From assembly GCA_009695045.1 (NCBI GenBank), contig SIBS01000007.1:1-35519 (forward strand): a DNA stretch of 35,519 nt. Reading direction: 5' to 3'. The DNA is from Candidatus Levyibacteriota bacterium. GTDB taxonomy: Bacteria; Patescibacteriota; Microgenomatia; Levybacterales; UBA12049. Below are positions 1 through 35,519 of the stretch, piece by piece; positions within the stretch are counted from its first letter, which is position 1; each line of letters opens with the position of its first letter. The position numbers and the translations under genes are program-made. Under the pieces are notes generated by a model. The model saw only the letters and a program-made list of their open reading frames with translations, did no database searches and had not been told where the DNA came from.

Positions 1-14
1 ATGCTACTGGTGCA

Positions 15-68
15 CTAAGTAATTACTTTATATATCTCTAGATTTTTATCATTTATAAATTTATTCAT
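15..68 (-). CDS. possible 17-aa peptide divergent from pilD
   Basis: A minus-strand ORF reads MNKFINDKNLEIYKVIT and stops at TAG. An AGAGG motif lies 8 nt before its ATG, which is unusual in this window, and a TATAAT lies about 36 nt upstream. It could be a leader peptide for a gene beyond the left edge, or chance. Nothing downstream of its stop is available to test this. Confidence 0.2.
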   Translation of the reverse strand: MNKFINDKNLEIYKVIT

Positions 69-115
69 ATTTTTTTCCTCTTTAATCGTCTAATATTCAT
101 TACTATTATAATATA

Positions 116-889
116 ATGGAATTTATTTTTTTATATATTGTTTTTTTTTGCATAGGAGTTTCTATTGGAAGTTTTTTAAATGTCTTGATCGATCGTATCC
201 CTAGAAGAGAATCTTTCATATTTTCTTCATCTCATTGTGAATTTTGTCAAACCAAATTGAAATGGATTGAGCTTATTCCTATTTTTTCGTTTTTATTTCT
301 TGGTGCAAAATGTCGAACTTGTCATAAAAATCTTTCATCACGATATATTTTGATTGAGATTTTTACAGGATTACAATTTTTTCTAACCATTTATTTCAGA
401 GGAGATCAATCACTAATTCATATTCTTCTTATTCTTCTTATTCTTTCTTGTTTTACTGCATTGTTTTTTTCAGATTTAAAAGACGGTATTTTACTTGATG
501 AATTCTCTATCTCTCTATTAATATTTAGTATAATTTTTGTTTTGATAACTATGCCAGCATTATTTTGGAATCATGTATTTACCTCTATTATATCTTTTGG
601 ATTATTTTTTTGTCTTTTTATTATAACAAAAGGACGTGGCATGGGCTTTGGAGACGTAAAGTTAGCTGGGGTAATTGGTATTCTTCTTGGTGGCGTATAT
701 ACTTTTATGGCAATTTATATAGCATTCTTGACAGGTGCAATAGTGTCTATCATACTAGTTATAATCGGTAGAAGAAAATTTCATGGTGGAACTATTCCAT
801 TTGGTCCTTTTATGATATTAGGTGGAGAAATATGTCTATTTTTAGGTGATGTATTGCTCCGATATATACGTCTTATTATAAATATATAA
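116..889 (+). CDS. pilD: type IV prepilin peptidase PilD (A24 family)
   Basis: Integral-membrane aspartic protease that cleaves the class III signal of type IV prepilins and, in most homologs, methylates the new N terminus. The 257-aa protein has the full family layout: an N-terminal cytoplasmic domain with two CxxC pairs (C41/C44 and C66/C69), several hydrophobic helices, and the catalytic aspartates D120 (SDLKDG) and D180 in the GFGD motif. It is followed within 30 nt by the pilin genes it would process. A TATTAT hexamer lies 6 nt before the ATG, so the mRNA may be leaderless; no Shine-Dalgarno is visible. Family assignment is firm; methylase activity is inferred from homologs. Confidence 0.95.
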   Translation: MEFIFLYIVFFCIGVSIGSFLNVLIDRIPRRESFIFSSSHCEFCQTKLKWIELIPIFSFLFLGAKCRTCHKNLSSRYILIEIFTGLQFFLTIYFRGDQSLIHILLILLILSCFTALFFSDLKDGILLDEFSISLLIFSIIFVLITMPALFWNHVFTSIISFGLFFCLFIITKGRGMGFGDVKLAGVIGILLGGVYTFMAIYIAFLTGAIVSIILVIIGRRKFHGGTIPFGPFMILGGEICLFLGDVLLRYIRLIINI

Positions 890-917
890 TAAGATTTTTA
901 TAATAAATTATTTAAAA

Positions 918-1451
918 ATGAGAATTAAAAATTCATCAACATTTATTAATAATGGATTTACTCTTATTGAGCTAGTTATTGTAATTGGACTTCTTTCTGT
1001 ATTATTTTCATTTGCAATTTTTGTTATAGATCCACTTGCACAAATAAATAAAGCTAATGATGCAAGAAGAAAATCAGATCTCGCACTGATACAAAAAGCA
1101 TTAGAAGAATATTATCAAGATAATGGATCATATCCTATGAGTCAGCCTAATAATAATTGCTCATCTGGTTTATTTTATAAGTATCAAACTACTTGTGCTG
1201 AATGGGGCAAATCATGGATACCATATATGGATAAGTTACCAATAGACCCAGACTCTTCTAGGAATTACCATTACTATTCAAGCTTATCTGGTCAAGCTTA
1301 TTATATATATGCTAGCTTGGAAAGTAACTCTAGTGATCCACAGCTTTGTAATTCTGGAGATACATGCAGCAGCGCACCAATTCGTGTTTTTTGTGGCAAC
1401 GATGCCAATATTTGTAATTATGGTGTATCTAGTCCTAATGTATCGCCATGA
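918..1451 (+). CDS. type IV pilin-like protein 1
   Basis: Class III prepilin. A 13-residue leader ends in glycine (G13), followed by F14 and the invariant Glu at +5 (E18) in GFTLIELVIVIG, then a hydrophobic helix. The C-terminal domain has a DARRKSDLALIQKALEEYYQDNGSYP segment typical of pseudopilin and GspG-like folds, written here only to show the class, and several cysteines that may form disulfides. The product would be processed by PilD and assembled into a pilus. Its TGA stop overlaps the next ATG (ATGA), so translation is probably coupled. TGA is read as stop here, which argues against genetic code 25. Confidence 0.9.
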   Translation: MRIKNSSTFINNGFTLIELVIVIGLLSVLFSFAIFVIDPLAQINKANDARRKSDLALIQKALEEYYQDNGSYPMSQPNNNCSSGLFYKYQTTCAEWGKSWIPYMDKLPIDPDSSRNYHYYSSLSGQAYYIYASLESNSSDPQLCNSGDTCSSAPIRVFCGNDANICNYGVSSPNVSP

Positions 1452-1921
1452 AAAGAATGTTTAGTTATATATCTAAAAATAAAGGTTTTACTTTAATAGA
1501 GCTTTTAATAGTAGTTTCAATAATTGGTATTTTATCATCTTTATTGCTTTCAAATTTTATTTCTGTTCGTCAGAGAACTAGAGATGGTGTAAGAAAAAAT
1601 GCACTGGGCAGTATTCAAACAGCGTTAGAAATTTATCGATCAGATAATGGTTCATACCCAAGTCTACTTGCCAATTGTCCCATTACAGGTGATAAAGTTA
1701 AATTTATGGATGAAGGATGTAGCACATCTACATATATGGAAATAGTTCCTAAAGATCCTCTTGGTGGAAATCATCCTGATTATAGTTACACTTCTTCTTC
1801 TGATCGCACTACATATACTTTGATTGCTTGCCTTGAAAATAGTAAAGATGCTGATAAGGATCCTTCACCTACTCCTTCCATTTGCCCTAATGATAATACT
1901 TTTACTAAAAAAAACCCATAA
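1448..1921 (+). CDS. type IV pilin-like protein 2
   Basis: A 157-aa prepilin with the same leader length as the previous gene: G13|F14, then TLIELLIVVSIIGIL with E18 at +5 of the mature protein. The globular part includes an NALGSIQTALEIYRSDNGSYPS segment, close to the first pilin, so the two are probably tandem duplicates. It ends in a low-complexity segment with two cysteines. Its start overlaps the stop of gene 1 by 4 nt, consistent with one transcript. Which of these is the major pilin cannot be told from sequence alone. Confidence 0.9.
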   Translation: MKRMFSYISKNKGFTLIELLIVVSIIGILSSLLLSNFISVRQRTRDGVRKNALGSIQTALEIYRSDNGSYPSLLANCPITGDKVKFMDEGCSTSTYMEIVPKDPLGGNHPDYSYTSSSDRTTYTLIACLENSKDADKDPSPTPSICPNDNTFTKKNP

Positions 1922-2477
1922 TATTTCTAATTTATATTATATTTCTTGCAAAGAATATATTTATAAAATATATAAATCAAATCTCGAAACTGGATTTACG
2001 CTAATCGAGCTCATTATAGTTATTTCTATAATGGCAATACTCACTGTTGCGGGAATTATTTCATTTGTTGATTATGGTAGAAGTCAATCTGTCAGCGCAG
2101 TTGCGTTGTCAATGGAATCTATTTTACAATTGTCAAGATCGCGTGCATTATCTCAGCTAATAGATTCGTGTAAAAAAAATGGTATTACTCTTGATGGATA
2201 TGAATTTAAAATTAAGAAAATAAAGGATATCTATTCTTATGAAATAAATGAAAGATGTTCGAATGGAGATACTAATATTTTGGAGACTATATATTTACCA
2301 CCTGAAATTAAAATTACTAGTCCATCAGAATTGCCTGCTACTTTTTTCTTCCCAGTATTTAGTGGTGGAGTGAATCCTGGTGGCATAACCATATGTGGAT
2401 ATAATAAAGTAAAAACAATTTATATTTATGAATTTGGAAAGATAAAAATATCTACAACTTCTGCGGGGAAATGTTAG
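1890..2477 (+). CDS. type IV pilin-like protein 3 (GspH/FimT-like)
   Basis: The processing site is clear: ETGFTLIELIIVISIMAIL, with cleavage before Phe and Glu at +5. The body resembles FimT/GspH minor pseudopilins (SMESILQLSRSRALSQ segment and a late glycine-rich strand). The frame is open further upstream, to an ATG at 1824 inside the previous gene. I chose the ATG at 1890, which overlaps that gene by 32 nt and gives a 34-residue leader, still long for the class. A non-ATG start closer to the cleavage site is possible. The start is therefore uncertain; the function class is not. Confidence 0.8.
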   Translation: MIILLLKKTHNISNLYYISCKEYIYKIYKSNLETGFTLIELIIVISIMAILTVAGIISFVDYGRSQSVSAVALSMESILQLSRSRALSQLIDSCKKNGITLDGYEFKIKKIKDIYSYEINERCSNGDTNILETIYLPPEIKITSPSELPATFFFPVFSGGVNPGGITICGYNKVKTIYIYEFGKIKISTTSAGKC

Positions 2478-2502
2478 ATAAATAATTTCATAAATTAGAA
2501 AT

Positions 2503-3102
2503 ATGCTGATAAAAAAATTCATAAAAGGACAAACCATGATTGAAGTAGTTACGGCATTTGGTGTTGCAGTAATGTTAATCTCTGTAATTACGATTGCAGT
2601 ACTTACATCCCTGAATTCATCTCAATATTCTAATAATAGGCAATTAGCATTTAAATATGCTCAACAGGGAGTGGAATACATTCGATTATTGCATGAATCA
2701 AATTTGAAAGAATTCAAGGAAACATTTTCGATCGACAAGAAATTTTGCATGGGGGTTGATAATGATTTTGTAGTAAAAAGTTCGCTTGAACATTATGGTT
2801 GTATTAATGAAAATAATAATAATACAATAAATAATATAAATCTTTATAATTTTGCTCGTGAGGTAATCATAGGTGATGGTAATAATTGTAATATTCCTAC
2901 TAAACCGATAAGCCCTGCTGTTGTGAAAAATATTGAAATTACAGTTAAGGTTTCGTGGAGAGATGGAAAATGTAAGACTGGAGAATTTTGTCATAAAGCT
3001 GAGATAATTTCATGCTTTTCTGATTTAAATATTATTTCAGTGCCAGCGTTTGTTTTATCACCAACACCAACACCAACACCAACACCAACACCGGAGTTTT
3101 AA
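2503..3102 (+). CDS. PilV-like minor pilin with Pro-Thr tail
   Basis: Minor pilin precursor: short leader KKFIKG|QTMIEVVTAFG with Glu at +5, then a hydrophobic helix and a QLAFKYAQQGVEYIR segment typical of PilV/PulI-type pseudopilins. Cysteines in the globular domain suggest a disulfide-stabilised secreted fold. The C terminus ends in a tract of alternating Pro and Thr encoded by a CCAACA hexanucleotide repeat, five residues from the stop. The tract would project from the fold. Changes in hexamer copy number would alter tail length but keep the frame. Confidence 0.85.
   Translation: MLIKKFIKGQTMIEVVTAFGVAVMLISVITIAVLTSLNSSQYSNNRQLAFKYAQQGVEYIRLLHESNLKEFKETFSIDKKFCMGVDNDFVVKSSLEHYGCINENNNNTINNINLYNFAREVIIGDGNNCNIPTKPISPAVVKNIEITVKVSWRDGKCKTGEFCHKAEIISCFSDLNIISVPAFVLSPTPTPTPTPTPEF
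3059..3092 (+). repeat. CCAACA hexanucleotide microsatellite
   Basis: About five and a half copies of CCAACA near the 3' end of the PilV-like gene, encoding (Pro-Thr)n. Because the unit is 6 nt, slippage changes tail length rather than frame. Confidence 0.85.
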
Positions 3103-3121
3103 TAATAAAATTGTTTATAGG

Positions 3122-3676
3122 ATGAAAAATATAAGAAATAATAATGGTTATACGATCATAGAAATGTTGACAGTACTAAGTATTTTAATAGTAATTAGTT
3201 CTGTTATTGGAGCAATTATTGTCTCCTCTCTTAGGGGTACATCAAAAATAAATGAGAATATTAGTGCAAATCGAAATGGTGGATACATAATTGATCAAAT
3301 GTCCAAAATGATTAGAAATGCTTATAGACTTGATTATCCTTTTAATTGTTTTGAGAGTTCGACTATCTCCTCCACTTTTGCTAAAATTACAATTACTAAT
3401 CCTGATGGATATAGTACAACTTTTTCATGCATAGCAGATAATGAAGATGGCGCTGATCAAAAAGCTAATATTGCTTCGCAGAGTGGGGCAAGTAAAATAA
3501 AATTAATAGATGAATCAGTTTTGAAACTAAATGAATGTTATTTTAAATGTAGTCGTAAATTTAAATCCTCATATCCAATAATTGATATTTATTTTTCTCT
3601 CAAACCTAAAAGTAATAAATCATCTGTTGATGTTTTTCCTTTTCAAACATCTATAATGCTGCGAAACATTCGTTAA
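3122..3676 (+). CDS. PilW-like minor pilin
   Basis: Prepilin with the leader MKNIRNNNG|YTIIEML, where Glu is at +5, followed by a strongly hydrophobic helix. The frame is open back to 3050 inside the previous gene, where the hexanucleotide repeat would encode His-Gln repeats. The ATG at 3122 gives a normal 9-residue leader and is preferred. Position after PilV-like and before PilX-like matches the common minor-pilin order V-W-X. The globular domain has three or four cysteines. It is probably a tip or priming subunit, by analogy with PilW/GspJ. Confidence 0.85.
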   Translation: MKNIRNNNGYTIIEMLTVLSILIVISSVIGAIIVSSLRGTSKINENISANRNGGYIIDQMSKMIRNAYRLDYPFNCFESSTISSTFAKITITNPDGYSTTFSCIADNEDGADQKANIASQSGASKIKLIDESVLKLNECYFKCSRKFKSSYPIIDIYFSLKPKSNKSSVDVFPFQTSIMLRNIR

Positions 3677-3703
3677 TTAAATTAAATCTTTTTTCGATTA
3701 AAG

Positions 3704-3733
3704 TTGACAGATTATATTTATGCTTGATATGCT
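3704..3733 (+). promoter_or_regulatory. promoter before the PilX-PilMNO genes
   Basis: TTGACA at 3704-3709 is separated by 18 nt from TATGCT at 3728-3733, which is preceded by an extended -10 TG. It sits in the only sizeable gap inside the pilus cluster and would give independent transcription of the PilX-like, PilM, PilN and PilO genes. Confidence 0.55.
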
Positions 3734-3753
3734 AATTGTGTGGCTAATAAAAA

Positions 3754-4611
3754 ATGACTCTTTTCAAAAAAAATAAAAAAAATCAAGGTCAAGCATTGTT
3801 AGTAGTTGTGATTTTTATGATAGTTTCACTTACTGTTATATTATCTCTTACGTTGAGATCTGTGAATAATATTCGTATGTCAACCGAGGAAGATAATTCT
3901 AAGCGTGCTTTTTCTGCAGCAGAAGCTGGAATAGAGATCATGTTAAATACTAAATCAAATATTACTGAGTCAATAAATTTATCAAATAATTCTTCTATAT
4001 CAAAAGGAACAAGAACTATTATAGAAGGCTCTACATTTTTAATTAATGGTGAAAATCTACTTAAAAAAGATGACGGAGGAGATATTTGGCTCGTTTCTTC
4101 TGATTCAAATGGGTCCCCCGATTATAGTAATCCCTGGAGTGGTGATATTGAAATATATTGGGGAACAAATCCACCTATATCCGGTTCATGTAGTAATGCT
4201 GCTGTTGAGATAGTTGTTATCTCTGGTAAGGTAACTAGTCCTAGTGTTGCTAATTCAAAATTTTCTCGTTATACATATGATTCTTGTATTCGATCACCTT
4301 CAAATAATTTTACAATGTCTACTAATGTCTCATATCCTATTCTTGGAAAAATGTTTTATAACAAAACTGCCTTGAGCATTATAAATGGATATATAATCCG
4401 AGTAGTTCCAATTTATGAAGACACTTTTGTTGCTGTGAAAAGTGATATCAAGCCTCTTCCTGTACAGGGTTTTAAAATTGAATCTACTGGCTCGTCTATG
4501 AATACAGAAAGAAAAATAACTTTCGTGCAAGGAAATCCACGAATATCATCGGAATTATTCCTCTACACTATTCTTTCACCAAGTACTATTTATTCGGCGA
4601 TATCTTTATGA
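3754..4611 (+). CDS. PilX-like pilus assembly protein
   Basis: A 285-aa protein with a prepilin-like N terminus NQG|QALLVVVIFMIV lacking Glu at +5, as is common in the PilX/GspK group, followed by the conserved KRAFSAAEAGIEIML segment in which PilX-type proteins replace the pilin helix register. GspK-type subunits cap the tip complex in relatives. The C-terminal domain is beta-rich and not recognised further. The last 4 nt overlap the PilM start (ATGA). It is the first gene after an internal promoter. Confidence 0.8.
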   Translation: MTLFKKNKKNQGQALLVVVIFMIVSLTVILSLTLRSVNNIRMSTEEDNSKRAFSAAEAGIEIMLNTKSNITESINLSNNSSISKGTRTIIEGSTFLINGENLLKKDDGGDIWLVSSDSNGSPDYSNPWSGDIEIYWGTNPPISGSCSNAAVEIVVISGKVTSPSVANSKFSRYTYDSCIRSPSNNFTMSTNVSYPILGKMFYNKTALSIINGYIIRVVPIYEDTFVAVKSDIKPLPVQGFKIESTGSSMNTERKITFVQGNPRISSELFLYTILSPSTIYSAISL

Positions 4612-5639
4612 AAAATACACTTTTTGGATTAGATATAGGAGCAACTTCGATAAAGGCAGTGTGGCTATCTGAGGATAAGGATGGATATATACTTAATTCT
4701 GCTGCAATTATAAATACTCCACCCAAGGGCATGTTGTCAGATAATCCCATAGATCAGATGGAAATAGCGCAATCTATTAAAAAATTAGTATTTGATGCTA
4801 AAATAAATACTCCAAATGTTGCAATATCTCTTCCGGAAAGTCAAGTATATACTAAGGTAATTGAAATGCCTGTGCTTTCTGATAAAGAGTTAGCGTCAGC
4901 AATTAATTGGGAGGCGGAGCAATATATACCTGTTCCATTAGAATCAGTTACCATAGATACGGTAATATTAAATAGGCCAAAAAATTGGCAGGAAGGCACA
5001 TTGATGCAAGTTCTTTTGGTTGGGGCACCTAATTTTTTAGTGGATAAATATTATAATATTATAAATTTAGCTGGTCTTATTCCTGTAGCAATGGATACTG
5101 AGATTTTATCGGTAGTTAGAGCTATAGTTATTGGAGATAAATTTGCTAACTGTATCATTTTACATATAGGCGCCGTAAGCACAGCATTTGCAATTATAAG
5201 AAATGGAATTATATTTTTTACATTTAATATGCCTACTGGTGGTATTGCAATTAATATGGCGATCGCAACTGATTATGGATTTACTCTTTCTCAGGCAGAA
5301 GAATATAAGAAAACATATGGAGTATCACAAAAAAGTTTTGGAGGGAAAATTGGACAAACAACCGCACCTATTTTAATGAGCATTATCTTAGAAATTAAAA
5401 AATCTATATCTTTTTATTCAGAGAAGTATAAAGATTCACCAGTGCAAGAAATTATTCTTTCTGGCGGTACAGCAAGATTACCGGGGATTGATGTTTTTTT
5501 TGCTCAAAATTCAGGATTAGAAACTGTAATTGCTAACCCATGGGCAATTTTAAATAGTCAAGAAGTTCCTCAGCAAATTATTGAAAATGCAACGGATTAC
5601 TCTGTTGCGGTTGGACTCGCGATGAGACACTATGAGTAG
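4608..5639 (+). CDS. pilM: PilM, actin-like ATPase of the type IV pilus inner-membrane complex
   Basis: Cytoplasmic actin-fold nucleotide-binding protein that connects the pilus motor to the PilN/PilO membrane platform. The phosphate-1 loop LFGLDIGATSIKAVWL is at residues 4-18, a phosphate-2-like loop LHIGAVSTAFAII is near residue 188, and the adenosine motif IILSGGTARLPGI is near residue 285. The 343-aa length is normal. It overlaps the PilX-like gene by 4 nt and PilN by 8 nt, so the set is translationally coupled. In known systems PilM binds the N-terminal peptide of PilN, and the next protein starts with such a peptide. Confidence 0.93.
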   Translation: MKNTLFGLDIGATSIKAVWLSEDKDGYILNSAAIINTPPKGMLSDNPIDQMEIAQSIKKLVFDAKINTPNVAISLPESQVYTKVIEMPVLSDKELASAINWEAEQYIPVPLESVTIDTVILNRPKNWQEGTLMQVLLVGAPNFLVDKYYNIINLAGLIPVAMDTEILSVVRAIVIGDKFANCIILHIGAVSTAFAIIRNGIIFFTFNMPTGGIAINMAIATDYGFTLSQAEEYKKTYGVSQKSFGGKIGQTTAPILMSIILEIKKSISFYSEKYKDSPVQEIILSGGTARLPGIDVFFAQNSGLETVIANPWAILNSQEVPQQIIENATDYSVAVGLAMRHYE

Positions 5640-6234
5640 AAATATTAATTTATTTAGAAATAAGAAATCTTCTGGCTCAGCAGAATTAATATCAAAAATA
5701 TTGCAAATATTATTAATAATATCATTATTTATTACTGCTTCTAGTGCAATTATAATGTTTTTCTTGAGAATAAATTCAAATTTAGAACAACTTGTATTGC
5801 AAGAAAATAAACTATTAGAAAAATTTTATAATAATAAAACTAGTTTTAAAACTAGAATGATTAAGTATTTTAAAATAAAAAATAGACTAGCTTATATTCC
5901 AGTTATTTTAAAAAATAGAACACCCAAAGAAGACGATGTAATAATTCTACTAATTAATAAGCCTAGTTCATTAAAAATTTCAGGCATCAAAATTAAAAAT
6001 AAGGAAATAGATGTTAATTTGTCTAGTGAATCATTATCTTCGTTAGATTTATTTTTAACAAATATTAAGAAACTTGAATTTGATAAGGATAGGAAAGATT
6101 CTTATATAGAATTGTATCCGAGTCCAGTTCTTTTTAATAAAGTGTTTAATAGAGTTCTTATGAAGCAAATGCAAATTAATCCAGATGATAATTCATTGAA
6201 TCTTAATGCAGACGTTACTTTTACAAGATTTTAA
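5632..6234 (+). CDS. pilN: PilN-like inner-membrane pilus assembly protein
   Basis: Bitopic protein of 200 aa that begins MSRNINLFRNKKSS, matching the cytoplasmic INLxP-type peptide that PilM binds in characterised PilN proteins (here INLFR). One transmembrane helix spans roughly residues 24-47, followed by a coiled-coil and a ferredoxin-like periplasmic-side domain. It is low in sequence conservation, so the name rests on order (M-N-O), topology and N-terminal motif. It is very rich in AT codons (Lys, Asn, Ile). Confidence 0.8.
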   Translation: MSRNINLFRNKKSSGSAELISKILQILLIISLFITASSAIIMFFLRINSNLEQLVLQENKLLEKFYNNKTSFKTRMIKYFKIKNRLAYIPVILKNRTPKEDDVIILLINKPSSLKISGIKIKNKEIDVNLSSESLSSLDLFLTNIKKLEFDKDRKDSYIELYPSPVLFNKVFNRVLMKQMQINPDDNSLNLNADVTFTRF

Positions 6235-6253
6235 ATATAAATTTAATTAAATT

Positions 6254-7069
6254 ATGAATAAATCATTTGAAATTTTAATCAAGAAATATAAGAAGCATCT
6301 TATTTATATAGTATCTTTAATAATTATTATTCTAATTTTTATTACTATTATTATTCCACAGGTAGGATTTTTTTTTGAAGTTGCCAATGAGGAAAAAGCA
6401 TATAGGATCAGAATTGATATATTGCGTGAAAATGAACAATTTATTTCTAAATTAGATGATAATGAGCTTGATTATCAGCTAAGTATGCTTGAATCTGCTT
6501 TGCCATTCGAAAAAAACTTTGTGGAAATTATAAATTCTATTTCATATATTGCTAAAAAAATTGGTGTTAAGTTTAGTGATTATTCTATAACTATCGGAGA
6601 AGTACCTATAATTTCATCGGATAATTCTGACTTAATTAATAAATCGAATAATTTAATTAATTCAGAAATAATAAAAAAATCTAAAAATAGTAAATCAATC
6701 GATTTGACTCTATCATTGCAAATTGAAGACGAAGACAAATTATTTAAAATCATTCAATTTATTAAAGAATTAAAAACAACAGTTCCATTAGTAGATGTTC
6801 TCTCTTTTAATCTTGATGAATTGAGTATATCTACGTCTTTTTATTATAATCCTATAGATTCTGCTGAATTTAATATATATAATAAATGGACTAAATTAAG
6901 TAAAATTGATCTTCAATTAATAGAGAATCTTAATAAATGGGGAAAAAATAAGGGAACATATTCTGATTTTTTACCAATAATAGATGCATCTTCGTCAAGT
7001 AATTTAATTCCTCTATTAGAAAAAGTAGAAGTCTTAAATAGTAGTAGTTCTAGCCTCATGCCTTTTTAG
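6254..7069 (+). CDS. pilO: PilO-like inner-membrane pilus assembly protein
   Basis: A 271-aa protein with a positively charged N terminus, one transmembrane helix at about residues 14-37, and a predicted coiled coil (EEKAYRIRIDILREN) leading to an alpha/beta domain. Place after PilN and this topology fit PilO, the heterodimer partner of PilN. The C-terminal tail is serine-rich. The last 14 nt overlap the end of trmD, which runs convergently. No terminator is visible between them, so convergent transcripts probably overlap. Confidence 0.75.
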   Translation: MNKSFEILIKKYKKHLIYIVSLIIIILIFITIIIPQVGFFFEVANEEKAYRIRIDILRENEQFISKLDDNELDYQLSMLESALPFEKNFVEIINSISYIAKKIGVKFSDYSITIGEVPIISSDNSDLINKSNNLINSEIIKKSKNSKSIDLTLSLQIEDEDKLFKIIQFIKELKTTVPLVDVLSFNLDELSISTSFYYNPIDSAEFNIYNKWTKLSKIDLQLIENLNKWGKNKGTYSDFLPIIDASSSSNLIPLLEKVEVLNSSSSSLMPF

Positions 7070-7724
7070 TTTTTTGAGATAATTTTTTCCAATTCTGGAT
7101 ATTTTTATGATTACCAGATAGAAGTATGCTTGGTACATGCATTTCTTTAAATACTTCAGGTCGAGTATATTGTGGTTGCTCTAGCTTAATTTCATCATTA
7201 TTCATAAGCGAGAAAGATTCCTCATCGGTTACACCATCCTTCAATACATCTTTTACTAGTCGTATAACAGCATCAGTAATGATAATTGCTGGTATCTCTC
7301 CGCCAGTTGTAATGAAGTCTCCGATTGATATCTCCTCGTCTATGAATGCCTTAATTCTTTCGTCGACTCCTTCATAATGTCCACATATCAAAATAAGATG
7401 ATTTATGTTGGAGTAATACTTTGCCTTAGATTGATTAAACGTTGAGCCATCAGGATCCATGAGGACAATTCTTTGAGTTCCATATGAATTATTTTTTTCT
7501 TTAATTTCATTAATAGCTCGTTCTAGTACATCAACTCGAAGCAACATTCCCTTACCTCCACCATATGGCCTGTCATCAACCACAGAGTGTCTTCCTAAGC
7601 CGAAGTCGCGAATATTTATAATCTCTATATTAACGAGATTATTTTTTTGAGCACGTTTTATAATGGAATAATTAAAGGGGCCAACAAACATCTCTGGAAA
7701 TAATGTAAGAATGGTAATTTTCAT
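7056..7724 (-). CDS. trmD: tRNA (guanine-N1)-methyltransferase TrmD
   Basis: Methylates G37 next to the anticodon in tRNAs with G at 36-37, using SAM and preventing +1 frameshifting. The SPOUT knot motifs are present: LTLFPEMF at the N terminus, DDRPYGGGKGM, LILICGHYEGVDERI, and EISIGDFITTGGE with the catalytic Asp region. The frame is open to 7778, but the conserved N terminus MKITILTLFPEMF begins at the ATG at 7724, giving 222 aa. It is the last gene of rpsP-khpA-trmD, an order common in bacteria, although rplS does not follow here. Confidence 0.95.
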   Translation of the reverse strand: MKITILTLFPEMFVGPFNYSIIKRAQKNNLVNIEIINIRDFGLGRHSVVDDRPYGGGKGMLLRVDVLERAINEIKEKNNSYGTQRIVLMDPDGSTFNQSKAKYYSNINHLILICGHYEGVDERIKAFIDEEISIGDFITTGGEIPAIIITDAVIRLVKDVLKDGVTDEESFSLMNNDEIKLEQPQYTRPEVFKEMHVPSILLSGNHKNIQNWKKLSQKTKKA

Positions 7725-7746
7725 ACACGGTATTTGAGGGGATATT

Positions 7747-7986
7747 TTATTTTTCTTCTTCTTGAAGAGAAATTGCAACTCTTTTATTCATTTTTATAGC
7801 TGGGATTTTCATAACATTGCGTATGGCTCTAATAATTTTTCCTTCCTTACCTATTACTTTACCCATATCTTCTTTTGCAACTTTAATATTGAAGGTAATT
7901 ATCCCATCTTCTTCTATTTCTTCAATTCGAACTTCTTCTTGATTATCAACCAAGGCAGAAATTATATATGATAGTGTATCTTTCAT
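7747..7986 (-). CDS. khpA: KH-domain RNA-binding protein KhpA
   Basis: A 79-aa single type II KH domain protein. The GxxG loop that contacts RNA is visible in KVIGKEGKIIRAIRN at about residues 41-55. Relatives bind many RNAs with KhpB/Jag and influence cell size and ribosome assembly. The location between rpsP and trmD is the family's standard place. It ends in a Glu-rich tail and is separated from rpsP by 3 nt. Confidence 0.93.
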   Translation of the reverse strand: MKDTLSYIISALVDNQEEVRIEEIEEDGIITFNIKVAKEDMGKVIGKEGKIIRAIRNVMKIPAIKMNKRVAISLQEEEK

Positions 7987-7989
7987 TTA

Positions 7990-8223
7990 TTATTTTATGG
8001 ATAGAATCTTATCAACTGTTGGACTTGCTTTTGCTCCTTGAGATAGCCAATATTTAACTCTTTCTGTATTTATCACTTTTTTTTCTCCATTTATATTTTT
8101 TTCGTACCATCCAAGAAATTCAATTGCTTTTCCATCTCGTCGACTTCTTTTTTCTTTTACTACTACACGAAAACGACGCTCGCCTTTTCTTCCTACGGTT
8201 GCTAATCTAATTACTACTGACAT
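7990..8223 (-). CDS. rpsP: 30S ribosomal protein S16
   Basis: A 77-aa S16 starting with the conserved MSVVIRLATVGRKGERRFRV segment and containing FLGWYEK and the VKYWLSQGAKAS motif of the C-terminal half. S16 binds 16S rRNA early in 30S assembly. It is first in the rpsP-khpA-trmD operon and is served by a promoter at 8265-8293. No Shine-Dalgarno is visible before the ATG. Confidence 0.97.
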   Translation of the reverse strand: MSVVIRLATVGRKGERRFRVVVKEKRSRRDGKAIEFLGWYEKNINGEKKVINTERVKYWLSQGAKASPTVDKILSIK

Positions 8224-8264
8224 ATAAAGTGTATAATTTATTTAATAATATAAATATCCTTTAT

Positions 8265-8293
8265 ATTATATCATTATTTTTTGCTTCACTCAA
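8265..8293 (-). promoter_or_regulatory. promoter of rpsP-khpA-trmD
   Basis: On the minus strand, TTGAGT (8288-8293) is 17 nt from TATAAT (8265-8270), and a TG precedes the -10 (TGATATAAT). The predicted 5' UTR is about 35 nt. The -35 lies inside an inverted repeat (CTTCAC at 8284-8289 and GTGAAG near 8310) that follows rnc. Confidence 0.65.
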
Positions 8294-8319
8294 GTGCTAT
8301 TGTTGAGGCGTGAAGTGTA

Positions 8320-8976
8320 TTATGCTTTTTCTAGTGCTTGTTTTGCAGCATTTTCTTCTGCTAATTGCTTTGATTTTCCTTGTCCTTGCCCAAGTAGCTC
8401 TGATCCTACATAGACACCAACAGTAAATATTTTTAAATGAGCTGGCCCTTCCTCTAAAATTACTTTATAAAGTGGAGAATTTAATTTTCGTGCTTGAATA
8501 TGTTCCTGAAGTAAACTTTTGGGATCTTTAAATACTTTTTTTTCAACTAATTGCTCAGCTTTAGACAGTAAAACATGTTCAATTAATAATTTTACACTGT
8601 TGATTCCTTGGTCCAAAAATAGTGCTCCGATAAATGCTTCAAAGCTATTTGCTAAAAGTGATTCGTTTTCTCTTCCTCGAGATTCTTCTTCGCCGCGAGA
8701 AAGAAGCAGTCTCTTGCCTAAATCAAGCTCAATAGCAACGGCTGCAAGCGTTCTTGTATTGACTAGGAGTGATCTGAGATTGGTCAGTGTTCCTTCGTCA
8801 AAATCACTATATTTATTAAAAAGATTATCTGATACAACAAAAGAAAGAATGCTGTCTCCTAAAAATTCAAGGCGCTCATTACTTTCAAGTTTTTCTTTTG
8901 ATTCATTAAGATAAGAGCGATGAGTAAATGCCTGATCGAAAAGTTTTTGATTAATAAATTTAGGAAGATTTTTCAT
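8320..8976 (-). CDS. rnc: ribonuclease III
   Basis: Double-stranded-RNA endonuclease that processes rRNA precursors and structured mRNAs. The RNase III signature NERLEFLGDSILSF is near residue 40, and the second metal-binding Glu lies in the ANSFEAFIGALFLDQG segment. A dsRNA-binding domain (DPKSLLQEHIQARK to AEENAAKQAL) makes up the C-terminal third. The frame is open to 9033, but MKNLPKFINQKLFDQAFTHRS fits the family start, so I use the ATG at 8976 (218 aa). It overlaps the end of nusB by 17 nt. Confidence 0.95.
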   Translation of the reverse strand: MKNLPKFINQKLFDQAFTHRSYLNESKEKLESNERLEFLGDSILSFVVSDNLFNKYSDFDEGTLTNLRSLLVNTRTLAAVAIELDLGKRLLLSRGEEESRGRENESLLANSFEAFIGALFLDQGINSVKLLIEHVLLSKAEQLVEKKVFKDPKSLLQEHIQARKLNSPLYKVILEEGPAHLKIFTVGVYVGSELLGQGQGKSKQLAEENAAKQALEKA

Positions 8977-9319
8977 TTGATAATATATTGCCAAGTGCAC
9001 CATTAATAAATGATGGACTTGCTTCTCCTCCATATTCCTTTGCTAGTTCAATTGCCTCATCTACGATAACTTTTGGTGGTTCTTTTTTATCAATAATAAG
9101 TTCAAATACGGCTAATCTTAAAATTGCTAGATCGATTTTATTAATTTTATCAATTGGAAACTGTTTTGCCGCATCCCTAATCGCCTCATCAAGTATACTA
9201 GTAAATGATAAAATTTTTTCTGCAAAAATACTAGTAGATTGCTTATGGAAATCATTTTTGAATAATTCTTCTACGAGTTTTTGTCGTCTTCTATGTCGAG
9301 GGTCAAAGAATGTTTTCAT
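8960..9319 (-). CDS. nusB: transcription antitermination factor NusB
   Basis: A 119-aa all-helical protein with the family N terminus DPRHRRRQKLVEELF and the conserved C-terminal pattern KINKIDLAILRLAVFELI then PPKVIVDEAIELAKEYG and FINGALGNI. NusB with NusE (S10) binds boxA to support rRNA transcription. It overlaps rpmF by 4 nt upstream and rnc by 17 nt downstream, so the three genes form one unit. Confidence 0.94.
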   Translation of the reverse strand: MKTFFDPRHRRRQKLVEELFKNDFHKQSTSIFAEKILSFTSILDEAIRDAAKQFPIDKINKIDLAILRLAVFELIIDKKEPPKVIVDEAIELAKEYGGEASPSFINGALGNILSNEKSS

Positions 9320-9516
9320 GCTGTTTTAGCAAGTTTATTTTTAATATCTATAATTTTTCTACCCTCATAAAAACCGCATTTAACACATACTGTATGTGGA
9401 AGTATTATAGATGTACAATTTTTGCAAGTTATTCCTTTTGGAGCAGTAAAGAAAATGCTTGCTCTTCTTTTTCCTTGCCTTGCTCTTGAATGTCTTTTTT
9501 TTGGTTCTTGTGGCAT
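9316..9516 (-). CDS. rpmF: 50S ribosomal protein L32
   Basis: A 66-aa L32 beginning with MPQEPKKRHSRARQGKRRAS and carrying a four-cysteine zinc ribbon (CKNC and CVKC). This is the zinc-binding form. It is first in rpmF-nusB-rnc. A promoter with TTGCAC, 17 nt and TAAAAT lies at 9529-9557, 12 nt before the ATG. More distant upstream promoters in the AT desert also point this way. Confidence 0.96.
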   Translation of the reverse strand: MPQEPKKRHSRARQGKRRASIFFTAPKGITCKNCTSIILPHTVCVKCGFYEGRKIIDIKNKLAKTA

Positions 9517-9528
9517 ATATAACTATAT

Positions 9529-9557
9529 ATTTTACTATATTTATCAATATAGTGCAA
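9529..9557 (-). promoter_or_regulatory. promoter of rpmF-nusB-rnc
   Basis: TTGCAC (9552-9557), 17-nt spacer, TAAAAT (9529-9534) on the minus strand. The ATG of rpmF follows 12 nt after the -10, so the UTR would be about 5 nt. Confidence 0.55.
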
Positions 9558-10007
9558 TATGAGTTGTTTAATAAGAAAATAAATTACAAAGATTAAAAAC
9601 TTATAATTATATTAAATAACAATTGCCTACTATATGCAATATAAATATTTTTATAATTATTATCTATTAATTTTATTAAATAATAATCAAACTACTAATC
9701 AAATGTACTTTTAAATATTATTACTAATTATAATTAGAATAAAAAAAAGTTTAACTGTATAAATATTTAATTAATACTTTAATAATCAAATATTTAGTAA
9801 TATATTATGATAATTTATTGATTGTTATTTTTAAAATATTATTTCTATTTCAAAAAATTATTCTCTTTATTTTTTAATAAAATAAATAAATTTAAAAGTA
9901 ATTTAAAGTTAAATTAATTATTATTATAAATATAAGTAATAATTTTATTATTTATTTATGAGATTATTAAAATACTATTAATATAGAAAATATTTTTATT
10001 AAGTTAA

Positions 10008-10088
10008 TTATTTAATTTCTAAATTATATTTTAATTATTTAATTTCTAAATTATATTTTAATTATTTAATTTCTAAATTATATTTTAA
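10008..10088. repeat. 27-bp tandem repeat, three exact copies
   Basis: Units at 10008-10034, 10035-10061 and 10062-10088 are identical AT-only apart from one C each (core TTTAATTTCTAAATTATA). They lie directly downstream of a minus-strand promoter-like TTGACA-16-TATAAT. Confidence 0.9.
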
Positions 10089-10115
10089 TTATATTAATAA
10101 ATTTAATATTGTCAA
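10088..10115 (-). promoter_or_regulatory. promoter-like element reading into the tandem repeat
   Basis: TTGACA (10110-10115), 16-nt spacer, TATAAT (10088-10093) on the minus strand. In DNA this AT-rich the -10 is weak evidence; the TTGACA is more informative. Confidence 0.35.
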
Positions 10116-10365
10116 TATAAATTTATATTTTAGGATCACTTATATGTTCGTTTATTTTTCATAAAGTAAATTTTATCAATATCTTACATTTTTTTTATAG
10201 ATATAAATATTAAAAACGGAAAAATTATAATTTGAACATTAAATATATTCTATATATAAAAATATTTGGTGATTCATATACATAGATAAATAGTATAAAA
10301 AAATACGAATATATGGATAAAAGTGTTCAAAATGAGTAATAATTTAATTAAAATTTTTAACTATA

Positions 10366-10407
10366 TCAAAGTATATTAAAAAATAAAAATATACTAAAAT
10401 CAGTCAT
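10366..10407 (-). CDS. possible 13-aa Phe-rich peptide
   Basis: ORF MTDFSIFLFFNIL starts 10 nt after the TATGAT of a promoter-like TTGACA-17-TATGAT (10418-10446). Four of 13 residues are Phe, reminiscent of a leader peptide. No terminator hairpin or main gene follows closely, so an attenuator role is unsupported. It may be chance in AT-rich DNA. Confidence 0.2.
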   Translation of the reverse strand: MTDFSIFLFFNIL

Positions 10408-10417
10408 TTGGCAGCTA

Positions 10418-10446
10418 ATCATAGTTAAGTGCTAATAGATTGTCAA
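10418..10446 (-). promoter_or_regulatory. promoter-like element in the AT desert
   Basis: TTGACA (10441-10446), 17 nt, TATGAT (10418-10423), minus strand. A second TTGACA sits 15 nt upstream. It points toward rpmF about 900 nt away. Confidence 0.4.
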
Positions 10447-10772
10447 TCATTGTTTGTTGTGCGTTGTCAATAATTTTTTTTAATTATATTATTTTAATTT
10501 TTATCTAATAAATTTACCATATTTAATGAATTTATAATTATTTTTGAATAATTATAATACCCAAGTGTATTTTCGTATAATTTTAATATTTTAAAAAAAA
10601 ATAAGATAATAATTATTGAGACTTTTTTATAGAAAAAATGCAAAAAATAATTTTAATTATTTCAATATTAATTACGAGTATATTATATATTCATAATTTT
10701 TTATAACTTTTTTTATTATTTTTTTAAATTTTTATTAAATTTTATTTTTTAATCTTAATTTTATTAATTTTT

Positions 10773-11261
10773 TTAATTAAAATTTATTTCTTCTAATTTA
10801 TTATCTTTTATTATAATAAGTCTTCCAGGATCTGGGAAAGAAAAAATATCACTTGGTTTTATTTTTTTATTAATGAGTAAATTTTTAATTATCGCAATCC
10901 CTCCTCCATGTGTACAAATTGCAATTTTTTCATAATTTGTTTTTTCTATATCTTTTATTACACTTGTTATTCTTTCATGAAAATATCCAAATGTTTCTAG
11001 AAAATATTCATTTAACCTTTTATCTTTTTCAAATGACTTACCTGTTATTTCTGTAATTATACTTGTTGTTTGAATGCACCTTCTAACGCTTGAAGTTAAT
11101 TGATATTCTAATGGTATATTTTTTAGATATTCTCCCATTTTTTTTATTGCTGGTATTCCTTCCTGAATAATGCTAGCTGAGAAAATACGTATTCCGTATC
11201 CTGTTCCTGCTTTTGTTGCGAATGTTTGTCCATGTCGAAAAATATAATATTCTTTTTTCAT
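10773..11261 (-). CDS. histidine phosphatase superfamily protein
   Basis: Phosphoglycerate-mutase-like fold. The catalytic RHG motif is present (YIFRHGQTFATKAG, nucleophile His near residue 8), followed by the phosphate-binding Arg in SSVRRCIQTT and the second His in AICTHGGG. At 162 aa it is a minimal phosphatase domain, so substrate cannot be predicted; SixA/CobC-like or general phosphatase are options. I take the ATG at 11261, just after the recG stop. An in-frame ATG at 11282 would overlap recG by 20 nt. It is co-directional with recG and probably co-transcribed. Confidence 0.85.
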   Translation of the reverse strand: MKKEYYIFRHGQTFATKAGTGYGIRIFSASIIQEGIPAIKKMGEYLKNIPLEYQLTSSVRRCIQTTSIITEITGKSFEKDKRLNEYFLETFGYFHERITSVIKDIEKTNYEKIAICTHGGGIAIIKNLLINKKIKPSDIFSFPDPGRLIIIKDNKLEEINFN

Positions 11262-11262
11262 A

Positions 11263-13293
11263 TTAATCTGGTGAAACTTCATTAATAATTAATCTGTTTA
11301 CTTTCTCTAAAATATATGGATACTGCTTAAAATTATTAAATATAATTTTAGCTTCATTTTTTGTTTTTTGAATTAATGAATTATCGGAAAAATCTGCAAT
11401 TTTAAATTGTCGTGTTCCGTGCTGCATAGTTCCAAATAATTCCCCTGATCCTCTCATTCGTAAATCTAATTCTGCCAGATCTCTGCCTTGATCCATATTT
11501 TCCATAGCTTTTAACCTAGTTGAAGTTGAAGTGCTTGTACTTTCTGTAAAAAGTATACAATATGATTGTTTATTTCCTCTTCCAACTCTACCTCTCAATT
11601 GATGTAGCTGGGAGAGTCCAAATCTTTCCGATGCCTCTATTACCATAATAGTTGCATTTGAAATATCAATACCTACCTCTACCACTGGTGTTGCTACTAA
11701 AATATCAAACTCCTTTTTTCTAAATGCATTAAGAATATTATCTTTTTCTTTTGATTTCATTTTTCCATGCAGTAATCCAATCTTTAAATTAGGAAAAATA
11801 TCCTTTTTAAGTCTATCAAATTCTTTACTTGCTGCTTTTATAGTTTGCATGCTTTCTGATTCATCTATGAATGGGCAAATAATAAATGTTTGTGAATTAT
11901 TTTCTATAATTTCTTTTTCAATCCAACTATAGCATTTATTTCTTTTTTCTGATGGAACTAGCCATGTTTTAATTTTTTTTCTCCCAATAGGCATTTCATT
12001 CAATATGGATAAATCAAGGTCACCATATAGAGTAAGTGCAATTGTTCTAGGAATTGGGGTAGCTGTCATTGAGAGTAGATGTGGATTGACCCCTTTTTTT
12101 CTAATTGTGCTTCTTTGAGTCACACCGAATCTTTGTTGTTCATCAATTATTACAAATCCAATATTATGTATATAAGTATTTTGAAAAAGTAATGCATGCG
12201 TTCCAATAAGTATATCTATTTTATTTTCATTCTTATTTTTATTTATTTTTTTATTTCCAGTTATTAATTCTACTCCTACATCAAAATTACACAATAGTTT
12301 TGAGATCATATCATAATGTTGTTGTGCGAGAATTTCCGTTGGCGCCATTAACGTAGATTGGTAGCCATTAAGTTTCGCAATATACATCGCGATTGCAGCT
12401 ACAATAGTTTTTCCACTTCCAACATCACCTTCTAGTAAGCGGTTCATTGGCGTTGAAGTACTCATATCATTAAAAATATCTTCCAATGCTTCTTTTTGTG
12501 ATTTTGTTAATGTAAAAGGCAAAGACTCTATAAGCATATTTATTTTATCTATAAAAGGTTTAATTTTAAAAATAGGACTATTTAAATTACATTCCCATTC
12601 TTTTCTTTTTTTCATTGCAGCAAGTTGTATAAGTAGTAATTCATCAAATGCGAGTCTTTTTTTTGCATCTACAACGTCTTTCATTAAATGGGGAAAGTGT
12701 ATTTTTTCCAAAGCTTCAAGTAAAGGAAGTAGATGATTATTCTTAATTATTGATTCAGGAATAAACTCAAGTATATTTTGCTTATTGTCCTGTAGAGTTT
12801 TATAGATTTGTCGACGTAGCCATTTTGATGAAATCCCTTTTGTTTCAGGATAAACAGGAACAAGTCTTGCGGTATGAAGAAGCTCTCCCCCAACGATAAT
12901 CTCATATTCAGGAGATTGCATCGTAAGTGATCCAGAGAAATAATCAACTTTTCCAGCTATAGAAATTTTGTCACCTATATGTATGACTTTGGATAAAAAG
13001 GGTTGATTAAACCATGCAACCTCTATTTGTCCTGTATCATCAGCAATTTTTGCTTTTTGTATTTTTTTCCATCTTTTTGTGAAGATATTATCTATGAATA
13101 TTACTTCTCCTTGAATAGTTACTGTTTCTCCAGTTTGCAAATCTCCAATTTTTGAAATAATTCGTAGATCATCATACCTAAATGGTAAATGATAAAGTAA
13201 GTCACCTAGTATATTAATTCCAAGTTTTTTAAGTTGACTTCTATAACGTTTAAAAATCATTCCAGCATCAGCTACGGGAATATTTATATTCAT
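11263..13293 (-). CDS. recG: ATP-dependent DNA helicase RecG
   Basis: Branch-migration helicase that remodels stalled forks and Holliday junctions. The 676-aa protein shows the wedge/OB domain (GETVTIQGEVIFI at about 55-67), Walker A EGDVGSGKT near residue 290, the DEQQRFG box, SATPIPRT motif III, and C-terminal motifs including VEVGIDISNA and QLRGRVGRG. The C terminus RMRGSGELFGTMQHG is the RecG-specific TRG region. It starts 4 nt after a 33-aa ORF that has its own promoter, so both are probably on one mRNA. Confidence 0.96.
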   Translation of the reverse strand: MNINIPVADAGMIFKRYRSQLKKLGINILGDLLYHLPFRYDDLRIISKIGDLQTGETVTIQGEVIFIDNIFTKRWKKIQKAKIADDTGQIEVAWFNQPFLSKVIHIGDKISIAGKVDYFSGSLTMQSPEYEIIVGGELLHTARLVPVYPETKGISSKWLRRQIYKTLQDNKQNILEFIPESIIKNNHLLPLLEALEKIHFPHLMKDVVDAKKRLAFDELLLIQLAAMKKRKEWECNLNSPIFKIKPFIDKINMLIESLPFTLTKSQKEALEDIFNDMSTSTPMNRLLEGDVGSGKTIVAAIAMYIAKLNGYQSTLMAPTEILAQQHYDMISKLLCNFDVGVELITGNKKINKNKNENKIDILIGTHALLFQNTYIHNIGFVIIDEQQRFGVTQRSTIRKKGVNPHLLSMTATPIPRTIALTLYGDLDLSILNEMPIGRKKIKTWLVPSEKRNKCYSWIEKEIIENNSQTFIICPFIDESESMQTIKAASKEFDRLKKDIFPNLKIGLLHGKMKSKEKDNILNAFRKKEFDILVATPVVEVGIDISNATIMVIEASERFGLSQLHQLRGRVGRGNKQSYCILFTESTSTSTSTRLKAMENMDQGRDLAELDLRMRGSGELFGTMQHGTRQFKIADFSDNSLIQKTKNEAKIIFNNFKQYPYILEKVNRLIINEVSPD

Positions 13294-13297
13294 AATT

Positions 13298-13399
13298 TTA
13301 TTGAAGAAAAAGAGATAAAAACGGCACTATGATTAATGATATAGAAGAAAGAACAACTATAACGGTCCAAATCCATTTATGTTTTCGAAATGAATCCAT
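13298..13399 (-). CDS. 33-aa single-pass membrane peptide upstream of recG
   Basis: Small ORF starting MDSFRKHKWIW and continuing with a hydrophobic stretch of about 20 residues (TVIVVLSSISLIIVPF) to its stop 4 nt before the recG ATG. The positive N terminus and single helix predict a membrane peptide with its N terminus inside. Its ATG lies exactly 6 nt after TACAAT of a TTGATT-17-TACAAT promoter, the same geometry as other starts in this window, which supports expression from leaderless mRNA. I do not recognise a family. Confidence 0.6.
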   Translation of the reverse strand: MDSFRKHKWIWTVIVVLSSISLIIVPFLSLFLQ

Positions 13400-13405
13400 A
13401 ATATT

Positions 13406-13434
13406 ATTGTAAAACAATTATTAAGAAAAATCAA
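13406..13434 (-). promoter_or_regulatory. promoter of the 33-aa peptide and recG
   Basis: TTGATT (13429-13434), 17 nt, TACAAT (13406-13411), then 6 nt to the ATG. The transcript would start at or next to the start codon. Confidence 0.6.
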
Positions 13435-13598
13435 AGAATTAAATATAGAATTCAAAAGTATAATTTGCAATTATAAATATATTAGATTAAATAATGAAAA
13501 AAATAATTAATTATCATATGTTAAATATTTATTATTAGTATTAGACACTCTTTACTTTATAAAATATATGTAATTTTTATTATTATAAATTTTTTTTC

Positions 13599-13627
13599 TT
13601 AACAAACTTATGGGACTTTATTATGAT
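13599..13627 (+). promoter_or_regulatory. promoter before a 31-aa ORF
   Basis: TTAACA (13599-13604), 17-nt spacer, TATGAT (13622-13627). The ATG at 13642 is 14 nt after the -10. Confidence 0.45.
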
Positions 13628-13641
13628 AGACTGCTAATTCT

Positions 13642-13737
13642 ATGGGAAATAAATATTTACATGGACATGATGTAATCAGGGAGCCATTAAAAGATAAATT
13701 ATTAGACGTTTTTTATATAAATTATTTTTTAATTTAA
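13642..13737 (+). CDS. possible 31-aa protein in an AT desert
   Basis: ORF starting MGNKYLHGHDVIREPLKDK, richer in GC and in charged and aliphatic residues than the flanking DNA, with a hydrophobic AT-rich end. A good promoter lies just upstream. It could be a genuine small protein or the remnant N terminus of a decayed gene. No family recognised. Confidence 0.35.
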   Translation: MGNKYLHGHDVIREPLKDKLLDVFYINYFLI

Positions 13738-14228
13738 TTTGAATAATTTTTTATCTCTAATTAATGAAATATTTTTTTATAATTATTTAGATCAAATAAA
13801 ACTGAAACATTTTTATAATTTTTATCTGCGTATTTAATAATTATTTGTCTGCGGGCATTAATATTATTAATAATTTTATTTATGCATATTTCTAATTTTT
13901 AATCACGCTTTTTTAAAAGAATATAGATTATAAATGTGAATATTAATTGGAATAATAATGATTTATTTGTTTAAATAGTAAGGCCTCTCTAAGCAGCATA
14001 AATAATCTTATATGGAGATTAATTGTCATCATTTTTTAGTCGATAATCTTCGTATTTAATATGATAATTTTTATGGGTATAATTTATATACTATTTTATA
14101 TAAAAAATTTAATAATATTTTTAGTTTATGTAGTAAAATATTTGAATCTTATTAATTATTTAAAATAAAGGAGAATTATTTATTATTTTAAGTAGTGACT
14201 TTTTTATTAATTGATAATCACTATATTT

Positions 14229-15425
14229 TTACCACTTAACTATAATAAATCTATGCTTACCTACTTGAATAGTTGCTTGTTTATTATCGCTAAAATCAGA
14301 AAGTAAAGCACTTGAATTATCAATCAACTTATCATTTACTAATACTCCACCCTGTTCTATTACTCGACGTCCATCTGATTTACTTAGAACAAGGCCAGTT
14401 TCCACAAGTGCATTGAGTAATGAATCTGAATGAATAGTATGTAATGGAATATCGGTTGGTTTTTCTTTTTTTTGTACTATTTTTTCAAATGTAAGCTCTG
14501 CGTTTTTTGCATCTTGTATAGAATTTAATTTACTCGTTACTTCAAAGGCTAAAAGTTTCTTATATTTCATTGGATTTTCTCCTTCATCAATTAATTTTTT
14601 AATTTCATTAATTTTTTCCATTGAAATATCGGTGAGATATTCAATTGCTTTTATAATAACTTCATCTGGGAATCCCATAATTTTTCCATATAATTCTTCT
14701 GGCTCATCTGTGATTGCTATTGCGTTGCCTTCTGTTTTCCCTATTTTTTTCCCCATAGAATCAACAAGTAGTGGAGTTGTCATAATATATTTTTCTTTTT
14801 CAAGAATAGCTTTTACAAGCGTTCTACCACAAAGCATATTAAATGTTTGGTCTGTTCCACCAATTTCAAGATCTATTTGCATAGCAACGGAATCATATCC
14901 CTGAAGCAATGGATATAGGAATTCTCTTAAATTTACTGATTCTCCTCGTTTTATTCTTTCTTGAAACATATCTCTTTCAGAAAGTTGCTGTAGGGAGAAA
15001 TGACCTGCGATATCTAGAATATCAATAAGCTGTAATTTATTTAACCAATCACCATTAAATAAAATTTCTACAGGATTTTCTCCTGAAAATCTGACTATTT
15101 TCGAAGCCTGCATAACATAGTCTTTAGCATTTTGTCGAAGTTCGTCTCGAGTCATAAACTTATCTCTTGCTGTTGATTTTCCAGATGGATCACCTGCCTG
15201 GCCTGTTCCATCTCCAATTAAAAAAATTACATGGTGACCTAATTCTTGCCATTGAGAGAGTTTTGTTAATCCAACCATATGTCCGATGTGAAGCTTGGCA
15301 CCAGTTGGATCAAAACCTTGATATAGACGAAGCTTTTTTCCATTGCGAAGTGCTGTTTCTAATTCTTTTTTTGATGGGTAAATTGTATCAACACCTCTTG
15401 TTAGAAGTTTATCTATGCTATCCAT
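14229..15425 (-). CDS. tyrS: tyrosyl-tRNA synthetase
   Basis: Class I synthetase charging tRNA-Tyr. HIGH is at residues 46-49 (AKLHIGHMVGL) and the KMSKS equivalent is GKKIGKTEGNA near residue 230. The tyrosine-site segment EIGGTDQTFNMLCGR is intact. A C-terminal S4-like RNA-binding domain (SDGRRVIEQGGVLVND) closes the 398-aa protein. The frame extends to 15443, but an extended -10 (TGCTATAAT) ends 6 nt before the ATG at 15425, so that ATG is chosen and the mRNA would be leaderless. The gene is divergent from the PBP gene. Confidence 0.95.
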   Translation of the reverse strand: MDSIDKLLTRGVDTIYPSKKELETALRNGKKLRLYQGFDPTGAKLHIGHMVGLTKLSQWQELGHHVIFLIGDGTGQAGDPSGKSTARDKFMTRDELRQNAKDYVMQASKIVRFSGENPVEILFNGDWLNKLQLIDILDIAGHFSLQQLSERDMFQERIKRGESVNLREFLYPLLQGYDSVAMQIDLEIGGTDQTFNMLCGRTLVKAILEKEKYIMTTPLLVDSMGKKIGKTEGNAIAITDEPEELYGKIMGFPDEVIIKAIEYLTDISMEKINEIKKLIDEGENPMKYKKLLAFEVTSKLNSIQDAKNAELTFEKIVQKKEKPTDIPLHTIHSDSLLNALVETGLVLSKSDGRRVIEQGGVLVNDKLIDNSSALLSDFSDNKQATIQVGKHRFIIVKW

Positions 15426-15431
15426 AGCCAA

Positions 15432-15440
15432 ATTATAGCA
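15432..15440 (-). promoter_or_regulatory. extended -10 of tyrS
   Basis: TGCTATAAT with the TATAAT at 15432-15437 and 6 nt to the start codon. No good -35 is visible, as is usual for extended -10 promoters. Confidence 0.6.
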
Positions 15441-15505
15441 CATGCAAGAATAAAGAAAGCAAAAGAATATGATAATTTATAGTTAAAGATTAATATTTGT
15501 TATTT

Positions 15506-15514
15506 TGATATAAT
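15506..15514 (+). promoter_or_regulatory. extended -10 of the class A PBP gene
   Basis: TGATATAAT with the TATAAT at 15509-15514, followed by 6 nt and the ATG at 15521. This predicts a leaderless mRNA, mirroring the divergent tyrS. Confidence 0.6.
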
Positions 15515-15520
15515 ATTTCT

Positions 15521-17887
15521 ATGATTGGATATCGCAGTAGGCGAAGTAATGGAGCAAAGCTATTTCTTTATAGTCGCCTTTCCACCTATCTTTTTTTCGT
15601 ATTAATTATAGGTATTATTTTTATAATAACTATTTTTGCATGGTTCAGTAAAGATTTACCAACCCCTGGTAAGTTATCCGCAAGCAATTTATCTCAATCA
15701 ACAAAAATTCTTGATCGCAATGGAATTGTGCTTTACGATATATATCGCAAGGAAAATAGAACATATGTTGATCTTAAGGATATTTCTAAATTTTTGCAGG
15801 AAGGAACAATTGCAATCGAAGATAAAAATTTCTATACAGAAAGTGGATATTCACTTATTGGCTATCTTCGAGCTATTCGTAATGCAATTTTTTTCAGGCG
15901 CATATCTGGTGGAGGATCAACTTTAACGCAGCAGTTAGTAAAAATTACACTATTGACTGCGGAACAAACATTATCAAGAAAAATAAAAGAACTAATTCTC
16001 GCCATGCAGGTAGATAAGAGATATAGTAAAAGTCAAATATTAGAACTCTATTTAAATGTTGCTCCTTATGGTGGTGAAGTAGTAGGAGTAGAGGCAGCAT
16101 CCCAGTTATATTTTGGTAAACATGCCAAAGATATCAACTTAATTGAAGGGGCAATTTTAGCAGGTATGCCACAGCGCCCTTCATATTTTTCTCCATATGG
16201 ACAGAATCCAAAAGCTTTTAAATCAAGAACAAAAGATGTACTTCGTCGCATGTTAGAAGATGGATATATTAATAAAAAACAAGAAATGGATTCAATTAAT
16301 GCTCTGTCAAAAATAAAGTTTTTAAAAAAAGTAAATTCCATAAAGGCTCCTCACTTCTCTTTTTACGTAAAAGATTTATTAATAAAACAATTTGGCGAAG
16401 ATATTGTTGAGCAGGGAGGACTGCAGGTTACAACAACTTTAGATTATCTGTTACAAGAAAAAGCGGAAAATATCATTAATGAAGAAGTAACTAATGTAAG
16501 TAGTTTGAGAGTTGGAAATGGTGCTAGTGTTGTGATAAATCCTCAAAATGGAGAAATACTGGCAATGATTGGGAGTAGGGATTTTTTCGCTACTGAATCG
16601 GCAGGTAAAAATAAAAAATCATTTGATGGGCAATTTAATGTCATAACTCAAGCACTTCGACAACCAGGATCTAGTATTAAGCCAGTAATGTATGCTGCTG
16701 CATTATCAAGAGGATATACGCCTTCAACCCTTATTATGGATACAAAGACAATTTTTCCAAATAAAGGTGAAAAAGACTATGAGCCAGTTAATTATGATGG
16801 AAAATATCATGGTCCCGTACAAATGCGTTTTGCCTTAGGTTCATCTCTTAATATTCCAGCAGTTAAGATGCTTGCAATTATTGGAATTAAAAATATGTTA
16901 AGTACTGCTTATTCTATGGGGATGGATAATCTTGAATCAACCTCAGAAAATATTAAAAAATTTGGACTTTCTATAACTCTTGGTGGAGGAGATATTAAAC
17001 CACTTAGTTTAGCTATTTCATATTCAGCATTTGCAAATGGAGGATATAAAGTTGATCCAGTAGCAATTATGAAGGTAGCTGATCGTAAGGGAAAAATGCT
17101 TTATGAAAATAAAAATGTTAGTAAAAAAAGGGTTATAGGTGAAGATGTTGCATTTCTTATTTCGCATATGCTTCTAGATAATAATGCTAGATTAATTACT
17201 TTTGGTGAAAATAGTTATTTGAATATAAGAGGAAGAGAAGTTGCGGTAAAGACTGGAACCACTGATAACAAGCGAGATAATTGGACAATAGGTTGGACTC
17301 CTCATTATTTAGTTATGGTTTGGGTTGGTAATAATGATAATAGTCCAATGGGGAATATTGCATCTGGGGTTACTGGTGCTGCTCCTATTTGGAGACGATT
17401 AATGCTAGATTCTTTAAAGGGAAAACCAAGTGAAGATTTTGTTATTCCAAAAAATGTTATTGCTGTAACAATAGATGCTTATAGTGGAGGCTTACCACTG
17501 GATGGTAAGCCTACTAGAGTTGAATATTTTATCAAAGGAACTGAGCCACAAAGTATAAGTTCTATTTATAAAGAATTAAAAATTTCTAAATCAGATTCCA
17601 ATAAATTAGCTAGTGATAGTGAGATTGATAAAAATGAGTATGATATTAAGAAGTTTATCCTTCTTAAGGAAGAAGATTTTTTTTCTGGAGATGGAAAAAA
17701 TCATTGGCAGGAAGGTATCGATGCATGGTTAAATCAAAATTTTAAAGATGATAAGACTTATCATCCACCAGTTGATAAGTCAGATAGAATTATTTCTAAT
17801 TCACCAACTCCAGCGCCAACTGCAACTTCCTCATCTGAAGTTAATTCTTCTCTAACAACTCCTTCCCCAGTGGTATTGTCAGAATAA
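15521..17887 (+). CDS. class A penicillin-binding protein (PBP1A-like)
   Basis: Bifunctional peptidoglycan synthase of 788 aa. A transmembrane anchor lies at about residues 20-44. The GT51 glycosyltransferase domain has the catalytic Glu E100 in IAIEDKNFY, then GGGSTLTQQLVK and KRYSKSQILELYLNVAPYG. The transpeptidase domain carries SxxK at S384-K387 (PGSSIKP), SxN at S442-N444, and KTGTT from K577. The C-terminal tail is rich in Pro, Thr and Ser and is probably extracytoplasmic. All catalytic residues are present, so the cell should make and crosslink its own wall. Confidence 0.95.
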   Translation: MIGYRSRRSNGAKLFLYSRLSTYLFFVLIIGIIFIITIFAWFSKDLPTPGKLSASNLSQSTKILDRNGIVLYDIYRKENRTYVDLKDISKFLQEGTIAIEDKNFYTESGYSLIGYLRAIRNAIFFRRISGGGSTLTQQLVKITLLTAEQTLSRKIKELILAMQVDKRYSKSQILELYLNVAPYGGEVVGVEAASQLYFGKHAKDINLIEGAILAGMPQRPSYFSPYGQNPKAFKSRTKDVLRRMLEDGYINKKQEMDSINALSKIKFLKKVNSIKAPHFSFYVKDLLIKQFGEDIVEQGGLQVTTTLDYLLQEKAENIINEEVTNVSSLRVGNGASVVINPQNGEILAMIGSRDFFATESAGKNKKSFDGQFNVITQALRQPGSSIKPVMYAAALSRGYTPSTLIMDTKTIFPNKGEKDYEPVNYDGKYHGPVQMRFALGSSLNIPAVKMLAIIGIKNMLSTAYSMGMDNLESTSENIKKFGLSITLGGGDIKPLSLAISYSAFANGGYKVDPVAIMKVADRKGKMLYENKNVSKKRVIGEDVAFLISHMLLDNNARLITFGENSYLNIRGREVAVKTGTTDNKRDNWTIGWTPHYLVMVWVGNNDNSPMGNIASGVTGAAPIWRRLMLDSLKGKPSEDFVIPKNVIAVTIDAYSGGLPLDGKPTRVEYFIKGTEPQSISSIYKELKISKSDSNKLASDSEIDKNEYDIKKFILLKEEDFFSGDGKNHWQEGIDAWLNQNFKDDKTYHPPVDKSDRIISNSPTPAPTATSSSEVNSSLTTPSPVVLSE

Positions 17888-17894
17888 TCTTAGC

Positions 17895-19835
17895 TTATTT
17901 TAGAGAAGCGAGAAATTTTTCCTTGAGGTGATTAATTATTTTTTTTCTTACCACTACTACATCTTCTGATGTAATATTTTTATCTGGATGTTGATAGATT
18001 ATATGAAATGTTCGAGTATCTTTATAAATATTAAGCAGTGATACCTTAACGACAAGATGACTCTGTTTTTTTATTGATTCAATTATATCTCCAGTTTTAA
18101 TATCTGTAGAAATTATAATTGAAATATCTTCAATGATGGGAGGAAACTTAGGAATTGGTTGAAAAATTTTATTTTTCTCAACCTTATCTAACATATCTGT
18201 AATATTGATTTGAAAGTATACACCGTTTTCTATTATAGAAATTGCCGTAGAGGCATCCTCGTTAATGCCAAGGGTTCTATAGAGTAATTCGATAACTCCC
18301 TTTGCTTCATAAAAAGATTTAATATTACTTATTCCTGCGAGATAATATTTTTCACTTGTTTCTTTTATATTTTTACCCAAGTAAATTTTTCCTAATTCAA
18401 AAAGATTAATATGCTTTGCATATGGCATATTTTGTATAAGTGCTTTTTTTAAATTTATTTTAAGTGATTGTCGAAGATATTTAAAGTCTTTGCTTATGGG
18501 ATTATTTATTTGTAGATATTGAGATGGGTCTTCTTCATTTTGTAAAATATCATCCTCACTAATTAGACTATTTGTATATATTTCTGAAAAACCAGCCGAA
18601 GTAATTATTTTTTTTATTTCTTCATCTAATTTATAATCTTTAAAATAGGGAATTTTTTTCGTAGGTACTTCTCCTATTGGCATAGTTTTAGGAAAATTAT
18701 TATATCCATAAATCCTTGCAACCTCTTCAATAATGTCTTCTTCTATTTGTAAATCATTTCTATATGTGGGAATGGTGCATTCGATTAAGTTTCCCATTCT
18801 AATTTTTTTATAATCAGATTTTTTAGATTTATCTGGATTACAAAAATTAGGCATAATTTTAGGATTTAAGTTTAATCTAGTTAAGATATTAATAACATCT
18901 TCTTCGGGTATAGTAATTCCTAATATGAAAGATAGTCTTTCTAATCTGAGGGACACTGACCATGGTTCAAATTCATCTTTTTTAATATCATAAAGCGTGC
19001 TTGCAATATCTCCTCCAGCAAGCTCAAGTACTAAGTCAACACATCTTCTTATTGCATCTACAGTACCTCCTTTATTAACTCCTCTTTCAAAAATACTACT
19101 AGCTTCTGATCGCAAACCCAATGCTTGAGATGTTTTTCTAATTAATGTGGGTATCTCAACGGGTGCTCGTAAAATTATATTTTTGGTTTCTTGATATGTT
19201 CCAGTATTCTTGCCACCTTTTATTCCGCATAGGTCTATGATTTTATCTTTATCTTTAATAATAACAGCTCCTTTAGGAAGGGAATACGTAATTCCATCGA
19301 CGCTTTCAAAAACCTCTCCGCCTTTTGCTTGTTTTATTGTCATGCAGCTTCCGACAATTTTGTCGTAATCAAATGCATGTATTGGGTTGCCTAATTCAAG
19401 CATGACAAAGTTGGTTATATCAACAATATTATTAATTGGTCTTTGACCGACTTGTATTAATTTATCTCTTAACCATTTCGGAGATTCTTTTACGGTAATA
19501 TTTTTTATAATAATCGCAGTAAATCTAGGATTAATATTTGTATCTGTTTCAATTTTTAACAATAGTGGTTTTTTAATTTTTAGGTTTAATAAATCTGATT
19601 TAATTTTTGGTAGTTTTAGCGGAGCTTTTTCTATAGCTGAAATTTCTCTGGCAACTCCTAAAATAGAAAGAAGATCTGGTCTATTTGGTGTAATTTCTAA
19701 ATCAAATATGGTTTCCCCTCCTTCTTTATAAATTTTTTCAGTTCCTAGGCCAATTTCGATAAGTTTGTCACCAAGTATTTTAGGATCAATTTTTATTGCT
19801 ACATATTCTCGTAGCCAAGATAATGGTGCTTTCAT
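17895..19835 (-). CDS. pheT: phenylalanyl-tRNA synthetase beta subunit, short form
   Basis: Beta subunit of the (alpha-beta)2 PheRS. The N-terminal strand is followed at once by FDLEITPNRPDLLSILGVAREI, then the B3/4 editing domain (GLRSEASSIFERGVN), the B5 domain, the catalytic-like core with YGYNNFPKTMP, and a C-terminal FDX-ACB anticodon-binding domain. At 646 aa it is about 150 shorter than the E. coli protein because the OB-fold tRNA-binding (EMAPII-like) insertion is missing. It overlaps the nudix gene by 4 nt. Confidence 0.94.
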   Translation of the reverse strand: MKAPLSWLREYVAIKIDPKILGDKLIEIGLGTEKIYKEGGETIFDLEITPNRPDLLSILGVAREISAIEKAPLKLPKIKSDLLNLKIKKPLLLKIETDTNINPRFTAIIIKNITVKESPKWLRDKLIQVGQRPINNIVDITNFVMLELGNPIHAFDYDKIVGSCMTIKQAKGGEVFESVDGITYSLPKGAVIIKDKDKIIDLCGIKGGKNTGTYQETKNIILRAPVEIPTLIRKTSQALGLRSEASSIFERGVNKGGTVDAIRRCVDLVLELAGGDIASTLYDIKKDEFEPWSVSLRLERLSFILGITIPEEDVINILTRLNLNPKIMPNFCNPDKSKKSDYKKIRMGNLIECTIPTYRNDLQIEEDIIEEVARIYGYNNFPKTMPIGEVPTKKIPYFKDYKLDEEIKKIITSAGFSEIYTNSLISEDDILQNEEDPSQYLQINNPISKDFKYLRQSLKINLKKALIQNMPYAKHINLFELGKIYLGKNIKETSEKYYLAGISNIKSFYEAKGVIELLYRTLGINEDASTAISIIENGVYFQINITDMLDKVEKNKIFQPIPKFPPIIEDISIIISTDIKTGDIIESIKKQSHLVVKVSLLNIYKDTRTFHIIYQHPDKNITSEDVVVVRKKIINHLKEKFLASLK

Positions 19836-20254
19836 ATTATTTTTTTTGCTTCATCAACAAATTCTCTTGCGAATGGTAGAAAAGTTTCATCATCTATATC
19901 TTCGTATTTAAACCATCTTGCATCTTTGCTTTCATAATTTATTTTAATAGAGTTTTCTTCTTTAGTTCTTGATGGATATGCCAATAGTATAACTTGATTA
20001 TTTCGATCTATATCGATCATAGTTCTAATAATTGGATACTTGCTGATAATTTCGATATCAATACCTACCTCTTCTTTTGCTTCTCTTGCTGCAGAAAAAT
20101 CAGGCGATTCCCCTATTTCTACCATACCGCCTGGTAGTCCCCATTTTTCATGAAAATTAGGATTTGTAGGATCGTTGCGTTGCGCAAAAAGTATTTCATT
20201 TTTATCATTAAATATAATCGCAAGCGCAGCTATAATTTGTCTATTTATTTTCAT
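19832..20254 (-). CDS. NUDIX hydrolase inserted between pheS and pheT
   Basis: A 140-aa nudix fold. The complete nudix box GMVEIGE-x7-REAKEEVGI is present, so divalent-metal pyrophosphohydrolase activity is expected. Substrate cannot be read; the strands around QRNDPTNPNFHEKWGLPGG resemble MutT- and NadM-type nucleoside diphosphate hydrolases. It lies 1 nt after pheS and overlaps pheT by 4 nt, so it is translated with both PheRS subunits. This place between pheS and pheT is unusual. Confidence 0.9.
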   Translation of the reverse strand: MKINRQIIAALAIIFNDKNEILFAQRNDPTNPNFHEKWGLPGGMVEIGESPDFSAAREAKEEVGIDIEIISKYPIIRTMIDIDRNNQVILLAYPSRTKEENSIKINYESKDARWFKYEDIDDETFLPFAREFVDEAKKII

Positions 20255-20255
20255 A

Positions 20256-21293
20256 TTAAAATTGTTCTAAGATTCGTAAATCTGGATTAGTAAGGAGTCT
20301 TAAGTCGTCCATTTTATATCTAAGTGTTACTAGGCGCGACATGCCAATTGCGAATGCAAATCCTGAGACTTCTTGGGGATCATATCCTACTTTTCTTAAT
20401 ACATTTGGATGAATCATTCCTGCTGGCATAATTTCACTCCATCCAGAATTTTTACAAAAACTACATCCTTTACCTTTGCAAACAGTACATTCTATATATG
20501 TATCTACTCCTGGTTCGACGAATGGAAAGTTTGTTGTTGCAAATTTAATTTTTGTTTTATCTCCCATTAATTTTCCTAAAACAAAGGAAATTGTGCCGAA
20601 TAAGTCAGTTAATCTAATATGTTTATCAACGCAAAATCCTTCTACTTGCCAGAATTCAAATCCATGCGATGCATCAACTTGTTCATAGCGAAAATTCTTT
20701 CCAGGAACTATGACACGAAGTGGTGGTTTTGTTTTCTCCATTACTCGTCCCTGCATGGCTGATGTTTGTGTCCGTAAAATAATTTCTCCAGGATTTAAAT
20801 TAGTATCTCTCGTATTTAAATAAAATGTTTGCTGAGTATCTCTCGCAGGATGGTTTTTAGGAATATTTAATACCTCAAAGTTATAATAGTCACTTTCAAT
20901 TTCTGGACCATCTGCCGCTTGAAATCCAATAGTTTTAAATACATCAACAACATCATAAAGTATTTGTGTCATTGGATGTAGATGTCCTATTTCAGGTAGA
21001 ATTCCTGGGATACTTAAATCTATCTTGGACCTTCTTTCTTCAGTAATAAATTTCGTAAGAGTTTGAATTTTTTGATTTATTGCTTCTTCAACAATTCTTT
21101 TAATTTCATTTGCAAGCTGACCTATATCTCTTCTATCTTCGATTGGAACTTTAATAATATTTTTCATTGCAATTGTAAGCTTACCGCTTCGTCCAAGGAA
21201 TTGCATCCTCACTTCTTCAAGTGTTTTTTTGTCTTGAGCATCCAATATGAAGGATACGGCTATATTTTTAATATTTATTAGTTCGTCACGCAT
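20256..21293 (-). CDS. pheS: phenylalanyl-tRNA synthetase alpha subunit
   Basis: Catalytic class II subunit, 345 aa. Motif 2 is in GKNFRYEQVDASHGFEFWQVEGF and motif 3 in GFAFAIGMSRLVTLRY. The N-terminal coiled coil that grips tRNA is at about residues 1-90. A CxxC-x4-CxxC cluster (CTVCKGKGCSFCKNSGW) sits before motif 3, as in many bacterial PheS proteins. It heads pheS-nudix-pheT. A TTGAGT-17-TATACT element about 40 nt upstream is a likely promoter. No leader peptide with a terminator is visible here, unlike the neighbouring DAHP synthase gene. Confidence 0.95.
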   Translation of the reverse strand: MRDELINIKNIAVSFILDAQDKKTLEEVRMQFLGRSGKLTIAMKNIIKVPIEDRRDIGQLANEIKRIVEEAINQKIQTLTKFITEERRSKIDLSIPGILPEIGHLHPMTQILYDVVDVFKTIGFQAADGPEIESDYYNFEVLNIPKNHPARDTQQTFYLNTRDTNLNPGEIILRTQTSAMQGRVMEKTKPPLRVIVPGKNFRYEQVDASHGFEFWQVEGFCVDKHIRLTDLFGTISFVLGKLMGDKTKIKFATTNFPFVEPGVDTYIECTVCKGKGCSFCKNSGWSEIMPAGMIHPNVLRKVGYDPQEVSGFAFAIGMSRLVTLRYKMDDLRLLTNPDLRILEQF

Positions 21294-21423
21294 TGGTTAA
21301 AATAATTATTTAATTCTTATTAGTTACGCTTTAATTTAGAGTATACATTATATGACTATCTGACTCAATAAATTATGATTTTATAAGTACTTTAATTAGA
21401 TATTAATTTATTTAAAAACTTTT

Positions 21424-22188
21424 TTATGAAGCAATAGGTCTTGATAATTTGTCAAATTGATCCCATGTTAGTTGTTGTTTTGCGTCCGTTATTGCCTTAA
21501 GCGGATTTGGATGAACTTCTACGATTAAACCGTCAAAGGAATATTTCGCAGCCTCATTAGATACTTTTATTACATTTTCTACGGTCCCTCCAATATGAGA
21601 AGGATCAAAAATCATAGGAAGTTTTAATTTATTTCTCATCTGCATTGCCATTTCAAAATCTGGAATATTTCTTAGATTAAGTGGATTATTTTCTCCTTGA
21701 GGAGTAAATCCTCGATGACATACGTAGAGTTGATCCGTTGAGATTCCTGCATGAACAACATGATCGATAATTCCTTCCCAGTGATCAATGCTTCTCCATG
21801 GTTGATTTTTTATCATAAGAAATGCTCTCTTCTCACCTTTTACTACCCGTGCAATTTCTTGTTGTATATAGTGATTTTGATTGCGTGCACCTATCCACAA
21901 CATAACATTAGCTGTTTTAGAAGCATCAAGAGTGGTTTTAATTATCATTTCAGCATGCTTCGGTAGAATAACTTCCGCTGCTGGATTTACTCCTTTTTTT
22001 GCGGCATCAGCAATGAGTGGAAGCCCCATTTTGCCTAGGCCTTCAAATCCTGGCCTGGTTCGTGGTTTCCATAGATTAATTCTCATAAAATCTAATTTAC
22101 GCTTCTTTACCTCTTTAATAGAAGCAGCAATTTGCTCTCTTGATTCAGCTGCGCATGGACCTATTATAAGTAAGATATTTTTTTTCAT
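21424..22188 (-). CDS. 3-deoxy-7-phosphoheptulonate (DAHP) synthase
   Basis: Condenses phosphoenolpyruvate with erythrose 4-phosphate in the first step of the shikimate pathway. Class I/KDSA-type motifs are GPCAAES, NLWKPRTRPGFEGLG, LWIGARN and FDPSHIGG; KPRTRP and GARN favour DAHP over KDO8P synthesis. The 254-aa length lacks any regulatory domain. The frame continues upstream from a TTG through the terminator hairpin, but the ATG at 22188 directly after the T-tract gives the family start. A Phe/Tyr-rich leader peptide and attenuator precede it, which independently supports an aromatic role. No other shikimate gene lies in the window. Confidence 0.85.
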   Translation of the reverse strand: MKKNILLIIGPCAAESREQIAASIKEVKKRKLDFMRINLWKPRTRPGFEGLGKMGLPLIADAAKKGVNPAAEVILPKHAEMIIKTTLDASKTANVMLWIGARNQNHYIQQEIARVVKGEKRAFLMIKNQPWRSIDHWEGIIDHVVHAGISTDQLYVCHRGFTPQGENNPLNLRNIPDFEMAMQMRNKLKLPMIFDPSHIGGTVENVIKVSNEAAKYSFDGLIVEVHPNPLKAITDAKQQLTWDQFDKLSRPIAS

Positions 22189-22212
22189 AAAAAAACCTCC
22201 CGAAGGGAGGTA
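22189..22212 (-). terminator. attenuator terminator of the DAHP synthase gene
   Basis: Minus strand: ACCTCCC-TTCG-GGGAGGT followed by seven T, ending at the ATG. The 3' arm GGGAGG is also the only good Shine-Dalgarno-like motif, 7 nt before the ATG, so the hairpin could both stop transcription and hide the ribosome site. It may also end read-through from rplT. Confidence 0.85.
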
Positions 22213-22240
22213 TATTGACTTGTGTTTTTCACACAATCCT

Positions 22241-22256
22241 ACCTCCCTTTAGGGAG
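22241..22256 (-). promoter_or_regulatory. regions 1 and 2 of the DAHP synthase attenuator
   Basis: CTCCCTAAAGGGAGGT forms a 1:2 hairpin that contains the leader stop TAA. Region 2 (GGGAGGT) is also complementary to region 3 (ACCTCCC), the 5' arm of the terminator. A short GTGTG-AAAAA-CACA hairpin lies between them. Confidence 0.75.
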
Positions 22257-22296
22257 TAAAATAGAAATATGTAAAAACTATTAAATTATTTTTCAT
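22249..22296 (-). CDS. aromatic leader peptide MKNNLIVFTYFYFTP
   Basis: A 15-residue ORF ending TTT ACA TAT TTC TAT TTT ACT CCC TAA: five of the last nine residues are Phe or Tyr. Its stop codon sits in arm 1 of the attenuator, so a ribosome that completes the peptide covers arms 1-2 and favours termination. Stalling at the Phe/Tyr codons would free arm 2 to pair with arm 3. This is the logic of the E. coli pheA and trp leaders. It lies in the gap between rplT and the DAHP synthase gene. AT-rich -10-like hexamers lie 10-18 nt upstream, with a TTGACA at 22339-22344 in the end of rplT. Confidence 0.8.
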   Translation of the reverse strand: MKNNLIVFTYFYFTP

Positions 22297-22327
22297 TATA
22301 TATAATATTATATTATACTAACAGCTA

Positions 22328-22672
22328 TTATCTGACACTGTCAACTATGTATTTGAATGTCTGTGAATCTTGAACAGCTAAATCGCTTAAGATTTTCCTG
22401 TCTAACATAATATCTGCCTTTTTTAATTTATCAATAAAAACATTATAAGAAAGACCTTCTTTTTTGACTGCTTCTCCAATACGAATAATCCATAATGATC
22501 TAAAATCTCTTTTTTTAACTTTTCTTCCATGAAAAGCATATGCTCCAGCATGTAGCATCGCTTGTGTTGCTGTTCTTACTAATTTACTCTTTGTTCCTCT
22601 ATATCCCTTGGTAAGACCAAGTAGTTTTTTATGTTTTCTTCGTGATACTGTTCCTCTTTTTACTCTTGCCAT
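22328..22672 (-). CDS. rplT: 50S ribosomal protein L20
   Basis: A 114-aa L20 with the family N terminus MARVKRGTVSRRKHKKLLGLTKGYRG and the C-terminal DRKILSDLAV segment. L20 is needed for early 50S assembly and in E. coli represses its own operon. It is last in thrS-infC-rpmI-rplT, 4 nt after rpmI. Its final codons contain a TTGACA that may serve the downstream leader peptide. Confidence 0.96.
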   Translation of the reverse strand: MARVKRGTVSRRKHKKLLGLTKGYRGTKSKLVRTATQAMLHAGAYAFHGRKVKKRDFRSLWIIRIGEAVKKEGLSYNVFIDKLKKADIMLDRKILSDLAVQDSQTFKYIVDSVR

Positions 22673-22676
22673 ATTA

Positions 22677-22877
22677 TTATAATGCTCCTAACATTTGTTT
22701 AATTTTTTTTGCAAATGCACCAGTTAAATGACCGGGTTCTTGTTGTCGACGAATCTGTCGTTTATTTTTACGACGTTTTAAATGGCCCTTGCTGTTTTGA
22801 TGTTCAAACATTACCTTGCCCGTCTTGGTTATTTTGAACCGCTTGCTTACTGATTTCTTGATTTTTTTCTTTATCAT
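22677..22877 (-). CDS. rpmI: 50S ribosomal protein L35
   Basis: A 66-aa L35 (KSVSKRFKITKTGKVMFEHQNSKGHLKRRKNKRQ, shown only as class marker; the KRFKITKTGK motif is diagnostic). The start at 22877 lies inside the 3' end of infC, a 74-nt overlap in another frame, which is large and suggests translational coupling. Confidence 0.94.
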   Translation of the reverse strand: MIKKKIKKSVSKRFKITKTGKVMFEHQNSKGHLKRRKNKRQIRRQQEPGHLTGAFAKKIKQMLGAL

Positions 22878-23424
22878 TATTTTTTTTCCTTTCTGGTGCT
22901 AGCATGGTTACTAACTGTTTTCCTTCAAAATGTGCTTCTCTATCAACTTTAGAAATATTGGAAAGTAGAGTTATTGTTTTATTAATAATCTGATATCCAA
23001 ATTCTGGATGAGTAATTTGTCTCCCTTTAAATTTTAAGACTAATCTTACTTTATCCCCATCTTCTAAAAATTCTCTTGCTCTGGCAACTCGAACATTTAA
23101 ATCATGATCTTCCATGAATGGTCCAAGTCGTATTTCTTTCGTTTCAGATACCTTTGCTTTTCTTTTATCCTCTCTTTTCTTTTTTTCTTGTTGATACAAG
23201 AATTTTTTAAAATTTACAATTTTAGCGACTGGTGGTTTTGCATTTGGTGCAACTTCTACCAAATCAAGACTCTGTTCTTTTGCTCGATTTAATCCTTCTT
23301 GACGACTAAGTAAGCCAACCATCTTCCCATCTGCATCGAGAACTCGAAGCTGTTGGGCGAAAATTCGCTCGTTTACTCTATATATTATTCTATTGTCTGT
23401 TTTACGTTTATGCCTTTTTATCAA
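22804..23424 (-). CDS. infC: translation initiation factor IF-3
   Basis: Binds the 30S subunit and enforces start-codon and initiator tRNA fidelity. The N-terminal domain (RVNERIFAQQLRVLDADG), linker and C-terminal domain (KETKEIRLGPFMEDHDLNVRVARAREFLEDGDKVRL region) are all present. No ATG precedes the conserved VNERI segment; a TTG at 23424 overlapping the end of thrS by 17 nt is the only standard start, giving a 17-residue basic extension. A rare start (AUA/AUU, as AUU in E. coli infC) nearer to VNERI is possible. The tail after EGKQLVTMLAP is Lys/Asn/Gln-rich. Confidence 0.92.
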   Translation of the reverse strand: MIKRHKRKTDNRIIYRVNERIFAQQLRVLDADGKMVGLLSRQEGLNRAKEQSLDLVEVAPNAKPPVAKIVNFKKFLYQQEKKKREDKRKAKVSETKEIRLGPFMEDHDLNVRVARAREFLEDGDKVRLVLKFKGRQITHPEFGYQIINKTITLLSNISKVDREAHFEGKQLVTMLAPERKKNNDKEKNQEISKQAVQNNQDGQGNV

Positions 23425-25165
23425 TGTCTTCCTTAACCTTTTGTATTATTAAATCAATTGATAATTGTCCTAAATCTTGCCCACCCCTTGTTCTTATAGA
23501 AGCAGTTAAATTATCAATGTTTGATTCTCTGTCTCCCATTATACCTAAAAAGGGGACTTTTTGTAAAGTAGCATCTCTGATCTTGGATTGCATGCTTTCC
23601 GATCGATTATCTACCTCTACTCTGATACCCTCCAAAGCAAGCGCTACCTTTATTTTATTAGCTGATTCAATGTGACGATCTGCAATTGGTATTAACATAA
23701 TCTGTAATGGTGAAAGCCATACGGGAAATTTTCCAGCATAATGTTCAATAAGAAAGGCTATAAATCTTTCGTGTACTGATAGTGGTGCACGATGAATAAC
23801 GAATACATCATTGTTTTCTTTTCCATCCTGATCGATATAAGATAATCCAAATCTTTTTTTTGCCGCGAAATCTAACTGAATAGTAGACATTGTTTCTTCT
23901 CTTCCTACAATAGATTTAAATTGCACATCAACCTTTGGACCATAAAAAGCTGCTTCATTTTCTGCTTCAACAAATTTTACATTTAATTCCTCAAGTACCT
24001 CACGTAGTATTTGCTCTGTATATTCCCAATTTTCTGGTTCATCAATATATTTTTCTGTATTTTTTTGATTCCATTTTGAAAGACGAAACCAATAATCTTC
24101 TAGGCCAAAGATTTTAAAATATTCCATTGTTAGTTTTATAACGTTTTTAAACTCATTTTTAATCTGGTCTTTTCTGCAATAAATATGTGCGTCGTTCATT
24201 GTCATTCCACGGACTCGTAATAATCCAGCAAGTGTGCCAGATAATTCATTTCGATAGCATGTTCCATATTCTGCTAATCGCAATGGTAATTCTTTATAGC
24301 TTTTTTGGTTGTGCAGATAAATAGTATGATGATGTGGACAATTCATTGCCCTAAGATAATAGGCTCCATCATCCATTATCATTGGTGGATACATACTGTC
24401 TTTGTAATATGGAAGATGACCAGATAAAGTAAAAAGTTCTTCTTTCGCAATATGTGGGGTGGATACGCGAACATAACCAGCTTCTTTCTCCTTTTTCTTT
24501 ACAAGTTCTTCTATCTCGTCTTTAATAATAGTTCCATTAGGGAGCCACATAATAAGTCCTTTTCCAACACGTTCATCTATAAAAAATAAGTTAAGTTCTT
24601 GACCAAGTTTTCTGTGGTCACGTTTCTTTGCTTCTTCAAGCATTGTAAAATGAGTATCAAGCTCCTCTTTTGATTTAAAAGATATTCCGTAAATTCTTGT
24701 AAGCATTGGATTTTTTTCATTTCCTCGCCAATATGCGCCTGCGACAGAAATAAGCTTGAAATGTTTTAATTCTTTGCTTGGTTGTTCGCAGTGTCCTCCC
24801 TTGCATAGATCCCAAAATTCACCTGATTTATAAAAAGACACTTTTTCTTCATTTTGAGTAAATTCCTTAATGAGCTCATTTTTATATGGATTATTTATAT
24901 ATTGATTTTTAGCTTCTTCAGCGGATAATTCTTGTCTTTCAAATGTTTCCCATGATGGTAGGATTTCTAACATTTTTGCTTCAATTTTTGGAAAATCTTC
25001 TTCTGAAATTTTTTCATTGCCAAAGTCAAAATCAAAGTAAAATCCATTCTCTGTAGCTGGACCAATTGCGCGTTTTGCGTTCGGCCATAATTCCATAACG
25101 GCAGCAGCGAGTAGGTGCGATGTTGAATGTCGAAGATTTGAAAGATTATTTTTATCTTGATTCAT
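23408..25165 (-). CDS. thrS: threonyl-tRNA synthetase without TGS domain
   Basis: Class II synthetase of 585 aa. It begins directly with the second-additional (editing) domain, with HSTSH near residue 13 and the C-x3-H pair in CKGGHCE. The N-terminal TGS domain of about 60 residues is absent. The catalytic core has the zinc-ligand region RAMNCPHHH and class II motif 3 around HRAPLSVHERFIAFLIEHY. The anticodon-binding domain is C-terminal. TGATATAGT ends 6 nt before the ATG, predicting a leaderless mRNA. It is first in the conserved thrS-infC-rpmI-rplT operon. Confidence 0.95.
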   Translation of the reverse strand: MNQDKNNLSNLRHSTSHLLAAAVMELWPNAKRAIGPATENGFYFDFDFGNEKISEEDFPKIEAKMLEILPSWETFERQELSAEEAKNQYINNPYKNELIKEFTQNEEKVSFYKSGEFWDLCKGGHCEQPSKELKHFKLISVAGAYWRGNEKNPMLTRIYGISFKSKEELDTHFTMLEEAKKRDHRKLGQELNLFFIDERVGKGLIMWLPNGTIIKDEIEELVKKKEKEAGYVRVSTPHIAKEELFTLSGHLPYYKDSMYPPMIMDDGAYYLRAMNCPHHHTIYLHNQKSYKELPLRLAEYGTCYRNELSGTLAGLLRVRGMTMNDAHIYCRKDQIKNEFKNVIKLTMEYFKIFGLEDYWFRLSKWNQKNTEKYIDEPENWEYTEQILREVLEELNVKFVEAENEAAFYGPKVDVQFKSIVGREETMSTIQLDFAAKKRFGLSYIDQDGKENNDVFVIHRAPLSVHERFIAFLIEHYAGKFPVWLSPLQIMLIPIADRHIESANKIKVALALEGIRVEVDNRSESMQSKIRDATLQKVPFLGIMGDRESNIDNLTASIRTRGGQDLGQLSIDLIIQKVKEDIDKKA

Positions 25166-25171
25166 ATGCTT

Positions 25172-25180
25172 ACTATATCA
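25172..25180 (-). promoter_or_regulatory. extended -10 of thrS
   Basis: TGATATAGT with the hexamer at 25172-25177, 6 nt before the ATG. This is the same geometry as tyrS and the PBP gene. Confidence 0.55.
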
Positions 25181-25253
25181 GAAAGAGCCTTTTTTATAAA
25201 GAATTAGTAAATTATAAAATTTTGAATATATTATTACCTTTTTTTAATTGATT

Positions 25254-25850
25254 TTATTTCTTTTTATTTTTTGTAAATCCTAATTCATCATTAATTTTTT
25301 GCATTGCAATAAGTGCAATCTCCAAAAATTGAGGTAGAGGAATTGATAACTTCCATTCGCATAGCTCTATCTGTTCCCTATTCGCATCTGGAATAAAATT
25401 AATGTCATTAAACTTATTAAGTATAAAAAGTGAATTCATGGCTTTGAGATTTTTACCTATATGTACTTTTGCACACATCATAATAAATCCACTGAGCTCA
25501 TCACAGCAGGAAATGCTCCAATCCATAAGAGATTTTGGTTCTATTCCATTTTGCTGCCAGTTGTGAGATTTCATTGCATAAAGCATTTCTGGATTAACGA
25601 TATCTTTTATAACTTTTTCAAGCATGAGGGTGTGTTGCTTTGGTAAATGTCTTGTTTTTTGATAGTCTAAATCGTGTAGTAATCCTACTATTCCCCACTC
25701 ATTTTCATTTAGTGGAATTGGTAAAACTTTTTCATTGAAATGAGAAGCTAAGGCTTTCATAATTGCTTCACAAGCAAGACTATGAAAAATAATCTCCTTT
25801 TTATTTACATATTCATGTAATAGCTTTAGCGCTTTTGGTCTGGTAATCAT
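25254..25850 (-). CDS. HD-domain phosphohydrolase-like protein
   Basis: A roughly 198-aa HD-superfamily protein. The metal-binding pattern is present: His in IIFHSLACEA, the HD pair in WGIVGLLHDLDYQKT, then His in LPKQHTLM and a later Asp in SCCDELSGF. Relatives hydrolyse nucleotides or phosphate esters; the substrate is unknown. Two in-frame ATGs exist (25856 and 25850). A TATAAT lies 6 nt before the second, which matches the window's leaderless pattern, so I prefer 25850. It is downstream of tRNA-Val and may share its transcript. Confidence 0.8.
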   Translation of the reverse strand: MITRPKALKLLHEYVNKKEIIFHSLACEAIMKALASHFNEKVLPIPLNENEWGIVGLLHDLDYQKTRHLPKQHTLMLEKVIKDIVNPEMLYAMKSHNWQQNGIEPKSLMDWSISCCDELSGFIMMCAKVHIGKNLKAMNSLFILNKFNDINFIPDANREQIELCEWKLSIPLPQFLEIALIAMQKINDELGFTKNKKK

Positions 25851-25875
25851 GGGCATATTATAATTTGTAATATTG

Positions 25876-25949
25876 TGGGCCCAAGAGGATTCGAACCTCT
25901 GACCTTTACAATGTCAATGTAACGCTCTAACCAACTGAGCTATGAGCCC
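25876..25949 (-). tRNA. tRNA-Val (GAC)
   Basis: Cloverleaf of 74 nt. The acceptor arms are GGGCTCA and TGGGCCC, and the anticodon arm is TTACA-TTGACAT-TGTAA with anticodon GAC. The T-loop is GTTCGAATC. The discriminator is A and CCA is not encoded. Confidence 0.95.
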
Positions 25950-25977
25950 GTATAAGTATTTTAACAGCGAACTAAAA

Positions 25978-27072
25978 TTATGTAAAGCTTATAAGTGATT
26001 GGATGACTTTTTCACAAAATTGTGCTGCTTGAAACATTTCTTCAATTTCTAGATATTCTTTTGTTGTGTGGCATTGATACATTCCTGTTCCCAAAACTAT
26101 TGCCTCTATACCATTTGCGTGAAATATATTTACATCAGTTGCTCCACCCGATGGTATGCAGGTTGATATAAGTCCCATTTTTTGATATATTTTATTTAGT
26201 TTTTTAATAAAATCATGATTCGTATCGAAATTATATGGAGCGAATTGTTGTTTAAGAGTTAATTCTATTTTTGCTCCATCATATTTTTTAATAACTTCAT
26301 AAAATATTTTTTGAAATGTTAAAGTAAGACTTTCTAATTTATTTATACTTCTGCTTCTTATTTCACCTTTTATTTCGATTGTTTCTGGTATTGCATTTCT
26401 TGCTGATCCACCATTTATAATTCCAATATTTGATGTTGTTTCATCGTCTATTCTACCAAGAGGAAGCTTGCTTATAATTTCAGATGCGATGCGAATAGCA
26501 GAGATGCCTTTCTCTGGTTCGGCTCCAGCATGAGCACTTCTTCCAGTAATAACTACATCAACTTTAGTGTACCCAGGTGCAGCAGTATGAATATCTGTAC
26601 ATGGTCCACCACCATCAAAGGTGATTCCCTGCTTAGAATTAATTAAAGAATAATCAAGATTTAAAGCACCCATTAGGCCATTTTCTTCACCAATGGTAAA
26701 TACGATTTCTAGATTTGGTAATTTATTCCCCATCTCCCTTAATGAGGTTAATGATTCAAGTATGATTGCTATACCGCTTTTAGGATCTGCACCAAGTATT
26801 GTTGATTCATCAGAAAAAAAACGACCCCCTTTTTTTATTGGCTTAATACCTCTAGATGGCTCTACTGTGTCTAAGTGTGCATTTAAAATAAATGGTTTTC
26901 CTTCGCCCGAAATTTTACCGATGACATTCCCATATGTATCAAAAATTACAGTGGCGCCTATCTCTTCTAATCTTTTTTTAACTTCATTTGCGATTAGTTT
27001 TTCTTCTCCTGATGGGCTATCTATCTTTACTAAATCAACAAATGTTGAACTAAGCCTTTTCTTATTAATCAT
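25978..27072 (-). CDS. M20-family metallopeptidase (tripeptidase PepT-like)
   Basis: Cytoplasmic zinc aminopeptidase-like protein of 364 aa. It has the first ligand motif HLDTVEP near residue 66, the bridging Asp in GADPKSG, the catalytic Glu pair in TIGEENGLMG, a further Asp near FDGGG, and the last His in MYQCHTTKEYLEIEEM. A lid domain sits in the middle (GRSAHAGAEPEKG). It probably releases amino acids from short peptides, which fits a scavenging lifestyle. A leader peptide with tandem Cys codons and a terminator stand before its start, suggesting control by amino-acid supply. Confidence 0.85.
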   Translation of the reverse strand: MINKKRLSSTFVDLVKIDSPSGEEKLIANEVKKRLEEIGATVIFDTYGNVIGKISGEGKPFILNAHLDTVEPSRGIKPIKKGGRFFSDESTILGADPKSGIAIILESLTSLREMGNKLPNLEIVFTIGEENGLMGALNLDYSLINSKQGITFDGGGPCTDIHTAAPGYTKVDVVITGRSAHAGAEPEKGISAIRIASEIISKLPLGRIDDETTSNIGIINGGSARNAIPETIEIKGEIRSRSINKLESLTLTFQKIFYEVIKKYDGAKIELTLKQQFAPYNFDTNHDFIKKLNKIYQKMGLISTCIPSGGATDVNIFHANGIEAIVLGTGMYQCHTTKEYLEIEEMFQAAQFCEKVIQSLISFT

Positions 27073-27078
27073 AATTAT

Positions 27079-27102
27079 AAAAAAACCCGCCTAAGCGGGT
27101 TG
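27079..27102 (-). terminator. attenuator terminator of the M20 peptidase gene
   Basis: Minus strand: ACCCGC-TTAG-GCGGGT followed by T7, ending 6 nt before the peptidase ATG. Upstream, GGTTATGTAAA (region 2) can pair with TTTACAACC, which overlaps the 5' arm, and ACCGC-TGAA-GCTGGT can form hairpin 1:2. Confidence 0.85.
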
Positions 27103-27124
27103 TAAATATTTTACATAACCAGCT

Positions 27125-27163
27125 TCAGCGGTATATACTGCAACAGGAATAATTTTTTTTCAT
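27125..27163 (-). CDS. leader peptide MKKNYSCCSIYR of the peptidase gene
   Basis: A 12-residue ORF with tandem Cys codons flanked by Ser and Tyr. Its stop TGA is in the loop of hairpin 1:2 (CCGC-TGAA-GC), exactly as in the ilvA leader. The ATG is 8 nt after TACAAT of a TTGCAT-17-TACAAT promoter, so the mRNA is effectively leaderless. The natural reading is attenuation of the peptidase by charged tRNA-Cys, or possibly tRNA-Tyr or tRNA-Ser. Confidence 0.75.
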   Translation of the reverse strand: MKKNYSCCSIYR

Positions 27164-27171
27164 ATATTTAA

Positions 27172-27200
27172 ATTGTAGCAATCTATAAAGCGATATGCAA
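27172..27200 (-). promoter_or_regulatory. promoter of the peptidase leader
   Basis: TTGCAT (27195-27200), 17 nt, TACAAT (27172-27177), minus strand, 8 nt before the leader ATG. Confidence 0.65.
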
Positions 27201-27332
27201 GTTTAGTAATTTTATAATTAACTAATTATTAATCTCCATTTTTATAAATTAATATTATATACATAATTTTGTTGTAAATTTATCCTCCTGAGTTGTTTAG
27301 AATATTTTTATTAATTTATTTTTTAAAATATT

Positions 27333-27361
27333 TTGCTTAGCCTATCAAGTTATGATAAAAT
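27333..27361 (+). promoter_or_regulatory. promoter of the HIT-family gene
   Basis: TTGCTT (27333-27338), 17 nt, TAAAAT (27356-27361); the ATG at 27375 is 13 nt further on. Confidence 0.5.
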
Positions 27362-27374
27362 CATAATACTAAAA

Positions 27375-27830
27375 ATGAAAGAAAAAAATATAAACTCCGA
27401 ATTAGAGCATGCTCCTTGTCCGTTTTGTGAAATTATTGATGGAAAAATTGATGCAAGCATTATTAGAAGAGAAGAAGGGTCCATTGCATTTATGGACCAT
27501 AATGGTTATCCATTAGTTGTCACGTCAAAACATATTGTTGATATAAATTCTGATGATTTTAAAAAATCAAAAGCAATGGAATTAGTTACAAGTATTGTTG
27601 GTCCTACATTAAAATCTTATGATGGCGCAACTGGCATTGAATTAAAAATTAATTTAGGAAAGCCAAAGCAAGAAATACTCCATCTCCATATTCATATAAT
27701 ACCTACTTATGTAGATTCACAAAAAAGGCCTAAATTTATTTTCAAATTATCTAAAGAAGTCCTTGATGATCGTGCTCTTAGAATAAAAACAGAATATGAT
27801 TTGATAAATCAGATTCCGAGATCTGGCTGA
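27375..27830 (+). CDS. HIT-family nucleotide-binding hydrolase
   Basis: A 151-aa histidine-triad protein. It opens with CPFCEIIDGKI, a Cys pair common in HIT proteins, and contains the triad HLHIHIIP near residue 108, where the last His is the AMP-accepting nucleophile. It probably hydrolyses AMP conjugates or dinucleoside polyphosphates. The frame is open from 27333, but the promoter hexamers occupy that stretch, so the ATG at 27375 is used. Its last codons overlap the end of the convergent gene by 22 nt. It ends in TGA. Confidence 0.9.
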   Translation: MKEKNINSELEHAPCPFCEIIDGKIDASIIRREEGSIAFMDHNGYPLVVTSKHIVDINSDDFKKSKAMELVTSIVGPTLKSYDGATGIELKINLGKPKQEILHLHIHIIPTYVDSQKRPKFIFKLSKEVLDDRALRIKTEYDLINQIPRSG

Positions 27831-28714
27831 AAAATTATTTGATCTTTTTTGTTTGTAAAATCAGTGATTATTTTGTTCTTTGTTTTTATTCTGGGTTTAG
27901 TTTTTTTTCTTTTTTTAATTTCATATTCAATTGCATTATTTTCTAAATTTTTCCATATTTCATTAGGATCATATATGGCAATTGCTCCACTCTTAATATA
28001 ATTAATTGTTGGATTAAAGTAATCACATGTTAACTTTTTTATATTTTGAATATGAACACCAACAGGAGCTGTATCTTTAATAATTTCTCTAGCCTCTCTT
28101 ATTTTATCAAATAACTGTTCGCGCTCCTCATTGGTTATGTCTCCAATTACTGCAATATCTATATTACTTGGGAATTCATGATCTTTATTTTTAATTAAAC
28201 ATTTTGCAACTGATCCAAATAAAATTATTGCAATAGGTTTATTTATTTCAATTTTGTTCCATGATGAGATTATCTTCGTTTTTATTTCATTAACTTTTTT
28301 TAATAGTTCTTCTACCCATTCATAATCGACCTGTGTCTCAATAAATGATTTTCCAATTTCTTTTGTTGGATATCTTTTTTTTAAAATACTGCAACTTGAT
28401 ATAAGGCTTAATTTAATATTTAATTTTTCTTTATCTTTCGGTGTAATTTTTAATAATTTTATTAGTCTCTCTCTTTCTAATTGTGGATTTATAGTTTTTT
28501 TTTCATCTTCTGTCATTCTTGTTTTAGTTTCCATTTCTTTTCTTGCAAAAATTATTTTTTCTTTTATTTCTTCTGGTGCAGCAATTTTAATTCCAAGATT
28601 AGGTAGTGTTACTAATACTGGTTTTAATACATCAAGCATAGTACCAGATTGATCTTTAATTGGTAATTCAAATTGCATGCTTTGATAATTATGTTTTTCT
28701 ATTGAATTAGTCAT
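27809..28714 (-). CDS. nucleotidyltransferase-domain protein of unknown role
   Basis: A 301-aa protein. The C-terminal half has a pol-beta/MNT-type motif, AIILFGSVAKCL followed by NIDIAVIGD, giving the GS-x-DxD metal site, and a later VGVHIQN strand. The first motif has Cys where Gly is usual. The N-terminal 150 residues are charged and helical (TEDEKKTINPQLERERL) and not recognised. It could be an antitoxin-like or tRNA-modifying nucleotidyltransferase; I cannot choose. The frame begins at a TTG inside the terminator T-tract, so the ATG at 28714 is used. A leader ORF and terminator precede it, placing it with amino-acid-regulated genes. Confidence 0.7.
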   Translation of the reverse strand: MTNSIEKHNYQSMQFELPIKDQSGTMLDVLKPVLVTLPNLGIKIAAPEEIKEKIIFARKEMETKTRMTEDEKKTINPQLERERLIKLLKITPKDKEKLNIKLSLISSCSILKKRYPTKEIGKSFIETQVDYEWVEELLKKVNEIKTKIISSWNKIEINKPIAIILFGSVAKCLIKNKDHEFPSNIDIAVIGDITNEEREQLFDKIREAREIIKDTAPVGVHIQNIKKLTCDYFNPTINYIKSGAIAIYDPNEIWKNLENNAIEYEIKKRKKTKPRIKTKNKIITDFTNKKDQIIFQPDLGI

Positions 28715-28727
28715 ATGTTTATAAACC

Positions 28728-28752
28728 AAAAAATCTCCCTTTCGGGAGATTT
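28728..28752 (-). terminator. terminator before the nucleotidyltransferase gene
   Basis: Minus strand: AATCTCCC-GAAA-GGGAGATT with T6, ending about 14 nt before the ATG at 28714. GGGAGA at about 28785-28790, just after the leader stop, can pair with TCTCCC of the 5' arm as an antiterminator. Confidence 0.8.
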
Positions 28753-28796
28753 GTTACTGCTTTTTTAATTAATTTATGTAATCTTCTCCCAGTTAA

Positions 28797-28868
28797 TTAA
28801 TTCTCATTAATAATGAGAATAATATAAATGAGATTATGCCATAAGTTAGAAATTTTACTTTTTTGCAT
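28797..28868 (-). CDS. 23-aa Ile/Leu-rich leader peptide of the nucleotidyltransferase gene
   Basis: The ORF begins MQKSKISNLWH and ends NLIYIILIINEN with TAA. Six Ile and three Leu codons are concentrated near the end. The last codons form a perfect hairpin (ATTCTCATT/AATGAGAAT). The ATG is 8 nt after the TATAAT of a strong promoter, so it is translated from an essentially leaderless RNA. The regulatory pairing is less clear than in the aromatic and ilvA leaders, because arm 1 pairs within the ORF rather than with the antiterminator arm. Confidence 0.65.
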   Translation of the reverse strand: MQKSKISNLWHNLIYIILIINEN

Positions 28869-28876
28869 AGAGAACG

Positions 28877-28905
28877 ATTATATCTTATTAAGATTATTTT
28901 TTCAA
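28877..28905 (-). promoter_or_regulatory. promoter of the nucleotidyltransferase leader
   Basis: TTGAAA (28900-28905), 17-nt spacer, TATAAT (28877-28882), 8 nt to the leader ATG. Confidence 0.75.
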
Positions 28906-28917
28906 GAATTAAATAAA

Positions 28918-29298
28918 TTATTTAATCAATGCAATTATGGATATTTCTACTTTTGCATTTTTAGGAAGCGCTGATACTTGAACTGTTGCTCGGGCAGGTT
29001 TATGCAGGGAAAAAAAAGAGCCATATATTTTATTGAATAAGACATAGTCATTCATGTCAGATAAATAACAAGTTGTTTGTACAATATTTTCCAAATTACT
29101 CCCTGCTACTTTTAAAATTTCTTTAAGATTTATGATTATTTGCTTTGTTTGTTCTTCTATTGTATCTCCGGCAAATTGTTCAGTAGATGGATCAATTCCA
29201 ATCTGTCCTGAACAAAAGATAAATTTATTAGCAATGATTGCCTGTGAATATGGGCCTACTACTTTTGGTGCTTTTGATGTTTCAATAGTTTTTATCAT
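28918..29298 (-). CDS. ridA: RidA family enamine/imine deaminase
   Basis: A 126-aa YjgF/RidA protein that hydrolyses reactive 2-aminoacrylate and 2-aminocrotonate, the enamine intermediates released by PLP dehydratases such as IlvA. Motifs present are APKVVGPYSQAI, FCSGQIGIDP, TTCYLSDMNDYVLFNKIYGSFF and RATVQVSALPK, whose Arg binds the substrate carboxylate. Its start overlaps the ilvA stop by 4 nt, so enzyme and damage-control partner are co-translated. Confidence 0.95.
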   Translation of the reverse strand: MIKTIETSKAPKVVGPYSQAIIANKFIFCSGQIGIDPSTEQFAGDTIEEQTKQIIINLKEILKVAGSNLENIVQTTCYLSDMNDYVLFNKIYGSFFSLHKPARATVQVSALPKNAKVEISIIALIK

Positions 29299-30545
29299 AA
29301 TATAAATTTATATAATGGATCTTCTGCTTCAATCTTAGTATATTTTATTTGTGCATCATCCATTTTATTGATAAGCGGTTGAAGACCTTCTTTTTTAGAT
29401 AATTCAATGCCTATAAGGGCTGGTCCTGTTTCTTTGAAAGTTTTTTTTATATATTCAAATCGAGCAATATCATCGCCTGGTCCCAATACGCTATTTACAA
29501 AAAATTTTAGTTGTCCTGGTTTTTGTGCAAAGTTAATAATAAAGTAGTGTTTTAATCCTTTGTAGATAAGACTTTTTTCCATAATTTCTGGGTATCGCAT
29601 TATGTCATTATTTCCTCCACTAAGTACGCAGGTAACTGTTTTACCTCTTATTTCATCTTTTATATCATCAAGAGCACTTATGGAAAGCGCACCTGCTGGT
29701 TCTGTGATTATGCCTTCATTTTGATATAAATCAATCATGGTGCTACAGACTTTTCCTTCGTCACTAAGAACTATTTTTTTGACTAGACGAGATGCAATTT
29801 GAAATGGAATATTACCGACAGTTTGAACAGCAGCCCCATCGACAAATGTATCAATACTTTTAAGTGTAATAATCTTTTTTTGTTTTAGCGACTCATGCAT
29901 TGAAGGTGCGCCTTTTGGCTCTACGCCTATGATTATGCATTTTTTTGCTTTTTTTTCTGCATAGATACTAACACCAGCTATAAGTCCTCCTCCTCCGATA
30001 GGGCATATAATATAGTCTACTGTAGTTTCTGATTGTTCTATAATCTCTTTACCTACAGTTGCTTGTCCTGAAATGGTTAGTTCATTATCGAATGGGTGTA
30101 CAAATACCATATTTTTTTTCTTGCAAAATATTTTTGCAGCTGTTGAGCTTTCATCATATGTTTGTCCAATAAGTTTTATTTCAATCCATTCCTGACCAAA
30201 CTGTTTTACTTTATTAATTTTTTGCAATGGAGTAATTGATGGCATAAAGATAACAGCTTTTGTATGAAGAATGCTTGCGCTTTGAGCAACTCCCTGTGCA
30301 TGATTTCCCGCACTAGCGCAAACTACACCTTTTTTCCTTTTTAAATTACTTAAGGAGCTCATTAAATTATATGCCCCTCTTATTTTATAAGATCTTACAT
30401 CTTGAAGATCCTCTCTCTTTAAATATATATTTGCATTATATAAAGTAGATAATCTTTTGTTAAATTGAAGCGGTGTTTTTTTTGCAATGCCTACAAGTTG
30501 ATTAGCTGCTTCATTTATTGTATTTTCGTTAATATTGTAATTCAT
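29295..30545 (-). CDS. ilvA: threonine dehydratase with short regulatory domain
   Basis: PLP enzyme converting threonine to 2-oxobutyrate for isoleucine synthesis. The Schiff-base Lys is in KREDLQDVRSYKIRGAYN near residue 55, the phosphate-binding loop is CPIGGGGLIAG, and a Ser/Gly loop is in VLSGGNND. A C-terminal ACT-like domain of about 85 residues (AQKPGQLKFFVNSVLGPGDDI) marks the biosynthetic, allosteric form of about 416 aa, as in Firmicutes and Actinobacteria, not the domain-less catabolic TdcB. An Ile/Thr-rich leader peptide and terminator lie upstream and ridA follows with overlap. No other Ile pathway gene is in the window. Confidence 0.93.
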   Translation of the reverse strand: MNYNINENTINEAANQLVGIAKKTPLQFNKRLSTLYNANIYLKREDLQDVRSYKIRGAYNLMSSLSNLKRKKGVVCASAGNHAQGVAQSASILHTKAVIFMPSITPLQKINKVKQFGQEWIEIKLIGQTYDESSTAAKIFCKKKNMVFVHPFDNELTISGQATVGKEIIEQSETTVDYIICPIGGGGLIAGVSIYAEKKAKKCIIIGVEPKGAPSMHESLKQKKIITLKSIDTFVDGAAVQTVGNIPFQIASRLVKKIVLSDEGKVCSTMIDLYQNEGIITEPAGALSISALDDIKDEIRGKTVTCVLSGGNNDIMRYPEIMEKSLIYKGLKHYFIINFAQKPGQLKFFVNSVLGPGDDIARFEYIKKTFKETGPALIGIELSKKEGLQPLINKMDDAQIKYTKIEAEDPLYKFIL

Positions 30546-30551
30546 AAAAAT

Positions 30552-30576
30552 AAAAAACCTCCCATTAGGAGGTTTT
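30552..30576 (-). terminator. attenuator terminator of ilvA
   Basis: Minus strand: AAAACCTCC-TAAT-GGGAGGTTTTTT, ending about 6 nt before the ilvA ATG. Region 2, AGAGGTGGTTT (directly after the leader stop), is complementary to region 3, AAAACCTCC. Region 1, ACCTC, pairs with GAGGT of region 2. Confidence 0.9.
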
Positions 30577-30598
30577 CGATTTACGATAAACCACCTCT

Positions 30599-30643
30599 TC
30601 AGGAGGTAATAAAATCAATAATAGTAATTTTTTGTATTTTCAT
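30599..30643 (-). CDS. Ile/Thr leader peptide MKIQKITIIDFITS of ilvA
   Basis: A 14-residue ORF with five Ile and two Thr, the product and the substrate-side amino acids of the enzyme it precedes. The Ile/Thr run ATT ACT ATT ATT lies about eight codons before the stop. The stop TGA sits in the loop of hairpin 1:2 (ACCTCCTGAAGAGGT). The ATG is exactly 6 nt after TACAAT of a TTGACA-17-TACAAT promoter, so translation must start at the 5' end of a leaderless RNA. The layout matches classical ilv/thr attenuation. Confidence 0.85.
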   Translation of the reverse strand: MKIQKITIIDFITS

Positions 30644-30649
30644 ATTAAT

Positions 30650-30678
30650 ATTGTATGGCTAACAATTTTAAATGTCAA
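30650..30678 (-). promoter_or_regulatory. promoter of the ilvA leader
   Basis: TTGACA (30673-30678), 17-nt spacer, TACAAT (30650-30655), then 6 nt to the leader ATG. This is one of the best promoter matches in the window. Confidence 0.8.
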
Positions 30679-30688
30679 ATTTTTATTT

Positions 30689-31336
30689 TTAGCCAACTTG
30701 GGTAGCTACATTACGCTCACTGGATAATGCAAATGAAGTACCTTTTTCTGCAAACTGTTCCCAATATTGATTTTGTTGTTTTTTTTCTTTTTGCTTCCCA
30801 TTTTTATTTTTGACATTTTTGAGCCACGTTGCTGAATTTTCTACTTTTTTTCGAGTTTGCTTAATAACGTTAAGAACAAATGAAAAAAATGATAAATGAT
30901 ATATTCCTGTTTTTGTTACTTTTTGATGCGTTGAAACATCTTTGAAGATAACTCTTAATTCAGATGATGCAATCATGAGCTGATTAATCTCGTTCATAAT
31001 TTGTTCTATTTGTGAGGATATAATTTGATTTTCTTTTATTTCTATTCTTTTTTCTCCATGAATAATTTCTTGTCTGTAATCTATGCCTCCTTCAATATAT
31101 GGTTTTTTTTCTTCTTTTTTTTCTGAAAGATTTATTTCTTCTCCCATAGTTAAATCTCCGCTCCGAGATTTATAATTATTTTTATCATTACTGAGTAATT
31201 GATTCCATAGTTCATTAATGCTTTTTTCTCCAAAATCATGCAGGATTGAGTCTCCTACATCATTGCCCATATTGCGAAAAGCTTCAATAGGATTAGTATC
31301 AATTAATTGAGTTTTTTTAGATTTTTTTACATTCAT
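30689..31336 (-). CDS. uncharacterised protein (possibly DUF5660-like)
   Basis: A 215-aa soluble protein, highly charged. The N-terminal segment contains NPIEAFRNMGNDVGDSIL. A middle helix pair rich in Glu, Lys and Ile (QIISSQIEQIMNEINQLM) suggests a coiled coil, then STHQKVTKTGIYHLSFFSFVLNVIKQ, a Lys-rich stretch, and the C-terminal GTSFALSSERNVATQVG. From memory this resembles the CPR-restricted DUF5660 family, which has no known function; this is tentative. It lies 54 nt after trigger factor and is co-directional with it. Confidence 0.65.
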   Translation of the reverse strand: MNVKKSKKTQLIDTNPIEAFRNMGNDVGDSILHDFGEKSINELWNQLLSNDKNNYKSRSGDLTMGEEINLSEKKEEKKPYIEGGIDYRQEIIHGEKRIEIKENQIISSQIEQIMNEINQLMIASSELRVIFKDVSTHQKVTKTGIYHLSFFSFVLNVIKQTRKKVENSATWLKNVKNKNGKQKEKKQQNQYWEQFAEKGTSFALSSERNVATQVG

Positions 31337-31390
31337 AATTATTTCTATCTTGTAGTTATGCTAATTCTAGATACTTGTGGCACCACATTA

Positions 31391-32218
31391 TCACAAATTC
31401 TTGAGGAAATCAAGGGTTTTTTGTTGTCTTAATATGCTTGCAAGAAGATATTTATTGCTTTCCATTTGCACTCTTTCTTTATCATCTTTAGTTTTTTTAA
31501 TAGCCTCATCAATCTCTTTTTCTTCTACTGTGATTTTTTCTTCTTCAGCTACTTTTTGCAATGCAAACTCGAATTTTATATCCTCTAATGCTTTTTGTTC
31601 ATAGTCTGCTCTTAGTGATTCAGGTGTTTTTCCTGTTGAAGTGAGATATTGATCTAAATTTAGACCAAGTTTTCGAACATCGTCTATTACTTGCGCCATT
31701 AATCTATCGACTTCTTGATTGATGAGAATTTTTGGAACATTGATAGTTACAGTATCCAATAATGCTTTCATTATGTCTTCAAACTTTGGTTGTTTTGGTT
31801 CTTTTCCTGGTAGAATGATTTTATCTTTAGCTGCAACTTCACTTACTTTAATTTTATAGTTATTTAATTGTATCTGTGGTACTTCGCAAGTTGCTGCGGT
31901 AAATATCCAATCTTTTCCATCCTCAACTTTTTCTATATGTATAGATGGTCGGATTACGGGGCTTATCCCTTGCTCTTCAATTGCGGCAACATATGCTTGT
32001 GGTAGAATCTTCCTAAGTATATCTTCGCGAATCTTTGCTTTATCAAGTCCTTCTTCAACCATTTTTTTTGGAGCTTTTCCTTTACGAAAACCTTTAAGAG
32101 TTGTATTTTTTACTGATTCTTCAATTTGTACTTCTAATTCTTTCTCAACCTTTATCCATGGAATAGTTACTGTAAGCGTAAGGGTTCCATCTTGATCTCT
32201 TTGCATCGTAGATGTCAT
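31391..32218 (-). CDS. tig: trigger factor, shortened form without PPIase domain
   Basis: Ribosome-associated chaperone. The N-terminal ribosome-binding domain has the signature TLKGFRKGKAPKKMVEEG at about residues 38-55 and the following PVIRPSIHIEKVEDGKDW segment. The FKBP-type prolyl isomerase domain (about 90 residues in E. coli) is missing; the chain passes directly into the helical C-terminal chaperone domain (VPKILINQEVDRLMAQ and YEQKALEDIKFEFALQKVAEEEKI). Total length is 275 aa against about 430 in E. coli. TATAAT lies 8 nt before the ATG. Confidence 0.88.
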   Translation of the reverse strand: MTSTMQRDQDGTLTLTVTIPWIKVEKELEVQIEESVKNTTLKGFRKGKAPKKMVEEGLDKAKIREDILRKILPQAYVAAIEEQGISPVIRPSIHIEKVEDGKDWIFTAATCEVPQIQLNNYKIKVSEVAAKDKIILPGKEPKQPKFEDIMKALLDTVTINVPKILINQEVDRLMAQVIDDVRKLGLNLDQYLTSTGKTPESLRADYEQKALEDIKFEFALQKVAEEEKITVEEKEIDEAIKKTKDDKERVQMESNKYLLASILRQQKTLDFLKNL

Positions 32219-32278
32219 AGCTAGTTATTATACATGAAATAATTAATCTATACTAGTGGAATTAAGATTTGCAATCTG

Positions 32279-32362
32279 TGCGGATGAAGGGACTCGAACC
32301 CCCAAGACCTTGCAGTCAATAGGTCCTAAACCTATCGCGTCTACCAGTTTCGCCACATCCGC
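32279..32362 (-). tRNA. tRNA-Leu (TAG)
   Basis: 84 nt with acceptor GCGGATG/CATCCGC, anticodon stem ATAGG-TTTAGGA-CCTAT (anticodon TAG) and a class II long variable arm. The discriminator is A and CCA is not encoded. Confidence 0.95.
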
Positions 32363-32386
32363 ATGCTGGGATCAATTATAGTAGAT

Positions 32387-32938
32387 TTAGATAGAAAGTG
32401 AAAGAGTATCTGATCTTTGCTTTTCTATTTGATTTTCAATATTCATCATAAAGTACTCTACTCGCTCTGACCATGTTGGCGATGATGCATATATTTTACC
32501 AATTGCATAAACATCTACTGCGTGCCATTTATTCATATATTGCTCACGTAATGATTTGGAGATAGTAGAAATTGCTTCATCATAAGAATTAAAGCGTATG
32601 ATATTGTCGCCATATATACCCCATCCCCATGCATTATATGAATTATCTGGAAGACTTTTCCCATATGAAGATTCTACTCCTGATATGGCTGCGACTAGGC
32701 GCCAGTCAATATTATTTCTATCTGCTTCTCTTACGAATACGTTAGCATTTTTTGCTAAGGGCGAGTTGTATGATTCTAGATACCTCTTTAATATTCTAGC
32801 GCGAGAATCATTTTTAAATATAGTAATATTTGAGGCCATTATCGCAGAAGAACCAGATTCTTTGATTTCTGCTAATGCTATACTTGATGTAGAAAATAAA
32901 ATAAAAAGAGTTATAAATATTGTTAAAAGTCTTTTCAT
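32387..32938 (-). CDS. secreted lytic transglycosylase/glucosaminidase-like protein 1
   Basis: A 183-aa protein with a Sec signal peptide (MKRLLTIFITLFILFSTSSIALA, about 23 residues). The mature domain has the lysozyme-like core: WRLVAAISGVESSYGK with a likely catalytic Glu, then YNAWGWGIYGDNIIRFNSYDEAISTISKSL, and a C-terminal WSERVEYFMMNIEN helix. It probably cleaves peptidoglycan for pilus passage, growth or contact with a host cell; which one is unknown. It is a paralog of the gene just upstream. A promoter and a promoter-proximal terminator hairpin lie between the two. Confidence 0.75.
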   Translation of the reverse strand: MKRLLTIFITLFILFSTSSIALAEIKESGSSAIMASNITIFKNDSRARILKRYLESYNSPLAKNANVFVREADRNNIDWRLVAAISGVESSYGKSLPDNSYNAWGWGIYGDNIIRFNSYDEAISTISKSLREQYMNKWHAVDVYAIGKIYASSPTWSERVEYFMMNIENQIEKQRSDTLSLSI

Positions 32939-32980
32939 ATTGTTGTGGATGAATACTTTTTAAAGTAAGTTTTAGCCACA

Positions 32981-33022
32981 AAAAAATCCTAAAGTATACG
33001 TTGAATGGCATACTTTAGGATG
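32981..33022 (-). terminator. strong terminator hairpin between the two lytic-enzyme genes
   Basis: Minus strand: 12-bp perfect stem ATCCTAAAGTAT / ATACTTTAGGAT with a 12-nt loop and T7. It begins only a few nucleotides after the predicted start of transcription from 33033-33061. Confidence 0.9.
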
Positions 33023-33032
33023 TGATTATGGA

Positions 33033-33061
33033 TTTTAGCACAAAACTATAGGGTTGTCAAG
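33033..33061 (-). promoter_or_regulatory. strong promoter just before a terminator
   Basis: TTGACA (33056-33061), 17 nt, TAAAAT (33033-33038) with TG before the -10 (TGCTAAAAT). Transcription would start near 33026 and meet the terminator at once, giving an RNA of about 45 nt unless read through into the lytic-enzyme gene. Confidence 0.7.
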
Positions 33062-33154
33062 TTACTTGCCGCAGAAAGTAGACTGTGAAGTAGCTTAATA
33101 GGTCATGTAATGATTTATTGATTTGAACCCTGTTTTTATGAATGATAAAGATAT

Positions 33155-33748
33155 TTATTGTGTGGAAATTTTAGCCATAAAATGTACTACGTTATTTGTC
33201 CATGCTTCTTTACTAGCCGGTGACGTATATCTTGTTGCAATTTGCTCTGGAGATATGAGTCCTCTTTTGTCTCTGTATTCTTCTGCAAGTGTCTTAGATA
33301 TAGCTTCAATTGCTTGAGCAAATCCTTTGAATTTTTTTACATTTTTTCCATAAATTCCAAACCCCCAACAATTATATGAGTCTTTGATAATTTTTTTGCA
33401 TAGATTTGATTCTTGCATAGCTATTGCAGGAATAAGTCGAGAATCAATATTGTATTTATCTGCCATCGATATTATATTTTGGGCAAATGGAGTAAGTTGG
33501 GAGCCGTAGTTTTTAAAGAATGTTTCTAATGCTTCAACTCGAATATCTTTTTGAATTATAGATAATTTCATTATGCTCAAAGGATCAGGTAATGCTGCAT
33601 ATGAGACATTTTTTTGTTTTTGAAATAAAGAAAGCGAAATAATATATTCTTCTTGTTGTTGATTTATTGATAGAAGAATAATAGATGAGCTAATTAGAAA
33701 TATAGGAGTTAAAATAAAAAAAAATATAACTAGTAGTAATTTGAGCAT
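33155..33748 (-). CDS. secreted lytic transglycosylase/glucosaminidase-like protein 2
   Basis: A 197-aa paralog of the previous gene. A longer N-terminal hydrophobic segment (about residues 5-28) acts as signal or membrane anchor. The same domain follows: SRLIPAIAMQESNLCKK with the likely catalytic Glu, YNCWGFGIYGKNVKKFKGFAQAIEAISKTL and EAWTNNVVHFMAKI. It differs by extra cysteines (NLCKK and YNCWG) close to the catalytic Glu, which could form a disulfide. A TTGACA at 33780-33785 probably belongs to its promoter. Confidence 0.75.
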   Translation of the reverse strand: MLKLLLVIFFFILTPIFLISSSIILLSINQQQEEYIISLSLFQKQKNVSYAALPDPLSIMKLSIIQKDIRVEALETFFKNYGSQLTPFAQNIISMADKYNIDSRLIPAIAMQESNLCKKIIKDSYNCWGFGIYGKNVKKFKGFAQAIEAISKTLAEEYRDKRGLISPEQIATRYTSPASKEAWTNNVVHFMAKISTQ

Positions 33749-33811
33749 CTACATTTATATTCACATATCTTAATTTTATTGTCAAGAATGCTAGGAATAC
33801 TTCTAATTTTG

Positions 33812-33883
33812 AGCGGGCGATGGGAATCGAACCCACTGCCTTCTCCTTGGCAAGGAGACGTTCTACCGATGAACTACGCCCGC
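33812..33883 (-). tRNA. tRNA-Gly (GCC)
   Basis: 72 nt with acceptor GCGGGCG/CGCCCGC and anticodon arm TCTCC-TTGCCAA-GGAGA (anticodon GCC). The discriminator is T and CCA is not encoded. Confidence 0.95.
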
Positions 33884-33975
33884 TAAAATTAATTAATAAT
33901 ATATATTAAATAACAGAAGTAGTATATCAAAAAAAATATATGAGCTCAATGAGTGTCTTTAATTATATATAAATA

Positions 33976-34004
33976 TTGCCTCATTACCATCATAGTAGTA
34001 TAAT
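33976..34004 (+). promoter_or_regulatory. promoter of tRNA-Phe
   Basis: TTGCCT (33976-33981), 17 nt, TATAAT (33999-34004), 10 nt before the mature tRNA. Confidence 0.6.
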
Positions 34005-34014
34005 GATAAAATTA

Positions 34015-34087
34015 GCCGAGATAGCCAAGGTGGTCAAGGCACCTGTCTGAAGAACAGGCCATGTCAGTTCGACTCTGACTCTCGGCA
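34015..34087 (+). tRNA. tRNA-Phe (GAA)
   Basis: 73 nt with acceptor GCCGAGA/TCTCGGC and anticodon arm CCTGT-CTGAAGA-ACAGG (anticodon GAA). The discriminator is A and CCA is not encoded. It is the only plus-strand tRNA here. Confidence 0.93.
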
Positions 34088-34476
34088 CTGGATCATATCC
34101 CACTACTATTAGACATGCGAGTATGTTGAAATATTGAGTTAATCGTTATATTCGTCAAGTTAGGATAGCTTCGAAATATAGTTAAAGTAGCAATTGAACA
34201 TGAGGTCAATCTTTCTTCAAATTCCGAACAAGTTTCGTATGGTGGTGTTTGTTTGAAAAAGTTAGAACCCATTTCGAGCAGAACCCCTGACTTCGCACGC
34301 TCCGCTTTTCTAATTTCGCTGATGTTTCTTTGGGTGGTGTCATTATAACATTCGCACGAACTTTTTTCGAGCGGAAACTGAACGAATGAATCGAAGCCCC
34401 ACGCACTGGCGAGTACGCCAGCAACCCCGAAAGAAAAATCGCTCCGCTTTTCTAATTTCGCTGATGTTTCTTTGGG
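34088..34476. other. GC-richer spacer between tRNA-Phe and tRNA-Val
   Basis: About 390 bp with base composition unlike the rest of the window and no convincing gene. It contains one copy of a 40-bp direct repeat (34298-34337) whose second copy runs into tRNA-Val. Short related pieces around TTTCGAGC-A/G-GAA suggest a degenerate internal duplication. The open frames on the minus strand owe their length to this repeat (PPKETSAKLEKRS twice) and do not look like a protein. Confidence 0.5.
34298..34337. repeat. 40-bp direct repeat, copy 1
   Basis: Identical over 40 bp to 34440-34479. It includes three bases of the tRNA-Val 3' end complement followed by the sequence just downstream of that tRNA. 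Confidence 0.9.
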
Positions 34477-34479
34477 TGG
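34440..34479. repeat. 40-bp direct repeat, copy 2 (overlaps tRNA-Val 3' end)
   Basis: Second copy, 142 bp from the first. Its right end enters the 3' terminus of tRNA-Val, a common attachment-site location, but no integrase is visible. Confidence 0.9.
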
Positions 34480-34549
34480 ACCCTGAGGGATTCGAACCCC
34501 CGACATCTTCAGTGTAAATGAAGCGCTCTACCAGCTGAGCTAAGAGTCC
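34477..34549 (-). tRNA. tRNA-Val (TAC)
   Basis: 73 nt with acceptor GGACTCT/AGGGTCC (one G-T pair) and anticodon arm CTTCA-TTTACAC-TGAAG (anticodon TAC). The discriminator is A, followed by CCC rather than CCA. With tRNA-Val(GAC) it covers all valine codons. Confidence 0.94.
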
Positions 34550-34643
34550 ATATTTACAAGATTATATCATGTAGTAATTTTTTTTACTTATGTATATTTT
34601 ATAAAAATTTGATTCTGGTGTGGAGGACGGAATTCAAATTTAA

Positions 34644-34775
34644 CCCCTCCTTAACATCAACAGGCTCAATTATACACTTTACTTCCCTAATCTTGAAGAA
34701 GCAAACCTCCTGGCTTTCCAGCTAAAACAACTCAAAGATCATCTTGAACTAAAAGGTTATGCGTATTTAAGATGA
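34644..34775 (+). pseudogene. C-terminal gene remnant without start codon
   Basis: After a TAA, 43 codons stay open with protein-like composition (NYTLYFPNLEEANLLAFQLK, then QLKDHLELKGYAYLR) and end at TGA. There is no ATG, GTG or TTG start before the conserved-looking part. The amphipathic helices look like a real protein end, so this is probably a truncated or decayed gene. The family is unknown. Confidence 0.35.
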
Positions 34776-34908
34776 AATATGCCTTAAACCTCCCATAATT
34801 ACAAGAAACTTGGCTGTGTCTCCTGAACAAAATCCGAACTTTTTTCCAAACTAATCTGGACGAGAACTAATCTGCGCGCCTCGTCCGCTCCCTGCGGTCG
34901 CGGGAGAA

Positions 34909-34998
34909 AAAACCAAAATTTTTCCTTACCTTTCTTCTTTTCCTCGGGGGGGGGTGGGGGGGGAGCCGACAAAAAATGGAAAGGAAATTTTTGGTTTT
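34909..34998. repeat. inverted repeat around a G9-T-G8 tract
   Basis: Arms AAAACCAAAATTTTTCC (34909-34925) and GGAAATTTTTGGTTTT (34983-34998) are nearly perfect complements. Between them 34946-34963 reads nine G, one T, eight G. A CTCCC/GGGAG hairpin lies just left of it (34888-34906). Confidence 0.7.
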
Positions 34999-35227
34999 GC
35001 TTCGCCGTTTCAGACTACAAAATGAACATTTGTATTATAGCATTTGCGGTTCTTTGGAGTTGTTCATTTCTCCGTCCTCACGGCGAGACGAGGCGCTTCC
35101 TCTCGGCGTTTGGTGGTAGCTTGAAACTCTGTGGCTTCGGTGACGAACAGTGGTAACTCATAAAGTGGATTGTGCTGGGCACAAACAAATCTTATTGTGC
35201 TTGCCCCGCCCGCCCTGTGCGCGCATA

Positions 35228-35270
35228 AATCCCCGCCGTTTTTAGGGAATATTATAAAACGGCGGGGATT
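35228..35270. terminator. GC-rich 15-bp inverted repeat
   Basis: Perfect arms AATCCCCGCCGTTTT and AAAACGGCGGGGATT with a 13-nt loop. No long T-tract follows on either strand, so it is either a bidirectional terminator or another structural repeat. Confidence 0.5.
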
Positions 35271-35278
35271 GCTCCCTT

Positions 35279-35308
35279 AAAATAACAAACCACCTCAGAG
35301 CGAGGTGG
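35279..35308 (-). terminator. terminator-like hairpin on the minus strand
   Basis: CCACCTC-GCTCT-GAGGTGG followed on the minus strand by TTTGTTATTTT. It could end a gene entering from the right edge. Confidence 0.55.
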
Positions 35309-35465
35309 TCGAGAGGGTGTGTCTTTTGATCACTATTGTGCGTGCCTTTCCGAAAACCTGAATGTCTGAATGTCGCATCGAGCACTCAAGTTCTATCTAA
35401 TCGATCACTTTTTCCAAGTACCTATTTTCTACGATTGTACGGTGACTGATTCGTTGGGCGAAGAC

Positions 35466-35519
35466 TTATATCAAGTTCACTTGCCTTGGAACGAACACCT
35501 CCCTCAGGACGACCGAGCT
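35466..35519 (-). CDS. possible C-terminal end of a gene entering from the right
   Basis: From the window edge a minus-strand frame reads SSVVLREVFVPRQVNLI and stops at TAA. It is too short to identify. The terminator-like hairpin about 160 nt downstream is consistent with a gene end. Confidence 0.25.
   Translation of the reverse strand, partial: SSVVLREVFVPRQVNLI

Follow-up and report, generated by a model that had tools for sequence, protein, structure and literature searches.

Four leader elements and the genes behind them

We found that four minus-strand genes in the window (the whole stretch of 35,519 nt that was analysed), coding for a DAHP synthase, an M20 peptidase, a nucleotidyltransferase-like (NT-like) protein and a threonine ammonia-lyase (ilvA), are each preceded by a leader ORF and by a terminator made of a GC stem plus T6-T7, which confirms the four-locus layout described in the first-pass annotation. 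All features given below lie on the minus strand, and the leaders are short, at ~110 nt.

The DAHP synthase (PF00793; 21424..22188) is the first gene of a DAHP-pheS-NUDIX-pheT series, in which pheS, NUDIX and pheT (17895..21293), lying 3′ of it, are its probable operon-mates. Its leader ORF MKNNLIVFTYFYFTP (22249..22296) has 15 codons with Phe/Tyr control codons and follows a predicted sigma70-type promoter, TTGACA-18-TAGTAT (22315..22344), whose 18-nt spacing is less typical than that of the relatives' promoters. The 1:2 hairpin CTCCC/GGGAG (22241..22256) holds the leader stop in its loop, and its arm 2 pairs with arm 3 as well as with arm 1, giving a 2:3 antiterminator that folds as a single long hairpin with an inner helix (22205..22247; MFE -19.1, z -5.9). 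The 3:4 intrinsic terminator, ACCTCCC-TTC-GGGAGG-T7 (22189..22211; stem 22211..22195), ends in a T7 directly adjoining the DAHP synthase ATG, and its arm 4 doubles as a Shine-Dalgarno-like sequence 7 nt 5′ of that ATG.

The corresponding ilvA element comprises a predicted promoter, TTGACA-17-TACAAT (30650..30678), 6 nt 5′ of the leader ATG, a 14-codon leader ORF MKIQKITIIDFITS with Ile and Thr codons (30599..30643) and the 3:4 intrinsic terminator GAAAACCTCCTAATGGGAGGTTTTTTATTTTT (30553..30577), followed by ilvA itself, with its C-terminal regulatory domain (29295..30545), and then by ridA (28918-29298). Before the PepT-like M20 peptidase (TIGR01883; 25978..27072) lie a predicted promoter, TTGCAT-17-TACAAT (27172..27200), 8 nt 5′ of the leader ATG, the 12-codon leader ORF MKKNYSCCSIYR with Cys-Cys, Tyr and Ser codons (27125..27163) and the 3:4 terminator AACCCGC-TTAG-GCGGGTT with a T run (27084..27101). 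The NT-like protein (27809..28711) has a weak, below cut-off match to Polbeta (PF18765), and its comparison with the PDB gave nothing useful; its element consists of a predicted promoter, TTGAAA-17-TATAAT (28877..28905), likewise 8 nt 5′ of the leader ATG, the 23-codon leader ORF MQKSKISNLWHNLIYIILIINEN with Ile/Leu codons (28797..28868) and the 3:4 terminator AAATCTCCC-GAAA-GGGAGATTT with a T run (28731..28752). At the DAHP, ilvA and M20 loci the leader stop codon sits inside the 1:2 hairpin, with the control codons just 5′ of arm 1, so that the placement of the stop within the pairing set, noted earlier for three loci, was indeed seen there. The NT locus is the exception, as its stop codon falls outside 1:2, a separate hairpin precedes the leader end, and GGGAGA is the candidate for arm 2.

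Among 28 such leaders from a wider set, 21 have a promoter 5-12 nt 5′ of their start, against 1.2% of 3173 control ATGs. Most leader start codons follow a sigma70-type -10 box at a distance of 6-13 nt. A Shine-Dalgarno-like motif precedes just 3/112 leaders. With the -10 box so near the start codon and no Shine-Dalgarno, the leader ORFs are probably leaderless, a reading that rests on promoter position.

Rank within the genome and conservation among relatives

MAFFT misplaces the arms of these elements, and realignment started instead from a covariance model seeded on four clean sequences. The resulting model, R2, whose seed of 24 related elements left out the M20 and NT loci, was run on the whole 677-kb genome, where the four loci rank first (E 1.6e-5, 3.7e-5, 0.0084 and 0.04, the last two being the per-genome values of M20 and NT, both absent from the seed). 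The next match, C5:116514 (E 0.79), was rejected as an attenuator, being an ordinary terminator without a fitting leader. A scan for a leader ORF combined with 2:3 pairing and a terminator, covering ~255 kb (about a third of the genome; 279 ORFs of >=100 aa), gave high scores to ilvA, to DAHP and to a single doubtful locus, and to no others. The pattern GGTTTTTT-N-ATG is no commoner in the genome than its reversed control, and a bare T run before an ATG is therefore uninformative. The observation of the four loci together exceeds chance.

Such elements occur in 68/188 genomes of relatives, with 117 matches against about 2 expected by chance. The first-pass annotation had named as refuting evidence orthologues that keep the terminators while losing the leaders or cognate codons; in the ilvA and DAHP synthase orthologues the leader ORF and its cognate codons are instead retained jointly with the pairing set, including the 1:2 hairpin at the stop, the long 2:3 antiterminator and the terminator. 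An aromatic leader is present in 12/12 close DAHP homologues, and an Ile-rich one is kept at ilvA orthologues. The same architecture with matching codons recurs at leuA, ilvB, ilvE, cimA, thrS, aspartokinase, pheS, pheA and cysK; the leaders carry Phe/Tyr/Trp codons before DAHP, pheS and pheA, Ile codons before ilvA, Leu before leuA, Thr before thrS and aspartokinase, Cys before cysK and Met before a SAM hydrolase. When labels were permuted by gene class, the Phe/Tyr/Trp content of DAHP/pheS/pheA leaders (33%, against 4% in others) gave p<=5e-5, with p 5e-5 for Ile in ilvA leaders, for Val in ilvB/E leaders and for Thr in thrS/aspartokinase leaders, and p 1.5e-4 for Leu in leuA leaders. This sharing of one architecture by further genes with matching codons points to a regulon-level system in CPR-like genomes, and it supports the regulon of amino-acid-sensing attenuators proposed earlier. 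The genome is placed in the CPR by its nearest named relative (Ca. Nealsonbacteria), by its size and by DUF5660.

Several ilvA genes in the relatives have no element of their own; a number of these sit within ilv/leu operons, and in five genomes (G001, G055, G013, G045, G052) the element stands before ilvB instead of ilvA. An ilvA-based search of named genomes returned two loci only. As ilvB was not found in the present genome, the Ile specificity of its ilvA leader is odd.

The 2:3 pairing, to which the model was not fitted, shows 78.8% of cells paired versus 72.6% when shuffled, with covariation of 0.209 versus 0.129 (0/500 shuffles). Arm 2 gives 13.3 with its own arm 3 and 10.2 with the arm 3 of other elements (maximum over 200 mismatched sets, 11.4), and the antiterminator folds at a mean z of -3.2. 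Mutually exclusive 1:2, 2:3 and 3:4 pairings were found, with 1:2 not clear in this genome's NT element and 2:3 imperfect in its M20 element (one mismatch and a weak fold, z -1.3).

Probable ribosome-mediated attenuation and its alternatives

We consider it very likely that the four elements, with the anatomy, cognate codons, conservation, pairing specificity and promoter positions observed above, are ribosome-mediated transcription attenuators. Stalling, termination, the amino-acid response and leaderless initiation are predicted from sequence as follows. Transcription would start at the leader start codon or a few nt before it, and the 12-23 codon ORF would be translated without a Shine-Dalgarno. 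With the cognate charged tRNA plentiful, the ribosome would arrive at the stop in the 1:2 hairpin and mask arm 2, whereupon 3:4 would form and RNA polymerase terminate before the gene. With the amino acid scarce, it would stall on the control codons just 5′ of arm 1, the long 2:3 antiterminator would form in place of the terminator and the gene would be read. The assignments of Phe/Tyr to DAHP synthase-pheST and of Ile (perhaps Thr) to ilvA-ridA are well supported, while those of Ile/Leu to the NT-like gene and, for the PepT-like M20 peptidase, of Cys (perhaps Tyr) are likely but less certain.

The ilvA and DAHP synthase elements are secure. The M20 and NT elements, with their Cys-Cys/Tyr/Ser and Ile/Leu codons, are likely genuine but weaker; the M20 leader appears to point to Cys. 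There is an unlikely but appreciable chance that these two are look-alikes arising by chance or decaying copies beside true ilvA and DAHP attenuators: the two closest M20 orthologues have neither leader nor terminator, the M20 2:3 pairing is imperfect, and the NT element has a differing 1:2 geometry, a stop codon outside 1:2 and few relatives. Against this, both outrank all else in the genome though absent from the R2 seed (E 0.0084 and 0.04), and both have promoters 8 nt 5′ of the ATG. Further, the single fairly close NT relative with an element (41% identity, in G017) has a BCAA leader, MNSKVLSVRLVLLITR, and BCAA leaders precede M20 peptidases in G029, G019, G109 and G141; a more remote NT relative has an element of different specificity. 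The bare M20 orthologues and the scarcity of NT relatives with an element qualify the regulon reading given above.

Intergenic terminators are common and same-strand upstream genes end a short way 5′, as expected if the hairpins merely terminated those genes and the short ORFs were incidental; a promoter between upstream gene and leader, the specific pairing of arm 2 with its own arm 3 and the layout conserved in orthologues make this highly improbable. We give an equally slim chance to a different RNA-based sensor, be it a T-box, a riboswitch or an antiterminator bound by a protein, with the leader ORF merely carried along. T-boxes control such amino-acid genes in Firmicutes, but the leaders span just ~110 nt, their conserved feature is the coding content of the ORF, and a search of the window with Rfam at the gathering threshold found tRNAs only; the T-box model matched neither the window at that threshold nor the DAHP and ilvA leaders in scans at E<=1, and those two focused scans held no riboswitch family match. 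We rejected the T-box, riboswitch and plain-terminator readings on the grounds given above for each. The C-terminal residues FTS and ITR recur, as they might in arrest peptides or trans-acting peptides that do not count codons, but they are what arm 1 (ACCTCC, ACCCGC) encodes, and leader composition tracks the gene rather than one arrest motif, leaving this a very small probability.

Wider significance and comparison with known attenuators

In keeping with the first-pass annotation, which knew of no description in CPR, we found no report in the literature of leader-peptide attenuation in CPR/Patescibacteria. These cells have been described as being without most amino-acid synthesis (PMC11665869). 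The present bacterium is tiny and probably host-dependent. Gene control in the group is little known, and a sensor that can be read from its codons, recurring across dozens of genomes, reveals which amino acids are still monitored. The predicted attenuators tie together synthesis, tRNA charging and peptide salvage, give amino-acid clues for unannotated operons, and mark promoters and start sites potentially usable as genetic parts. As a tentative reading that we hold at less than even probability, leader-peptide attenuation may be general in Patescibacteria, perhaps inherited from the ancestor shared with Proteobacteria, at the site that pheM occupies in the thrS-infC-rpmI-rplT-pheST cluster. 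The leaders would then link operons whose function is unknown (such as M20 peptidase/GCS2-like/ATP-grasp clusters and NT-like genes) to a particular amino acid, such that each leader peptide would read out the role of its operon.

Naville and Gautheret 2010 gave leader-peptide systems as known in Proteobacteria and Actinobacteria only, and added Firmicutes (PMC2965389); the present elements would add a distant lineage to this range and raise the question of ancient pheM-type attenuation. Among sub-threshold Rfam matches, the Phe_leader (RF01859) ranks best for both the DAHP leader and the ilvA leader (E 2.4e-4 and 5.9e-4), at 34.6 and 32.2 bits against a gathering score of 55 bits, and R2 run against 10 kb of E. 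coli has pheM as its sole match, a weak one (16.9 bits, E 0.44). The aromatic element lies between rplT and the DAHP-pheS-pheT genes, like the E. coli pheM-pheST leader (RF01859) in thrS-infC-rpmI-rplT-leader-pheS-pheT, which likewise has a 1:2/2:3/3:4 set with a terminator and a peptide of the same kind as the leader MNSKKFYFFFYFTS of a relative. What sets the present elements apart from E. coli is an insertion 5′ of pheS, consisting of DAHP synthase or of a small gene that varies, and a leader that has no Shine-Dalgarno. The Ile/Leu/Val/Thr attenuators of the ilv, leu and thr operons in Proteobacteria and Actinobacteria resemble the present elements at ilvA, ilvB, leuA and aspartokinase in having a leader rich in cognate codons together with an antiterminator and a terminator, whereas those described here belong to another phylum, each serve a single gene or small operon (with separate ilvB, ilvA and leuA leaders) and extend to thrS, cimA, SAM hydrolase and peptidase operons. 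The leaderless polycysteine attenuators of mycobacteria and the leaderless trpL of Sinorhizobium have the leader ORF at the RNA 5′ end (PMC9031893, PMC7298713), an arrangement that promoter position suggests for the present elements, which differ from both in their phylum and in their many amino-acid specificities.

Four leader-terminator elements on one contig

The genome that supplies the window (677 kb, 13 contigs, of which the window is one entire contig, C12) encodes an IlvA whose nearest relative with an organism name is that of Ca. Nealsonbacteria (61% identity), and both the size of the genome and the presence of DUF5660 agree with a likely CPR/Patescibacteria membership. Re-inspection of the sequence recovered, exactly as claimed in the first-pass annotation, a leader with a terminator before each of the genes for DAHP synthase, a PepT-like M20 peptidase (TIGR01883), a nucleotidyltransferase-like (NT) protein with a weak Polbeta match, and ilvA, which is followed by ridA. 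The M20 leader contains Cys-Cys. The Ile-type attenuator before ilvA (gene at 29295-30545) would govern a gene without an evident isoleucine pathway, because no ilvB was found in this 96%-complete genome. On contig C2 (locus L098, 1360-1464, before L128:8032), a SAM-I riboswitch-like aptamer (RF00162, 38.5 bits, E 1.1e-7, slightly under the gathering threshold of 44.4) and a terminator lie upstream of a PLP enzyme of Cys/Met metabolism.

When leader ORF, arm 2:3 pairing and terminator were scanned together before 279 ORFs (~255 kb of the genome), ilvA and DAHP ranked above the rest. We built two covariance models: R1, from four clean relatives, was applied to retrieved loci, and R2, from 24 elements, has a seed that includes ilvA and DAHP of the window and excludes its M20 and NT loci. 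The genome-wide search suggested by the first-pass annotation, run with R2, ranked the four window loci first (E 1.6e-5, 3.7e-5, 0.0084 and 0.0406, rough values from a short calibration), and the fifth match (E 0.79) is an ordinary terminator; therefore, every R2-detectable element of the genome lies on C12.

Pairings, promoters and predicted mechanism

On the element alignment A8, which was fitted to the 1:2 hairpin and the 3:4 terminator, both are paired in 95% of cells, and the 2:3 antiterminator, to which it was not fitted, is paired in 78.8%. The 2:3 covariation is 0.209 versus 0.129 when shuffled (0/500 shuffles), its optimum is at zero slide, and an element's own arm 3 outpairs those taken from others. 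Arms 2 to 3 form a single long hairpin with an inner helix in most elements (mean z -3.2, n=28; -5.9 for DAHP of the window).

Among 28 elements with leaders assigned in advance, 21 have a strong sigma70-like promoter whose end lies 5-12 nt upstream of the leader start, versus 1.2% of 3173 control ATGs, and SD-like motifs precede 3/112 leaders versus 40/108 main genes; therefore, the predicted 5' end of the transcripts falls on the leader start codon or only a few nucleotides away from it. Judged by sequence, the geometry is that of a classical attenuator: control codons stop a few codons short of arm 1 and the stop codon lies in or beside the 1:2 loop, so that a ribosome stalled on the control codons would free arm 2 to pair with arm 3, and one finishing the leader would cover arm 2 and let 3:4 form. 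From this we infer ribosome stalling, termination and an amino-acid response. Since the SD-like motif of the main gene falls in the arm 4 region in 21/43 elements with a short gap (GGGAGG-T7-ATG in DAHP of the window), closure of 3:4 could also block translation.

Leader codons and downstream genes across relatives

At E<=0.01, R2 yields 117 matches in 68/188 relatives (~2 expected by chance), and in an even sample of the phylum at E<=0.003, 9/380 genomes have matches, this one included (~1 expected by chance). Outside the class, convincing elements include those of the distant genomes G530 and G446 (L240, L236), with poly-Tyr leaders MNKQIFVKIFNYYYSH and MVFKFITQNYYYYYSELSFR before GCS2-like genes, and those of G468 and G401, with aromatic leaders. 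Another match outside the class, in G338, looks like a plain terminator. In G259 (L235), a poly-Leu leader MSRLRTEILLLLLLVSPGEVSF precedes a 151-aa protein without a Pfam match.

We parsed 112 elements. The criteria for choosing a leader ORF were the location of its stop, its start codon and the promoter, and composition was not one of them; downstream genes were classed by BLAST, with representatives checked against Pfam and NCBIfam. The cognate-codon enrichment that the first-pass annotation proposed to test emerged under class-label permutation (p<=1.5e-4): FYW makes up 33% of DAHP/pheS/pheA leaders (n=30) versus 4% of others (p<=5e-5), and enrichment also holds at p 5e-5 for Ile in the leaders of ilvA, for Val in those of ilvB/E and for Thr in those of thrS/aspartokinase, and at p 1.5e-4 for Leu in those of leuA; Thr in ilvA leaders is not enriched versus other classes (p 0.52). 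Elements of the pheS class frequently have pheS as the second gene, behind a variable small gene. Single cases are cimA (Ile), cysK (ICC) and a SAM hydrolase (MMDMM). Leader MTIQSSVMMDMMLAS (L230, 152-230) precedes a SAM hydroxide adenosyltransferase and is possibly a methionine-sensing attenuator. In G025, tandem attenuators (L209, 158-235 and 261-355) with Thr-rich leaders MANQFISTTTTIS and MKKYIFIIETTTTTQ... precede a HAD gene and thrS. Operons behind BCAA (Ile/Leu/Val-type) leaders in L244, L246, L251 and L253, encoding a large protein without a Pfam match, M20 peptidases and GCS2-like/ATP-grasp/MR_MLE enzymes, possibly constitute an undescribed peptide pathway.

Conservation at orthologues supports the proposed regulon at DAHP and ilvA. 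Aromatic leaders (FWFYFTS, FYFFFYFTS, FYFYFTS and similar) accompany 12/12 close DAHP homologues, the window's included (in G043, one gene upstream). The IlvA search, covering 119 genomes, found Ile-rich leaders at nine ilvA loci, the window's included (e.g., MLIKKAQIIINIITP, MNKNQIITITTIPS, MKSIFAGIINIITTR), and none directly upstream at ten, several of which lie inside ilv/leu operons; an element precedes ilvB in G055, G001, G013, G045 and G052. Two M20 orthologues (57-58% identity) lack both leader and terminator. An NT relative in G017 (41% identity) has leader MNSKVLSVRLVLLITR plus a terminator; in G106, the leader before a more remote NT relative is aromatic.

Relation to known attenuators

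In line with the first-pass annotation, we found no report of leader-peptide attenuation in Patescibacteria, CPR or Parcubacteria in the openly accessible journal literature, and the Saccharibacteria matches look unrelated from their titles. Hence the lineage would be new for a mechanism that is itself already known; leaderless attenuator ORFs have been described in mycobacteria and Sinorhizobium (PMC9031893, PMC7298713). Many relatives have an HD protein, thrS, infC, rpmI and rplT (the last four assigned by sequence resemblance) downstream of BCAA leaders and variable genes, and aromatic leaders between rplT and pheS-pheT; the window has the same order, plus DAHP inserted before pheS. The E. 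coli K-12 order is thrS-infC-rpmI-rplT-pheM-pheS-pheT, with the leader pheM placed like the aromatic leaders of the relatives. Phe_leader is the best Rfam match, sub-threshold in both cases, of the DAHP and ilvA leaders of the window, and on 10 kb of E. coli, the only R2 match, a weak one, is pheM. The resemblance between pheM and the window-type elements may reflect common descent, or it may reflect convergence.
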